Shown one piece after another: positions 1 through 59,037 of a stretch of 59,037 bases of DNA. Each line of letters begins with the position of its first letter. Position 1 is the stretch's first letter. The notes beneath the pieces were generated by a model, which did not search any database, had not been told where the DNA came from, and saw only the letters and a program-made list of their open reading frames with translations. Source of the stretch: Candidatus Muiribacteriota bacterium (GTDB taxonomy: Bacteria; Muiribacteriota; DAOVTB01); the NCBI GenBank assembly GCA_030633305.1, contig DAOVTB010000005.1, positions 1 to 59,037 on the forward strand, written 5' to 3'. Position numbers and translations under genes: made by a program.

Positions 1-2
1 AA

Positions 3-1436
3 TTAAAACTAAAAATAATAAGTACGCCTTCAGTTGTTAAATCCAGATTTGAATTATTAATGAATCTGATTAAAAAACTTAAAAAGAAATATACAGAACT
101 TTGTGAAGATATCAGGGGAATTATACTCCAGGTCATACAACTTGAAGGCCAAAGTCTGGATGTATCTGCACTATATAATATTTATTATCATAAAATGATG
201 TCAGCTTTAAGTATTCACAAACAGATAAAATTTTTGCTCATAGAACTTCATGACCTTTTAACTAAAGATCATGTGAACAAACTCTGGATTGGTACAAAGT
301 ACAACGGGATTTTTAGTTATAGTGATACAAATGACGTCTGGATAAATATGAATAAAGACAATACGCCACTTAGGTCTAATGAAATAACAAGTTTGTTCCA
401 GCAAAATGATAGATTGGTATGGATTGGGACTGCAGATGGCGGGTTATATCGATACGGTAATTATGACCTCGGAGAAACAGGGATGAAACCGATTTTGCTT
501 TGCAATGGAGATTTTTTGACTGTTAAAAAATCAGGATTGAATATTTACGGACTTGAAAGGGAAAAAGGCGTTTATCATTATAACGGTGGTACTAAATCGA
601 GTAAATTTATTATTCCATCTGGTGACGGAGGACTTCAATTTTCCGATCTGGAAGTTGATGATGATGCAAATCTATGGGTTGGAACAAAATGTAATGGATT
701 ATTCAAATATGACTGGATAAAATGGAATCAGTTTACAAAAGAAGCAGGAATTCCATCAGAAAATATAGAAAAGATCCATCTTTTGAAGAAAACAAAAACG
801 ATCATGATTTCATGCCATAATGCAGGCCAATTAAGTGAAAGACTTGCGACTTATCACCAGGGTAACTGGGAGAATTACCAGTTTAATTCTATATTAAAAA
901 GATTGCCTCCTAACTCAACATTATACAAGAAGATGAATTGTAGTGGATTTGAGTATGATATTTCTCCTCATAGTGATTTTGGCGTAAATTCATTTCTACA
1001 GATGGATGACAGGATTATCATTGGGACTGATCAGGGAGTATATATTTTTACTGGAGACAGGTTCCATAAGAATAATGGATTTGCACATCTTGTAGGTGGA
1101 GTAATAAATAAAGTTGGAACTGGTCCAGATGGAAAGTTATTATTTGCAACGTATGGGGGAGTAGTTACCCACGATGGCATACATTATGGTTCTTTGAACC
1201 TTAATTTACCGATTCCGGTAATAACCGATTTTGTAAAAGATCAGATAAATCCTGTAAATTTCTGGTTTTCTTCCGGTTTTAAAAAAGATAATGGTCTTCT
1301 GGTTTCATATAATTTCAATAATGGTAACAGCTCTCTTCTCCATTTCAAGTTCATGGTCAGAAAAATCGTTGTTATCTATCCTTATGTATTTATGGCAACG
1401 CCAAAGGGGTTGTACTACATTCGCATAAGCCTATAG
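3..1436 (+). CDS. Two-component-regulator propeller (Reg_prop) protein, 5' end outside window
   Basis: The first internal ATG is at 60, but the frame has no stop back to the window edge, so the N-terminus probably lies outside. The visible part starts with a helical, Lys/Leu-rich stretch. It continues with propeller-blade motifs such as LWIGTKYNGIFSY, VWIGTADGGLYRYG, LWVGTKCNGLFKYD and IIIGTDQGVYIF. In the Reg_prop family these form beta-propellers, usually as sensor modules of hybrid kinases. Here no kinase follows: the gene ends at a TAG that directly touches a palindromic repeat. It is either a stand-alone propeller protein or the C-terminal part of a larger one. The family assignment is good; the ligand is unknown. 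Confidence 0.6.
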   Translation, partial: LKLKIISTPSVVKSRFELLMNLIKKLKKKYTELCEDIRGIILQVIQLEGQSLDVSALYNIYYHKMMSALSIHKQIKFLLIELHDLLTKDHVNKLWIGTKYNGIFSYSDTNDVWINMNKDNTPLRSNEITSLFQQNDRLVWIGTADGGLYRYGNYDLGETGMKPILLCNGDFLTVKKSGLNIYGLEREKGVYHYNGGTKSSKFIIPSGDGGLQFSDLEVDDDANLWVGTKCNGLFKYDWIKWNQFTKEAGIPSENIEKIHLLKKTKTIMISCHNAGQLSERLATYHQGNWENYQFNSILKRLPPNSTLYKKMNCSGFEYDISPHSDFGVNSFLQMDDRIIIGTDQGVYIFTGDRFHKNNGFAHLVGGVINKVGTGPDGKLLFATYGGVVTHDGIHYGSLNLNLPIPVITDFVKDQINPVNFWFSSGFKKDNGLLVSYNFNNGNSSLLHFKFMVRKIVVIYPYVFMATPKGLYYIRISL

Positions 1437-1560
1437 CCTGCGTCCTGAATGAGCGAATCTTGAATTTTTATGCATTCGTCTAAACCTCAACGCACGTTTG
1501 TGCGCCTCCGGTTTATCCAAATACATAAAAATCCAACCTTCATCTCATTCAGAACGCAGG
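1437..1560 (+). repeat. Nested-hairpin repeat, family A copy 1
   Basis: This imperfect palindrome begins on the base after the TAG of the propeller gene. The outer arms CCTGCGTCCTGAATGAG and CTCATTCAGAACGCAGG differ at one pair. A middle stem follows, and an inner hairpin has stem CGCAC/GTGCG with loop GTTT. The whole element could fold into one long hairpin in RNA or a cruciform in DNA. Related copies lie at 3961-4087 and 5963-6086. Confidence 0.85.
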
Positions 1561-1622
1561 TAGGGGTGAAAAATAAAAAAAAGAAAGAATAAAAAAGAAA
1601 AATCTCACACGAAGGCAGGGGA

Positions 1623-1793
1623 CAAAATAGTCAATATAAAAGGGGTAAGAAGTGAGTTTTGTGAACTTGAAGTTCAAGTTCATGAAAGTTACCCTGACCC
1701 CAGCGCCAGATAACTTTAACCTGCCAATTTTAGTAAAATGATACGACCCCAGCGCCAGATAACTTTATTCCACCCAAATTAGTAAAATGGTAC
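1623..1793 (+). repeat. Intergenic repeat family B, copy 1 plus partial copy
   Basis: Shared landmarks with the other copies are AATATAAAAGGGGTAAG near 1632, an internal arm pair GAACTTGAA/TTCAAGTTC, and GACCCCAGCGCCAGATAACT. The GACCCCAGCGCCAGATAACT segment occurs twice (near 1695 and 1745), each time followed by a TTAGTAAAATG-like tail, so the 3' half is duplicated. Related copies are at 6128-6210 and, inverted, at 45085-45214 and 46859-46989. Confidence 0.75.
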
Positions 1794-1893
1794 AGATTGC
1801 AAAATATTGGAAGTAGCGTACAACCCTCCTAAAGCAATAGCAAAAAAAAGGTTTTACCATGAAGATCATGAAGGAAAAAATAGCAAATAATGT

Positions 1894-1916
1894 AGGGACA
1901 GGCCCCCGTGCCTGTC
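1894..1916. repeat. GC-rich hairpin repeat
   Basis: The arms GGACAGGC and GCCTGTCC (8 bp, perfect) enclose CCCCGT, preceded by TGTAGG. The TGTAGGG lead-in is shared with the element at 42403-42436, which places it in the same loose family. No T-run follows, so it is not a clear terminator. Confidence 0.6.
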
Positions 1917-1925
1917 CAATTTAAT

Positions 1926-1952
1926 GTCATTACCCGACTTAATCGGGTAATC
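1926..1952 (+). repeat. GTCAT palindromic repeat, family C copy 1
   Basis: GTC is followed by the stem ATTACCCGA, loop CTTAA and stem TCGGGTAAT, a perfect 9-bp hairpin. It belongs to a family of five palindromes in this window that keep the GTCAT lead and a CTTGA-like loop while the stem sequence changes. Confidence 0.75.
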
Positions 1953-1970
1953 TATTTCATCCACATAAGA

Positions 1971-2006
1971 AAAGGACGGATTTGGAATCTGCCCCTACGA
2001 TATTTA
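1971..2006 (-). repeat. GTAGGGGC hairpin repeat, reverse copy
   Basis: On the minus strand this reads GTAGGGGCAGATTCC followed by AAATCCGTCC. It is nearly the same as the terminator hairpin at 42403-42424, with two changes in the arms, so the two are copies of one dispersed element. Confidence 0.6.
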
Positions 2007-2098
2007 TCTTTTTACTTTGTCTATCTGTGGTTCAATTCTTCTTCATGACCTTCATGATCTAATCTTTTTATCCGTGCCTCTGTCCCTTTATGTGACCA

Positions 2099-2180
2099 AT
2101 CTACTTTCTTTTCCTCTGCGACCTCAGCGCTCTCTGCGCGAGATCTTTCTTTTTTTAACTCTGTGTTCTGTGGTGAATTT
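2099..2180. repeat. Degenerate TCAGCGCTCTCTGCGCGAG-type repeat, family D
   Basis: The segment carries CTCTGCGACCTCAGCGC, CTCTGCGCGAGA and TCTGTGTTCTGTGGTGA in a row. The same wording recurs at 45216-45286, 46984-47065 and, as fragments, at 46810-46832, 32765-32788 and 44988-45007. These pieces carry no open gene and look like decaying non-coding repeats. Confidence 0.6.
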
Positions 2181-3019
2181 TATCTTTTCTTTTCCTTCTT
2201 TCTTTGTGTGATGTATTCCAGTAAAGAAGGTTTAAGCGCATCATAGTCAATAACTTTACTGATACAATCAAAGCCTTCCTTGAGATGATTTGGGTGATGA
2301 GCATCGACATTTATGATCATTGGTATCTTGAGATCAACACATTTTTCAATTATCCAGTTGCTTGGATAAAATTCACGTGTCCAGCCCCTATAATATCCAC
2401 GAGTGTTTATTTCGACAATAGTTCCTGAAGTTTTAATCGCATCAAGTGTTTCAATGATTTCATCTTTGTACCATGTTGTGTCTTCATCAAAAAAATGAAG
2501 TTTCTGGTTAAATTTTTTGATGATATCCATATGACCAAGAATATCAGGAGCATATTTTAAAACCATTTCACGTATTGTATGATAATAATCATGAATAAGG
2601 TTCTGGACGTTTCCATCATAGATATTTTCAATTTCTTTAATGAATTTTTCTGGTTTTTCATCTATTGAGATAAAGTGCCCCAAAGTTTTATTATATACAA
2701 AATGTACTGAACCTAATGTGTAATCGAGTTCAGGGGAATTGAACCAGTCATAGTTTTCATGACCGCTTATATGGTCTATTTCAAGACCAGTAAGGATCTG
2801 TATATCTGATTTGTATTTGTTTTTAAGGCGATTTATTTCTGAAAAGTAATTTTCTACAATATCAATTTTCATGATACTGCATTCATCGTTTTTATATGGA
2901 GCATGAGATGAAAATCCAAGTTCTTTATATTCCAGTTCTATCGCTTTAATAACGACTAATTCAGGTTCTGTACAACCATCACAGAATTTTGAATGTGTAT
3001 GATAATTTGAAGATAACAT
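2180..3019 (-). CDS. PHP-domain phosphatase, histidinol-phosphatase (HisK) type
   Basis: The product is 279 residues. The metal-binding PHP motifs are in order: NYHTHSKFCDG near the N-terminus, FSSHAPY, GLEIDH, GSVHFV, LGHMDII and NVDAHHPNHL. These histidines and acids bind a trinuclear metal site in HisK-type phosphatases. I chose the ATG at 3019 because AAGGAGA lies seven bases upstream; upstream in-frame starts would run into the kinase gene. It follows the PfkB kinase gene after 22 bases and is probably co-transcribed with it. No other histidine-synthesis gene is near, so the natural substrate could be another phosphorylated metabolite. Fold assignment firm, substrate open. Confidence 0.8.
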   Translation of the reverse strand: MLSSNYHTHSKFCDGCTEPELVVIKAIELEYKELGFSSHAPYKNDECSIMKIDIVENYFSEINRLKNKYKSDIQILTGLEIDHISGHENYDWFNSPELDYTLGSVHFVYNKTLGHFISIDEKPEKFIKEIENIYDGNVQNLIHDYYHTIREMVLKYAPDILGHMDIIKKFNQKLHFFDEDTTWYKDEIIETLDAIKTSGTIVEINTRGYYRGWTREFYPSNWIIEKCVDLKIPMIINVDAHHPNHLKEGFDCISKVIDYDALKPSLLEYITQRKKEKKR

Positions 3020-3041
3020 TATGTTCTCCTTGGAATAGGCA

Positions 3042-3938
3042 TTATTCATTGAGAAATTTTCTAACTTCACTAAGCGTAGGTAAACCATCCCGAGCACTAA
3101 GTTTAGTACAGCTCAGAGCAGCAACTGCAGAGGCGAAATTTACTGATTCTGATATTCCCAGATTATTTAAAATTGCATAGATCATTCCGCCATTGAATGC
3201 ATCTCCTGCTCCTGTAGAATCAACAATTGAATCTTGCTGATATGCTGGAAATATCCTTACATTTCCTTTTTGTTGTATGATACAACCTTGCTGACCCAGT
3301 GTGATTCCCATTATTTCGTTTTTAAATGTGCTTAAAGCCATAATCATTTTTACGGGATCAGTTTCTCCTGTAAGATCTTCAGCCCGATCTTTTGAAAAAA
3401 ATAAATAATCTGCCTGATGAAGAAGATCATGATTTTCAGTAATCTCGCCACCAGCATCGACGTAAATTTTAATATTTGATTTTTTTACCATTTCAGCAGC
3501 TTTTAAACATGCTTCATAATGTCTAAGATCGAAATGGAGTATACGCGCTGATTGTATATAATCAATTTTTAGATCATTTTCAGTAAGTTTTGAAACTGTA
3601 CCTCTATGTCGAAAAATAGTCCTTTTTCCAGAAGTTAATTCACTAAAACAGAATGCAACCTGAGATGTACTTTCTTTTTCTATAATAAGATGGGAAATAT
3701 CAATTTTTTCCTGTTCTAATGAAGAAACAATCAGTTTTCCAAAATGATCATCACTGCATACGCTGATAAATCCTGTATTAAGACCGAGCTTTTTACAGGC
3801 AACCATTGTATTTGCTGATGAACCTCCGCCACGGATTATAAGATCGTCAACGATTCCTTTTGAATCCCATTCAGGGTATTTGTCAATTTGACTGCAAAAA
3901 TCGGTTGAAGCCGAGCCTATCCCTATCACATCTAACAT
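3042..3938 (-). CDS. PfkB/ribokinase-family carbohydrate kinase
   Basis: The product is 298 residues, the usual family length. It starts MLDVIGIGSASTDF, has the RGGGSSANTM substrate-binding region near residue 36, and ends with the PfkB signature DSTGAGDAFNGG, whose aspartate is the catalytic base. It should phosphorylate a sugar or nucleoside at the expense of ATP in the cytosol. The frame is open upstream to 4061, but those extra 41 codons are nested-hairpin repeat sequence, so the ATG at 3938 is the better start. No good ribosome site precedes it; a TATACT box 9-14 bases upstream could mean a very short leader. Substrate not readable from sequence. Confidence 0.82.
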   Translation of the reverse strand: MLDVIGIGSASTDFCSQIDKYPEWDSKGIVDDLIIRGGGSSANTMVACKKLGLNTGFISVCSDDHFGKLIVSSLEQEKIDISHLIIEKESTSQVAFCFSELTSGKRTIFRHRGTVSKLTENDLKIDYIQSARILHFDLRHYEACLKAAEMVKKSNIKIYVDAGGEITENHDLLHQADYLFFSKDRAEDLTGETDPVKMIMALSTFKNEIMGITLGQQGCIIQQKGNVRIFPAYQQDSIVDSTGAGDAFNGGMIYAILNNLGISESVNFASAVAALSCTKLSARDGLPTLSEVRKFLNE

Positions 3939-3960
3939 AGTTATCAAGTATAGCATAACT

Positions 3961-4087
3961 AGCCCGCATATTGCATGAGCGAATCTTGAAATTTTCTGCA
4001 TCAGTTCAAGCTTGCGACGTATAAAAATACGCCTCAGCATGTCCAGACTGGAAAATTCCAACCTTCATCTCATGCAATATGCGGGTT
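3961..4087 (+). repeat. Nested-hairpin repeat, family A copy 2
   Basis: The outer arms CCCGCATATTGCATGAG and CTCATGCAATATGCGGG pair perfectly over 17 bp, although they differ in sequence from the arms of copies 1 and 3. The inner hairpin is CGTAT/ATACG with loop AAAA. The blocks GAATCTTGAA (left) and CCAACCTTCATCTCAT (right) are shared with the other copies. The element lies directly upstream of the PfkB gene start. Confidence 0.88.
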
Positions 4088-4191
4088 GGGAAGTTTAAAA
4101 ATAAAATACGATGAGATCAGCTAGTAAAAAAAACTTGACACTATTACAGAATGTATACAACAATTATTGTATAGAATGAAGCGATGTATTT

Positions 4192-4220
4192 TTGACTTGA
4201 TTTTTTTGGGAATGTACTAT
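4192..4220 (+). promoter_or_regulatory. Sigma-70-type promoter of the Cys-rich exported protein gene
   Basis: TTGACT (4192-4197) and TACTAT (4215-4220) are separated by 17 bases. The start codon lies 29 bases downstream with TAAGGAG in between. A second TTGACA at 4135 has no well-placed partner. Confidence 0.6.
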
Positions 4221-4249
4221 TTTAAAATCATGAGTAAGGAGTAAAGAGT

Positions 4250-5962
4250 ATGGTTAAAGCGATTTCATTGGTATTGATCTTTATGATGATTTTTACAGTA
4301 ACTAATCTGTTTTGTCAGGAAACTGATCTGGATGTTTCGCGTGAAAAAACACGTGGACTTTTTGGAGGAAGACGGTTTTCGGGAAGTAGCTGTCAACCGA
4401 AAACAACTTGTGGAAGTGGAACTAGAATTTTTGGAAATACGTGTAGGCCAAAAACAACTTGTGGTGGAAGTACTTCAACCAATACATGTGGTCCAAAAAT
4501 TACCTGGGGTAATATAATAAAGAAAATATGGGGTGGTGGAGACAATACAAATGATAACATTACCACTAATAATACTAATACCTGGAACAATGATAACAAC
4601 TCTTTCCAGATAAGTAACAATAGTCCGGTATGGAATAATAGTGGAAGTTCCTGTCCATATTCTAGTGGCAGTACATGTAGTACTGGAAAAACTTGTGTTG
4701 GAAGTAATTGTAATGTACAGCAAACATCTAATTCATGCGGTTCAGGTTCCTGTACAGGATACAGCAGTGGCAGTTGCTATGGAGGTTCATGTCAGCCAGG
4801 TGGATTTACAACGAATCTTAATATGAATACCAACTCTTATACAAGAAATACCTCTGCAAGTAATTCCTGGAATGTAGCACCAGTCCAAAATTTAACCAGT
4901 GTTCTCGGTGGGAATCAACAGGTAGCTCTTGCAAATGTAACAAGTGGACAGGGTATCAATGTTAATTCCAATGTAAAATGGGATGTAAATACAAATCCAC
5001 CAGTATCAACACCAACAACAGTATCAACACCAACAACAGGAACTACTACTACAGCTGGAACAACAACTCCAGTTTCTGGAACTACACCAGGTATGGTTCC
5101 AAGTGTACCAATCATTCCACTTCCATTGCCGCCTCCAGGCTCAGCAACAGGTGGAACTGTTTCAATTCCAGGTGGTTCAATAAATATTCCTGGTGTTGGA
5201 ACGATAAATCTTCCGGCAAATGGCGTTTCAATTAACCTGCCATCTGGGATTTCTATTAGTAATGGTCAAATAAAAGTTAATGGTGGAAATATAAATATTC
5301 CCAGTGGTATTTCGCTAACTATTCCTTCTGGAGGAGTATCGGTGAAATTACCTGCTGGAGTCAATGTGAGTAGCACCGGAATGGTTACAGTACCTGGCGG
5401 AGTGTTAAATATTCCAAATGTCGGAAATGTAAATATCCCAAATGGAATCCAATTGCCGACAGGAGCAACTGTCAATAATGGTCAATTGACAATACCAGCT
5501 GGAACAACTATTAAAGTTCCTACAGGAATATCTGTAACAGTTCCTCCAGGTGGAGCAACAGCTAATTTACCCGCTGGAGTCCAAATTGGTAACAATGGAC
5601 AGGTAACTATTCCCGGAGTAGGAACTGTCAATGTAGCAGGCGGTACAGTTACAACAGGAGCAGGCGGAACAGTTGTTAATGTTCCTGGAACAACCACACC
5701 AGTTACCACTCCTGGAACAACCACACCCGGAACAGTTGTTACAGCTCCACCAACAGTTCCAATAGTTCCTTTACCACCACAGAATATTCCTGGAAATACT
5801 GGTGGAGGAAATGCAGGTGCCATTATTGGAGCAATTGGTCAGAATCTTAATAATGGCAGTGGTTTATTAAATACAGGTTTTGGAATTGCCAGTGGCGTTT
5901 TAGGTGTTACAGGAAATGGAAATTTGAGTGGGATCTTTGGATCAATAGCTAGTTTATTTTAA
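4250..5962 (+). CDS. Exported Cys/Asn-rich protein with IP-rich beta-type repeats
   Basis: The product is 570 residues. A signal peptide (about 1-23, ending LFCQET) precedes a Cys-rich block with three related units around QPKTTCGSG, RPKTTCGG and GPKITWG. An Asn/Ser-rich, Cys-dotted stretch follows, then a Thr/Pro linker, then three irregular units of about 50-60 residues dominated by motifs such as INIPGVGTINLP and VTVPGGVLNIP. The last 60 residues are Gly/Asn-rich. Regular I-P-G spacing suggests a stacked beta (solenoid-like) fold, which is inference. The start is supported by TAAGGAG. No known family is recognised; a surface or matrix protein is the simplest reading. The stop codon touches a nested-hairpin repeat. 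Confidence 0.75.
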   Translation: MVKAISLVLIFMMIFTVTNLFCQETDLDVSREKTRGLFGGRRFSGSSCQPKTTCGSGTRIFGNTCRPKTTCGGSTSTNTCGPKITWGNIIKKIWGGGDNTNDNITTNNTNTWNNDNNSFQISNNSPVWNNSGSSCPYSSGSTCSTGKTCVGSNCNVQQTSNSCGSGSCTGYSSGSCYGGSCQPGGFTTNLNMNTNSYTRNTSASNSWNVAPVQNLTSVLGGNQQVALANVTSGQGINVNSNVKWDVNTNPPVSTPTTVSTPTTGTTTTAGTTTPVSGTTPGMVPSVPIIPLPLPPPGSATGGTVSIPGGSINIPGVGTINLPANGVSINLPSGISISNGQIKVNGGNINIPSGISLTIPSGGVSVKLPAGVNVSSTGMVTVPGGVLNIPNVGNVNIPNGIQLPTGATVNNGQLTIPAGTTIKVPTGISVTVPPGGATANLPAGVQIGNNGQVTIPGVGTVNVAGGTVTTGAGGTVVNVPGTTTPVTTPGTTTPGTVVTAPPTVPIVPLPPQNIPGNTGGGNAGAIIGAIGQNLNNGSGLLNTGFGIASGVLGVTGNGNLSGIFGSIASLF

Positions 5963-6086
5963 TCTGCGTCCTGAATGAGGGAATCTTGAAATATATTTGA
6001 ATCAGTCCAAATCTCAACGTACATTAGTACGCCTCGGTTTGGCCAGATACAAAATATTCCAACCTTCATCTCATTCAAAACACAGA
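5963..6086 (+). repeat. Nested-hairpin repeat, family A copy 3
   Basis: The element begins on the base after the TAA of the preceding gene. The outer arms CTGCGTCCTGAATGAG and CTCATTCAAAACACAG pair with three G-T-type differences. The inner hairpin is CGTAC/GTACG with loop ATTA, flanked by CTCAA and CCTC as in copy 1. Confidence 0.85.
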
Positions 6087-6127
6087 AGAAGAGTAAAAAA
6101 ATGTTAAATACTAAATACCAATATAGA

Positions 6128-6210
6128 TGGGGTCACATGGAACTTTTGTGAACTTGAAGTCCAAGTTCATGAAAGTTGCTTTGACCCCTGCGCCAGATAA
6201 GTTATTTCCA
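6128..6210 (+). repeat. Intergenic repeat family B, copy 2
   Basis: It matches copy 1 through TTTTGTGAACTTGAAGT, TTCATGAAAGTT and GACCCCTGCGCCAGATAA, with substitutions. It sits right behind a family A repeat, the same order as at 1437-1793. Confidence 0.75.
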
Positions 6211-6316
6211 TCAAATATTGTATAGAAGTATATTGCATCACAGTCTGATTCCCGTCCCTTTATAATTGAAAAAAGAATAATAAATTTTTTATTTTTGAAA
6301 TGCGGTATAAAATGTA

Positions 6317-6772
6317 ATGAAAGTTAAAAAAATAAAAGTAACGGAATTTACCCATAGAATCATTATTGGTGAAAATGAAAATAATGAAAAAATATTTGAT
6401 ATTGAATTGATCATCAATGATATGGAACCGGCAGAGCTGCTTGGTTTACCGGGGAAATTTTACTTTGATCTATATTATTTTCTGGAAAGTATAAAGCATG
6501 AAAACGAGAGGAATTTTATTTTTTCATGTGATTGTGGTGACCCCGGTTGTGGCGGATGGGATGAAGGTATACTTTTGACTGTAAATAAGGATAATGTGAA
6601 CTGGTATATTGATGAAAAAATTGATGGAGCTGTAGAGTTGATTTTTCCTTTAAGTCTTTATAAAAGTTTTACTGATAATCTTAAAAACAGTTTGAAAAAA
6701 GTTTTGCTGAAAGATCCTGAAATTTTTTTTGACCGTGGATGTGGTGAAAAACTTTCAAGCTTTAATATCTGA
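6317..6772 (+). CDS. Conserved-looking hypothetical protein with CDCGDPGCGG motif
   Basis: The product is 151 residues, acidic, without signal peptide or membrane segment, so it is probably cytosolic. A central FSCDCGDPGCGGWDEG stretch (about residues 69-84) has three closely spaced cysteines, which could bind a metal. The rest alternates beta-type segments with a helical C-terminus. I do not recognise a named family. The start follows a TATAAA box by only a few bases and has no clear ribosome site, so the leader may be very short. Its 3' end overlaps the convergent gene by 11 bases. Confidence 0.55.
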   Translation: MKVKKIKVTEFTHRIIIGENENNEKIFDIELIINDMEPAELLGLPGKFYFDLYYFLESIKHENERNFIFSCDCGDPGCGGWDEGILLTVNKDNVNWYIDEKIDGAVELIFPLSLYKSFTDNLKNSLKKVLLKDPEIFFDRGCGEKLSSFNI

Positions 6773-7418
6773 CTTGTTCTTTTAATCTAGAAGTTTTAAA
6801 AAGCCTTATTTTTTTCTTTGTATCAGAATCAATTGTAGTTATCTCAAAAGAATATTGGAATCCATATCCCAGTTCTTCCCATTTTATGATGTTTTCCGGT
6901 CTTTTTCTAAGTGCTTTAATATCATCTGGGTAGAATTTTTCATAAGTTTCAAATGGTTTTTTTATTAATGCAGAAGCAATGTCTTTAAAGGCATTTACCA
7001 ATTCATCAACTTTAAATTCCATTGATTGTTTTCTGGAAATATATATCTGCCCGCGGCCAATTCCTCTGCCCATATTACTTCTTCTGCTCATATGTATTTC
7101 AAAGGATACATTGTTGAGTTTTTTAAAACCAAATGTCTGATAGTTGAAAAGTTTTTTCTTTGGTATGACCAGGACATAGGTTAAATATCTGATCCTGTTA
7201 AACCAGTATCTGTCACGCCAACTGTATCTTAAAACAGTTCTAGCTCTTCTTAAAACATTATCCAAGCTACGGTCCACTGAACTACCGTATTCGATTTTTC
7301 CCCAGACCATAATATACTCTTCATAATTGCTATCAGGCAGATCAAAAAACTCAGCACTTGCATTCAGGTTTGAAAGTAGTATAAATATTGCGAATATAAG
7401 CGAAAATGTTTTCTTCAT
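6762..7418 (-). CDS. Exported hypothetical protein
   Basis: The product is 218 residues with a clear signal peptide (MKKTFSLIFAIFILLSNLN, cleavage probably after ASA). The mature part is basic and Arg/Tyr-rich (for example RRARTVLRYSWRDRYWFNR), with no Cys and no recognised domain. It lies 31 bases beyond the ABC-F start, where transcription would enter only from its own promoter. It overlaps the convergent 151-residue gene by 11 bases. A periplasmic location is inferred from the signal peptide; function unknown. Confidence 0.6.
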   Translation of the reverse strand: MKKTFSLIFAIFILLSNLNASAEFFDLPDSNYEEYIMVWGKIEYGSSVDRSLDNVLRRARTVLRYSWRDRYWFNRIRYLTYVLVIPKKKLFNYQTFGFKKLNNVSFEIHMSRRSNMGRGIGRGQIYISRKQSMEFKVDELVNAFKDIASALIKKPFETYEKFYPDDIKALRKRPENIIKWEELGYGFQYSFEITTIDSDTKKKIRLFKTSRLKEQVRY

Positions 7419-7449
7419 CTAATTATATTTCACCCTTAAAATACTTATT

Positions 7450-9390
7450 TTACTGTGATTCCAGAATTATTATAACTTCTTCCCATCTAGCTTCTGTCAA
7501 AGCCATATCAGATGTTATTTGCTTTAATTTCTGATTAAGTATTTTGATCCTTTGAGGATCATTATTTGTTTCAGGCAAACAGAGTTCGGTTTCAATTTCT
7601 GTTTTTTCCTTTTCAAGTTTTTCAATTTTCTTTTCAACAGACTTGAGCTCTTTTCTTGTTTCAGATAGTTTTTTTCTCTTTTCCGCTTCAATCCTTTTTA
7701 GATCTTTTGATTTAAATCTGACTGATTCAACTTTCTTTTCTTTAACTACTGTTTCTTTTACTGGTGGATTTTCAAGATCTAAAGCCAATAATTCCTCTCG
7801 TTTTGCAAGAAATCTGGAATAGTTACCGTGATATAGATGAGCTTTTTCGTCTCTGATTTCTATAACTCTTTCAACTAGCATATCGAGAAAAAATCTATCA
7901 TGAGATACAATGATTACGGTTCCATCATAATTCATAAGAGCTTTCTGGAATATGTCACGAGTTGCAAAGTCAAGATGATTTGTAGGCTCATCAAGTACCA
8001 GAATATTAGAGTCTTTAAGTAAAAGTTTCAATAAAGCCAGACGTGATTTTTCTCCACCTGAAAGTACAGATATTGGTTTGTGGATATTTTCTCCAGAGAA
8101 CAAAAAAGCACCAAGAAGATTTCTTTTCTCCTGAATTGAGCAGTCAGATCTAATGTCAATAATTTCATCCCAAATTGTATTTGAAAAGTTCAGATTTTCA
8201 GAACTTTCCTGAGAAAAAAAAGAAATACTTACTTTAAAACCGTGTGTAACATTTCCGGTCGTAGGGTCTTCATTTTTACATAAAAGTCTTGATAATGTTG
8301 ATTTACCTGCTCCATTAACTCCGACAATAGAAACTCTTTCACCACGGTCTATTGTAAAATCAACTTTTTTAAACACAACATTGTCACCATATTGTTTTGA
8401 TACATTTTCAACTTTGATGACCTCTTGCCCGCTTTTTTCGCAACTTGGAAATCTGATTTTAACATTTTTGGATTTTTTTTCAAGTTCAATAATATTAAAT
8501 TTTTCAAGCGTTTTAATTCTTTCCTGAACCTGATGTGCTTTTGATGCCTTATATCTAAATCTTTCAATAAAAGTAGTTATTTTTTTTATTTCAGATTTTT
8601 GAAGAGCCATTTCCTTTTTTAAAGCTTCAATCCTGCGATCTTTTTCCTTGAGATAGTATGAATAATTACCTTTATAGATAGTCAGTTTCTTTTGAAAAAG
8701 TTCAAAAACCCGAGTTACCATTTTATCGAGAAAACGCCTGTTATGAGAAACAGCAATCAATGTTCCCTGATAATTTTTAAGATAATTTTCAAGCCATTCC
8801 ATACTTTCAGTATCAAGATGGTTTGTAGGTTCATCCAAAAGCATAATATCTGGATTTGCAAGTAGAATGTTAGCCAGTAAAATTCTACGTTTCCATCCTC
8901 CAGAGAATTGTCCGCATGTCATTGTGTGATCAGAAGTCTTAAAACCAAGACCTTTTAAAATCCTTTTTGTTTTTGCTTCAAAAGAATAGACTTCTTTAAA
9001 ATGAACTTCTTCAAGGACCATTTCATATTTAGTAAGAATATCCTGATATCCATCAGAATCAGGTTTAAGTACAGCCAATTTATATTCGAGGATTTTAACT
9101 TTATTCTCTAACTCGATAATTCCATTACTGGCTTTAAGATATTCTATGATATTGATATCATCTATTTCATATTCTTCCTGCGGAAGATAGCCAACCCGTA
9201 ACTTTTTCTGAATTTCAATTGTTCCAGTATCAAAATAGACTTTTCCGGTTATTGCTTTTAACAGTGTGGTTTTTCCAGTACCGTTATTTCCCACAATTCC
9301 AATTCGACTTCTATCGGGGATAAGACAGGTTATTCCATCAAAAATTATCTGTGTTCCAAAATTTAGTTTTATATTATTTATATTAATCAT
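7450..9390 (-). CDS. ABC-F family ATPase
   Basis: The product is 646 residues with two ABC cassettes and no membrane segment. The first cassette has Walker A GNNGTGKTT, a variant signature FSGGWKRR and Walker B IMLLDEPTNHLD. The second has GVNGAGKST, LSGGEKSR and ILVLDEPTNHLD. A Lys/Arg-rich linker (about 240-315) separates them, and a Lys/Glu-rich coiled coil (about 555-640) ends the protein. ABC-F proteins bind the ribosomal E site and act in translation, some in antibiotic protection; Uup and YheS types share this layout. No drug-resistance context is visible, so a housekeeping translation role is more likely. It has its own promoter-like site at 9434-9462. Confidence 0.88.
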   Translation of the reverse strand: MININNIKLNFGTQIIFDGITCLIPDRSRIGIVGNNGTGKTTLLKAITGKVYFDTGTIEIQKKLRVGYLPQEEYEIDDINIIEYLKASNGIIELENKVKILEYKLAVLKPDSDGYQDILTKYEMVLEEVHFKEVYSFEAKTKRILKGLGFKTSDHTMTCGQFSGGWKRRILLANILLANPDIMLLDEPTNHLDTESMEWLENYLKNYQGTLIAVSHNRRFLDKMVTRVFELFQKKLTIYKGNYSYYLKEKDRRIEALKKEMALQKSEIKKITTFIERFRYKASKAHQVQERIKTLEKFNIIELEKKSKNVKIRFPSCEKSGQEVIKVENVSKQYGDNVVFKKVDFTIDRGERVSIVGVNGAGKSTLSRLLCKNEDPTTGNVTHGFKVSISFFSQESSENLNFSNTIWDEIIDIRSDCSIQEKRNLLGAFLFSGENIHKPISVLSGGEKSRLALLKLLLKDSNILVLDEPTNHLDFATRDIFQKALMNYDGTVIIVSHDRFFLDMLVERVIEIRDEKAHLYHGNYSRFLAKREELLALDLENPPVKETVVKEKKVESVRFKSKDLKRIEAEKRKKLSETRKELKSVEKKIEKLEKEKTEIETELCLPETNNDPQRIKILNQKLKQITSDMALTEARWEEVIIILESQ

Positions 9391-9433
9391 TGAATTGTTT
9401 TCCGTTAAGTAATAGTTGTTTATATTTCACAGT

Positions 9434-9462
9434 AATATCAGATAAATCTGGTAAATTGTCAA
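9434..9462 (-). promoter_or_regulatory. Promoter-like site of the ABC-F gene
   Basis: On the minus strand TTGACA (9457-9462) is followed after 17 bases by GATATT (9434-9439), 44 bases before the start codon. The -35 box is perfect; the -10 box matches four of six positions. Confidence 0.45.
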
Positions 9463-9589
9463 GAAATAATTATGAAGAGCCGTTTGTCATTATTAGACTT
9501 GACCAAAAGTGGACCCCAAAGAATCTATTACAATCGTATAGTATAAAGATGGTTCCTGCTTTCAAATACCGGAATTAGCTTATGAAGTA

Positions 9590-11503
9590 TCAGAGTTGTG
9601 TTGAATCCATAATTTTTTGAATTGCTGAATACATTGTTTTAAATCTTGTTGGTTTATAAATTATATCAACTTCAAGACTCATTAATTCTGAATGTTTCTT
9701 TGAATTTGCATATCCAGTTAAAAATAAAATTTTGATATCGCTGGTTATATTTTTCATATTCTTGAATGCTTCAATACCATCCATTTCGGGCATCATGAGA
9801 TCCATTAAAACAATATCAATCTCCTTATGTAATTCCTTGAATATTTGGACCGCTTCCAATCCATTTTCAGCGATTATGACTTCAAAACCAATATTGCGAA
9901 GGAGTTTACTATAAATTTTCCGAATTGATTTTTCATCATCTACCAGCAGGATTTTTCCAGAAAATTTCTTTTCTTGAGGTTGTTTGGAAATATTGGCTTT
10001 TTCAATCAGACCAGAAAAAACAGGTAACAATATTATTATTTTTGTTCCAATTCCTGGTTCGCTGAAAGCTCTGATGTCTGAATTATGTTCCTTAATTATT
10101 CCATACACTACAGCAAGTCCAAGTCCGGTCCCTTTTCCTAATTCTTTCGTAGTGAAAAAAGGATCAAATATTCTTTCAAGTACATTTTGTACCATTCCAT
10201 GACCATTATCTTCTATGATAATCTCAATAAAGTTTCCAGATTTAAGATCAATCCCCATGTGATGAATATCATTTGCGGAAAGGTGACAATTACGACTTTT
10301 AATAACTATTTTTCCAGCTTTAGAAATAGAATCCCGTGCATTTACAAAAATATTGACTAGAATATTGTGTATTTGATTACGATTTCCATAAATAATCTTT
10401 TGAGACGCTTCGCATTTGTTTAACAAAGTAATTTCAGGTGGAAAGCTATGTTTCATTAGTTTAATTACAGTGGAGATTTCCTTGTGTAAATCAATGGCTT
10501 CTTTTGTAGAATTACTTTGTCTTGAAAATGTTAATAACTGTGAAACTACATCTTCTGCCTGATCAATAGCATCCTGAGCCATATCGACATATTCTGAGTG
10601 TTTTTTGAATCCATTACTTTCCATACCTATAAGATCAATACACCCTCTTATTATAGACAATTGATTATTGAAATCATGTGCCAGTCCACCAGAAAGTCTT
10701 CCAATAGATTCCATCTTCTGTGAATGTCTAAGTTGTTCCTCAAGTTTTGTAACTTCTGATATGTCCCTGAATGAAATAACGACACCCATTTTTTTTCCAG
10801 AAGAATTGATAACTGGGGAAGCGTTTACAATGACTTTTAAAAAGGAATCTTTATTCTGAACCTTGGCATCCATCCTAATTGGTCCATAAAGGGTTTTTTT
10901 ATTTATTACTTCCGAAATAAAATCTTTACTAGACGATAAGTCTTCAGGATCATCCATAAGTTGGATTATTTCATATATGAGTTTTCCACGTACATTCACT
11001 AGAGAAGCATTTGTGATGTTCTCGGCGGAGTGGTTCATGTTGATTATATGACCTTCAACATCTGTTGCTATTACAGCTTCTCCAATAGAACTTAAAGTCA
11101 CATCCATTTGTTTGGTTACACTATCGAGTTCCTCTGTTTTGGATTCAAGTGAAGTGATATCTTTAACAACGCAAACTACACACTGTTCTCCAGTAGTCTC
11201 ATCTTTCCATAAAATTGAATTATTCAGTACACATCGATCATTGCCTTTCAAGGTTTTGAACCGATACTTCATACTTTTGATTCTTTCTGCCTTTGACAGC
11301 TGTTTTCTGATGACACCAACTTTCTGAGTATAAATAATGATATCCTTCATTTTCTTTCCGATAAGTTCTTCGCCGTTGCAATCGAATTCAAGAAGTTTGG
11401 AAACTCCATTGTTTGCGAACAATATTATTCCATCCATCGAATAAATATACATACCATCAGCAGTAAGATCAATAAGTTGAGAATAGAGTTCAATGCTTTT
11501 CAT
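9590..11503 (-). CDS. Soluble hybrid histidine kinase (PAS-PAS-HisKA-HATPase-REC)
   Basis: The product is 637 residues with no membrane segment. Two PAS domains (about 5-115 and 128-250) are followed by a dimerisation helix with the H-box LSGGLAHDFNNQL. The ATP-binding domain carries NILVNIFVNARDS, IEDNGHGM and GKGTGLGLAVVYG. A C-terminal receiver starts KILLVDDEKS, has phospho-acceptor DIVLMDLMMP and ends with the KPT lysine. The start overlaps the stop of the upstream FGGY kinase gene by four bases, so the two are translationally coupled. This suggests a cytosolic signal tied to the sugar pathway, which is inference. No output regulator lies next to it. Confidence 0.88.
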   Translation of the reverse strand: MKSIELYSQLIDLTADGMYIYSMDGIILFANNGVSKLLEFDCNGEELIGKKMKDIIIYTQKVGVIRKQLSKAERIKSMKYRFKTLKGNDRCVLNNSILWKDETTGEQCVVCVVKDITSLESKTEELDSVTKQMDVTLSSIGEAVIATDVEGHIINMNHSAENITNASLVNVRGKLIYEIIQLMDDPEDLSSSKDFISEVINKKTLYGPIRMDAKVQNKDSFLKVIVNASPVINSSGKKMGVVISFRDISEVTKLEEQLRHSQKMESIGRLSGGLAHDFNNQLSIIRGCIDLIGMESNGFKKHSEYVDMAQDAIDQAEDVVSQLLTFSRQSNSTKEAIDLHKEISTVIKLMKHSFPPEITLLNKCEASQKIIYGNRNQIHNILVNIFVNARDSISKAGKIVIKSRNCHLSANDIHHMGIDLKSGNFIEIIIEDNGHGMVQNVLERIFDPFFTTKELGKGTGLGLAVVYGIIKEHNSDIRAFSEPGIGTKIIILLPVFSGLIEKANISKQPQEKKFSGKILLVDDEKSIRKIYSKLLRNIGFEVIIAENGLEAVQIFKELHKEIDIVLMDLMMPEMDGIEAFKNMKNITSDIKILFLTGYANSKKHSELMSLEVDIIYKPTRFKTMYSAIQKIMDSTQL

Positions 11504-12948
11504 TTTATACCCACATTATGTCGAAATTCAGTGTAAAGCCTGTCATATTTTTCTGCAAGTATTTTGTCAGGTTCAATGATTCTTGCCGGGCGAAACATTC
11601 TTTTTAAACCATCGTCTAATGTCAAAAACTGTTTTACGGCAACTCCACCCTGTATTGCTGCTCCAAGTAATGAAGAATTCAATTCTTCTGGAACGATTAC
11701 TTTTTTATTGAGTATATTACAATAAATTTCCGGCCAGCATTCAATTCCCGTATATCCTCCACAAATCACAATTTCATCATTATCTATGCCAAGATCTTTG
11801 AAAAGATCATGGAAAGATCTAGTTTCATAGGCAATGCCTTCAAAAATTGATCTAAGTAAATCTGCAGATGTAACATCAGTATTAAGACCACAAATAGATC
11901 CGTTAGCAAGAGGATTTGACGAAGAAATTCCTGATAGATGAGGATAAAACTTGACTCCTTTACTTCCGGGTTTGGCTTGTATAATTTTATTTATTAAAGG
12001 ATCACTTAATTTATCTGAATTTCCTAAAATATTTTTCCATAACCAGTTGAAACACGTTCCGCCTGATGGTTGGAATCCTTCAATTGTCCAGTTTTCAATT
12101 CCACATACATTAAGGAGATTTGGATTTAAAATGGTTTTTTTAGTCATACTGCATATTACTATTGATGTTCCAAGTGAAATAGTAGTAACAGGATTTTTAG
12201 AGTAACAACAACCAAAATATGAACACTGCTGATCACCGCCGCCGGTAACAAGTGGTGTACCACATGGAATCATAGTTTTTTCAGAAGTTTCTTTATTTAA
12301 TGTACCTACAATTGAGCCAGGAGAAACTACTTCTGGAAGTTGATCTTTCGTAATTGATAGTTTTTTCAATATATAATCGGACCATTCAAATTTCTGAATG
12401 TCAAAAAGACCTGTTGCAGAAGCATTCGAGGTATCTGCAAGATTTCTTTCTGCCCCAAGCTGTTTCAAAATATAATTTCCCAGAAGTTGAATAGAAGCCA
12501 GCCGTTTGAATCCTTCAGGATCAGATTTTTTCAGCCAGCAGATTTTTGCAGCTGTAATATAGGGGATTGGCATCATGCCGGTTATTCGTTGATAGTCCTC
12601 AATATTTACTTGTTCCATAAGCATATCCCCACCTTGGGGATCACTCCATGAAATACCTTTACCAATAAATTGACCATCAGCATCCAGAAAAGCACATGTA
12701 CATCTTTGTGAAGTCAATGTTATTGCTATTATCGATTGAGCAAATTCGGAATTATAGATCAATTTTCCAAGTAAGCTTTTGACCACTTCAGCGGTTTCAG
12801 GAAAATCAACCATTGTCACACCTCCTATATTCTCAATAGGTGAAGGTGCTTTTAGTAATGCTTTTCTATTTCCATCGATATCAAAAGCTGCGACTTTTAT
12901 GGTAGTTGTTCCACAATCAATAGAAAGTAAAATTTTATCTGAATTCAT
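11500..12948 (-). CDS. FGGY-family carbohydrate kinase (xylulokinase-like)
   Basis: The product is 482 residues, normal for FGGY kinases. Visible motifs are the N-terminal phosphate loop LLSIDCGTTTIKVAAFD, the central TGGGDQQCSYFGC region and the C-terminal ICGGYTGIECWPEIYCNIL adenosine site. It should phosphorylate a pentose, polyol or similar sugar with ATP. I take the ATG at 12948; the frame could start at a TTG eight codons earlier. An inverted repeat next to the -10 box may be an operator. The coupled downstream hybrid kinase is unusual for a sugar-kinase operon. Xylulokinase is the closest guess; glycerol or erythritol kinase cannot be excluded. Confidence 0.8.
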   Translation of the reverse strand: MNSDKILLSIDCGTTTIKVAAFDIDGNRKALLKAPSPIENIGGVTMVDFPETAEVVKSLLGKLIYNSEFAQSIIAITLTSQRCTCAFLDADGQFIGKGISWSDPQGGDMLMEQVNIEDYQRITGMMPIPYITAAKICWLKKSDPEGFKRLASIQLLGNYILKQLGAERNLADTSNASATGLFDIQKFEWSDYILKKLSITKDQLPEVVSPGSIVGTLNKETSEKTMIPCGTPLVTGGGDQQCSYFGCCYSKNPVTTISLGTSIVICSMTKKTILNPNLLNVCGIENWTIEGFQPSGGTCFNWLWKNILGNSDKLSDPLINKIIQAKPGSKGVKFYPHLSGISSSNPLANGSICGLNTDVTSADLLRSIFEGIAYETRSFHDLFKDLGIDNDEIVICGGYTGIECWPEIYCNILNKKVIVPEELNSSLLGAAIQGGVAVKQFLTLDDGLKRMFRPARIIEPDKILAEKYDRLYTEFRHNVGIK

Positions 12949-12986
12949 AATGTTTTCTTTGTTAATATCCAAAAAAAATTAACAGT

Positions 12987-13030
12987 ATCAATAATATTGA
13001 TTAGTATAACACAAATACATATATATGCAA
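12987..13030 (-). promoter_or_regulatory. Promoter and possible operator of the FGGY kinase operon
   Basis: On the minus strand TTGCAT (13025-13030), a 16-base spacer and TATACT (13003-13008) form a sigma-70-type promoter. Directly downstream, ATCAAT/ATTGAT arms around a three-base centre (12987-13001) make an inverted repeat placed where a repressor would block transcription. The promoter is fairly convincing, the operator is inference. Confidence 0.45.
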
Positions 13031-13180
13031 TAAAGTTTTATTTATTAATTCTTAATTATAACCAATTGTAAAATTGTAACAATCAGCAGAATTACAACAG
13101 CATAAAAAGTAAATCCATATTTTCCGGATTCAGAAACTTTTTGAATAACAAAATTAAATTTTAACTGATATTACCAGCTC

Positions 13181-13209
13181 TTGTCAAAAACGGTATTCTA
13201 ACTTATAAT
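13181..13209 (+). promoter_or_regulatory. Sigma-70-type promoter of the M28 peptidase gene
   Basis: TTGTCA (13181-13186) and a perfect TATAAT (13204-13209) are 17 bases apart, 36 bases before the start codon, with AAAGGAA in between. Confidence 0.7.
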
Positions 13210-13244
13210 ATTAAGAAGTTTAAAAATTAAAAAAAGGAAATCAT

Positions 13245-14495
13245 ATGAAAAAAATAGTCGTATTTTTATTTGTTGTATTTGCTGTTGTATTTTGTTTTGC
13301 TGAAGAATTGTATATTTACAGTGTTTCGGATATGAAACTTTTTGATCGTGTCCAGAATGCCTGTAAGAGAAATATAGAATTGGGAGATAAGTTGCTTTTA
13401 CTCGGTGGAAAAAATCTTATTTCTACTTTAAACATAAACGGACTTCGTATTAAAGGTGAAAAGCTGGAAGGTAATCTGTATCTGGCGATGAGCAAAGATG
13501 GGGATGTATTAAAATATCTTGGGAAATCTGTAAAAATTCACTCAGTATATGGTCCATATGCTGTATTTTCTGCTGAGTTAAAAGTACTTGAAAGTCTTTT
13601 AGATAAACAGAATTATCAATTTAAAATTGTTAGACTCAAAGGTGGAACTGTTGTGGCGACACAACGTGTTGAAATTAAAGCTGGAATTTCGAATCCAGTT
13701 ATTAAATCTTACATTGAAAAACTTGACAGGGATTACATGAAAAATCAGCTTCAACATTTGATAAATTATCAGACGAGATATTCATTTATGCCTCAGGATA
13801 AGAAACTTGCTGAAGATATGAAGAGTATTTTTTCAGAGTTTGGATATCAGACTGAGATTAAAGAATTCACATGTTATAAAGGCAAATCTTATAATATTGA
13901 AGCCGTTAAGAAGGGAACTTCTGGAAAGCGGATTTATCTTGTTGGACATGTTGACAGTACATCTAGAAAGCCTAAAGTTCTGGCTCCAGGTGGGGATGAT
14001 AATGGAAGTGGAAGTGTTGGAGTTATTGCCATTGCAAGACTTATTAAAGATATAAAGCTCAAGCATGATATTATTTTTACACTTTTTATGGGTGAAGAAC
14101 AAGGGATTTTAGGCAGTAATGCATATGTACAGGATCTTAATAATACTGATGACATTCTGGCAGTAATAAACATGGATATGATTTCCTTTAGAAAGAATTT
14201 GAAATATACATTTATTCTTGAAAGTGAAACTTTTGCAAAACCTTTTGTTCTTAAAATGGCTGAAATCTGCAAAACCTATACATGGTTGAAACCTGAAATT
14301 CATTACAGAGCCTGGGGATCAGATCATGTTCCTTTTCTCAAGAAAAAGATTCCTACTGTGTTGACGATTGAAAAGGAATATGATATTAATCCAAACTATC
14401 ATCAGGTTACAGACGATATGAGAGATATTGATTTTGAATACATGCATGAAATTATAAAATTAAATCTGGCAACAGTTTTGGATTATTCACTGTAA
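13245..14495 (+). CDS. Exported M28-family zinc aminopeptidase
   Basis: The product is 416 residues. A signal peptide (about 1-19, ending CFAEE) precedes an N-terminal domain of about 145 residues without known relatives. The catalytic M28 domain follows: LVGHVDS supplies the first zinc ligand, GGDDNGSGSVG the bridging Asp, LFMGEEQGILGS the catalytic Glu-Glu pair, INMDMIS a further ligand and WGSDHVPF the last His. The enzyme should remove N-terminal residues from peptides in the periplasm or outside. It stands alone under its own promoter. All metal ligands are present, so it is expected to be active. Confidence 0.88.
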   Translation: MKKIVVFLFVVFAVVFCFAEELYIYSVSDMKLFDRVQNACKRNIELGDKLLLLGGKNLISTLNINGLRIKGEKLEGNLYLAMSKDGDVLKYLGKSVKIHSVYGPYAVFSAELKVLESLLDKQNYQFKIVRLKGGTVVATQRVEIKAGISNPVIKSYIEKLDRDYMKNQLQHLINYQTRYSFMPQDKKLAEDMKSIFSEFGYQTEIKEFTCYKGKSYNIEAVKKGTSGKRIYLVGHVDSTSRKPKVLAPGGDDNGSGSVGVIAIARLIKDIKLKHDIIFTLFMGEEQGILGSNAYVQDLNNTDDILAVINMDMISFRKNLKYTFILESETFAKPFVLKMAEICKTYTWLKPEIHYRAWGSDHVPFLKKKIPTVLTIEKEYDINPNYHQVTDDMRDIDFEYMHEIIKLNLATVLDYSL

Positions 14496-14543
14496 TTATT
14501 TGATTTGATGAATTCAAGCATGAACTTAAATTTTTGCAGGGAC

Positions 14544-14571
14544 TTGCCGATTTTAAATTATGTGGTATATT
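14544..14571 (+). promoter_or_regulatory. Promoter-like site of the DUF3887-like gene
   Basis: TTGCCG (14544-14549) and TATATT (14566-14571) are separated by 16 bases, 29 bases before the start codon. Confidence 0.45.
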
Positions 14572-14600
14572 ATAAATATTCTGAATTTTAGGAGTTTTAA

Positions 14601-15029
14601 ATGATGAAAAAATTTGTTTTAATTATATTTCTTTTTGTAATGTGCCTATCTTTTTCAGTTCATGCACAGGATACAGTAAATCTCCAGACTAAATTACTTG
14701 TAGCATTAGAGCCAATGGTGGATGAAACTCTCGCTGGATATAATGCTGGGAAATCTGAAGATTATTTCAAGCATTTTGCAGTTTCGATGAAAGCTATTGC
14801 CACTCCACAAGTTTTTAAGAATATGGTTATGAATATGTGGAAGAAGAAAATTGGTGAATTTAAATCACGTGAATTGGCAGAAAAAAAATGTTCATTTAAT
14901 GATGGTTTTCCGCTTCTGGTATATGTTGGAGTATTCAAAAATTCAAAAATGATGATTTCAGTGAATTTTATGAAAGAAGATGGGAAATACAAAATCATGC
15001 AGTTCCGAATAGATCCTGAGAAGAAATAG
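14601..15029 (+). CDS. Exported DUF3887-like protein
   Basis: The product is 142 residues with a signal peptide (about 1-22, ending VHAQD). The mature part has the small alpha/beta fold expected of DUF3887-type domains: a helix with ETLAGYNAGKSEDYFKHFA, a kinked LGKYKS-like segment (here IGEFKSRELAEKKC), and strands LLVYVGVFKNSKMMISVNF and YKIMQFRIDP. Such domains occur in exported proteins without known activity. AGGAG lies six bases before the start, and the gene is closed by a strong terminator at 15072-15110. Family assignment is by pattern only. Confidence 0.6.
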   Translation: MMKKFVLIIFLFVMCLSFSVHAQDTVNLQTKLLVALEPMVDETLAGYNAGKSEDYFKHFAVSMKAIATPQVFKNMVMNMWKKKIGEFKSRELAEKKCSFNDGFPLLVYVGVFKNSKMMISVNFMKEDGKYKIMQFRIDPEKK

Positions 15030-15071
15030 ATTTAAATTATACATGAATTGCTTGATTAAGATTAGAGTAAG

Positions 15072-15110
15072 AAAATATGATTCCAGAATAAACTGGAATC
15101 ATATTTTTTT
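15072..15110 (+). terminator. Rho-independent terminator
   Basis: ATGATTCCAG and CTGGAATCAT pair perfectly around loop AATAAA, with further A-T pairs below and TTTTTTT after the stem. The stem ends the DUF3887-like gene. Confidence 0.85.
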
Positions 15111-15122
15111 AGGATGAAAAAT

Positions 15123-15236
15123 CTATTTTTTTAAATTTTTCAAATCTTTTTTGGAAAATTTTGTGCTAATATAGTTGGACATGTAATCCTTAAATTCTTT
15201 TTCATTCATTTTTTCCATGAATTCAGGTAAAATCAT
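15123..15236 (-). CDS. Possible small protein, 37 residues
   Basis: The reading frame starts with ATG at 15236, nine bases after AAAGGGGG, a strong ribosome site, and ends at TAG (15123-15125). The product is highly charged and starts MILPEFMEKMNEKEFKDY, with many Lys and Phe and no hydrophobic segment. It lies between two convergent or divergent genes where nothing else is encoded. The good ribosome site is the main support; a chance reading frame of this length is possible. Confidence 0.35.
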   Translation of the reverse strand: MILPEFMEKMNEKEFKDYMSNYISTKFSKKDLKNLKK

Positions 15237-15296
15237 CTTTGTTTCCCCCTTTAATTATTATCTTCATAACTACTATCGGTAATTTCTGAAATATTT

Positions 15297-15390
15297 CAAG
15301 TCAGGAAAACCCTGACAAAATCGGGTAAATCCCGAAGCTAAAAACCGTGATGTCCTAATTATAATTAACCTTTTGGTAGGGTATACTCGT
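15297..15390 (+). promoter_or_regulatory. Conserved leader upstream of cheB
   Basis: About 95 bases are shared, at roughly 75 percent, with 23176-23270 upstream of cheA. The leader begins with a hairpin GTCAGG/CCTGAC around AAAAC, a second hairpin TCGGG/CCCGA, and the block CGTGATGTCCTAATTATA, and ends CTTTTGGTAGGGTATACT. Nothing in it encodes protein. It may be a common promoter region or a structured RNA leader. Confidence 0.55.
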
Positions 15391-15437
15391 AACAACAGAA
15401 TGAAAAAACATCCAGTTTATGCGTGATTTGGGACTGA

Positions 15438-16529
<1,092 letters not shown>

Positions 16530-16530
16530 T

Positions 16531-16953
16531 ATGAAAATAATGATTGTTGACGACAGTAAATCAATTCGTTTTATAGTAAAGAAGCATTTGTTAAAATTTA
16601 ACCCGAATTTTACTATTACGGAAGCTGAAAATGGTAAGGAATGCATTGAACGCGTTTTTGTGGACAAACCTGATCTGGTTGTGATGGATGTAAATATGCC
16701 AATAATGAATGGAGATGAAGCCGTTAAAGTTCTTAAAACCGATCTACGCACAAGGCATATCGATATTATGATGCTTACTACCGAAGCGGAAACGACACTA
16801 GTAATGAAATTATTAAAACTGGGTATTAAGCAATACATGATCAAACCATTTAAAAGTGATGATTTCAAAAAAAAATTCACCACTCTGATTCAGCTCATGC
16901 AACGTGAAGGAAAAGTACCAGATTTCAATATGCCAATTATGTGTGCGGTATAA
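16531..16953 (+). CDS. CheY-like single-domain response regulator
   Basis: The product is 140 residues: one receiver domain with MIVDDSKSIR, acceptor Asp in LVVMDVNMPIMNG, the switch Thr in MLTTEAE and Lys in MIKPFKSDD. A short tail of about 18 residues follows the domain. AAAGGAG precedes the start, one base after the cheB stop. It probably carries the phosphate from CheA to an output, or acts as a phosphate sink. The CheX gene four bases downstream is its likely phosphatase. Confidence 0.85.
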   Translation: MKIMIVDDSKSIRFIVKKHLLKFNPNFTITEAENGKECIERVFVDKPDLVVMDVNMPIMNGDEAVKVLKTDLRTRHIDIMMLTTEAETTLVMKLLKLGIKQYMIKPFKSDDFKKKFTTLIQLMQREGKVPDFNMPIMCAV

Positions 16954-16956
16954 TCA

Positions 16957-17427
16957 ATGCCTGTTGATATTTTTCTTCTAAAACTCCAAACTGAAGCCCA
17001 GATTGAAGATGAGTGTCAGAAAATAATTGGAGGAATAATTAATGAGAAGATTCTTTTGCAAGATGCAGTAAACACTGAATTTGATTTTACGAAAAGTATT
17101 ACAGGATGTATCAACCTGATTGGAGACATCAACCTTTTAATCTCAATAAGTTTTCCTTTTGCCCTGGGGAAGGATCTTTCTGCCAGAACGCTCGAACTGA
17201 GTCTACAGGACGTTGATGCAGAATTGATGATAGATAACGTCCAGGAAATATTGAATCAAGTTGGTGGGGGGGTTAAAAATTTTATCGTTCTACAAAACGT
17301 TAAAATTGATATGGAATTGCCTCGGGTGAAACTAGGCCGCGATTATGTGAAAACTGCATCTCCTAAAAAGCGAAATTTTTACAAAATTGAGAATCAAATT
17401 TTCTGTGTAGATGTGACAATTGATTGA
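16957..17427 (+). CDS. cheX: CheX-type CheY phosphatase, first copy
   Basis: The product is 156 residues. It contains the CheC/CheX/FliY active-site pattern D-x3-E-x2-N as DNVQEILNQVGGG (about residues 88-100), followed by a Pro about 22 residues later (MELPRVK). The Glu and Asn attack the acyl phosphate of CheY-P. Flanking strands such as SITGCINLIGDINLLISISFP fit the CheX fold. The gene sits directly behind a receiver gene, the same arrangement as the second CheX at 31647, so each receiver may have its own phosphatase. Confidence 0.75.
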   Translation: MPVDIFLLKLQTEAQIEDECQKIIGGIINEKILLQDAVNTEFDFTKSITGCINLIGDINLLISISFPFALGKDLSARTLELSLQDVDAELMIDNVQEILNQVGGGVKNFIVLQNVKIDMELPRVKLGRDYVKTASPKKRNFYKIENQIFCVDVTID

Positions 17428-17434
17428 GAAAATA

Positions 17435-19852
17435 ATGAACAGTAATGAATATTATTCTAATTACACCAAAATGTTTGATAGGGAAAGCACAGATGTAACT
17501 ACTGAGGAATGGCTGAACTTTACCCTTGAATATTGTTCAATCGAGGGATTGGAACACCTTCTTAATGCTTTTGAAAAACTTTCCCATCGTTTACAGTTTC
17601 TTATCCTTTTTTTCATGCAACAAACTTGTGGTGGCCAACATGCACAAGTACTTTCCCAATTTCTTTTCGGACACGAAATGCAAGGTAAAATGGTAATCGA
17701 AGACCCTGCAATTAAGACTGAACTCTGTATTACATTGAGGAAAATTGCAGACCAGAGACATACTTTATGGCTACTTGAAAGAATTCAAAACCAGGTTACT
17801 CCTGATCAAATGATACTTATGATGAAAACTTTGAATCAAGTGACACTTGATCAGCTGCTTAAATTTTTTGAATGTTATCAACTGTATTCTCCTCATTTGC
17901 GCGATCTTTATGAAAAAGACTTTATCTCTGCATGGCTTAAAATTGCACACAACAACAAGCTGGATCATTCTTTGACAGAACTTGCAAAAGATCGTAAAAA
18001 ATTTCGTGATTTGATGTTTCAAAGTCGGATTTCTTCAAAAAGCAATCTGTTTATGAAAACAATTGATGCTATAGACGAATTATCTAATGAATATCAAAAT
18101 CAGATTATGACTGAACTTAATCAGAAAAATTTTGATTTAAGGAATCTGCTTCTTTTACTTAATGAAAAAGTAGATTTTGGAAAAGTCATAATGCTTTATC
18201 TAAATTCGATGAATCCTGAGACAGCCAGAAAATTTAATCATAATCTTGCAGAATTCCTGGATTTAAAAATAAAAGTAGTCATCTGGCATGAAGCATTCGT
18301 AAAAGCCGTATTCAATTTTGATGATCATGTTTTAGAAGACCAGTATATTAAAAACATTGAAGTTGAGACTAACAAACCTCTTGACAAGCGTGATACTGCT
18401 ACACTTGTTAATTCTCTGTTATTACTTCTTTCAAGAAAAAAAATAATCAATAACAATTTTGAAGCAAAGATTCAGAAACTGCTGCTGCCTTTTATTGAAT
18501 ATACAGACGATTACACTTCAATCTTGCTTGATTATTTAAAAAGAGCCAGTATTGAACCTAATACAGATCTTATTAGGGCCGTTATCAAGCGTGCGGGAAA
18601 AAAAACATTAATTCAATTATTCTACTGTATCTGTGATTTGATTGAACCTGATACTTTTTCTCAGAATTTATTAGATGTTCTTGATACGTGTGTTTCTGAA
18701 CGACTGGAAATGGAATTAATTGGTGCAGAACGTTCTATTCTTCTTTACTATTCATTGTACAGGCAGGATGATGCTTCTGCAAGCCAATGGTTGCAAAATA
18801 TGCTGAAATCCGATGATGAAGATATAGGAATATCAGCTTTGGAAGCCCTTCGTATTTATAAAAAAGAATTACCTAAGCAAATTCTGAAAATGGTCAATGA
18901 TATCTGGCTTTCGTCTCATCTTTCTCATAACTTGAGAAGAAGAGCTGCAGCGGTTCTTTATTCATCAGTATCTAAATCGAATTTCAGTGTAGAATCTCTG
19001 CTTAAAGGTGTCAATACCATGTCAACAATTTTCTTTCTTGAGGGAGTTTTGCTGACTGATCCCATGGAAAAAGAGTTTGAGGTTTTTATTTCAAAATTTG
19101 AAGAAAAAAATCCTGTAATTCGCTGTTTCATTTTTAATAATCTCAAACGTTTCAGAGGACTTAATGTAACCAGTCAACAAATAACAAAAATTATTAAATA
19201 TCTTGATTCCGGACAATTACAACGCTTTGATATTGTGGTTTTTCTCCTAAATAATCAATGTCAGATAAATTCTTTGAAAGAAAAAATATTTGATAGTTTT
19301 TATCATGCAAATACTGCCCAGGACAGGATTATTCTTGGATGGATTATTAAAAAATATTATCCTCCAAGCCCGGAGTTAAAGGGATTTATTGATAGCATTA
19401 CTGCTGATTTAATTGAGGATGACGAGAAATTCAACGAACTCTATCTGAATTCTTATATGGTTAAATTTGATACCAAAGTGATACAAAACCTAAAAACTAT
19501 TGATAATCCGGCGGTACAGCAATTGCTTATGAAAAATATGTCAGATCAACCACCGGAAAACAAGTTCAATACTCTGTTGACAGGATTGCGCTTATCGGCT
19601 TCTACAACCTATAAACGATGGATCAGTTTAATCAACAGGCGCCTGGAGCCTATGGCACTTGTCCCATTGATTAATACAATAGATCTGGAAAATTCAATAA
19701 AAAGTGAATTGATGATTCCGCTTTTTATGTCTTTCCCAGTTACTTTTCTCAAAGAAAGTTTGAATAATCTAAGGAAAGAGCAACTTGTAGCAACTAATGA
19801 AAAATTGATGATTAATCAAATTGACTGGATATTAGAGAAAATAAATATATGA
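17435..19852 (+). CDS. Large all-helical protein, HEAT-like, chemosensory locus
   Basis: The product is 805 residues from the ATG at 17435; a TTG five codons earlier is also in frame. It has no signal peptide, membrane segment or catalytic motif. Leu-rich helical pairs throughout, such as GISALEALRIYKKELPKQIL and LRRRAAAVLYSSV, resemble HEAT-type repeats, which would make a curved scaffold. It overlaps or abuts cheX, so it belongs to the cheB block and may hold chemosensory proteins together. That role is inference from context and fold type. I do not recognise a named family. Confidence 0.6.
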   Translation: MNSNEYYSNYTKMFDRESTDVTTEEWLNFTLEYCSIEGLEHLLNAFEKLSHRLQFLILFFMQQTCGGQHAQVLSQFLFGHEMQGKMVIEDPAIKTELCITLRKIADQRHTLWLLERIQNQVTPDQMILMMKTLNQVTLDQLLKFFECYQLYSPHLRDLYEKDFISAWLKIAHNNKLDHSLTELAKDRKKFRDLMFQSRISSKSNLFMKTIDAIDELSNEYQNQIMTELNQKNFDLRNLLLLLNEKVDFGKVIMLYLNSMNPETARKFNHNLAEFLDLKIKVVIWHEAFVKAVFNFDDHVLEDQYIKNIEVETNKPLDKRDTATLVNSLLLLLSRKKIINNNFEAKIQKLLLPFIEYTDDYTSILLDYLKRASIEPNTDLIRAVIKRAGKKTLIQLFYCICDLIEPDTFSQNLLDVLDTCVSERLEMELIGAERSILLYYSLYRQDDASASQWLQNMLKSDDEDIGISALEALRIYKKELPKQILKMVNDIWLSSHLSHNLRRRAAAVLYSSVSKSNFSVESLLKGVNTMSTIFFLEGVLLTDPMEKEFEVFISKFEEKNPVIRCFIFNNLKRFRGLNVTSQQITKIIKYLDSGQLQRFDIVVFLLNNQCQINSLKEKIFDSFYHANTAQDRIILGWIIKKYYPPSPELKGFIDSITADLIEDDEKFNELYLNSYMVKFDTKVIQNLKTIDNPAVQQLLMKNMSDQPPENKFNTLLTGLRLSASTTYKRWISLINRRLEPMALVPLINTIDLENSIKSELMIPLFMSFPVTFLKESLNNLRKEQLVATNEKLMINQIDWILEKINI

Positions 19853-19865
19853 AAAGTTATATTTC

Positions 19866-19894
19866 TTGACTAATTTTTGTTTAAAGAGCATAAT
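19866..19894 (+). promoter_or_regulatory. Promoter-like site of the NarL-type kinase gene
   Basis: TTGACT (19866-19871), a 17-base spacer and CATAAT (19889-19894) precede the start codon by 29 bases. The site lies 13 bases after the stop of the HEAT-like gene. Confidence 0.5.
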
Positions 19895-19923
19895 TTTGTA
19901 TCCAATGCTAGGTTAAAGTTATT

Positions 19924-22503
19924 ATGGTTTTAAAATCTTTTTTTAATCAGTTTAAAACTGACGATTCGTGTGAAAATAAATGTTATAATGATATACAATC
20001 CCCGGATGTTTTAATTGAATTAGTGCAGATTTGTAATTCTGCAATGACTATTGATGAATTGCTGAAAACGGTATGTGTTTTTTTAAAAAAATGGTCTGGC
20101 TTTGAAGCCATTGGTATTCGCTATCAGGCTGATGAGGAATATCCGTATTTTGTAAATGATGGATTTTCAGAAGATTTCATCAAATCTGAAAATAATATTT
20201 GTTTGAGGGACGATTCGGATCAGATTCTTCATGATAAAATTGGAAATCCCATACTTGATTGTATATGTGGGAAAGTTCTTTGTGGAAATTTTGACCCCGG
20301 CCTTCCTTTTTTTTCAAAAAATGGAAGTTTTTGGACAAATTCTACAACCAACCTCTTGTCCTCCACTAGAGATGAAGATTTGCCAAATACACGAAATCAG
20401 TGTATTGATAGAGGCTATGAAACTCTAGCTTTGTTTCCCCTGCAACATGCCAGCAAAATTTATGGTTTACTCCAGTTTAATGATAGTAAACCTGATTGTA
20501 TTACATCTTCGTTGGTTTCATTTGTAGAGAAAATGGCATTAACTATTGGTTCCAGCATTGCACATCTTTTATCTATAAATGCTCTTAATAAAATTGAAAA
20601 AAAACACTTTGAGTTTTTAAATTTGTATGGGACTATTTTTTTATCACGTGATTTCAATGGAACGGTTACCTTTATTAATAAGGTTGGCTGTGAATTGCTA
20701 GGGTATCCCGAAGAAGAAATTATTGGAAAAAAATGGCTAGATTTTCTTCCAAAGTCTAGCCATTTTACCAGTTCAAAAATTTTTAATGATATGATTAGTG
20801 GTATCAGAAATACTAATTTTTTTGAAATACCAGTCCTCACAGCTTCTGGCGAGAAACGTATAATAAACTGGAATATCAAAACCGTCCGCGATGAGAACAA
20901 TAATATAATAGGAACACTGAGTTCTGGGAATGATATAACTGAACAAGCAATATTCAAACAAGAAAAAAATATTGTTATCAAAAAGCTTTTGGAAAGCCAG
21001 GATAATTATCACCAATTATTTGAGAACGCATCTGTTCCACTCATTGAAGAAGACATGTTTGAAGTTAAAAAATTTATCAATAGTTGTAATCTTTTCAAAT
21101 CTGATTCTCCAGAAGTAGTTTTTGAAAAACATCCTGAATTGTTGGAAAAGTGCGCCAGACTTGTAATCATCAAATCTATAAATAAACAAGCATTGAAGTT
21201 GTATGAAGCTTGTGACATAGAATCCTTTAAAGATGGATTAGTACAACTTTTGGATGATGAAAATATGGAAATTTTTAAGAATGTACTAATTCGTTTTATA
21301 AACAAAGAATCCTATTACCATTTTGAAACAACTAATAAAACGTTTTCGGGTAATACATTAAATGTAGATATTGTCTGGCATTATTCTCCCACAATTGAAT
21401 CTCCATGGCGTTACCTTGTGTCTATACGAAATATTACAAAACGAATAAAGATGGAAAAAGCTTTAAGGAAAAGTGAGGAACGTTATCGTGTATTATTTGA
21501 GACATCTATGGATGCAATCCTTATTTTTAATCAATCCGGAGTGATTGAAGATTGTAATCTTGCAACATGTAAGTTACTTGCCAATTCAAAGGATAAGATT
21601 ATTGGAACACCAATAGTGAATTATATTACATCCGTTCAATCTAAGTTATTCAATAATTTGTTCAACAATTTCAAGGAAAAAGAACAAATTAAGTTTGAGA
21701 TTTCAATGACGACTCATGATAACAAAATCATTGATGTAGATGTTAATGCACATTGGTTGTTTGATAATCACAATATAGGTCAGGCAGTCTTTCGCAATAT
21801 TACTAAACGCAAATTGGCAGAGCTTTCTCTAATAGATTATCAGTCTCAACTTTCTAAATTGAACGAATCTCTAATTTCCTCAGAGAACCAATTGAGACGA
21901 AATATTTCAATTGAAATTCATGATGATATAAGCCAGTTACTGGTGGCGTGCAGTATGAAAATTAAAAGTCTTCCAATGATAACTGATGAAAATAGAGTCC
22001 GTTTGGATGATATTGTTGAGAACTTGGATATTGCTATTCAGAGAGCACGGGATCTTACAGTAAAAATTAGTCCTCCTGTCATTTATGAACTGGGACTTGG
22101 TCAGGGAATAAAATGGCTATGTAACGATTACAGTCAAAAGTTTGATGTGAAAATCAGTTATACAGTTGATGTTCCTGATCTTTGCCTTGAAAAAGAAATA
22201 GAAGTTTTTTTATTTAGATGCACCAATGAATTTTTGTTTAATATAGTAAAACATGCCTCGGCATCACATGTTCAATTGCAAATGAATTATGAAAACGAGA
22301 TACTTATGATTGAAGTTTTTGACAATGGTAAAGGCTTTTTAGTTGACCAACGCCTTAAAGAATGTGCTGCTGAACAATGTTTTGGTCTGTTCAGTATACG
22401 AGACCGTATTTCTCGTAATGGCGGAGAATTTCATATTGAATCTTCACGCAAAAAAGGAACGCATGTCTGGTTAATGTATCCGGTATTAAATCAAAGGAAA
22501 TAG
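19924..22503 (+). CDS. Cytosolic sensor histidine kinase, GAF-PAS-HisKA_3 type
   Basis: The product is 859 residues without membrane segments. A GAF-like domain (about 28-220, with a CICGKVLCGN cysteine cluster) is followed by a PAS domain (about 235-345), a less clear PAS-like region (about 360-515) and another PAS (about 520-640). The NarL-type dimerisation helix carries the phospho-histidine in ISIEIHDDISQLL (about 664). The ATP domain shows NEFLFNIVKHASA, FDNGKGF and GLFSIRDRI. The partner regulator follows after three bases. GAF plus several PAS domains suggest a redox or small-molecule signal inside the cell. The CxC-type cysteines could hold a cofactor, which is speculative. Confidence 0.85.
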   Translation: MVLKSFFNQFKTDDSCENKCYNDIQSPDVLIELVQICNSAMTIDELLKTVCVFLKKWSGFEAIGIRYQADEEYPYFVNDGFSEDFIKSENNICLRDDSDQILHDKIGNPILDCICGKVLCGNFDPGLPFFSKNGSFWTNSTTNLLSSTRDEDLPNTRNQCIDRGYETLALFPLQHASKIYGLLQFNDSKPDCITSSLVSFVEKMALTIGSSIAHLLSINALNKIEKKHFEFLNLYGTIFLSRDFNGTVTFINKVGCELLGYPEEEIIGKKWLDFLPKSSHFTSSKIFNDMISGIRNTNFFEIPVLTASGEKRIINWNIKTVRDENNNIIGTLSSGNDITEQAIFKQEKNIVIKKLLESQDNYHQLFENASVPLIEEDMFEVKKFINSCNLFKSDSPEVVFEKHPELLEKCARLVIIKSINKQALKLYEACDIESFKDGLVQLLDDENMEIFKNVLIRFINKESYYHFETTNKTFSGNTLNVDIVWHYSPTIESPWRYLVSIRNITKRIKMEKALRKSEERYRVLFETSMDAILIFNQSGVIEDCNLATCKLLANSKDKIIGTPIVNYITSVQSKLFNNLFNNFKEKEQIKFEISMTTHDNKIIDVDVNAHWLFDNHNIGQAVFRNITKRKLAELSLIDYQSQLSKLNESLISSENQLRRNISIEIHDDISQLLVACSMKIKSLPMITDENRVRLDDIVENLDIAIQRARDLTVKISPPVIYELGLGQGIKWLCNDYSQKFDVKISYTVDVPDLCLEKEIEVFLFRCTNEFLFNIVKHASASHVQLQMNYENEILMIEVFDNGKGFLVDQRLKECAAEQCFGLFSIRDRISRNGGEFHIESSRKKGTHVWLMYPVLNQRK

Positions 22504-22506
22504 AAT

Positions 22507-23154
22507 ATGAAAATTAAAATAATGCTAGTCGAAGATCACCAGATTGTTCTTGAAGGATTAAAAACATTACTCGATACAGAAAAGAATTTTGAAATAATTG
22601 GTGAAGCCAATAATGGGGTTGACGCTTTAAAATTTTGTACTAATAACCATCCGGATATCGTTATACTTGACATTGGATTACCAGGAATGAGTGGAATGGA
22701 TGTTTTGATTCATTTGACAAAGAATAATCCAGAAGTAAAAGTAATTATTTTATCGATGCACGCAGATCGATTTTATGTAACCAGCATGATAAGATCAGGA
22801 GCTAAGGGATATCTCGTTAAAGAAAGTGCTTATGAAGACCTTGTAAAAGCAATAAACGTTGTTAATGATGGCGGAGTTTATTTAAGCCAAAAAATTAAAT
22901 CCATGATCATTGAGGATTTTGTCCAGGGTGAAGGACCTTCCGGAAATAGTGGTAAGGTAAAATTGACACATCGGGAAACTGATGTGCTGAAATTGTTGGC
23001 CAATGGAAAATCCAATCATGAAATTGCTGAAATTCTTTTAATCAGTATTAAAACAGTCGAAACTTATCGTTCGAGGCTAATAAAAAAACTGAAACTCAGA
23101 AACATTGCAGAACTTACCCGTTATGCTATTAAAAATAACTTGGTAGAGTTATAG
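22507..23154 (+). CDS. NarL/LuxR-family response regulator
   Basis: The product is 215 residues. The receiver (about 1-120) has MLVEDHQIVL, acceptor Asp in VILDIGLPGMSGMD and VKES near the C-terminal lysine. The LuxR-type helix-turn-helix (about 148-210) reads LTHRETDVLKLLANGKSN, IAEILLISIKTVETYRSR. It should bind DNA as a dimer when phosphorylated by the upstream kinase. It lies between the two chemotaxis blocks and could control them, as the next operon starts 150 bases downstream; that link is inference. Confidence 0.9.
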   Translation: MKIKIMLVEDHQIVLEGLKTLLDTEKNFEIIGEANNGVDALKFCTNNHPDIVILDIGLPGMSGMDVLIHLTKNNPEVKVIILSMHADRFYVTSMIRSGAKGYLVKESAYEDLVKAINVVNDGGVYLSQKIKSMIIEDFVQGEGPSGNSGKVKLTHRETDVLKLLANGKSNHEIAEILLISIKTVETYRSRLIKKLKLRNIAELTRYAIKNNLVEL

Positions 23155-23175
23155 ATCAACTAATAATTTGACTTT

Positions 23176-23270
23176 AATCGTAAGGAAAAACCTTACAAAG
23201 TCAAATAATCCCTGAATCAAAAAAACGTGATATCCTAATTATATTTTCTAATCACTTTGGGTAAACTTAG
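23176..23270 (+). promoter_or_regulatory. Conserved leader upstream of cheA
   Basis: This is the partner of the cheB leader at 15297-15390. It has a hairpin GTAAGG/CCTTAC around AAAAA, extended by outer arms TTTGAC/GTCAAA, then CGTGATATCCTAATTATA, then CACTTTGGGTAAACTT. The first hairpin differs from the cheB version by a paired change (C-G to A-T), which argues for a conserved structure. Confidence 0.55.
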
Positions 23271-23307
23271 TTTAATTCTTAGAAATTAACTGGGAGAATC
23301 TATAGTG

Positions 23308-26028
23308 ATGGAATCTCGTGTTGAACAAACTTCAGATTCAAACATACTTCTTGAACAGAAGTGTATAAAAAAATTGTCCGATGCTTTCGTATTTGCAGAG
23401 ATTGATGATTTGCCATCCATGATGAAAGTCCATACTTTATTCAATGAACTATCAGAGTCTCTTTCACTAAAAACGAAACCTAATTGTAAAAGGGCAGCAA
23501 GTGCAGCAGAAGAATTAATGGAACGCATAGTTCTGGAAGATGTTGATGATTCTATTGCTTCACTGCAAATCATAGAACGTACTATTTCTACTTTGCAAGG
23601 AATTTTGCTTGAGAATCAGAAAGAAAGTGATCGACATTTTCCAATGGAACTGGAAAAAGATTCTGCAGAATTACGTGAAGGAGATTTTGTTGCTTCTTTA
23701 CTTGAGAATCAAAATTCATCATCTACGGAAATCGTTGATACTGAAATCCTTGCTGAATTTCTGGCAGATCAAACTATTGTACAGGAAGATCTGGAAGGAT
23801 GGATTCTTGAATTGGAAGGTGATAATCCCGCATCCAGCCGATCGGAATTGAAGCGTATTTTCCACAATCTAAAAGGGGAATCTTCTTTTCTTGGTTTAAA
23901 TGAAGTAAGTGAAGCCTGTCATAATGTGGAAGAAATATTGTCTGAACTATCTGTAAAGGATTTGATTGATCCCTTACTTATTTTGCATGACTGGCTTGGC
24001 AAAATATACGATTTTCATGCAGGAAAGGGAATGCATCCTGGTAAAATACCATCATTTATAAAAGATCAATCTAAAGAAATCTTAGATGATAAAGTGGATA
24101 TAAGCATAACTAATACAACAAGTCTTGATGAAGAGCGGATTGATCTGTCAGGATGTGATTCAGAGTTATTGGCTGAGTTTATTCCTGAAGCAATTGATCA
24201 TATTGATATGGCAAATACAGATTTACTCAAGCTGGAGACGGAATTAGATAACTTCGAGGCATTGAATGGAGTTTTTCGTGCATTTCATACAATTAAGGGT
24301 GTTGCCGGCTTTCTTGATTTATCACTTCTTTTGGAACTTGCTCATGAATTTGAAAATTTACTTGATCGAGCACGGAAAAAGGAAATTGTACTTAGCGGAC
24401 AAGCTATAGATCTGATTTTTGACGCACTTGATATGATGAAACACATCATACAAAAAATTTCTTCTTCAATTAGTAATGGTGAAACCAGCCTTCTGGTATC
24501 AGGTGTAAAAACATTGTTATATTCATTAGAACAGGTTTTTGAAGGTTTTACAATTGATTCAAAAGTACAATTGTCTCCTGCTTCAAAAGGAAAACGACTA
24601 GGTGAAATTCTTTTAGAACAGAATGAAATTGAACCGGATGTTTTAAAAGATGCTCTCATTAAACAGGGTAGTATAGAAAACAAAAACAGTGAATCTCCTC
24701 AGCGTCTGGGTGAAATTTTGGTTAGAGATACTCAAGTTCCACCTAAATCTGTGGCTCAGGCTCTTCGTAGACAGAATAATGTACAACGGCCAGTTGTTGA
24801 GATTCGTGAAACAATCAGAGTTGATGCAGATAAACTTGGGATGTTGATAGATACAATTGGTGAACTAGTAATTGCAGAATCGATGATCAGCCAAAGTCCT
24901 GTTGTCAAATCTTTGAAATCAACAACACTTAGAAACCAGCTTTCGCGATTGGAAAAAATCAGTCGAGAATTACAGGAAATAGGTACTTCACTACGTATGG
25001 TACCAATAAGGGATACGTTTCGAAAAATGGCCCGATTGGTTCGTGATCTATCTAAAAAAACTGGAAAAACTGTTAAGTTTTTAACTGTTGGTGAAGATAC
25101 CGAGCTTGATAAATCAGTTGTGGAACGTATTGGAGATCCGCTTGTGCATCTTTTGCGAAATGCAATGGATCATGGAATTGAAAAATCATCTAAAGATAGA
25201 GAATCAAATGGAAAATTTCCGACGGCAAATATCGAATTGCGGGCATTTCATCGAGAAGGAAGTGTGTTCATCGAAATAGAAGATGACGGACGCGGACTGA
25301 ATAGAGAAGCGATTCGGGCTAAAGCAATCGAGAAGGGATTAATCCGTGAAGAAGATATTATAAGCGAACGTGAACTGGATCGTTTAATATTTTTACCAGG
25401 GTTTTCTACTTCCAAAAGTGTGACTGATATTTCAGGACGCGGAGTTGGTATGGACGTAGTGAAAAATAATATCGAATCATTACGTGGCCACCTCGAAGTA
25501 ATTTCCACACCTGGCAAAGGAACATTGTTTAGCATTAAACTTCCATTAACGTTGGCAATCATAAATGGTATGGTCATTTGTATTGGCCAGGAACGTTACA
25601 TTATACCAACTCTTTCTGTTGTGCGTTTCATCCGTCCTGGAGAAAAAGATATTTCTACTGTTATGAAAAAGCAGGAAATGATCTTTTTACAGGGGAAGTA
25701 TATTCAGCTTATTCGATTAGGAAATCATTTCAAAGTTTCAGGTAAAATCGTTGATGAACCAACTCGAGGATTGATTGTTATAGTGGAAGCTGATGGAGTA
25801 CAAATTGGACTATTGGCAGATAAACTTGTTGGTCAGCAGCAGGTTGTTATTAAGAATCTCGGAAAAATGTTTGAGGGAATAGATGGTATCGCCGGGGGAA
25901 CGATTATGCCTGATGGTAAAGTGGGATTAATACTTGATCCTGTAGGATTATTGAAATCAACGCGGAATAATACCGTTTTACATAATAATAAAATTAAAGA
26001 GGGGGTAAAATTAAATGTCCAATCCTGA
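23308..26028 (+). CDS. cheA: Chemotaxis histidine kinase CheA with two Hpt domains
   Basis: The product is 906 residues, long for CheA. An N-terminal acidic region of about 150 residues is unassigned. Two Hpt domains follow, with phospho-histidines in FHNLKGESSFLG (about 187) and FHTIKGVAGFLD (about 328). Then come two repeats of the pattern RLGEILLEQNEIEPDVLKDA and RLGEILVRDTQVPPKSVAQA (about 430-490), which resemble MshEN or type II secretion ATPase N-terminal repeats. The dimerisation (LIDTIGELVIAESMI), ATP-binding (LLRNAMDHGIE, IEDDGRGL, GRGVGMDVV) and CheW-like domains complete it. GGGAGA precedes the ATG at 23308. All kinase boxes are intact. Confidence 0.92.
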   Translation: MESRVEQTSDSNILLEQKCIKKLSDAFVFAEIDDLPSMMKVHTLFNELSESLSLKTKPNCKRAASAAEELMERIVLEDVDDSIASLQIIERTISTLQGILLENQKESDRHFPMELEKDSAELREGDFVASLLENQNSSSTEIVDTEILAEFLADQTIVQEDLEGWILELEGDNPASSRSELKRIFHNLKGESSFLGLNEVSEACHNVEEILSELSVKDLIDPLLILHDWLGKIYDFHAGKGMHPGKIPSFIKDQSKEILDDKVDISITNTTSLDEERIDLSGCDSELLAEFIPEAIDHIDMANTDLLKLETELDNFEALNGVFRAFHTIKGVAGFLDLSLLLELAHEFENLLDRARKKEIVLSGQAIDLIFDALDMMKHIIQKISSSISNGETSLLVSGVKTLLYSLEQVFEGFTIDSKVQLSPASKGKRLGEILLEQNEIEPDVLKDALIKQGSIENKNSESPQRLGEILVRDTQVPPKSVAQALRRQNNVQRPVVEIRETIRVDADKLGMLIDTIGELVIAESMISQSPVVKSLKSTTLRNQLSRLEKISRELQEIGTSLRMVPIRDTFRKMARLVRDLSKKTGKTVKFLTVGEDTELDKSVVERIGDPLVHLLRNAMDHGIEKSSKDRESNGKFPTANIELRAFHREGSVFIEIEDDGRGLNREAIRAKAIEKGLIREEDIISERELDRLIFLPGFSTSKSVTDISGRGVGMDVVKNNIESLRGHLEVISTPGKGTLFSIKLPLTLAIINGMVICIGQERYIIPTLSVVRFIRPGEKDISTVMKKQEMIFLQGKYIQLIRLGNHFKVSGKIVDEPTRGLIVIVEADGVQIGLLADKLVGQQQVVIKNLGKMFEGIDGIAGGTIMPDGKVGLILDPVGLLKSTRNNTVLHNNKIKEGVKLNVQS

Positions 26029-26581
26029 AACAATTAACAAGAATGAAACTACTGAAATTCGACAGATTGAACAAACAGAAAAATATTTAACTTTCGAGTT
26101 AAGTAAAGAAGTGTATGGTCTGGAGATTCTAAAGGTACATGAAATCATTGGACTATTGCATGTTACACGCGTTCCACGTATGCCGGAGTATGTCAGAGGG
26201 GTAATCAATTTAAGGGGTAAGGTAATTCCTGTAATAGACCTGAGACTTAAATTTGGTCTTGAAGCTGGAATAGATACTGAATTAACTTGTATTATTGTGG
26301 TTCAGGTAACTGGACATAGTCAAAGCGTGACGATGGGAATCATTGTAGATGAGGTATCGGAAGTGCTGGATATTGATCGGAATCAGATTGAAGATACTCC
26401 AAATTTTGGAGCAAATGTGAACACAGATTTCATTCTTGGTCTGGGCAAAGTAGAAAAGGGAGTTGTTCTTTTATTGGATGTGGATCAGGTGTTATCTGAT
26501 ACAACCATGGATGCAGTTATAAGTAAAGTCCCAAACAATGAAAATGACATTCCAGAAACAATTGAAGCGGAAATGGAATAG
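26015..26581 (+). CDS. cheW: Chemotaxis adaptor CheW
   Basis: The product is 188 residues: a CheW domain (about 25-170) with KYLTFELSKEVYGLEILKVHEI, RVPRMPEYVRGVINLRGKVIPVIDL and MGIIVDEVSEVLDI, plus an acidic tail. It links the receptor tip to CheA in the cytosolic array. AGAGGGGG precedes the start, which overlaps the end of cheA by 14 bases in another frame, so the two are translationally coupled. The usual surface residues for receptor and kinase contact are in place. Confidence 0.93.
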   Translation: MSNPETINKNETTEIRQIEQTEKYLTFELSKEVYGLEILKVHEIIGLLHVTRVPRMPEYVRGVINLRGKVIPVIDLRLKFGLEAGIDTELTCIIVVQVTGHSQSVTMGIIVDEVSEVLDIDRNQIEDTPNFGANVNTDFILGLGKVEKGVVLLLDVDQVLSDTTMDAVISKVPNNENDIPETIEAEME

Positions 26582-26589
26582 AGGGTTTT

Positions 26590-27216
26590 ATGGCTTTTAC
26601 CTATTTCTTCCGGGACTACAAAACACTTGAAATAATCGGTCAGAAACTGGTGCCCTTGATGTTGGGACACAAATATATCCGAATCTGGGATGCCGGTTGT
26701 GCACATGGACCGGAACCATTTTCTCTGGCTATTGCACTAAGTGAAAACATGGGAAAATTTATTTTTCGAAATGTACGTATACTAGCAACTGACATTGATA
26801 TCTCGAATCAGTTTGGGGAAATCATTCGAGTTGGGAATTATCCAAAGAAAGAGATTCAACGGATTCCAGATATGATTTTTGAAAACTATTTTAAGCCCTG
26901 TAATCAATCGGATCATTTTATGATATGTTCTGAAATAAAAAAGAGAGTGGAATATCTTAGGCATGACTTGCTGACTTTGAAGCCTCCAAACACGGGTTTT
27001 AACCTTATTATGTGTAAAAATGTGCTTCTTCATTTTAGTGAAACAAAACGAATACAGGTATTAGAGATGTTCCATAATAATTTGCATACTGGTGGGTTCC
27101 TTGTTATGGAACGTACACAGGCGCTTCCAAAAAAAATAGCACACCTGTTTAAAAAAATTGAAGCAGATGCACAAATTTATCAAAAAATTGTATCAGCAAC
27201 TGAAGTCGCTGTTTAA
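26590..27216 (+). CDS. Short CheR-like methyltransferase without N-terminal domain
   Basis: The product is 208 residues, about 65 fewer than CheR. It has the SAM-binding core IWDAGCAHGPEPFSLAIAL, ILATDIDISNQ, the NLIMCKNVLLHFSE strand and GGFLVMERTQALP, which correspond to WSCACSTGEEPYS, ILATDIN, VIFCRNVMIYF and GGYIMLGHSESL in the full CheR at 29900. The N-terminal helical domain that grips receptors is missing, and the glycine-rich loop is changed (STGEE to AHGPE). It could be a diverged methyltransferase with a different target. It sits between cheW and the receptor gene. Confidence 0.75.
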   Translation: MAFTYFFRDYKTLEIIGQKLVPLMLGHKYIRIWDAGCAHGPEPFSLAIALSENMGKFIFRNVRILATDIDISNQFGEIIRVGNYPKKEIQRIPDMIFENYFKPCNQSDHFMICSEIKKRVEYLRHDLLTLKPPNTGFNLIMCKNVLLHFSETKRIQVLEMFHNNLHTGGFLVMERTQALPKKIAHLFKKIEADAQIYQKIVSATEVAV

Positions 27217-27252
27217 TTATGAATATAAATATATAGAAGGAGAATATGAAAA

Positions 27253-29805
27253 ATGTCTAACGGAACAAAAACAAAAATTAAAACTACGGTAAACCTGGAT
27301 TTGGTATTGACCAATGTCCCAACACCCATGTTTGTTACGGATGAAAATTTGAAGGTTACACAAATCAGCAATGCTGCTTTAAAAGCGCTTGGGTACAGAC
27401 GCAAGGATGTAGTGGGAAAAATGTCCTGTAAAGTACTATGTAATACTCCGGTATGCGGAACTAATCAATGTACTTTGAAAAGATGTTTCAGTACCGGGGA
27501 AAATGTCATAGCTGATACTATTGCAAAAACTAGTGATGGAAAGGAAATTCCCGTTACTGCGTATTGTAGTGCAATATTTGATGAAGATGACAATATTATT
27601 GGAGGTATGGAGGTTATCGTAGATAGAACTGCTGACGTTGCAGCTATATCTGAAATAAACTCTCTGATCAAAGCATCAGAAGCCGGCCAGTTGGATCAAC
27701 GTGCTGATGTATCTAAAGCAACAGGTAACTATGTAGATCTTTTTTCAGGAATAAATGGAATGCTGGATGCAATAATTGCTCCATTGAATGTATCGGCAGA
27801 ATACATAGAGCGCATTTCACAAGGAGATATTCCTGAGTTAATTACTGATGAATATAAGGGTGATTTCAATGAAATTAAAAATAATCTGAATAAATGTATT
27901 CAATCTTTGAATGATTTGACATCAGAAATGGGAACGCTTGCAGGAGCAGCAGTAGAAGGAAAACTGGATACCCGGGGAGATGTAACAAAATTCAACGGTG
28001 AATATGCAACGATAGTGAAGGGAGTAAATGACACACTGGATAATGTAATAGGACCATTGAATGTATCAGCAGAATATATAGAACGTATTTCACAGGGTGA
28101 TATACCGGAAAAAATTACTGATGAATACAAGGGTGATTTCAATGAAATCAAGAATAACCTGAACAAATGTATCCAGTCTTTAAATGACTTGACAGCAGAA
28201 ATGGGAATGCTTGCCGGAGCAGCAGTAGAAGGAAAACTGGATACCCGAGGAGATGTAACAAAATTCAATGGTAAATATGCAACGATAGTGAATGGAGTAA
28301 ATGACACACTGGATAATGTAATAGGACCATTGAATGTATCAGCAGAATATATAGAACGCATTTCGAAGGGTGATATACCGGAAAAAATTACTGATGAATA
28401 TAAGGGTGATTTCAATGAAATCAAGAATAACCTGAACAAATGTATTCAATCTTTAAATGACTTGACAGCAGAAATGGGAACGCTTACAGGAGCAGCTGCA
28501 GAAGGAAAACTGGATACTCGAGGTGATGTGACAAAATTCAACGGTGAATATGCTACGATAGTGAAGGGAGTAAATGACACACTGGATAATGTAATAGGAC
28601 CATTGAATGTATCTGCAGAATATATAGAACGCATTTCACAGGGTGATATACCGGAAAAAATTACTGATGAATACAAGGGTGATTTCAATGAAATCAAGAA
28701 TAACCTGAACAAATGTATCCAGTCTTTAAACGATTTGGTTGAAGAATCAAACATGCTTGCAGAAGCGGCAGCAAACAATGATCTGGAGACTAGAGGTGAT
28801 ATATCAAAGTTTAATGGTGATTATGCATTGATAGTACAAGGAGTAAACGATACACTGGATACTCTCAACACTGCTTCAAAAAGACTGAAACAAACACTCG
28901 ATAAGGTTTCAACTTCTGCTGAGCAGGTGAATGCTGCCAGTAGTCAAATCAATAGTGGTAGTCAGGCTCTTGCTGAAGGAGCAAACGAACAAGCAAGTTC
29001 TCTGGAAGAGATTTCCAGTAGTCTGGAGGAGATGTCGGCTATGATCAAGCAGTCAGCTGATAACGCCGTGGAGGCTAGAAGTCTTGCAGAAGAATCACAA
29101 CTTTCTGCCGAAAACGGAAATCAGGTAATGGAAAAAATGATAACCTCTATCCATCAGATTAAAGCTTCTTCAGACCAAACTGCAAAAATAATCAAGACTA
29201 TAGATGAAATTGCTTTCCAGACCAATTTACTGGCATTAAATGCAGCAGTTGAAGCGGCGCGTGCCGGAGAAGCAGGCAAAGGATTTGCTGTAGTTGCAGA
29301 AGAAGTCAGAAATCTTGCTCAGCGTAGTGCTGAGGCAGCTAAAAATACAGCAGATATGATTGAAGAAGCTGTCAAAAATGCAGATGGAGGTGTGCGTATT
29401 TCAGAAGAAGTTGCAAAAATTCTCAATGAAATTGTCAATGGATCAGAAAAAGTCAACAAGCTGATCAATGAAATCTCTGCTGCCAGTTCGGAACAGGCAC
29501 AGGGAATTGAACAAGTCAATACGGCTGTTTCCCAACTTAACAAAGTGACACAACAGAATGCTGCAAATTCAGAAGAATCTGCAAGTGCTGCTGAAGAACT
29601 TACAGGCCAGGCTGAAGAGCTGATGAACATTGTAGATGACTTTGAACGTGGTGATACTGGAAATAACAAACAGGCCAGACCCAAAAATCGGAAAAAGAAA
29701 CCTATGTCATTTAACACAAAAAAGAAAAATTATTCTAGACAGAACTTTACTCGAAAACCAGAAGAGGTAATCCCACTAGATACGGATGATCTTGAAGATT
29801 TCTAA
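27253..29805 (+). CDS. Soluble methyl-accepting chemotaxis receptor with PAS and poly-HAMP array
   Basis: The product is 850 residues with no membrane segment, so the receptor is cytosolic. A PAS domain (about 12-130) contains a Cys-rich loop, [20 protein letters not shown]. Then come about nine HAMP-like units, organised as four near-identical 91-residue double units. The signalling domain follows, with the hairpin tip [20 protein letters not shown] (about 655-675). The C-terminal tail is basic, then acidic. AAGGAGAA precedes the ATG at 27253; an ATG seven bases earlier leads into a stop and is rejected. Long HAMP relays occur in soluble receptors of other phyla. The Cys loop could sense redox state or bind a metal, which is inference. 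Confidence 0.9.
27778..28869 (+). repeat. Four tandem 273-bp units inside the receptor gene
   Basis: The units begin at 27778, 28051, 28324 and 28597, each coding for 91 residues from [20 protein letters not shown] or [14 protein letters not shown]. Units 2 and 3 are almost identical in DNA. The first half of unit 4 is equally close, but its second half diverges to [18 protein letters not shown]. Unit 1 has more silent changes. The constant length and near identity point to recent tandem duplication or gene conversion. Confidence 0.9.
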
Positions 29806-29817
29806 ACATAATTATAT

Positions 29818-29854
29818 GGAGTGGATATTTTAAAAAATATCCACTCCCTTTTAG
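29818..29854 (+). terminator. Strong hairpin between receptor gene and cheR
   Basis: GGAGTGGATATTTT and AAAATATCCACTCC pair perfectly around two A residues, followed only by CTTTTA. The stem is strong but the T-run is short, so it may be a partial terminator or a processing site that separates expression of the receptor from the cheR-cheD-cheY-cheX genes. Confidence 0.6.
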
Positions 29855-29899
29855 AAACATTGTGAAGGAGAAGAAGGCAAATACAACTTCAAAAAATCT

Positions 29900-30724
29900 A
29901 TGCATAAAGACATGAAAAATTCGACATTTAAAATTTTACAGAAGTTAATATATGATCAGAGTGGAATCTGTTTGGGGGATAGTAAATTAACCCTTTTGCA
30001 AACTCGAGTTGGTCGTTTGATGAGACAGCGTGGAATTATAGATTATCAAAAATATGTGGATTATTTAAAAAATGATTCTGATGGGACCAGATTAAATGAT
30101 CTTCTTGATGCAATTTCAACAAATGTCACGAGTTTTTTTCGTGAATTTGAACAATTTAAACTATTGGATAAGATCATTTATAAGTGGTTGGATAAAGGAT
30201 ATAAAAAAATTCGAGCATGGTCCTGTGCTTGTTCAACAGGGGAAGAACCTTATTCCATGGCAATCACTTTTTCGGAAGTTATTAAAAGTAAAAATATAGA
30301 TGTTAAAATCCTGGCCACTGATATTAATACGCAGGTTTTAGAAACTGCACGAAAAAGAGAGTACACAGAAGAACGTATTGAACCTGTTTCCCGCCCGTTA
30401 CGAATAAAATATTTCAAGACCAGCAAAAAGGATGAAGAAAAAATATATCAGGTTAACATGGGTTTACGAAAAATGATTACCTTTAAACGTATTAATCTAT
30501 CAACTAATCCATTTCCAATGAAAGGTCCATTTGATGTGATTTTCTGTCGAAATGTTATGATTTATTTTGACAAGAAAATGCGTACTCAGTTACTAATGCA
30601 AATACATCATTTACTCAAACCAGGTGGCTATATCATGTTAGGGCATTCAGAAAGTTTAACGGGGTTGAATATTCCGTTGGAGTATGTACAACCTTCGGTA
30701 TATAGGAAAAAGGAGGATGAGTGA
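29900..30724 (+). CDS. cheR: Chemotaxis receptor methyltransferase CheR
   Basis: The product is 274 residues, the normal CheR length. The N-terminal helical domain (about 8-75) contains the basic TRVGRLMRQRG helix and TNVTSFFRE. The SAM domain has WSCACSTGEEPYSMA, ILATDINTQVLETA, YFDKKMRTQLL and GGYIMLGHSESL. It adds methyl groups to receptor glutamates and opposes CheB. It is the complete counterpart of the short protein at 26590. It overlaps cheD by four bases. No clear ribosome site sits at the usual distance, and an ATG four codons later is an alternative start. Confidence 0.92.
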   Translation: MHKDMKNSTFKILQKLIYDQSGICLGDSKLTLLQTRVGRLMRQRGIIDYQKYVDYLKNDSDGTRLNDLLDAISTNVTSFFREFEQFKLLDKIIYKWLDKGYKKIRAWSCACSTGEEPYSMAITFSEVIKSKNIDVKILATDINTQVLETARKREYTEERIEPVSRPLRIKYFKTSKKDEEKIYQVNMGLRKMITFKRINLSTNPFPMKGPFDVIFCRNVMIYFDKKMRTQLLMQIHHLLKPGGYIMLGHSESLTGLNIPLEYVQPSVYRKKEDE

Positions 30725-31293
30725 ACAGGAATGTTGGAATTGCAGAAATGCAGATTACTACTGATGCAGATGATATTCTGATCACTTATTCACTTGGATC
30801 ATGTGTCGGTCTTTCTCTGCATGATCCGATTGCAGGTATTGGTGGATTAATTCATTGTATGTTGCCACTTTCTTCCAAAAATCTGGAAAAAGCAAAAGCA
30901 AAACCATATATGTTTGTAGATACCGGAGTAACACACCTTCTCCAGAAGTTGTACAATGCTGGCGCAACTCGAAAAAACCTTATTGCTTATGTTGCTGGTG
31001 GTGCAAATATTATGGATGTAAAAAATATGTTCAGGATTGGAAAACGAAATTATACTGTATTAAGAAAAATTCTTTGGAAAAACAATATTTTAATAGCAGC
31101 GGAAGATCTTGGGGGAAACTGTCCTCGAACAATGAAGTTGGAAATGAAAACAGGTACAACGTGGATTCGCTCCAGTGGCCGAGAATTTAATTTGATGGGT
31201 GAGCAAAAAAAAGATATAAAATCAATTATGGTCGAAGCTGACCGTGAAACAGCAGGAGGAATAGTAAATGTCTTTACGAATACTAGTGGTTGA
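30721..31293 (+). CDS. cheD: Chemoreceptor glutamine deamidase CheD
   Basis: The product is 190 residues and starts with GTG, five bases after AGGAGG and overlapping the cheR stop. The catalytic Cys is in SLGSCVGLSLHD, the His in GGLIHCMLPL, and AYVAGGANIM is the family core. CheD converts receptor glutamines to glutamates and, in systems with CheC, is controlled by it. Here the two CheX-type proteins could be partners. Residues after about 160 are not conserved in the family as I know it. Confidence 0.9.
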   Translation: MNRNVGIAEMQITTDADDILITYSLGSCVGLSLHDPIAGIGGLIHCMLPLSSKNLEKAKAKPYMFVDTGVTHLLQKLYNAGATRKNLIAYVAGGANIMDVKNMFRIGKRNYTVLRKILWKNNILIAAEDLGGNCPRTMKLEMKTGTTWIRSSGREFNLMGEQKKDIKSIMVEADRETAGGIVNVFTNTSG

Positions 31294-31660
31294 TGATTCC
31301 AGGATTATTCGGAAAATTATTCGCAAAACACTACAATTAGCTAAAATACCGGTAGATGTAACTTTTGAGGCGTCTAATGGAAAGGAGGCTTTGGAAATTC
31401 TTGAACAAAATGATGTCCATATTGTATTTGCAGACATCAATATGCCTGTGATGAATGGATTAGAGATGATTAATTCATTATGGGAAAAAGGAATAATGGA
31501 AAATTTGAAAGTGATCGTTATCTCAACAGATGGCAGTCAGAATCGTATTGAAGAGTTGAAAGCAAAAGGTGTTTGTTCATACCTTAGAAAACCATTTACT
31601 CCCGAAGTCTTGCGAAAAATTGTCCTTGAAACGATTGGAGAAAATAATGGAATTATTTAA
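31268..31660 (+). CDS. cheY: CheY-like single-domain response regulator, second copy
   Basis: The product is 130 residues: LVVDDSRIIRKIIRK, acceptor Asp in IVFADINMPVMNG, switch residues VISTDGSQ and the Lys in LRKPFTPEVL. It overlaps the end of cheD by 26 bases in another frame. It differs clearly from the receiver at 16531, so it is not a recent duplicate. With cheX directly downstream, this pair is probably the main CheA output of the second block. Confidence 0.88.
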   Translation: MSLRILVVDDSRIIRKIIRKTLQLAKIPVDVTFEASNGKEALEILEQNDVHIVFADINMPVMNGLEMINSLWEKGIMENLKVIVISTDGSQNRIEELKAKGVCSYLRKPFTPEVLRKIVLETIGENNGII

Positions 31661-32189
31661 GGAGTTGGATCAAGATGTAATTCTGGATGCAATTCTATTT
31701 GTTCTTGAGGAATTTGCATTTATGTTTGGTGATCCTGTATCTGAAGAAGGGCAGGATTTATTAAATAAGAAGTGTTATTATGGACAGATTAATTTTACAG
31801 GTCTTGTGTGCGGGAAAATCGAGATAGTACTTGAAGAAGTGCTGACTGTAAAGCTTGCTGCAAATGCACTTGGGTTACAGGATGATGACCCATTGGCTTT
31901 AGACGAGCAACAGGACGTAGTCCGTGAACTGTTAAACATTATTTGTGGAAGAATTATTACTGGATGCTTTGGTGAAGAAATGGTATTTGATCTAGATGTT
32001 CCCAATGTATCTATCCTTAAACAGAATGATTTGGAACAGCTGAATACTGGTTCTGGTAATCAGTTTATAGATGTAGAAAATCATATGTTGCTGATTAAGG
32101 GGACATTGTTTGATGAATGCAATAAAAGAGAATTGAATTTAAATAGAAAACTTACAACATTGAAAATTCTGAAGAATATTTCAATCTGA
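31647..32189 (+). CDS. cheX: CheX-type CheY phosphatase, second copy
   Basis: The product is 180 residues from the ATG at 31647, which has TTGGAG eight bases upstream; a longer frame from 31569 only runs inside the cheY gene. The active-site pattern D-x3-E-x2-N appears as DVVRELLNIICG, with a Pro 22 residues on (LDVPNVS). The overlap with cheY is 14 bases. It shares the motif but little else with the first CheX, so they probably act on different receivers. Confidence 0.8.
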   Translation: MELFKELDQDVILDAILFVLEEFAFMFGDPVSEEGQDLLNKKCYYGQINFTGLVCGKIEIVLEEVLTVKLAANALGLQDDDPLALDEQQDVVRELLNIICGRIITGCFGEEMVFDLDVPNVSILKQNDLEQLNTGSGNQFIDVENHMLLIKGTLFDECNKRELNLNRKLTTLKILKNISI

Positions 32190-32206
32190 GTTGAGTGATT
32201 AATCCC

Positions 32207-32237
32207 TTGACATTTATATAAATTATGTTTATATAAT
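32207..32237 (+). promoter_or_regulatory. Sigma-70-type promoter of the STAS gene
   Basis: TTGACA (32207-32212) is followed by TATATA at 32230-32235 (17-base spacer) overlapping a perfect TATAAT at 32232-32237 (19-base spacer). The start codon is 45 bases downstream, after AAGGGGA. Confidence 0.65.
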
Positions 32238-32281
32238 ATTGAACTTTAATTTTTTTACACATCAAGGGGAAATAATTTAAA

Positions 32282-32614
32282 ATGTTTCAAAATGAAAATG
32301 TTACAGTAACAATTCAAAAAGATAAATGCGTTTCAGTTTTTAAAATTAAGGGTGAACTAGATGCCTTTTCTACTTATGATTTCAACAAGTTTGTTGAAAA
32401 AATAATTCCTGAATTGAATGATACAATCATAATTGATATGAAAGAATGTAAATACATCAGTAGTAGTGGTATTAGCTCATTGTTTAATATGTGTCGTATT
32501 TGTAACAATTTAGATATCCGCTTAACAATGTCTTATCCTTCAAAAGAAATTTATAGTTTTTTCAAAACTGTAAATCTTCACAAACTTATTGATATAAACA
32601 ATGTAATGTCATAA
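32282..32614 (+). CDS. STAS-domain anti-sigma-factor antagonist
   Basis: The product is 110 residues, a single STAS domain. The phosphorylation loop is CKYISSSGISSLFNM, with the key Ser in the family position. Such proteins switch partners when a kinase of the RsbW type phosphorylates them. No such kinase or sigma factor lies in the window. It has its own promoter, so it need not follow the chemotaxis genes in expression, but its place between cheX and the Hpt gene suggests a signalling link. Confidence 0.85.
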   Translation: MFQNENVTVTIQKDKCVSVFKIKGELDAFSTYDFNKFVEKIIPELNDTIIIDMKECKYISSSGISSLFNMCRICNNLDIRLTMSYPSKEIYSFFKTVNLHKLIDINNVMS

Positions 32615-32717
32615 AAAAGCATTTTGTTAATTTTTATATTATTTGAACATCACTAAAATAAAATTTACCCCATGTAATTAATAATTGACTCAAACATACT
32701 TAATCCTAATTCATCGC

Positions 32718-32750
32718 TGTCATCTTGCGAGCTTAGGTCGCAGAATGACA
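32718..32750. repeat. Palindromic repeat, family C copy 2
   Basis: TGTCATCTTGCGA and TCGCAGAATGACA pair over 13 bp with two central mismatches, around the loop GCTTAGG. A family D fragment (TTTGTGGCTTTGTGTGAGA) follows at about 32768. The element lies between the convergent STAS and Hpt genes. Confidence 0.7.
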
Positions 32751-32796
32751 ACTGGAGATACATTTTTCTTTGTGGCTTTGTGTGAGATATCTTTTT

Positions 32797-33627
32797 TCAT
32801 TTGTTGTAATCAGAGTTTGATTTTGTTGAGATGTCATCTTCTGCTATTATCTTATCAAGGTTATCGTTATTTTTTATTTCCACAAGTTTGTTTGGTGGGG
32901 GTGAAATAGCAAGATTTATAAGGAAATCCTCTAAAACAGTAGAAAAAAGTAATTGGAATAAAATAAGTCCGTTTTCTTCAGTTACAGAGGAAATTTTTTC
33001 TTCCATAACTTTTCCGGTATTCACAAGTTGTATGGAGATTTTATCCTTATCTTCCATATCATTTATTTCAAATTCCAGGATATATAGAAAATCGTGGTCA
33101 AATGGACAATTATCGATTATTTTATCATTTATTTCAAATCCCATTAATGTAAATGGAGTGAAGTTTTTTAGAGAAAGATATTTATCTGAGTCAGTATTTT
33201 TTTCATTGATAGGAACAGCTATGTTTTCGTCATTTGTTTTACATCCTTCTATCATGGCTTTTAAACGGGAAAGAAGAATTGTAGTATCAAATGAATTACT
33301 ATTATAAACATCATCAAGCATGATGTTTAAGACATCAACACTATCAAGCATTATATCAATATGATCAGTGTTTGGCCGTAAATGTCCGGATCTCATAAGG
33401 CACAGCATGGTTTCAACTTCATGAGAAAGTTGTCCGATGGTGTTCATTCCGATACTATTAGCATCACCTTTGATCGTATGAAAAGCTCTGAATAGTCTAT
33501 TAATAAGGTCAGGTTCAACTGTATCCTCGTATTTTTCCAATTCAAGGAAATCGGATTCAATTGCTGTAAGAAACTCTTTTGATTCTACAATAAATTCATA
33601 AAGAAGTAAATTTTTATCGATACCCAT
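32797..33627 (-). CDS. Hpt-domain phosphotransfer protein
   Basis: The product is 276 residues. The N-terminal Hpt domain (about 1-110) resembles CheA P1, with phospho-histidine in RAFHTIKGDANSIG and the downstream SHEVETML helix. The remaining 150 residues form an acidic region with beta-type segments (FTLMGFEINDKII) that I cannot assign. It has no kinase domain, so it would pass phosphate between other proteins or compete with the Hpt domains of CheA. It is transcribed towards the STAS gene from its own promoter at 33661-33688. AAGGA precedes the start. Confidence 0.8.
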   Translation of the reverse strand: MGIDKNLLLYEFIVESKEFLTAIESDFLELEKYEDTVEPDLINRLFRAFHTIKGDANSIGMNTIGQLSHEVETMLCLMRSGHLRPNTDHIDIMLDSVDVLNIMLDDVYNSNSFDTTILLSRLKAMIEGCKTNDENIAVPINEKNTDSDKYLSLKNFTPFTLMGFEINDKIIDNCPFDHDFLYILEFEINDMEDKDKISIQLVNTGKVMEEKISSVTEENGLILFQLLFSTVLEDFLINLAISPPPNKLVEIKNNDNLDKIIAEDDISTKSNSDYNK

Positions 33628-33660
33628 TTGATCCTTATACTCCTATATAGAATTTTAGAT

Positions 33661-33688
33661 ATAATACCATTGTCAGAAGTATGGTCAA
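33661..33688 (-). promoter_or_regulatory. Promoter of the Hpt gene
   Basis: On the minus strand TTGACC (33683-33688), a 16-base spacer and TATTAT (33661-33666) lie 34 bases before the start codon. Confidence 0.55.
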
Positions 33689-33827
33689 AGTAAAATAACA
33701 AATATATTTTATACCTTTGTATTCTTGACAAAACTCTACTACAGAACCAAAAAAAGCAATCAATATAAAGAATTAGTAACTTGGATTTCTGGCGGACCGC
33801 GCGATCAGACTGTATCGCAATCCATCC

Positions 33828-33907
33828 GTCATCCTATGGCTTGACCATAGGATCCTTTTTCTGTATTAACAATTGGAATAGATACTGCGATCAAGTCGCA
33901 GTATGAC
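33828..33907. repeat. Pair of oppositely oriented family C palindromes
   Basis: The first (33828-33855) is GTC, stem ATCCTATGG, loop CTTGA, stem CCATAGGAT. The second (33882-33907) is stem ATACTGCGA, loop TCAAG (reverse of CTTGA), stem TCGCAGTAT, then GAC. The two face each other 26 bases apart. The rest of 33689-33967 has no gene; a further short hairpin GCGAT/ATCGC lies near 33801. Confidence 0.75.
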
Positions 33908-33967
33908 AGTATAATCATGGTTTTAACTTTTCTTAGACAATACAACGGAGCTTTGTTAATGAAATGA

Positions 33968-33996
33968 TTGTCAAAAATGGTATTTACATATATAAT
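33968..33996 (+). promoter_or_regulatory. Sigma-70-type promoter ahead of the orphan signal peptide
   Basis: TTGTCA (33968-33973) and a perfect TATAAT (33991-33996) are 17 bases apart. It lies 31 bases before the ATG at 34027 and probably drives the small-protein/nucleotidyltransferase pair as well. Confidence 0.65.
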
Positions 33997-34026
33997 GTTA
34001 CTTACTATCAAAAACTTGGAGAGTAT

Positions 34027-34107
34027 ATGAAATATCCGAGTTTGAAGTTTAAAATTGTAATAGTTTGTTGTTTATTTACAACCTTTTTTCCGGGTAAAGG
34101 TAATTAG
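34027..34107 (+). pseudogene. Orphan signal-peptide reading frame, probable gene remnant
   Basis: After GGAGAG, an ATG opens 26 codons beginning MKYPSLKFKIVIVCCLFTTF and then a stop. The peptide looks like a bacterial signal sequence with no mature protein behind it. The stop is immediately followed by the ATG of the next gene. The most likely reading is the 5' end of an exported-protein gene whose body was replaced. A genuine 26-residue leader peptide is the alternative. Confidence 0.45.
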
Positions 34108-34305
34108 ATGAGATTAGATCGAACTTCGGCTTCTTTACATCATTTAAACGATGTTCATGATGATGGTTATGTTCAAGCTACTCCTATTGATAGAATAAGG
34201 ATGGTGTGGGATATTACTGTCAATCTATGGAATATTGCAACGGGAGGGAAGATCAATGCTGAATCAAGATTACAAAGAGATGTTGCAAGTCTTAAAAAAA
34301 TATGA
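34108..34305 (+). CDS. Small protein paired with nucleotidyltransferase, possible antitoxin
   Basis: The product is 65 residues, starts MRLDRTSASLHHLNDVHDDG and ends ESRLQRDVASLKKI. AAAGG lies upstream. Its reading frame overlaps the nucleotidyltransferase gene by 50 bases. From memory, proteins with an LDRT start, a middle PxDRIRMVWDIT-like motif and an SRLQR end occur ahead of nucleotidyltransferase genes in many bacteria. The arrangement fits a toxin-antitoxin module, but neither role is shown by the sequence. Confidence 0.6.
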   Translation: MRLDRTSASLHHLNDVHDDGYVQATPIDRIRMVWDITVNLWNIATGGKINAESRLQRDVASLKKI

Positions 34306-34702
34306 AGTCGAATTTATTATAATAGGCGCTTATGCATTGGCTGCTCATGGATATCCAAGGAGTACAATGGATATAGATATCTGGGTAAAATGTGAGATTG
34401 AAAATTCTATAAAGTTATTTAAGGCATTAAAAGAATTTGGAGCTCCGTTAATTGGAGTTGACAGTAGTACTTTTACTGAAGAAGGCATTGTTTATCAAAT
34501 TGGTGTTGCACCTTGCAGAATTGATTTATTTACAAAATTATCAGGTAATGTTTCTTATGATCAAGCAAAAAACAGAGCGATTGTATTTGAATTTGATGGC
34601 GTATCTGTACCGATACTCAGCATAGAGGATCTTATAATTAATAAACTGGCAACGAATAGACCGAAAGATATAGAAGATGTTGAAATGTTAAAGAAATTGT
34701 GA
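34256..34702 (+). CDS. Nucleotidyltransferase-fold protein, toxin-antitoxin type
   Basis: The product is 148 residues from the ATG at 34256, which follows GGGAGGG. The fold signature is FIIIGAYALAAHGYPRSTMDIDIWV, with the DxD metal pair in MDIDIW, then CRIDLFTKL as the third acid. The C-terminus VPILSIEDLIINKLATNRPKDIEDV matches the class in which a Lys-Asp helix follows. This is the MNT/AbiEii-like group. Whether it transfers nucleotides to tRNA or protein, as relatives do, is unknown. Confidence 0.75.
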   Translation: MLNQDYKEMLQVLKKYEVEFIIIGAYALAAHGYPRSTMDIDIWVKCEIENSIKLFKALKEFGAPLIGVDSSTFTEEGIVYQIGVAPCRIDLFTKLSGNVSYDQAKNRAIVFEFDGVSVPILSIEDLIINKLATNRPKDIEDVEMLKKL

Positions 34703-34726
34703 TGTTATAAGCTTTTGGAGGCTCGA

Positions 34727-35140
34727 ATGAATAAACCGATATTAGTAATATATTTGATTTTGTTTGTTTTTTGTTTCACTTCAGTACTTAGTGCTGCTAA
34801 TGGTATCGATGTTGGAATTAAAAAAATAAATGCACAGTTTTATATTTTGGAAAATCAGATACAGAAGATTAAACTTGCTGATACGGCATTACAAATTATA
34901 AAATTATCAAAAGAAGTCACTGGAATATCTGAAGAATTGAGTCTCAAGATGTATGAACTGGAGAAAAAATATCCTGAACTTTTTTATTCCAGAAAACCTC
35001 AAAGGAAGATTGCGGCAATAATGGAAAAATTTTCTAAACTGATTCCTGAAATGAAAGTTATTATTGTAAAACTTAAAAGTTTCCAGGAATATATGGAAGT
35101 TAGAATTGCTATTAAATCTTTGAACAAATTGTTCGAATAG
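34727..35140 (+). CDS. Exported helical hypothetical protein
   Basis: The product is 137 residues from the ATG at 34727, eight bases after TTGGAGG. A signal peptide (about 1-24, ending LSAAN) precedes an all-helical, Lys/Glu-rich mature part with coiled-coil spacing (for example LSLKMYELEKKYPELF). No family recognised. It follows the nucleotidyltransferase after 24 bases and could be the displaced partner of the orphan signal peptide region, but that is not testable here. Confidence 0.5.
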   Translation: MNKPILVIYLILFVFCFTSVLSAANGIDVGIKKINAQFYILENQIQKIKLADTALQIIKLSKEVTGISEELSLKMYELEKKYPELFYSRKPQRKIAAIMEKFSKLIPEMKVIIVKLKSFQEYMEVRIAIKSLNKLFE

Positions 35141-35152
35141 TCCTCATCTCCT

Positions 35153-36085
35153 ATGAAAAATAATAGTGATATTTATTATTATCCAGTTGTTGTCGGTGAT
35201 AAGACTGGTTATATTGATAAAACTGGCAAAATTGTTATTCAGCCATTATTTGATGGTGCTTGGGATTTTTCAGAAGGTATCGCCTGTGTTCTGAAAAAAG
35301 ATAGATTTGGTTACATAAATACCAAAGGTGACTTTGTAATTCAACCTGTTTTACAGCATGGGCAAGCATTTACTTATGGATTGGCCAGTGTGATGAAAAA
35401 TGGACTGTATGGATATATAGATACTTCAGGGAAATTTGTTATTGAACCAAAATTTAATTATGCGATGCCATTTTCAGAAGGATTGGCTTGTGTAAATCTT
35501 GGTGGAAGTTTTGAAAATAATAAGATAAATGGTGGTTCCTGGGGATTTATTAACAGAGATTGCGAGTTTAAAATCGAGTGTAAATATGATCTGGCTTTTT
35601 CATTTTCAGAAGGTCTTGCACCGGTAGAACTTCCATATAAACATGGATTTATGACCAGGATTCTTTTCTGGTTTTTAAAGTTTTTTTTTAAATTTGGCAC
35701 TGGGGAATCTTCAAATTCATTTAGGTTAGGCGGAAAATGGGGCTATATCGATAAAGAAGGTGAAATCAGTATACCGCCTCAATATATGATGGGCGGTCAA
35801 TTCTCTGAAGGTCTTGCAAATGTAAGAATAAATGGGCGAGATGGCTATATAAATAAAGAACAGGAAGTTGTTATTCAACCAACTTTTCTCCAGGCTGGAG
35901 AATTTTCAGACAAACTTGCTCCAGTATGTACGACAAGCAAATGGGGTTATATTGATCAAAAAGGAAAAGTAATTATTGATGAAAAATTTGAAGCAGCTTT
36001 AAAATTTGATCATGGAATTGCACGTGTAATGCATGAAGGGAAATGGTGTTACATTAATCTTTCTGGTGAATTTATCTGGAAATAA
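35153..36085 (+). CDS. WG-repeat protein
   Basis: The product is 310 residues, built from about six WG repeats of the form GYIDKTGKIVIQPLFDGAWD-FSEGIACV. Examples are YGYIDTSGKFVIEPKF, WGYIDKEGEISIPPQYM and WGYIDQKGKVIIDEKF. It has no signal peptide. One unit contains an insertion with a hydrophobic stretch FWFLKFFFKFG (about residues 174-184) that could touch a membrane. WG repeats form beta-rich folds of unknown function. No good ribosome site precedes the ATG, and the gene may depend on translation of the upstream gene 13 bases away. Confidence 0.8.
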   Translation: MKNNSDIYYYPVVVGDKTGYIDKTGKIVIQPLFDGAWDFSEGIACVLKKDRFGYINTKGDFVIQPVLQHGQAFTYGLASVMKNGLYGYIDTSGKFVIEPKFNYAMPFSEGLACVNLGGSFENNKINGGSWGFINRDCEFKIECKYDLAFSFSEGLAPVELPYKHGFMTRILFWFLKFFFKFGTGESSNSFRLGGKWGYIDKEGEISIPPQYMMGGQFSEGLANVRINGRDGYINKEQEVVIQPTFLQAGEFSDKLAPVCTTSKWGYIDQKGKVIIDEKFEAALKFDHGIARVMHEGKWCYINLSGEFIWK

Positions 36086-36254
36086 TAATCATAAACGACT
36101 ATCATCATGTATATAATGAGATTAGTTAATACACTGCATAGACATTTTGAGTATATTTATGTCTTGGAATCATCCAGAGAATATTGATTGCAAAGTTCTT
36201 GTGTAGAAAGTTAATCCTTATATTTATTATAGATTTAGGAATATACATTAGCGC

Positions 36255-36284
36255 TTGACATATATATAAGATATAGTCTATAAT
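36255..36284 (+). promoter_or_regulatory. Sigma-70-type promoter of the PhnD-like/kinase operon
   Basis: TTGACA (36255-36260) and TATAAT (36279-36284), both perfect, are separated by 18 bases, 57 bases before the GTG start. Confidence 0.7.
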
Positions 36285-36340
36285 ACTTGTACTGTCGCTA
36301 TGTTCGACAATAATCAGAATCTAAATGGAATTAAAAAATA

Positions 36341-37249
36341 GTGAAATTCAAAAATTATTATATAATTATAATATTTCTTGCAGTTTTCATGTTTTCTGGA
36401 TGTGGGAAACAGCAGGAAAAAAAATATTCACCTGAATTCTCAACAATCCCGCCAATTTCAGAAGTTGAATATGTTTTTGGAGTTCATCCGCTACATAACC
36501 CCCAAAGACTTTTTAATGTGTTTGGACCAATGATGGAATATCTGTCAAAAAAAATTGATGGCGTTTCATTCAAATTAGAGGCATCACGGAATTATGCATC
36601 TTTTGATAAAAAACTATATTCCAGAAAATTCCATTTTGCACTGCCAAATCCGTTTCAGACTATCAATGCAATTGATAAAGGATATAGAGTTTTTGGTAAA
36701 ATGGGGGATGACCAGAATTTCAGGGGGATAATTCTAGTTAGAAAAGACAGTGGAATAAAAAAAGTATCAGATTTAAAAGGAAAAGCAATCAGTTATCCTG
36801 CACCTACGGCACTTGCTGCAACCATGATGCCTCAATATTATTTACAAACACATGGTTTGAATGTCATTACAGATATTGATAATAAATACGTTGGTTCCCA
36901 GGAATCATCAATTATGAATGTATTTTTTAGAAAAACTCAGGCTGCAGCGACCTGGCCACCACCGTGGAAAGCATTAAGTGCTGAAAGACCTGAATTAGCC
37001 GAACAATTGACTGTTATTTGGCAGACGGAACCATTAATAAATAATGGCCTGGTTGTATTACCTGAGGTTCCTGAAAAAGTTGTCCAACAGGTTATTAATT
37101 TACTGACAGGACTTAGGGGTCATGAAGAGGGAAGAAATATTCTAAAACGGATGGAACTTTCTTGCTATGAAGTGGCAAATAATAATACCTATTCACTTAT
37201 TCGTGATTTTCTTAAAAAGTTTACAAGTAAAGTGAGGAAAATACAATAA
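36341..37249 (+). CDS. PhnD-like periplasmic substrate-binding lipoprotein
   Basis: The product is 302 residues and starts with GTG. A lipoprotein signal ends in FMFSGCGKQ, so it should be anchored to a membrane. The binding domain (about 40-295) shows VFGVHPLHNP, the LKGKAISYPAPTALAATMMPQYYL core and AAATWPPPWKAL, typical of phosphate/phosphonate-type PhnD binding proteins. No ABC permease or ATPase accompanies it; instead the next gene is a transmembrane hybrid kinase whose ATG overlaps this stop. It is therefore probably a periplasmic sensor subunit, not a transporter part. Confidence 0.8.
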   Translation: MKFKNYYIIIIFLAVFMFSGCGKQQEKKYSPEFSTIPPISEVEYVFGVHPLHNPQRLFNVFGPMMEYLSKKIDGVSFKLEASRNYASFDKKLYSRKFHFALPNPFQTINAIDKGYRVFGKMGDDQNFRGIILVRKDSGIKKVSDLKGKAISYPAPTALAATMMPQYYLQTHGLNVITDIDNKYVGSQESSIMNVFFRKTQAAATWPPPWKALSAERPELAEQLTVIWQTEPLINNGLVVLPEVPEKVVQQVINLLTGLRGHEEGRNILKRMELSCYEVANNNTYSLIRDFLKKFTSKVRKIQ

Positions 37250-39552
37250 TGCTGGCTACTATTAAAAAGATTTGTACAAAATCAATTATACGGGAGTTAA
37301 TGGTTGGTATTGTATTAGTTCATGCCATTCTTATAACTATTTTCATAGTTGATATGATTAGCAAAGAAGAAAAATTTCTTATAAAATATAGTAAAAATCA
37401 TGCTTTTGATCTTGCAGAAACACTTGCTGCAAATTCTACTTCATGGGTTCTTTCACAGGACTTTATAGGTATGGAGGAAATTATTAATGCTCAATCAGGT
37501 ATTTTTGGGATTGAATATGCCATGATTGTGGATACAAAAGGTATGGTTCTCGCTTATACAGACAAAAATCAGGTTGGTAAATATTTAGGAGATGAAATAA
37601 GCAAAACTCTTTCAAAAGCTCTGCCTAAACCATATATAATTTTAAGTAATTCTCAATTGATTGATGTAGCTGTTCCAATTTTATATAATAATAAGCACAT
37701 TGGTTGGGCGAGGATTGGTATAAGCCGTTTGGGAATTACTAATGCTATTAAATCTGCCAAAAGGAATGGTATTGTGTATATGTTGATTGCTATTCTTGTT
37801 GGTACCATTTTTGCATGGTTTTTGGGGCATAATTTGACAACTGACATCAGAAAGCTGATTTTTCGTGCTGATAAACTGAAAAAGGGTGAAAAAGACATTA
37901 ACTTTATTTTAGACAGGGAAGATGAACTTGGTCAAATGTCTAAAAACTTTCAGGAACTCCATGAAACTTTATTATTAACCCAGCGGAACAATTTAAAAAC
38001 CGAAGTGTACAAACGTAATAAGGCAGAACAGGATTTATTATCAGAAAAAGAACGACTTGCAGTTACTCTGCGTTCTATTGGTGATGGTGTTATTACCACC
38101 GATCTTGATGGGAAAATTGTTTTAATAAATAAAATTACTGAAAAGTTAACCGGATGGAGCCAGCAGGATGCTGTTGGTAAACAGATTAGGGAAGTTTTCA
38201 ACATCGTAAATGAAAAAACCGGAATTACATGTGAAAATCCTGTATATAAGGTTCTTAAAGAAAGCAAGAATATTGGTTTAGCCAGTCATACTGTTCTTAT
38301 TTCGAAAGATGGAACACAATATATTATTGAAGACAGCTGTGCTCCAATATTAAACTCAGAAAGCAAAATAATTGGTACAGTTCTTGTGTATCGGGATGTG
38401 ACTGAGGGAAAAAAGATGGAAGAGGAATTACTTAAAGTCAAAAAACTTGAATCTGTTGGAGTACTGGCTGGTGGTATTGCACATGATTTTAATAATATTC
38501 TAACTGCTATTCTTGGAAATATCGAATTAGCTGAAAGCTATACTGATTCCACAAATAAAATATATCCGTTTTTGCAGAATGCTATAAATGCATCAATTCG
38601 AGCAAAAGATCTCACCCATCAGCTTCTCACTTTTGCTAAAGGTGGTAATCCGGTTAAACAAACTTCAGCTATAAACCAAATCATAACTGATTCTGCCAAT
38701 TTTGTTCTTCACGGAAGCTCGGTAATGTGCAATTACAAAATTCCACTCGATTTATGGAAAGTAGATGTTGATTCAGGTCAAATAAGTCAAGTAATCCAAA
38801 ACATAATTATAAATTCCCGAGAGGCGATGCCGGATGGCGGAGTGATTGAAGTAGTCTGTGAAAATATTGAAGATATTAGTAACGAAACAATATCATTACC
38901 TGATCAAAAATATATTAAAATAATTATTTCTGATTCTGGTTCTGGAATCTCTGATAAATATATTGATAGAATTTTTGATCCATATTTCACAACTAAGAAA
39001 ATGGGAAGTGGTCTTGGTCTTGCAATATGCCATTCAATTATTGGTAAACATGATGGCAATATTTCAGTGCAATCACAATTAAACAAAGGAACAGCTTTTA
39101 CAATATATATTCCTGCTGTGTTGTTTTTAACACAAGATCCGGAGATTAAAAAGGCCAAAGTTATTGACTCTGAAAAAAAGGCAACCATTATGGTTATGGA
39201 TGACGAATCAATGATTCTGGAAACGGTAGACCAGATACTTATGAAATTTGGACATAAAGTTATTCTGGTCAAAAATGGTCATGAAGCAATTGAATTATAC
39301 AACAAATATATAAATGATAGTAATCCCATTGATATCATTATCATGGATTTGACTATCCCTGGTGGTATGGGTAGTAAAGATGCTGTACAAGAAATATTGA
39401 GAATCAATCCGGAGGCAAAAGCTATAGTAGCAAGTGGTTATTCCAATGATCCTGTCATGGCTAATTATAAAGACTATGGCTTCAAAGCTTCAATTTCCAA
39501 GCCGTTTCAACTGGCAGAATTAAATGAGTTAATTATAAAAGTATTAGAATAA
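37249..39552 (+). CDS. Transmembrane hybrid histidine kinase coupled to PhnD-like protein
   Basis: The product is 767 residues. Membrane helices at about 16-36 and 175-198 enclose a periplasmic domain with VDTKGMVLAYTD and VPILYNNKHIGWARIGIS, a Cache-like pattern. HAMP (about 198-245), PAS (about 268-390), HisKA with GGIAHDFNNILTAILG, HATPase (NIIINSREAMPDGG, ISDSGSGIS, GSGLGLAIC) and a receiver (MVMDDESMI, acceptor DIIIMDLTIPGG, SKPFQ) follow. The ATG shares one base with the preceding stop. The partner output protein is not in the window. The organisation parallels periplasmic-binding-protein-dependent kinases such as TorT/TorS. Confidence 0.88.
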   Translation: MLATIKKICTKSIIRELMVGIVLVHAILITIFIVDMISKEEKFLIKYSKNHAFDLAETLAANSTSWVLSQDFIGMEEIINAQSGIFGIEYAMIVDTKGMVLAYTDKNQVGKYLGDEISKTLSKALPKPYIILSNSQLIDVAVPILYNNKHIGWARIGISRLGITNAIKSAKRNGIVYMLIAILVGTIFAWFLGHNLTTDIRKLIFRADKLKKGEKDINFILDREDELGQMSKNFQELHETLLLTQRNNLKTEVYKRNKAEQDLLSEKERLAVTLRSIGDGVITTDLDGKIVLINKITEKLTGWSQQDAVGKQIREVFNIVNEKTGITCENPVYKVLKESKNIGLASHTVLISKDGTQYIIEDSCAPILNSESKIIGTVLVYRDVTEGKKMEEELLKVKKLESVGVLAGGIAHDFNNILTAILGNIELAESYTDSTNKIYPFLQNAINASIRAKDLTHQLLTFAKGGNPVKQTSAINQIITDSANFVLHGSSVMCNYKIPLDLWKVDVDSGQISQVIQNIIINSREAMPDGGVIEVVCENIEDISNETISLPDQKYIKIIISDSGSGISDKYIDRIFDPYFTTKKMGSGLGLAICHSIIGKHDGNISVQSQLNKGTAFTIYIPAVLFLTQDPEIKKAKVIDSEKKATIMVMDDESMILETVDQILMKFGHKVILVKNGHEAIELYNKYINDSNPIDIIIMDLTIPGGMGSKDAVQEILRINPEAKAIVASGYSNDPVMANYKDYGFKASISKPFQLAELNELIIKVLE

Positions 39553-39981
39553 AGTTACAAATGCGAAAATTTCCCGATTCAACCTCGGAAAATTCTGAGG
39601 AATAATTAAAAAAGTGCATGTTTTTTTATTTATCAATCCAAATTATTGAATTCGAGAATAACAGATAGAACATATCGTAAAAATCAAATTGCTGAATAAA
39701 TAGCCATTATGTTATAGTTATAATTACATACTTGATTTTATAATTGATACAAAATATTCCTATTCTCCAATGGCAATCGCTATTGGATGGGGAAAAGGAT
39801 TGTCAGGAAAGAATATTCTCAAATTAGGATTGCGTCATGCAAGTTACAGCAGAGTATGTCATTCCAAGGCAACCTTTTAGAAAAAAGATATGTTAGTTTC
39901 TCTATTATTGTAAGTAAATTATCAAAACAAATTAAGTTGAGTAAGGCCATCAGTTTTTTTTCTATATTCATCTGGAATTAG
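39553..39981. other. Gene-free stretch
   Basis: No supported gene is seen. A weak hairpin CCTCGG/CTGAGG lies near 39583, without a T-run next to it. A clean 8-bp hairpin, CCAATGGC/GCTATTGG around AATC, lies at about 39768-39787. A 64-codon frame starting at 39787 has no ribosome site and no protein-like composition. The promoter of the next operon begins at 39982. Confidence 0.5.
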
Positions 39982-40009
39982 TTGACAAATGTCTTATATG
40001 TATTAGAAT
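39982..40009 (+). promoter_or_regulatory. Sigma-70-type promoter
   Basis: TTGACA (39982-39987), a 16-base spacer and TAGAAT (40004-40009) lie 30 bases before the exported-protein gene; GGAGGAGAG precedes the ATG. Confidence 0.6.
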
Positions 40010-40039
40010 AGTAACACGAGTATATATTAGGAGGAGAGA

Positions 40040-41026
40040 ATGACGGAAAAAATTATTGTAGTTTTACTTGCTGTTTTTTTTCTAGGCAGCTTTGCTTATA
40101 CTGCTGATGAAGGGAATCCTGTAGTCTCATTTGAGTTTCTATTGAATCGTCAAATGAATGAAGTAAAAGCAGGTGTATTACCTGAAGAAACAGGCGCAAT
40201 AAAAGATATAAAGGATGTTTTGAAAACATCTGATAACTATCTTGATCTTGAATTCGCATTGGATACTTTCAGAAAGTATCAGAAACAAAAGAATATCAAA
40301 AAAAATCTGAGACCGCTTGCACCAGTTGCAAAGGTTTTACTTGAAAAGATAACTTTTTCAAGTGTCAAAGCAAAACGTGATCTTGCAGCAGAGAAAAAAG
40401 AATTCAGAAAATATTATACTGCTTTTTCGAAAAAACCTTTGAAGAAAGGTTTTATGCTTGATGGACCAAAATCTAAAGTATGGAAACCAATCATTGTTTC
40501 CATAAAGGATAAAAAATCTGAAAGAAGAGTAAAACTTTTAAAGGATATTACTGATAGACATAGCGGAAGGATTGCAGCATCTTATTCTTATACAAAAGGT
40601 TCTGATAAACTTGATACATACAACTATATCCTTGAAGGGGATGCAAAATTTGTTGAAAGATTAACTGGATATTATGATGCTAAAAGACCTTCAAAATCCC
40701 TAAGTGTAAAGCTTAATTTGCAATCAGGCGGCATGTTGAGCAAGATCAACTCTACTGTCAATGTTAATGCTCCTGCGGAATTGGGGCCTGTTGGTGCGCT
40801 TAACTGGATCAATAATAAAGTAATCGGTAAAGACTGGGATTATATTTATGAGAGTTTGCCAAAGGAATTTGATAAACATAAAACTGAAAAAGAAAAAGAT
40901 GGCAATGTTATGTGGCGTGTAAAAAATGGAAAAATCAAATATACTATTGTTTATCCTGCCGAGCCGAATATTGTACTGCAGGTTTCTGAAGAAGACTCTG
41001 GTACAAAATACTATGAAACACGTTAG
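40040..41026 (+). CDS. Exported hypothetical protein
   Basis: The product is 328 residues with a signal peptide (about 1-21, ending SFAYTAD). The first half is helical and Lys-rich. The second half alternates beta-type segments, for example KLDTYNYILEGDAKFVERLTGYY and SLSVKLNLQSGGML, and ends IKYTIVYPAEPNIVLQV. No known domain is recognised. It shares an operon with the coiled-coil protein 12 bases downstream and has a strong ribosome site. Probably a periplasmic or outer-surface partner of that protein. Confidence 0.6.
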   Translation: MTEKIIVVLLAVFFLGSFAYTADEGNPVVSFEFLLNRQMNEVKAGVLPEETGAIKDIKDVLKTSDNYLDLEFALDTFRKYQKQKNIKKNLRPLAPVAKVLLEKITFSSVKAKRDLAAEKKEFRKYYTAFSKKPLKKGFMLDGPKSKVWKPIIVSIKDKKSERRVKLLKDITDRHSGRIAASYSYTKGSDKLDTYNYILEGDAKFVERLTGYYDAKRPSKSLSVKLNLQSGGMLSKINSTVNVNAPAELGPVGALNWINNKVIGKDWDYIYESLPKEFDKHKTEKEKDGNVMWRVKNGKIKYTIVYPAEPNIVLQVSEEDSGTKYYETR

Positions 41027-41038
41027 GAGGCAGAAATT

Positions 41039-42364
41039 ATGAAAAAATATGTATTTATAATATTAACAATTGTTGTATTTTCAGGACTTCTAACTGCGTC
41101 GCAGGGTGAAATAGCTAATCTTATCAAGAAACTTGATCAGCTTGATTCATCTCTTTATGATGTTGAATTTAAACTTGATGGCCTGTACAAAGAAAGAATG
41201 GAATATGATGGAGCAGGAGGATGGTTTAACGGAATTTTTCATAAGAAAGCCAAGAAAAAACTCGAAAAGAAGATGAAAGAGGCAGAAACAGGAGTTTCTT
41301 CTACTTATGGTGAAATGCAGCAGATTAGAAAAACAATCCAGAAGAAAATTTATGCTGTAGCATTTGAATATGAGAAATCTGGTGATTATCAAAGTGCAAT
41401 TGAATGGTATTTGAAACTTGCTCAGATTACAAATAATGTTAAATTCAGGATAGGTTCCTGTTATAAAAAGGCTAAGGATTATTCCAAAGCTTTAAAATGG
41501 TTTTTTGAACTTCCGCGTGATGATAACAATCTTTATGAAATTGCTGATTGTTATGAACTCTGGAATAAACCAAAGGATGCATTTCAGTGGTACATGGATG
41601 TTTTAAAACAGTTCAATAATACTGACATTGAACTTAGAGCCCTTAACAAGCTTGAAACTATGGAATATCCTGGAAAAGCTGCTGATTATCCACAGTATAA
41701 GAGATTTGTGTCAGATACTTATGTTTTAAAGGCTTTTATGAATTTTCAGCCAAATATGGCATTAGCTAAACAGGATTTTCTCAAGGCTTCAAAATATTTT
41801 AAAGAATACTCTAATCTTAAGTCTGATCGCGTTGCTGGTGAATCGATTGTTATGCGTTACAGGCATAAATGGGAAGAAGCAATGCAGATCCTTGAAGAAC
41901 AGAGATACCATGCTGAAGACTATTATCAGAACAAGCTGGACCATGCTCAGAGAGAATATGATTATGCCTGTCAGGAATATGATGATGGACTTCGACAGGC
42001 TGAAAATGATTATCATTATGAATTACAGGAATTGAAAAGACAGCATAATTATTACAGACAGGAAGCAGAACAATATAAAAAAGAAGGTCGTACACCTGAA
42101 GAAATAGCTTCTGCAGTTAAATGGGCAGAACATTACAAGAGAGAACATCGTAATCTTCAACAGCCTTATGCACATGAAAGATTCGTTCAGGATTCTGTTA
42201 GTTATGAAAGAGAAGAACGTGAAAGTGCGAATGCTGAGTATCAGAGAATTGTTCGTAATCGACGTCAGATTATCGATGATTATCTTAGACCGTATAGATC
42301 ACGTGTAAACGAATCTAACAAACGCTTTAAGACAATTGAAATGTTGTATCAGCAAGCTTTCTAA
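41039..42364 (+). CDS. Exported TPR-like protein with long Tyr/Glu-rich coiled coil
   Basis: The product is 441 residues with a signal peptide (about 1-20). Residues 110-215 have TPR-like units: AFEYEKSGDYQSAIEWYLKL, SCYKKAKDYSKALKWFFEL and DCYELWNKPKDAFQWYMDV. From about 285 to 430 the protein is a charged helix rich in Tyr, Glu, Arg and Gln, such as NKLDHAQREYDYACQEYDDG, likely a coiled coil. It is expected in the periplasm and could bind peptides or other proteins. AGGAGG precedes the start. A strong terminator follows at 42403. Confidence 0.7.
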   Translation: MKKYVFIILTIVVFSGLLTASQGEIANLIKKLDQLDSSLYDVEFKLDGLYKERMEYDGAGGWFNGIFHKKAKKKLEKKMKEAETGVSSTYGEMQQIRKTIQKKIYAVAFEYEKSGDYQSAIEWYLKLAQITNNVKFRIGSCYKKAKDYSKALKWFFELPRDDNNLYEIADCYELWNKPKDAFQWYMDVLKQFNNTDIELRALNKLETMEYPGKAADYPQYKRFVSDTYVLKAFMNFQPNMALAKQDFLKASKYFKEYSNLKSDRVAGESIVMRYRHKWEEAMQILEEQRYHAEDYYQNKLDHAQREYDYACQEYDDGLRQAENDYHYELQELKRQHNYYRQEAEQYKKEGRTPEEIASAVKWAEHYKREHRNLQQPYAHERFVQDSVSYEREERESANAEYQRIVRNRRQIIDDYLRPYRSRVNESNKRFKTIEMLYQQAF

Positions 42365-42402
42365 GAAATCACAGATCAATAAAAAGTAATGATAAAATTG
42401 TA

Positions 42403-42436
42403 GGGGCGGATTCCAAATCCGCCCTTTTATTTTTTA
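42403..42436 (+). terminator. Terminator hairpin made from a dispersed repeat
   Basis: GGGCGGATT and AATCCGCCC pair perfectly over 9 bp around CCA, followed by TTTTATTTTTT. It ends the coiled-coil protein operon. The same GTAGGGGC-GGATTCC-AAATCC wording occurs at 1971-2006, so a mobile repeat seems to serve as a terminator here. Confidence 0.8.
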
Positions 42437-42466
42437 TAACTTATCTAATTTGCTTATGAATTCGGA

Positions 42467-44409
42467 TTAGGAGTCTTCTTTTGCTCCCGCTGATCTAAGT
42501 GCAGCAGCAATTTCTTGATGTCCGTCACTTACTGCAATGCTAAGTAAATAATGTCCAGAATCATTTCTGGAATTTACATCTGAACCTGCTGAAATCAGTA
42601 GTTTTACAATTGCTTCTGAGTTATTGACTACGGCAAGGATAATTGCATTATCATTATCGTGGTTTTTAATGTTTACATCAGCACCTTTTTCAAGCAGAAT
42701 ATTTACGATCTCTTTATTTTTATGGCTTCAATAAGTGGGGAGTTTCCTTTTTTATTTGCTTTATTATAATCAGCACCATTATTTAATAGTTCATGTATCA
42801 TGGCTATATTTTTTTTGTGAATGGAGAAAATCAATGCAGTAGATCCGCTGGAGTGTTTATAAGCATTTACATCCACTCCTGATTTTATCAGATGCATTGC
42901 CAAATCATCATTATTGTAGAGAATGGCAACAAGAAGCGAGTTTAACCCGTCTTTATCCTGAATATTCATATCAGCGTTATGGGCAAGGAATAGTTCCATT
43001 AATTCTATGTTCCCTTTTTTAACGACTTTCATTAATGGAGTTCTGCCATAGTTATCCTGCAGGTTTATATTAGCACCAAATTCAAGTAATAATTTACAGT
43101 TTGCAACATCTTCTTTAATTGATAATTTCATGAGTGCTGTCTGGCCTCTGCCATCTTTTGCATCAATATCAGCACTGTATGCAAGTAGCAGTTGAATTGC
43201 ATTAATAAAATTATTATTCGCTGCATACAGGATGATTGGTTCTTCTTCCTGTGTATTTTCATCAGTTTTTACTCCAATTTTCAGAAGCTTTTCCAGAATT
43301 GCAAGATCATGGGTTTTAAGAGCTACTTCAAGTATGGTTTCACCCTTTAAATTTTTCTGATTGAAATTAACTCCAGCTTCCAAAAGAACATCAATAGTTT
43401 TAAGGCACTTGATTTTTACAGCCTTAGTCAGGATAGATTCACCTTCTTTATTCACACTATTAAGGTTTGCAGATTTGGATATCAGCAGATTTGCAATTGC
43501 ATGTTGTTCGTTTTGTACTGCAAGAGATAGGGCAGTTTCTCCTTTTTTATCAGTAAAGTTTACATCTGCATTACGTTTAATAAGTTCTTTTACTATCTTA
43601 TAGTATCCAGTTTCTGAAGCATCCATCAGGACGGTTCGACCATGGTGATCTTTTATATTTGGGTTTGCGCCAGCTTTTAAGAGTAATTTTGCTGAATTAA
43701 GACATGGTTTTTCCAAAGCCCAGAAAAGTGCTGTTTTCCCTCTGCTGTCAAGGCGATCGATATTGTCTGATTTTTGAATCAAAATTTTTACCTCATTTGG
43801 ATGTCCCTTGCCAACGGCGTGCATGAGCTCAGTGTTTGTGAATTGATTCTTACCTGAACCAATTTTTCTGCTCCTGAAAATGAATGATCTTAACAGGAAA
43901 ATAATGATAAGCACACCCAAGATGCCGCCTGTAATCAAACCCCAGAAACCAATTGTATCGAGAAAATCTCTTCTTCTCCCTTCATTTGAACCAGAGTTTC
44001 TGAGAACTTCTTCAATCGCTGTCTGGTGAAATAACTTTGCCATACTAAGTGCAGTATTGCCCATTTTATCCTGCAGGTTACAATCTGCTCCTTTCAAAAT
44101 CAGATATTCCACGATATTTTTATTACCTAAAGTCACTGCTTCCATCAGTGGTGTTTTTTTATCAGAATTTTGTGTATTTACATTTGCTCCGGCATTTATT
44201 AATAATTTTACTTTATTTAGCAGTCCGTTTTTTGCTGCTTTTAATAATTCTTCGTCAAGTTCATCTTTAGTTGAATAGATGTAGGGATTATCTTCGGATA
44301 GATGTTCTTCATTTTTTACAGCCTGAATTATTTCAGATGGAAAAACATTTCCAACCATGAAACATAGAAGAACTGTACATACGAAAGTGAATTTCATGCA
44401 ACAATGCAT
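42467..44409 (-). pseudogene. Ankyrin-repeat membrane protein gene with one-base frameshift near the 3' end
   Basis: From ATG 44409 (AGAGG five bases upstream) the open frame gives 568 residues and stops at 42703. A signal or anchor segment, three ankyrin repeats, a membrane helix (about 153-175) and about ten further repeats are visible. The stop comes in the middle of a repeat, after SPLIEAIKIKRS. In the next frame the repeat continues as NKEIVNILLEKGADVN, with two further repeats to a stop at 42467. Adding one T to the run of five at 42717-42721 restores one frame of 647 residues. The cause could be mutation, phase variation or a base-call error. The truncated product would lack about 80 residues. 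Confidence 0.75.
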
Positions 44410-44629
44410 TACAGCCTCTTTTAGCGTTTATGTAATTTTAATTAATTCAATTTGAGGAGGAAGTTAATAAATAGAGATCTATTATCAATATACAACATAA
44501 TTGATAAATGTCAAGTCGAAATGGCGAAAAGCCAATAATACATTGGAAATTCAAGGTTTGTTAGAATGTGGTTTATAAAATTATGTCAACATTAATAATA
44601 GAATAAATGTTGATTTTTGATTATTCAAT

Positions 44630-44761
44630 CTAGAAATTATATTTTCTATCCTGCAAATATCCTTCAATAAGCTGTGAGAATTCTTTTCTTGGGTTATTTA
44701 TAAAATGTACACCACAACAGATAGTAAATACATAAAAAACAAAATACATCATGTATATCAT
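44630..44761 (-). CDS. Possible small membrane protein, 43 residues
   Basis: The ATG at 44761 lies seven bases after GGGGGTGA, a strong ribosome site. The product begins MIYMMYFVFYVFTICCGVHF, long enough for one membrane helix, followed by a charged tail NNPRKEFSQLIEGYLQDRKY. It is too short for routine gene finding. The good ribosome site and the helix-plus-charged-tail design support it; chance cannot be excluded. Confidence 0.45.
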   Translation of the reverse strand: MIYMMYFVFYVFTICCGVHFINNPRKEFSQLIEGYLQDRKYNF

Positions 44762-45054
44762 TTAAGTCACCCCCATGTTTATAAACAATCTCTCGATTCA
44801 GGTGATATTGATGTTGAAACAATTGTGCCAATAGGATGTTTTTTAGTTAAACTTTTCAAATTAACGTGATAATAGTAATTTATGGAGAAAAAAAGTGATG
44901 AAAATAATGGTATTTAAGTTAAACACGTATTAAAATTTGTATACAATTATGGACAAGTGTATTTTTTGTTGAACAAAAAATGATTTACCGCGAAGGACAC
45001 GAAGAAGTAGATTTATAAAAAGAAAATAAAAGTTGGAAAAGCATTGCTATTGCC

Positions 45055-45082
45055 GTCATTATCTAACTTGATTGGATAATCC
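45055..45082 (+). repeat. GTCAT palindromic repeat, family C copy 5
   Basis: GTC is followed by the stem ATTATCTAA, loop CTTGA and stem TTGGATAAT (one G-T pair), then CC. The outer GTCAT and the loop match copies 1 and 3, while most stem bases have changed in pairs. Confidence 0.75.
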
Positions 45083-45084
45083 AC

Positions 45085-45214
45085 ACCATTTTTCAAATTT
45101 TGGTAGATTAAAGCTAGCTGGCGCTGGGGTCAGGAGACTATGAATTTTTTTGAATTTCAAAGAAAATTAAAGTCCATCTTACCCCTTTTATATTAACTAT
45201 TTGTGTTTTCAATT
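45085..45214 (-). repeat. Intergenic repeat family B, copy 3
   Basis: It is about 95 percent identical over 130 bases to 46859-46989, from ACCATTTTTCAAATTTTGG through GGGGTCAGG and TTACCCCTTTTATATTAACT to TTGTGTTTTCAATT. It shares the AAAAGGGGTAAG and CCCCAGCGCCAG blocks with copies 1 and 2 on the opposite strand. Confidence 0.85.
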
Positions 45215-45215
45215 C

Positions 45216-45286
45216 TTTCTCCTGCGTTCACTGCGATCTCGGCGCGAGGTGTTCTTTTTTCTCTGTGATCTCTATGGTGATTATGC
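45216..45286. repeat. Family D repeat copy
   Basis: The segment contains CCTGCGTTCACTGCGATCTC, GGCGCGAGGTG and CTCTGTGATCTCTATGGTGA. It directly follows a family B copy, the same order as at 46859-47065. Confidence 0.6.
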
Positions 45287-45331
45287 ATTTTATTATTGAG
45301 TCACAATTTGTTTTGTTCGTAATATGAAATC

Positions 45332-45359
45332 TTGACAAAAAGTAACAATGATTTATAAT
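45332..45359 (+). promoter_or_regulatory. Sigma-70-type promoter
   Basis: Perfect TTGACA (45332-45337) and TATAAT (45354-45359) are 16 bases apart, 36 bases before the ATG at 45395. Confidence 0.75.
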
Positions 45360-45394
45360 AGTTATAATAACTAACACGCAGGGGAGAATTATTG

Positions 45395-46006
45395 ATGAAA
45401 AAAGTACTTATTTTAGTTTGTTTAGCATTATTGCTGTTTGCAATGCCATCATACTCAAGAGATCAGGTTAAGGTTGATGGGTTAATGGGTAAAACAATAA
45501 GAGTTCGCTTAGAAGGTACTGAAAAGAGTCAGGTAACTTGTAACTGGGCAATGGGAATTTTTGAATTTTCGACTATCCTTTTTGAGCCAAATGATGATTT
45601 TAAATGGCATAATCATACTTCTGATGATAGTGATAGAGTTAAACTTGAACCAAATCAGAAAAGATTTCAAGTAAGGTCTAAAGGAATCGGAATAACCACA
45701 GTTCATAGAGTGAAATTTATCGGTGGAAACATCGAAATGGCATGCAAATATAAAAATAAAGATGGACTATGCCCTTCTATAAGTGTTGATTACTTTTCTA
45801 AAAAAATGGCAAAGAAAATGGTAAAATATAGAAGATCAAAAGGTATTGATGCACATATGGTAAAACTGGATGGACATATGGTTAAATTGAAATTAAAGCC
45901 AATTAATTCTTCTGACTGGAAATATTATATTGTTCCAGAAAATATTGTTTATTATCTAAGTCCATTTACAACAAGTTGTGCAATAGATATTTCTAATGTT
46001 AAGTAG
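45395..46006 (+). CDS. Exported hypothetical protein
   Basis: The product is 203 residues from the ATG at 45395, eight bases after GGGGAG. A signal peptide (about 1-21, ending SYSRD) precedes a beta-rich mature part, for example GKTIRVRLEGTEKSQVTCNW and GIGITTVHRVKFIGGNIEMAC. A short internal repeat, DAHMVKL/DGHMVKL, lies near residues 150-165. Four mature-part cysteines could form disulfides. No known domain. It is a single-gene unit with its own promoter and a strong terminator. Confidence 0.6.
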   Translation: MKKVLILVCLALLLFAMPSYSRDQVKVDGLMGKTIRVRLEGTEKSQVTCNWAMGIFEFSTILFEPNDDFKWHNHTSDDSDRVKLEPNQKRFQVRSKGIGITTVHRVKFIGGNIEMACKYKNKDGLCPSISVDYFSKKMAKKMVKYRRSKGIDAHMVKLDGHMVKLKLKPINSSDWKYYIVPENIVYYLSPFTTSCAIDISNVK

Positions 46007-46048
46007 AGGAAGATAAAAAATACAAGTAAAGAATAAAAATGAAGTTAA

Positions 46049-46080
46049 GAAGAAGGCAGAATTTATTTCTGCCTTCTTTG
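46049..46080 (+). terminator. Rho-independent terminator
   Basis: AAGAAGGCAGAA and TTCTGCCTTCTT pair over 12 bp around a loop of about six bases, followed by TG-rich sequence. The A-rich left flank could also make it work on the other strand. Confidence 0.65.
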
Positions 46081-46084
46081 TATG

Positions 46085-46265
46085 TCAGGCATGGTAATAA
46101 ACTTGCAGGGTGAAAGTCCCTGTATGTGCCGAGTTGATAGGAAACATTAGTGATTGGAAGGGTGTTGTGGGTAACTGGGCAATAGACTGGGAACGCCCAA
46201 AATATCAACCGTAACCCCATAGAGTAAATCAGGCAAGATGCAAGGAAAGCTCATATAAGATGCTT
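46085..46265 (+). mobile_element. Probable group II intron 5' remnant (domain I)
   Basis: The stretch reads like the conserved start of a bacterial group II intron: ACTTGCAGGGTGAAAGTCCC with the GGGTGAAAGTCCC hairpin, then AACATTAGTGATTGGAAGGG, GGGTAACTGGGCAATAGACT, GAACGCCCAAAATATCAACC and GGCAAGATGCAAGGAAAGCT. No intron-encoded reverse transcriptase and no domain V or VI follows, because the YjjX gene ends at 46281 on the other strand. It is therefore a truncated, non-mobile remnant or another structured RNA. Confidence 0.5.
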
Positions 46266-46280
46266 TTGGATTTAAACAAT

Positions 46281-46808
46281 TTAATATAATTCCGGGTTTT
46301 TAAATGGTATTAAAGCAAGTATTATTGCTTCTACGTAATAACTTGTTCTATCGATTACATTCCCAGTTAATATCCCTACTGCTCCCTGTTTTTGTTTCGA
46401 GTTTGTATGACCAAAAACTATATCGTCAGCTTCACCCAGTTCTTTTCCTTCATCTATAAGTTCAGCAACTTTTTTCGGAAGATAAAATGTACCTGTTCTG
46501 GCTTTTCCAATCTTCTGATTTGATTGCACTGTTATCCATGCCATACCCTGCATTTCATCATCGACTTTTTCGCAGCCGCCTTCAAGTCCAACCCAGAAAT
46601 CTGCATCAGGTATTTCTTTCTTAGCATTTTTTGATCTGTTTCTTGCACCTGCAAGTGTTTCCCTATTGTCCATTGGTTGATCTGAAACTCCTGAAAGCAC
46701 CGAAATGCCCTCATATATGAATTCTTCATCAGGGAACATCTTTTCAAAGCCGATTTTTACTGAATTGATTTTTACTGGATTAAGTGATGCAATAATTACT
46801 TTTTTCAT
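46281..46808 (-). CDS. yjjX: Inosine/xanthosine triphosphatase, YjjX type
   Basis: The product is 175 residues from the ATG at 46808, the usual family size. MKKVIIASLNPVKINSVKIG and GVSDQPMDNRETLAGARNR form the phosphate and base site. DADFWVGLEGG and GKARTGTFYLP follow, and GAVGILTGNVIDRTSYYVEA closes the fold. The enzyme removes non-canonical purine triphosphates such as ITP and XTP. The frame is open further upstream to 46934, but that part translates a family B repeat and is not counted. Confidence 0.85.
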   Translation of the reverse strand: MKKVIIASLNPVKINSVKIGFEKMFPDEEFIYEGISVLSGVSDQPMDNRETLAGARNRSKNAKKEIPDADFWVGLEGGCEKVDDEMQGMAWITVQSNQKIGKARTGTFYLPKKVAELIDEGKELGEADDIVFGHTNSKQKQGAVGILTGNVIDRTSYYVEAIILALIPFKNPELY

Positions 46809-46858
46809 TTTTCTCTGTGCCCTCTGTGTTAAATTCTTTGTTCCTTCGGGAAATCTAT

Positions 46859-46989
46859 ACCATTTTTCAAATTTTGGTAGATTAAAGCTAGCTGGCATTG
46901 GGGTCAGGGGACTGTGAATTTTTTTGAACTTCAAAGAAAATTAAAGTCCATCTTACCCCTTTTATATTAACTATTTTGTGTTTTCAATT
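46859..46989 (-). repeat. Intergenic repeat family B, copy 4
   Basis: It is the close twin of 45085-45214, differing at a handful of positions (for example CATTGGGG against CGCTGGGG). It lies between the YjjX gene and the fibronectin-type lipoprotein gene. Confidence 0.85.
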
Positions 46990-47065
46990 TTTTCACTTGC
47001 GTTCTCAGCGTTCTCTGCGCGAGTATTCTTTTTTTCTTTGTGCCTTAGTGCCTTTGTGTGAAATT
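46984..47065. repeat. Family D repeat copy
   Basis: The segment reads CTTGCGTTCTCAGCGTTCTC, TGCGCGAGTATTC and TTGTGCCTTAGTGCCTTTGT. It follows a family B copy directly. A further fragment, TCTCTGTGCCCTCTGTG, sits at about 46812, just before the YjjX start. Confidence 0.6.
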
Positions 47066-47071
47066 TTTCTT

Positions 47072-49090
47072 TTATTTACCAGCGAAGATGATTTTATCAA
47101 GTACCAGTCGTTGTAATTCACCATCTTCACATTCGACTGTAAATCCATTATTACCACCATTATCGTAATAAACTTTAAGGTAATAGTTTTCTTCTTCATC
47201 CAGTTCAATATCGGAATATGTACAATTGATGACTGATACTTCTTTAGTGAATTGAGCTTCATTGGTGAATTGTGCTTCAATGGTGAATTTCATTTCAGGA
47301 TTGTACCCATTAATATACATACTGGTTATTTCTGTTGCTTCAAGTTCACCAAATCCATCTTCACCGTAAAGGAAAGCTTTGTAATTACCTCGAAACTTGC
47401 TGTATTCAAAATACATGGTTATATCATAGTTTCCAGAAGGAATACTGGAAAGTGCGATAGTGTAATGATGTGATGTCATATTTCCACTTTCGCTTATATT
47501 TCCAGGTATGTAAGAAACAGCCCAGTTGTTACTGTAATTTGCGCCGGGGATAGACTTGAAGAATACATTGGAAGTGCTTCCCACAGTGTCGTTTACCGCT
47601 GGTGATGTTTGACTGGTTATCAGAGTTCCATTTTCTGCTTCAAAGATGATACGTGCATTTCTTGCAGCTCCCTTTGAATAATACGAAAATTCACTTTCGC
47701 CTGTTGCGTTTACAATAGTGATTCTATAATAATAGACAACTCCGGGTATTATTTCAGCATCGGTGTATACTAGGTCTATTCCTTCATCTTCAATTGATCC
47801 AATCTGGAAATATGGACCGTCAGTTTTGAACGAACGATAAATGTTGTAGCTCAGTGCATCAGTGGTAACCGTGTAAATATCATTCCATTTAAGTATAACT
47901 GAAGCGATGGTTGAGGCATGGTTGTCTACTCGAAAATTCAGGTCTGCATTGTTTGTTGTTGGATCGTTGACACCAATGTAACCCAGATTTGAAAGCTTAC
48001 TTTCATTTTCATACATATCTACAGCAGTTATCTTGTAGTAATAATTGGAGCTAACAGTATCTTTATAAGTATATGATGTGTTAGTTGCGATTCCCAGGAG
48101 CGTAAATATTCCCGGGCTTGTATTACTTCTGTAAATTTTGTAATAATGATGATCGGTATAGCTTGTACCATCACTGTTGAATAAAGGCATATTCCAGGTT
48201 ATAGTCCAATTACTGTTTCCAATTGAGTCAGTTTCAGATTTTACTGAGCTGATATGTGGAGGATTGGGGCTATCAATTGCATTTGAATATTCATCTTCAT
48301 TTTGTGGCTTATCGGGTTCATTCAGCAATAATGAGATAGAATTTGAAATCGGGCTTTTATTTCCAAGCTTACCAATTGCACGGATCCAGTATGTATAATT
48401 TCTGTTGTACTGGATGAATTTATCGGTAAATGAAGTCTGCTGTGGATTCAAAATAGCCAGTGGAATTTCTGGAGCTTCATTGTTATCATTGCGATAAATT
48501 TCATATCCATAAAGATCTGTTGATATAGATGTACCATCTTCATAGGCGGTAACTGGATCCCAATATATAGTTGCTTCATTTTTACCATGCACCCAGTGAA
48601 AGTTTTGCGGTGACATTAAACGTTTCAGAATTTCACCAGTGATTTTTACAAGTTGTGGAGCAGATTTTTTGCTCTCTACCATGTAAGTATCAAATGTAAC
48701 AACACTATATGAAAACTCAGTTCCTTTGACTAAATCAGTATTTGTATCAACAAAAAACTGTTCATTGCTGTTGGATTTTATCTGTGTAATGAAAGTATCT
48801 ACAAGCTTTTCTTTATTATTGTACTTAAACACCTTGTAGCCAGCTATATTGGTCTTTTTTATGGTCATCTCATCAGTAGTAACCGTTTTCCAGCGAATAG
48901 TTACTTTATATCTTTCTCCCCATATCTGTTCTACATCAATTGGCATCTCTGTCCAGATTGGTTTAGCTGGAGGATTATCAATGTCACGCTGGCTTGAACT
49001 AAGTAACGGATCAGTTCCTTCTCCACAGCCAATGATAAAAATCACAGACATAACGAGCAGAGTGAATATAAAAAAGATTTTTGCAGACAT
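47072..49090 (-). CDS. Fibronectin type III lipoprotein
   Basis: The product is 672 residues. A lipoprotein signal ends in FIIGCGEGTD. About four fibronectin-III domains follow, each with a Trp strand and a YKVFK-type strand: ERYKVTIRWKTVT/GYKVFKY, EATIYWDPVT/GYEIYRN, SNWTITWNMPL/YYKIYRS and ASVILKWND/YNIYRS. The C-terminal 170 residues (RIIFEAENGTLI, DITMYFEYSKF, LQRLVLDKIIFAGK) look like a beta-sandwich carbohydrate-binding module. It is probably a surface-anchored binding protein. The final repeat EAQFTNEAQFTKE is a short tandem duplication. No downstream partner. Confidence 0.8.
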   Translation of the reverse strand: MSAKIFFIFTLLVMSVIFIIGCGEGTDPLLSSSQRDIDNPPAKPIWTEMPIDVEQIWGERYKVTIRWKTVTTDEMTIKKTNIAGYKVFKYNNKEKLVDTFITQIKSNSNEQFFVDTNTDLVKGTEFSYSVVTFDTYMVESKKSAPQLVKITGEILKRLMSPQNFHWVHGKNEATIYWDPVTAYEDGTSISTDLYGYEIYRNDNNEAPEIPLAILNPQQTSFTDKFIQYNRNYTYWIRAIGKLGNKSPISNSISLLLNEPDKPQNEDEYSNAIDSPNPPHISSVKSETDSIGNSNWTITWNMPLFNSDGTSYTDHHYYKIYRSNTSPGIFTLLGIATNTSYTYKDTVSSNYYYKITAVDMYENESKLSNLGYIGVNDPTTNNADLNFRVDNHASTIASVILKWNDIYTVTTDALSYNIYRSFKTDGPYFQIGSIEDEGIDLVYTDAEIIPGVVYYYRITIVNATGESEFSYYSKGAARNARIIFEAENGTLITSQTSPAVNDTVGSTSNVFFKSIPGANYSNNWAVSYIPGNISESGNMTSHHYTIALSSIPSGNYDITMYFEYSKFRGNYKAFLYGEDGFGELEATEITSMYINGYNPEMKFTIEAQFTNEAQFTKEVSVINCTYSDIELDEEENYYLKVYYDNGGNNGFTVECEDGELQRLVLDKIIFAGK

Positions 49091-49362
49091 ACGACAGTAT
49101 CCTTAATAATAGAATTAATTATTCAAGTTATCGGTAAGTTTGGCTGTAAATATTAATTCCTCTAGTAATATAAAACAATAAAATATTGAAGATGATATAA
49201 TAAAAATAGACATTAATTTTAAAGGAATTCCAGGTTTGTAACATTTTTTTACAATATTGTCTTTTTCTGGAAACAATTTTTACCGAAACTGTTAAAGAAC
49301 AAAAGATAGAATTCATGGTAAAATATAAATAAATTTTACTATTTCAACGGGAGATACATTCA

Positions 49363-52300
49363 ATGAGATCACTTTTTACTTTTTTTACGAAACGGCATTT
49401 GCTGGCAAATGTACTTACCGTAGCATTGATAATTTTAGGAACAAGATCATTATTAACAATAAATAGAGAAGAATTCCCAAATATCATATCAGGTCTGGTC
49501 AGTGTAAATACCATTTATCGTGGCGCATCTCCTGAGGATGTTGAATTAAATGTTACGAATAAAATTGAAGATTCTCTGAAGGATGTTTCAGATATAAGCA
49601 GTTTTGATTCTACATCAATGGAAAACAAGTCAACAGTTTCAATTGAAATTGAAGAAGGTGCAGATGAAGATAAGGTTTATAACGACATTATTGATGCTGT
49701 TAACAGAGTCAGTGATCTTCCAGTAGATGCAGAACAGCCTGTAATAGCAATGCGTACACCAAACAGGGTTGCAATGAGCATAGGTATAAGCAGCAAAGTG
49801 TTCAGTTATAAGGATCTCAGAAAATATGCACGGTCTATTGAAAAAAAAATTATGGATCTGCCATTGGTAGGAAGCATAACATTGAGTGGTTCAAGGGATA
49901 GGGAAATACGCATTGAGGTATCTCTTGATAAAATGGTGGGTTTTGGAGTATCGCTTAATGAAATAAAAAATGCAATAAATAGTAGAAATATTCGATCGTC
50001 AGGAGGATCGCTGGAATCATATACTGATCAGAAAAATGTAATTACACTTTCACGTTTTACAACTCCTGGAGAAGTAAAAAATGTAATTATTAAATCTAAT
50101 TCTGAAGGTTCTATCATTTATTTAAAAGATGTAGCTGATATATATGATGATTTTGTTACACAGACAGAGTTATACCGAGTTAACGGAGTATCAACTATAA
50201 CTATGGAAATTGGCAAAAAGGACTCTGCAGATATTATACGAGCAGCTGATTCTATCAAAAAATTGATAGATGAAGAAAAAAAAGGAGTAGCTGATGTAAA
50301 ATTCCTTATTATAAAAGATGGTTCTAAAACTGTAAGTGATAAATTCGAGATAGTTAAAACGAATGGTTTGATTGGCCTACTTCTGGTCCTTGTTGTTTTA
50401 GCATTATTTTTAAGTATTCATGCTTCGTTCTGGGTGGCAATGGGAATCCCTGTATCACTATTAGGTGTAATTACTTTATTACCATTTTTCAATGTCGAAC
50501 TTGATAGTCTTACACTTGCTGCAATGGTTATTGTAATTGGTATTATAGTAGATGATGCTATTGTAATCGTTGAAAATATTTTCAGGCATTATGAAGAAGG
50601 AAAAGAACCATTACAAGCAGCGATTGACGGAACAGTTGAAGTGGGATTACCCGTATTTACAACCGTTGCAACTACAATACTTGCTTTTCTTCCAATGTTC
50701 TTTATTAAAGGAATATTAGGAAAATTTATTTATGTTGTTCCATTAACTGTTGTTCTCTCCCTCATTGTTTCCATGTTAGAAGCATTTTTCATACTTCCGG
50801 CCCATATCCTCAAAGGACTTAAAAAAAATAAACAAAAAGATGCAGGAAAAAACTGGTTTGTTCCATTTCGAAATGCTTTTGAATTTTTATTAAAAGATGT
50901 TCTTAAGTTTCGATATGCAAGTCTTTTCATCGCTATGTTCTTACTTGTAGTGTCATTAGGATATGCAAAGAATTTTATTAAATTCAAATTATTTGATAGA
51001 TCCAGAGTCGTTGATTCTATCGATATAAGCTTAGAAATGCCAATAGGAACTTCACTTATGGCTACAAGCGCAAAGGGATTAGAATTTGAAGCTATATTGA
51101 AAAAATTTCCCAAAACAGAAATTTCATCGTACTACATGAAAGTAGGTAGAGGAGGTACACGAGGTTCAACTGGAACGCATCTGGCAACACTTACATTGTA
51201 CCCCGCATCTGATAAGATACTTTCAAGATCAATAAATGAAATCACATATGATTTGAATACTAAATTTACAAAAGTAAAAGGCGTTAAAAAACTTACTATT
51301 GGAACAACTACCAGAGGCCCCAAAATGGGAAGACCACTAGAAGTCATGATAAAAGGATCCCAAGGTGGATCGAGAAACAGGGTAATTATAGAAGTTATGG
51401 AATTTTTAAACAATATAAATGGCATCTCTGGAATGGATATTGATACAAAAGCCGGGAAAGAAGAAATTGTAATTATACCAAACTATACGTTACTGGCAAG
51501 ATATGGACTTAAAGTATCCGATCTGGCTCAAACTGTGCGATTAGCCTATGATGGCGAAATCGCAACAGTCAACAGATATGGAGATGAAGATGTTGATTTC
51601 AGAGTCATAATGCAGAAAACATTTCGTGAAAATATAGAGCAGCTAAAGTTGCTTAAAGTTCCTGATTCAAAAGGAAATCTTATCGATCTTGGTGAAATTG
51701 CTGATTTTTCAATAAGACCTGGCGTTTATGCAATTTATCATGAAAATGGCGAATCAGCCGTAACAATTTCGGCTGATATAAATCAGAAAATGGTTACTTC
51801 TATCGAAGTAATTAAAAAGATTAAAGCTCATTTTGATTATGAATACATGAAAAAATATTCTGGAATCAGAATTGATATTGGTGGAGAGGCGAAAAATACC
51901 CGACAAATGCTTATTGATATGGGTATATCATTTCTTATGGCCGTCATTGGAATATATGCTCTTTTAATGCTTCAATTCAATTCTCTTGCCCAGCCATTGA
52001 TCGTCATGCTAGCTATACCTTTTGGCCTGACCGGAGTAATTCTGGCATATGGTCTGCAAGGTTTTATGACCATGTCCATGTTTGCTGGCATAGGAGTAAT
52101 CGGACTCATTGGAGTAGTTGTTAATGATTCTTTAGTCATGGTCGATCATCTGAATTCAATCAAAAAAAGTAGTGGCTTAGATGACTCTGTCAGTTTTATT
52201 GCAAAAGGAGCGGCAAACAGATTGAGACCTGTTTTAGTCACAACTGTTACTACCGTTGCCGGGCTTCTTCCACTTGCTTATGGAATAGGTGGTAAAGATC

Positions 52301-52440
52301 CCATGATGGCAGATATGGCAATGTCAATGGGGTGGGGTCTATTGTTTGCAACACCTGTAACTCTTTTGATTTTACCATGTTTGTACATGATTGGTGAAGA
52401 TCTTGGAAATATATTTAACAGAAAATCGGAGGAAAAATGA
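49363..52440 (+). CDS. RND-family efflux pump, inner-membrane transporter
   Basis: The product is 1025 residues, the standard length. It begins MRSLFTFFTKRHLLANVLTV, with the first membrane helix. The two periplasmic porter domains and 12 membrane helices can be followed, with GIIVDDAIVIVENIF in helix 4, which holds the proton-relay aspartates, and NDSLVMVDHLNSI in helix 10. Family relatives export drugs, detergents, heavy metals or lipids by proton exchange. This one belongs to the HAE1/AcrB-like branch. The adaptor gene overlaps by four bases downstream. CGGGAG precedes the start. The substrate cannot be read from sequence. Confidence 0.92.
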   Translation: MRSLFTFFTKRHLLANVLTVALIILGTRSLLTINREEFPNIISGLVSVNTIYRGASPEDVELNVTNKIEDSLKDVSDISSFDSTSMENKSTVSIEIEEGADEDKVYNDIIDAVNRVSDLPVDAEQPVIAMRTPNRVAMSIGISSKVFSYKDLRKYARSIEKKIMDLPLVGSITLSGSRDREIRIEVSLDKMVGFGVSLNEIKNAINSRNIRSSGGSLESYTDQKNVITLSRFTTPGEVKNVIIKSNSEGSIIYLKDVADIYDDFVTQTELYRVNGVSTITMEIGKKDSADIIRAADSIKKLIDEEKKGVADVKFLIIKDGSKTVSDKFEIVKTNGLIGLLLVLVVLALFLSIHASFWVAMGIPVSLLGVITLLPFFNVELDSLTLAAMVIVIGIIVDDAIVIVENIFRHYEEGKEPLQAAIDGTVEVGLPVFTTVATTILAFLPMFFIKGILGKFIYVVPLTVVLSLIVSMLEAFFILPAHILKGLKKNKQKDAGKNWFVPFRNAFEFLLKDVLKFRYASLFIAMFLLVVSLGYAKNFIKFKLFDRSRVVDSIDISLEMPIGTSLMATSAKGLEFEAILKKFPKTEISSYYMKVGRGGTRGSTGTHLATLTLYPASDKILSRSINEITYDLNTKFTKVKGVKKLTIGTTTRGPKMGRPLEVMIKGSQGGSRNRVIIEVMEFLNNINGISGMDIDTKAGKEEIVIIPNYTLLARYGLKVSDLAQTVRLAYDGEIATVNRYGDEDVDFRVIMQKTFRENIEQLKLLKVPDSKGNLIDLGEIADFSIRPGVYAIYHENGESAVTISADINQKMVTSIEVIKKIKAHFDYEYMKKYSGIRIDIGGEAKNTRQMLIDMGISFLMAVIGIYALLMLQFNSLAQPLIVMLAIPFGLTGVILAYGLQGFMTMSMFAGIGVIGLIGVVVNDSLVMVDHLNSIKKSSGLDDSVSFIAKGAANRLRPVLVTTVTTVAGLLPLAYGIGGKDPMMADMAMSMGWGLLFATPVTLLILPCLYMIGEDLGNIFNRKSEEK

Positions 52441-53390
52441 ATAAAACTTTTAGAAATAATACACTGGGAATTATATTAGCAATTTTAATTTTTGCAGGTT
52501 TTATTGGAGCTTTTCAATTAGGAAGAAATTCAGTAAGGAGCAGTAATCAGAAATTTATTGCAAATAAAGATAAAAAAACTAAAGATAGCAAAAAAAACAC
52601 CAAAGCTGTAATTCCTGAATTATTAAAGCAGGAAAATGTTATAACTTCAATTTTTTATGGAACCGCTGCACCAGTTCAACAAGCGAATGTCCAGAGTACT
52701 CAAGGTGGAGAAATAACATTTCTCTCAGGAGATATTGGGAAAAAAGTTGCTGAAGGTGAAGAAATCGTTAAATTTGATAATACTGCATTGCTACTTGAAA
52801 TCAAAAAAGCTGATTCAGAAAAAAAAGCTGCTCTTCAGCAGATAAAACAAACAAAATCAGCTTTTGAAACTACAAGAAAAGAAAAAAATAGAATCCTTGG
52901 ATTAAAGAAAAAAGGCATGGTTTCTGAATCAGAAGCAGATTCTATTGTAAACCAGTATCGAACTTCAGAAACTAATCTTAGCAGGGCGAGGGAAAGTGCA
53001 ATTCAAATAGGAGTCCGAATACAATTATTGAACGAAAGTTTGAAAGATTGTGTTGTAACTTCTCCTATAAATGGAATAATTGACTCAAGGCATTATAATC
53101 TTAAGGAAATCTATAAAGCCGGAGATACTATTTTCCACGTAGTAGATATAGATAAAATCTACCTCATTGTAAAAATACCTGAAGTCATGATCAATAAAAT
53201 GTATATTGGTAAAAAAACTGACATAAAGTTTGAAGCCATACCGGATACTGTTTATTCAGGAATTGTACAAAAAATTCCTCCTGGTCAGGGAAGTGATTAT
53301 CGAAGTTATTCAATTGAAGTATTGATAGATAATGTAGATCATAAAATAAGACCTGGTATGTTTGGAAAAGCTGAATTTAATAACCAGTAA
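52437..53390 (+). CDS. RND efflux adaptor (membrane fusion protein)
   Basis: The product is 317 residues, short for an adaptor. An N-terminal membrane anchor (about 10-28) is followed by a Lys-rich region, a lipoyl-like half (NVQSTQGGEITFLSGDIGKKV, VAEGEEIVKFD), a coiled-coil hairpin (about 115-200) and the second lipoyl half DCVVTSPINGIIDSRHYN. The C-terminal barrel (LIVKIPEVMI, IRPGMFGKAEF) ends the protein. The start overlaps the pump stop. Most RND operons place the adaptor first; here the order is reversed. No outer-membrane channel gene follows, as the next gene is convergent. Confidence 0.88.
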   Translation: MNKTFRNNTLGIILAILIFAGFIGAFQLGRNSVRSSNQKFIANKDKKTKDSKKNTKAVIPELLKQENVITSIFYGTAAPVQQANVQSTQGGEITFLSGDIGKKVAEGEEIVKFDNTALLLEIKKADSEKKAALQQIKQTKSAFETTRKEKNRILGLKKKGMVSESEADSIVNQYRTSETNLSRARESAIQIGVRIQLLNESLKDCVVTSPINGIIDSRHYNLKEIYKAGDTIFHVVDIDKIYLIVKIPEVMINKMYIGKKTDIKFEAIPDTVYSGIVQKIPPGQGSDYRSYSIEVLIDNVDHKIRPGMFGKAEFNNQ

Positions 53391-53406
53391 TATCTACATT
53401 AGCCTG

Positions 53407-56400
53407 TCACCTTTTTGTGCTTTCAATGGCATGAACTTTTATTGTGGATTTAAGTACAGGGCCGACTTCAAATGAAAAATATCTTTTATTGTTAAAGGTA
53501 TTTCCATTCCAGTCAGTTGCGGTATCTGTAATCCAACCATCTAAAATATAACCATCTTCATCTGGTTTTGTAAAAATTACATACTTGCTTGCTTTTCCAT
53601 TTGTGAAAGGAAAATCTGACTTGTCAAAATTTAATGTTGCTTTTGCCGTTAAAGAACTTCCGCAAATATTATCTACTCCAATTAATGTGATCTTAATCCT
53701 GTTCATAACCATAACCGGTTTAAGTGTTTTAACAGAGATGTTTTTGTTATTGTCTTCTTTTGGAAAAGGATTATCAATTTTAGAAGTATCAATATCTCCA
53801 ATTTTTTTATCCTTAAACACCCAGTCACCTTTATTATAGTGAGTAAAATAATAAATTATGTCAGTTGGGCTGTATGTTTTCAGATAAGTTGAATTTTTTA
53901 TGTTTCGCGGAAGAAAATCCTGATTGCCAGTTGAAAGAGAATTATTTTCAAATATCATAAATACGTTAGGTTGTTTATTATCCATTATATTTGTTGTGGC
54001 TAATGAAACAATTTTTCTATTTCCACTACCATCACTCACTGTAACCTGAGTGTTTAAACCTGTAATATTAGCATCTGGTACATCAGTGCTCCAATTATAT
54101 GATTTGAAATCATATGAAACATATTTAAAAAGTTTTTTCATATCCAGAGTCAATGAAAAATACGATTTTTTAGAATCCTTAGTTCCACCATAATCATCAG
54201 CAGTAAGGACTATATCAGAACCGGAAAAACCACTTTGAAAATAGTCACTAGCAATACTTCCCATATTTGTAATATCTTTCGGGACTGAAATTGTATTTAA
54301 ATTTGAAGTATTATAATAGTCCGTCCAAAAATTGTAAGTTAGATTTGAGGCAGAAAACTTGCTGATCATATCCTGAATAGATGTATATCCCATACTGGTA
54401 ATCATTGTTGGACTGACTCCTGGTATTACTGCGTCATATCTTAAACGCGCATAAAAATCTTGAGTATGTTTTATTTTATACCCTGAAGTAGTATCGTCAC
54501 TGACAAAACCATTGAATGTTGGATTTGTATTCGAAGGAGAGTTCCCTTGAGAAACATATCCATAGCTTAAGGAAAATGCAGTTTGAGGTTTGTTTCCGAA
54601 TGGATTATCATCTTCAAAATAAATTTTAATTTTTGAAGGATTATAAATCGCTGTAGAATCAAGACTTGTTGGTACTATATTTGAAATAGAAGAATTAAAA
54701 GTACTTCCTGGGATATCCCAGTTTATGCTGTCGCGCGAGGTGAAATAAAATCCTCCAATAGGGTGTTCATTACCATTTACGAATGCAACTGAACTTTTAG
54801 TAACAATATCATCACCTGACAAAATGTCTCTTACCATGACTTTTGCATCACCAGTCAGAGTCACAATTCCAAAAAACTTCATATTCTGTTCCAGTTTGAT
54901 ATCATTTCCATTATCATCTTTTATAGTGACTTTAATAATTGCATCATAGCTATACTGTCTTGTTGCCTTCATTCTGATTGTATACAGTTCAGGTTCAGTA
55001 GGAATACTTAAAAACTCGCTCTCATCAACTGGAGTCGAAGGATCATCTAGTCCTGTTGTGAACATAAAATCTGCATCCAGAGCGGATCCGCCTATGTTGC
55101 TACTGGATTTGTAGATTGGTTTTCCGCCAATCTTAACATTTCCTTTATTAAGATAATAATCAATGCTTAACTGAACAGCAGTAGTCCATTGTAAAGTAGA
55201 AGGATTGTAATTGGCCAAATCGGGTTTAGGCGGTTTGGCTTTTTTCATGATTTCTACTTTATTTTTTGCAGCATCTGAAATTGGATCCTTCAATTGCCAA
55301 GTCACCTGAGAATCTTCATCGACTACAAATTTTTGATTTCCAGTATCTATAACCGGTCCTGATTTTGCAACAATAATACCATCAGGAGGAGCTGGTGGTG
55401 AAGACACTACGCAAAATCTGTGATGAGCCCAGTTGGTATTTCCTAATCCTAAGGCATTTAGTTTTGGATTTTGTGGATAATATCTCTTAGGACCTGTAAT
55501 TGCACATTTATTATTAGCTGTACCAAGAAAAACAGTTTTATTAAACTGCCATCTATCTGATTCAGAACTTGTAGGACCCAATAAATCATAATCAAACCAT
55601 GAATATTTGGAAGCTACAAATAAATCGTATACTCCACCTTCCAGGTAGACACCAAAAATAGGACTGTCAGACTCAATACTGAATAATTCACGGCCTACAC
55701 CGCTATTCTTAATAGTGTAATCTTCACCATATTTATTTACAGCCTGATACAAGAACCAGATATAATGCGGGTAATCTTTTTGTCCATCACCATTTACATC
55801 AGATTCATCAATAATTGGGGTATTTGTATTATCCATATACGAAAAGTTCAAACTGCTTACAAAACCGCCCTTAAATATTTTTGACTGAGTAAGAGTTGGT
55901 TGATTTGACCATTTTACATTGACTTGAACATTACCAGTAGGTGTAGTAATAATGTCATAAAGTCCAGAAGGACCAAAAGTTTTGTCGGCAAGAGAGTTTG
56001 AAGATGGATCACTTAATCCGTCACTGCTATCACGTTTAGTCCCACTTCTTGTATTAATTGCACGATTTCCGATATTTGAGGATTTCCAATCCTTGATTGA
56101 AGGAAGTGGATAATTTTCAACTGCAAACAGAAATAATTTGTTGTCCAGTAAACCGTACTGAGTATAATTACCACTTGAATCCTTAGTTGCATAAAACCCA
56201 GGATTTGTTGAATAAGTTTTATAGGAAAAGCTGTTAACATGGTTAATAGAATTGCCATTGATTTCATAAGGCCCGTCAATATCAAGTTTTCCGATCGTAT
56301 TCCCTATGACTTTTGGTGGTACAGCATAATTGATTGCTGTAATTTCCAAATCAAGATTGGAGTTATCACTGTTTTTCAAGACTGGATTCCCTATTACTTG

Positions 56401-57966
56401 CCATAGTGATGGAGGATCAGTTTTATTTTTTGCAACCGCTGTAACTACATATTCATTTGCACCGATATGAATTTTTCCACAGGATTCTTTATTCAAAAAA
56501 TCTGAGTAATAGTCGTATTTAATAACCTCTTTATATACACTTTGAGACAATGTAACTTCAAAACTATGGGTTCCACTTACTAAACTGTAAACTGCTGATT
56601 TTATATGACCAGCTGGGGGATAATCTACAACCAGCAGATTTTTGTTAGCTGGATCATAAGTAGTTTTACAGCCATATACATTTCCATAGCCATCACTGCT
56701 TAAATCATCAAGAGCGGAATCAATTACGCGGTTATCTGCCCTGATAACCTTATTGGTAGTACTGCTTTCGCTTCTTTCAATCAGGGAAAGGATACCTGTT
56801 GATTTATCATATACGAATACTATACCGCCATCTCTCCACCATTGATCAGATACGGCTACTGAATCTACATTTCCGATGGTTGAAAAACCTGCATCTTTCA
56901 TCCACCCCTTTATGATATTTCTGTTCAGACAATATATCCAGTCAACATGATTTCCTTTACTGGCAACAGCGAGAAACTCTGCTGATTTTGGATTTCCAAT
57001 AACAGTTGAACCGCTTGGAATTGCACCATTATTAAATTTCAATGAATAAAGGCTTGAATTTTCTTTTCTTTTATAAAAATATACATCACCATAAACATTA
57101 GTTGTAACTTTGGATATCCATTTATCTGGTTTAACAGTAACTTTTGAGCTTCCTGGAAAACATCCGTCATGGCAACCGTTTATCCTTTTTCTGTCGATAT
57201 ATTTTTCTTCAGCACTAGCACTAGCAGAAGCTGATTTTGAGACAGCCCCAGTTGTTGGGTCAAGAAGATTTAGGAACCAGTTTGTCTTTTTAATGGTTAC
57301 ATTATCCTGATAAATAAAATAGCTTGGAATATCATTGTAATAGCACCATTTTGGATACATGGTCCAGCCCTGTTTTTGAATATATGCTATTAAATCGATT
57401 ACACCATTTCCATCCTCATCAATATTGTCAGATCTATCGAATGAATGGTAAGGAGTATTGTTTGGGATAGTATAAAAACCAGTAGTACCAGCGGTAGTCC
57501 CAGGTTTTGGAGTCGGTGTGTGCCAGCATGGGTAACATGTTTTTCCCCAGGCCCAGTGATGAGAATAATATGCAGAGCCAATGTATTGATATGCATCTGC
57601 TTTACTGACCCATGTAGCTGGATCCCACGTATCAAGCCATCCATTTGCTTTTCCAGTTCCAACCCATTTTCCTTTAGGTACATATGGGATTTTAACATCA
57701 ATATTAGCCGGAGCACTTAACGGGTTTTTATCAACTACAAAAAAATTAAGTTTACCTTCTGGAGTAGCTTTTAATCCTGTTACGGGCTTTGCTGGAGTAT
57801 GAATTGAATTAGGGATCTTAGTTGTTAAATTGTTCATTGCATAAATCCCTTTAACGTTACCGTCTTTAATTAAAACATACACTGCTCCATTTCCCATATA
57901 AGTAAGTGCGAAAACAGTCATGATATTCAAAATAAAAACAGTGAAGAAAATAAAGAATTTTTTCAT
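53407..57966 (-). CDS. Very large exported protein, unknown function
   Basis: The product is 1519 residues with a signal peptide (about 1-20, ending TVFALTY). Acidic calcium-binding-type loops occur as DNIDEDGNGVIDL (about 183) and ESDVNGDGQKDYP, resembling EF-hand or thrombospondin-type repeats. The first 600 residues mix beta-strand-type segments, including YGSVYVY/KDGNVKG-like repeats, with a Cys-rich patch near TCYPCWHTP. Later parts look like several Ig-like beta-sandwiches (VTWQLKDPISDA, FSLSYGYVSQGN). No enzyme motif recognised. AGGAGAA precedes the start, 17 bases separate its stop from the convergent adaptor gene. A surface or secreted adhesin-like role is inferred from design only. 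Confidence 0.7.
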   Translation of the reverse strand: MKKFFIFFTVFILNIMTVFALTYMGNGAVYVLIKDGNVKGIYAMNNLTTKIPNSIHTPAKPVTGLKATPEGKLNFFVVDKNPLSAPANIDVKIPYVPKGKWVGTGKANGWLDTWDPATWVSKADAYQYIGSAYYSHHWAWGKTCYPCWHTPTPKPGTTAGTTGFYTIPNNTPYHSFDRSDNIDEDGNGVIDLIAYIQKQGWTMYPKWCYYNDIPSYFIYQDNVTIKKTNWFLNLLDPTTGAVSKSASASASAEEKYIDRKRINGCHDGCFPGSSKVTVKPDKWISKVTTNVYGDVYFYKRKENSSLYSLKFNNGAIPSGSTVIGNPKSAEFLAVASKGNHVDWIYCLNRNIIKGWMKDAGFSTIGNVDSVAVSDQWWRDGGIVFVYDKSTGILSLIERSESSTTNKVIRADNRVIDSALDDLSSDGYGNVYGCKTTYDPANKNLLVVDYPPAGHIKSAVYSLVSGTHSFEVTLSQSVYKEVIKYDYYSDFLNKESCGKIHIGANEYVVTAVAKNKTDPPSLWQVIGNPVLKNSDNSNLDLEITAINYAVPPKVIGNTIGKLDIDGPYEINGNSINHVNSFSYKTYSTNPGFYATKDSSGNYTQYGLLDNKLFLFAVENYPLPSIKDWKSSNIGNRAINTRSGTKRDSSDGLSDPSSNSLADKTFGPSGLYDIITTPTGNVQVNVKWSNQPTLTQSKIFKGGFVSSLNFSYMDNTNTPIIDESDVNGDGQKDYPHYIWFLYQAVNKYGEDYTIKNSGVGRELFSIESDSPIFGVYLEGGVYDLFVASKYSWFDYDLLGPTSSESDRWQFNKTVFLGTANNKCAITGPKRYYPQNPKLNALGLGNTNWAHHRFCVVSSPPAPPDGIIVAKSGPVIDTGNQKFVVDEDSQVTWQLKDPISDAAKNKVEIMKKAKPPKPDLANYNPSTLQWTTAVQLSIDYYLNKGNVKIGGKPIYKSSSNIGGSALDADFMFTTGLDDPSTPVDESEFLSIPTEPELYTIRMKATRQYSYDAIIKVTIKDDNGNDIKLEQNMKFFGIVTLTGDAKVMVRDILSGDDIVTKSSVAFVNGNEHPIGGFYFTSRDSINWDIPGSTFNSSISNIVPTSLDSTAIYNPSKIKIYFEDDNPFGNKPQTAFSLSYGYVSQGNSPSNTNPTFNGFVSDDTTSGYKIKHTQDFYARLRYDAVIPGVSPTMITSMGYTSIQDMISKFSASNLTYNFWTDYYNTSNLNTISVPKDITNMGSIASDYFQSGFSGSDIVLTADDYGGTKDSKKSYFSLTLDMKKLFKYVSYDFKSYNWSTDVPDANITGLNTQVTVSDGSGNRKIVSLATTNIMDNKQPNVFMIFENNSLSTGNQDFLPRNIKNSTYLKTYSPTDIIYYFTHYNKGDWVFKDKKIGDIDTSKIDNPFPKEDNNKNISVKTLKPVMVMNRIKITLIGVDNICGSSLTAKATLNFDKSDFPFTNGKASKYVIFTKPDEDGYILDGWITDTATDWNGNTFNNKRYFSFEVGPVLKSTIKVHAIESTKR

Positions 57967-58036
57967 AGAATTCTCCTATATATACGCATTATTTAATATC
58001 TATATTATAATGTTAATTCAGGAATTTAATTATTGA

Positions 58037-59037
58037 CTACTTATTTTTCTCTTTTATATATTCAAAAATGTCATCTTGTAAGTCTGACTTCAAATTGTAT
58101 TTGTCAAACAAAAGCTCTAAGACTTCCATAGTGATGTCTTTTCCGCCACCTAAAATAAATTTACTGTTTGAATCAAGGGTTTTGAATTTTTCAACATTAT
58201 TGCTGAACCAGTCATCCATTTCAGTTAGCCAGCCATCATAAGAAATTAAATATGCCTGTTCATCCATCAATTGAACTTCCTTGATTTGATTTGCAGTATC
58301 ACTATCATTATGATCAGCCAGAAGTTTTTTTCTAGTTAAAAGGCTTTTTTTGGACAAAACCCCGGATTCTTTTAAATGCAGCATCATTGAATTATATTCT
58401 TCCTCGATTTTTTCTGCCTGTTTATGGATGTCAGATATACTTTGAGGAGAATCGGAATTAACTTTTGTAAGGAGTTCAGTATAAGATAGCGAATTGTTGA
58501 ATACTGCATAGAGATTTTTTTCTTTTGCAATATTTGCAATAATTTCTTCGATTTCATTATGAATCAAATTGATTTTATTGCGACTTTCTTTTGAAGACAT
58601 AAACATAACTGAGTATGCTCTATCATAATTAGCTTCTATTTTTCTGTTTAAGACATCAATATTTTTTAATAATTTTTTTATCTTTTTTTTGAACTTGGAG
58701 TTAATTACCTGGACATTATTTGAGTATTCTTTAAAAAGCTTTGCTTTTAAACCTTCATCAATACTCTTTTCAGATAATGCTTTTTCAGGAACTTTTACTT
58801 TCAACTCTGCGCTTTTTTCATGGTCCTTGTTTGAAAAATTTACCTGTACAAAATCATATTTTTTGACTCCTTTTAATTTCAGATAATAATCATCTTTACA
58901 TTCTACTAATGCTTTAATTTTAAATCGTTTCGATTCAATAATTTTTTTCAGGATCAAATCAATACTTTTTTTTACTAACTTATTTTTTTCATTAGCTTCT
59001 TTAATTTTCCCCATAAAATTTTTTTCAGCATGTTTTC
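58037..59037 (-). CDS. Protein with OmpH/Skp-like segment, 5' end outside window
   Basis: The first ATG in view is at 59014, giving 325 residues, but the frame stays open to the window edge, so the true start may lie outside. The product is Lys/Glu-rich and mostly helical, with long coiled-coil stretches (about 85-150). NEIEEIIANIAKEKNLYAVFNN followed by SLSYTELLTKVN resembles the C-terminal part of OmpH/Skp chaperones. The last 130 residues are another helical region. The gene precedes the large exported protein by 71 bases on the same strand, so an OmpH-like helper for that protein is conceivable. Weak assignment. Confidence 0.45.
   Translation of the reverse strand, partial: KHAEKNFMGKIKEANEKNKLVKKSIDLILKKIIESKRFKIKALVECKDDYYLKLKGVKKYDFVQVNFSNKDHEKSAELKVKVPEKALSEKSIDEGLKAKLFKEYSNNVQVINSKFKKKIKKLLKNIDVLNRKIEANYDRAYSVMFMSSKESRNKINLIHNEIEEIIANIAKEKNLYAVFNNSLSYTELLTKVNSDSPQSISDIHKQAEKIEEEYNSMMLHLKESGVLSKKSLLTRKKLLADHNDSDTANQIKEVQLMDEQAYLISYDGWLTEMDDWFSNNVEKFKTLDSNSKFILGGGKDITMEVLELLFDKYNLKSDLQDDIFEYIKEKNK

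Follow-up and report, generated by a model that had tools for sequence, protein, structure and literature searches.

A dispersed family of hairpin elements behind gene ends in a Muiribacteriota genome keeps its fold on the strand opposite to the upstream gene

The window, i.e. the whole stretch of DNA that was analysed, comprises 59,037 nucleotides of a Candidatus Muiribacteriota bacterium (assembly GCA_030633305.1, contig DAOVTB010000005.1). It contains three copies, c1, c2 and c3, of a hairpin element designated family A. In a preliminary description three elements had been reported here, two of which were said to begin right after a stop codon; positions, sequence and placement were all borne out. 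c1 starts at the base after the TAG (1434-1436) of a plus-strand ORF ending at 1436, c3 at the base after the TAA (5960-5962) of a plus-strand ORF ending at 5962. c2 is preceded by CTAG without a plus-strand ORF before it and sits upstream of a minus-strand pfkB. Compared with shuffled sequences the three copies folded far better (z = -8.9, -8.0 and -6.8 for c1, c2 and c3). Across 20 aligned members from several phyla the GG of the block ATGAGATGAAGGTTGG is invariant, and the A before it almost invariant. The N-terminal part of a 570-amino acid ORF at 4250-5962 is Cys-rich, and the ORF also has long stretches in which proline, glycine and threonine abound; it had no Pfam match. To the right of c1 and c3 (1642-1701 and 6129-6188) lies a second type of repeat, GGGGTNA...TGACCCC, which contains an inner inverted repeat. 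GTAG-tagged REP-like palindromes, GTAGGGACAGGCCCCNGTGCCTGTCC and GTAGGGGAGGGTCTGTGACCCTCCC, were present at 1892-1917 and in many right flanks of family A copies, often after the A-rich tract.

Table 1. Family A features in the window.
Feature	Position	Strand	Remarks
Copy c1	1437..1560	-	Hairpin element; conserved fold is that of the minus strand; covariance model 133.0 bits
Copy c2	3961..4087	-	CCCGCAT subfamily; covariance model 134.7 bits
Copy c3	5963..6086	-	Hairpin element; covariance model 129.3 bits
Fixed block GAATCTTGAA of c1	1455..1464	.	Minus strand TTCAAGATTC, 3' arm of the folded strand
Fixed block CCAACCTTCATCTCAT of c1	1533..1548	.	Minus strand ATGAGATGAAGGTTGG
A-rich flank right of c1	1561..1600	.	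Base composition downstream of copies

The genome is metagenome-assembled (4.64 Mb, 350 contigs, 90.4% complete). An exact two-block pattern identified 54 copies in it and none with the reversed control; a covariance model built from 30 copies yielded at least 149 matches (cut-off E ≤ 0.01). Family A thus is a dispersed family of about 150 copies in this genome, as expected if the three elements had many further copies genome-wide. For analysis 133 copies were gathered with their flanks, and subsets of 127 to 130 and of 83 were used in individual counts. Truncated copies were common; copies reduced to a left or a right half go back to truncation or internal deletion. Among exact cores seven were left-only and three right-only, numbers too small for claiming a direction. 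Split copies were also considered as autonomous elements; none was paired around a gene among the first 100 of the 123 and 127 places listed. Inside the hairpins of two copies (L309 and L327) there is a similar insert, GGTGCCAGGGCAC...CTGGCACC, which may be another mobile repeat using the hairpin as its target. When 190 genomes were searched, matches were found in just one other, from a different phylum. These were weak, with an identical tip, CTCAACGTAY..RTACGCCTCG, and different arms.

Next to its fixed blocks the element was proposed to change its stems in a compensatory manner. In an alignment of 30 copies, using the plus-strand fold, both sides changed in 26 of 39 pairs. The number of cells changed on both sides was 156 compared to 45.6 in shuffled alignments, and in 500 shuffles the observed covariation was never reached. 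As a control the partner was slid by one to three columns, and the covariation signal collapsed. With the minus-strand fold both sides changed in 29 of 45 pairs of the same 30 copies, with 175 cells against 50.3 after shuffling. In 130 copies the outer stem paired over 17-19 positions above the shuffled expectation, its sequence varying from copy to copy. Hence, significantly covarying pairs are present, and the counts back the proposal that selection acts on a folded single strand.

The plus-strand fold as originally described did not stand; what is conserved is the fold of the minus strand, which lies opposite to the upstream gene. This strand had the lower folding energy in 130 of 130 copies (mean -66.0 compared to -47.8 kcal/mol), as it did in 83 of 83 copies when the tip was swapped for a neutral one; the consensus energies were -60.0 kcal/mol for the minus and -27.6 kcal/mol for the plus strand. 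Where the plus strand seems to have fixed A.C mismatches, the minus strand has fixed G.U pairs, e.g. a G-U in 30 of 30 and a U-G in 29 of 30 copies. Private transitions resulted in A.C on the plus strand, i.e. G.U on the minus strand, 73 times, and in the reverse, G.T on the plus strand, 30 times; a single column gives 12. Unpaired sites had no such bias. Between closest copies (first three distance classes) single changes kept the minus-strand pair in 83 of 162 instances and the plus-strand pair in 25 of 162; from the share of transitions about 27% is expected to keep pairing without selection. Fixed G.U pairs and transition bias together constitute a pattern of selection that fits the minus strand, either as RNA or as a single DNA strand. 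Such a pattern can arise by selection on each copy or in spreading lineages. The suggestion of a gene-end processing signal in the upstream transcript fared poorly: a 3'-UTR or processing signal is disfavoured because the fold of the opposite strand is more stable and has the fixed G.U pairs, which argues for a folded minus strand, either structured RNA or single-stranded DNA. Family A may still be a structured RNA, but then one of the minus strand. The fixed G.U pairs, the pairs kept between closest copies and the biased transitions also speak for the main rival explanation, a structured minus-strand RNA with a cellular function that acts in place, having spread formerly and now being kept by selection. 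In a variant it could be the 5' leader of a minus-strand gene, with c2 serving pfkB.

A location at gene ends had been noticed for two copies and turned out to hold for most. A same-strand ORF ended within 12 nt of the hairpin in 93 of the 129 copies with a callable left neighbour; 18 further copies were classed as near, and an adjacent opposite-strand gene was seen in only two. The distance between stop codon and hairpin peaked at 0 and fell off by 4 nt. Some upstream ORFs read into the element and stopped at a TGA within it. The stop codons beside family A (n = 86) were TAA (61), TGA (13) and TAG (12), those of ORFs in the same loci, for comparison, TAA (202), TGA (96) and TAG (45). The upstream genes are diverse ordinary host genes, housekeeping genes included. 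Four copies were situated directly behind tRNA genes: in L227 (1200-1980) three consecutive tRNA genes (Ser, Ser, Arg) are each directly followed by an element, and in L242 tRNA-Glu is. On the right side of the copies nothing comparable was observed. There, about 30 nt are A-rich (61-66% A at positions 10-30 downstream of the hairpin; 128 copies), and the downstream neighbours had no common orientation, which argues against an RNA acting in place. A transcription terminator or 3'-end stabiliser of the upstream gene would be expected directly behind genes, as is the case; however, all 130 copies examined fold better on the opposite strand, and the downstream tract is A-rich and lacks a T-run. 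This explanation is barely credible.

Sequence details at the foot of the hairpin deserve mention. In L227 the tRNA 3' end recurs in the right arms as its reverse complement (e.g. GCCA/TGGC), hence the stem runs into the tRNA gene. At L178, L175, L184, L207, L218, L230 and L243 the right arm ends with the host stop codon in reverse complement (e.g. TTTTTAG...CTAAAAA). In total, complementarity of the right arm to the host stop in a run of three or more was counted in 7 of 83 copies, 3.9 being expected. This count and the pairing of three elements with the ends of their tRNAs would be in line with a purely mutational origin of covariation, in which template switching corrects one arm to the other without selection on the fold. 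Yet such a process would yield perfect Watson-Crick arms, whereas the elements retain fixed G.U pairs as well as a bulge and a GG/GA internal loop, and the A.C mismatches exceed the G.T mismatches on one strand. We thus assign little credence to template switching.

Which enzyme might mobilise family A? A substrate of a REP-type Y1 transposase had been envisaged, and six Y1 transposase genes (PF01797) do exist in this genome. A covariance model search of the six loci detected no flanking family A copy; at L258, inspected in detail, GGGTCA/TGACCC inverted repeats are present instead. The envisaged connection was not corroborated. Y1 enzymes of the IS200/IS605 type act on hairpins with a strand preference. 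This preference and the presence of six genes would suit a REP/BIME-type element that is moved by a RAYT-like Y1 transposase on the single-stranded hairpin, but family A has no GTAG tag and about four times the length of a REP, none of the Y1 genes is flanked by it, and one Nitrospira genome carries the related element described below without a Y1 match. We consider this improbable. Because similar GGGTCA/TGACCC repeats flank the Y1 gene in L258, the second repeat beside c1 and c3 is probably, judged by sequence, a TIR-type element of a Y1 enzyme (TIRYT, PMC3733652). Searches of the genome for PF01609, a DDE family, and for the IS110 recombinase (PF01548) were negative, as was that for reverse transcriptase (PF00078) in this 90% complete genome. 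The integron integrase model (TIGR02249) gave matches below cut-off only, as in all control genomes. The outer arms of family A are inverted repeats which vary between copies, and when 127 copies were scanned at all offsets for duplicated 4-, 5- or 6-mers, no clear excess emerged.

Relatives were identified by an exact-tip scan of 84,980 species, which retrieved at least 119 stretches. Those among the matches listed came from Nitrospira, Rokubacteria, Syntrophaceae, Smithella, Geobacter, other Desulfobacterota, CPR and others, and most sit in large hairpins with lineage-specific arms. In a CPR locus (L074) the element is located between two tRNA genes. The minus strand of 56 out of 75 tip relatives folded at least 15 kcal/mol below the shuffled mean. 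It was more stable than the plus strand in 73 of the 75, and in 57 of the 75 when the tip was replaced. In twenty members aligned on the minus strand the 5' arm contained the block AGG, mostly as CAAGG, and the 3' arm a block resembling AACG; as most of them were found by the tip, the shared tip is a criterion of selection. Family A is best read as belonging to a cross-phylum group. Rfam 15 returned no match above gathering score for the window and 12 related loci, and literature searches retrieved no description of family A. Thus, the family is real and apparently not previously described. Missing Rfam membership, unrelated neighbouring genes and the many truncated copies all weigh against an RNA that acts in place.

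The most informative relative is that of Nitrospira, where each of the 32 genomes searched had many matches. At one orthologous locus the element was present in three genomes and as altered remnants in three more, and about 20 had an empty site in which the two flanking genes are about 20 bp apart. Full copies are about 200 bp long and contain no gene; the hairpin is the left part, joined by a right part. They have terminal inverted repeats with the ends CAGGATGCTGAAAAA and TTTTTCCGCAGCCTG. An identical YTAR tetranucleotide (CTAG, CTAA or TTAG) flanks both sides (L297-L302, L306). This demonstrated that the Nitrospira element is a MITE that has transposed and duplicated a 4-bp YTAR target, a type of target known from the IS5 group. 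Since YTAR contains TAA or TAG, insertion at stop codons follows in Nitrospira; in about 11 copies the stop of a gene was exactly at the hairpin foot. The exact MITE ends were not shared by Nitrospira DDE elements, one of which had similar ends. Plain transposition of these relatives again disfavours an RNA acting in place. The family is abundant enough in Nitrospira for a direct test of movement by genome comparison. Family A and this MITE are connected by the tip, the AAGG block and the minus-strand fold they share, whereas their arms give no such link. In front of most copies of the CCCGCAT subfamily of family A, read by eye, stands TTAA, CTAA or CTAG, also where a stop codon is absent, and this sequence context suggests a YTAR-like target here too. 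The TGA stops (13 of 86) and the tRNA ends at family A copies do not fit YTAR.

We consider family A probably, though by no means securely, to be a non-autonomous mobile hairpin that measures about 125 bp and is, broadly taken, MITE-like. The strand opposite to the upstream gene would form a long hairpin, as RNA or single-stranded DNA. Its fixed internal loops and tip would presumably be read by an enzyme or a binding partner, and its helices would drift via compensatory change in spreading lineages. Insertion would occur in one orientation directly behind gene ends. Movement was demonstrated in the Nitrospira relatives only, by YTAR duplication and empty sites; for family A itself we infer mobility, a need of the minus-strand fold for its spread, and a YTAR-like target site often supplied by the stop codon. 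The in-place RNA, the main rival, appears rather unlikely. More speculatively, and with still less confidence, a mobile class may extend across phyla, in which a structured RNA of the opposite strand directs integration to the 3' ends of genes, i.e. stop codons and mature tRNA ends. It would read the gene end rather than a DNA motif and borrow a different transposition machinery in each lineage. The finding is real and larger than first thought. Bacterial repeats that are non-autonomous are commonly classed as REPs or MITEs and then ignored. Here, a single core structure outside Rfam is present in distant phyla, with a fixed strand, RNA-like G.U pairs and near-base precision at gene ends including those of tRNAs. 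If the strand result is true, either transposons carry a family of structured RNAs, or there is an enzyme still to be found that reads hairpins and targets gene ends.

How does family A compare with known systems? IS5-type MITEs generate a 4-bp YTAR target duplication. The Nitrospira relatives share with them the terminal inverted repeats, this duplication, a length of about 200 bp and the absence of a gene. Family A differs in showing no duplication and in having arms unrelated to the Nitrospira repeats, and a search of its genome found no PF01609 gene; further, MITEs as usually described do not include a conserved hairpin of the minus strand whose internal loops are fixed. The tip search also matched Geobacter MAGs. 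Multicopy sequences of Geobacter genomes, reported as alignments in supplements (PMC2700814, PMC2996986), may be comparable. The Chunjie MITE of Geobacter uraniireducens is 178-235 bp long and intergenic, with TIRs, direct repeats and many partial copies (described in the review PMC10969869); it may be akin to the present elements in these respects. REPs, which are moved by RAYTs, are tagged by GTAG and CGTC (PMC3733652). REP/BIME elements are, like family A, dispersed intergenic palindromes. However, they comprise 20-40 bp with the GTAG/CGTC tag at the foot, whereas family A has 124-127 bp, a variable foot and no GTAG tag, is not found beside Y1 genes and is placed precisely behind stop codons. 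The attC sites of integrons are large imperfect hairpins behind genes, and the folded, acting strand is the bottom strand. Although family A goes without an integrase above cut-off, cassette arrays or a consistent R-box (GTTRRRY), it has in common with attC a large imperfect hairpin directly behind genes which folds on the opposite strand.
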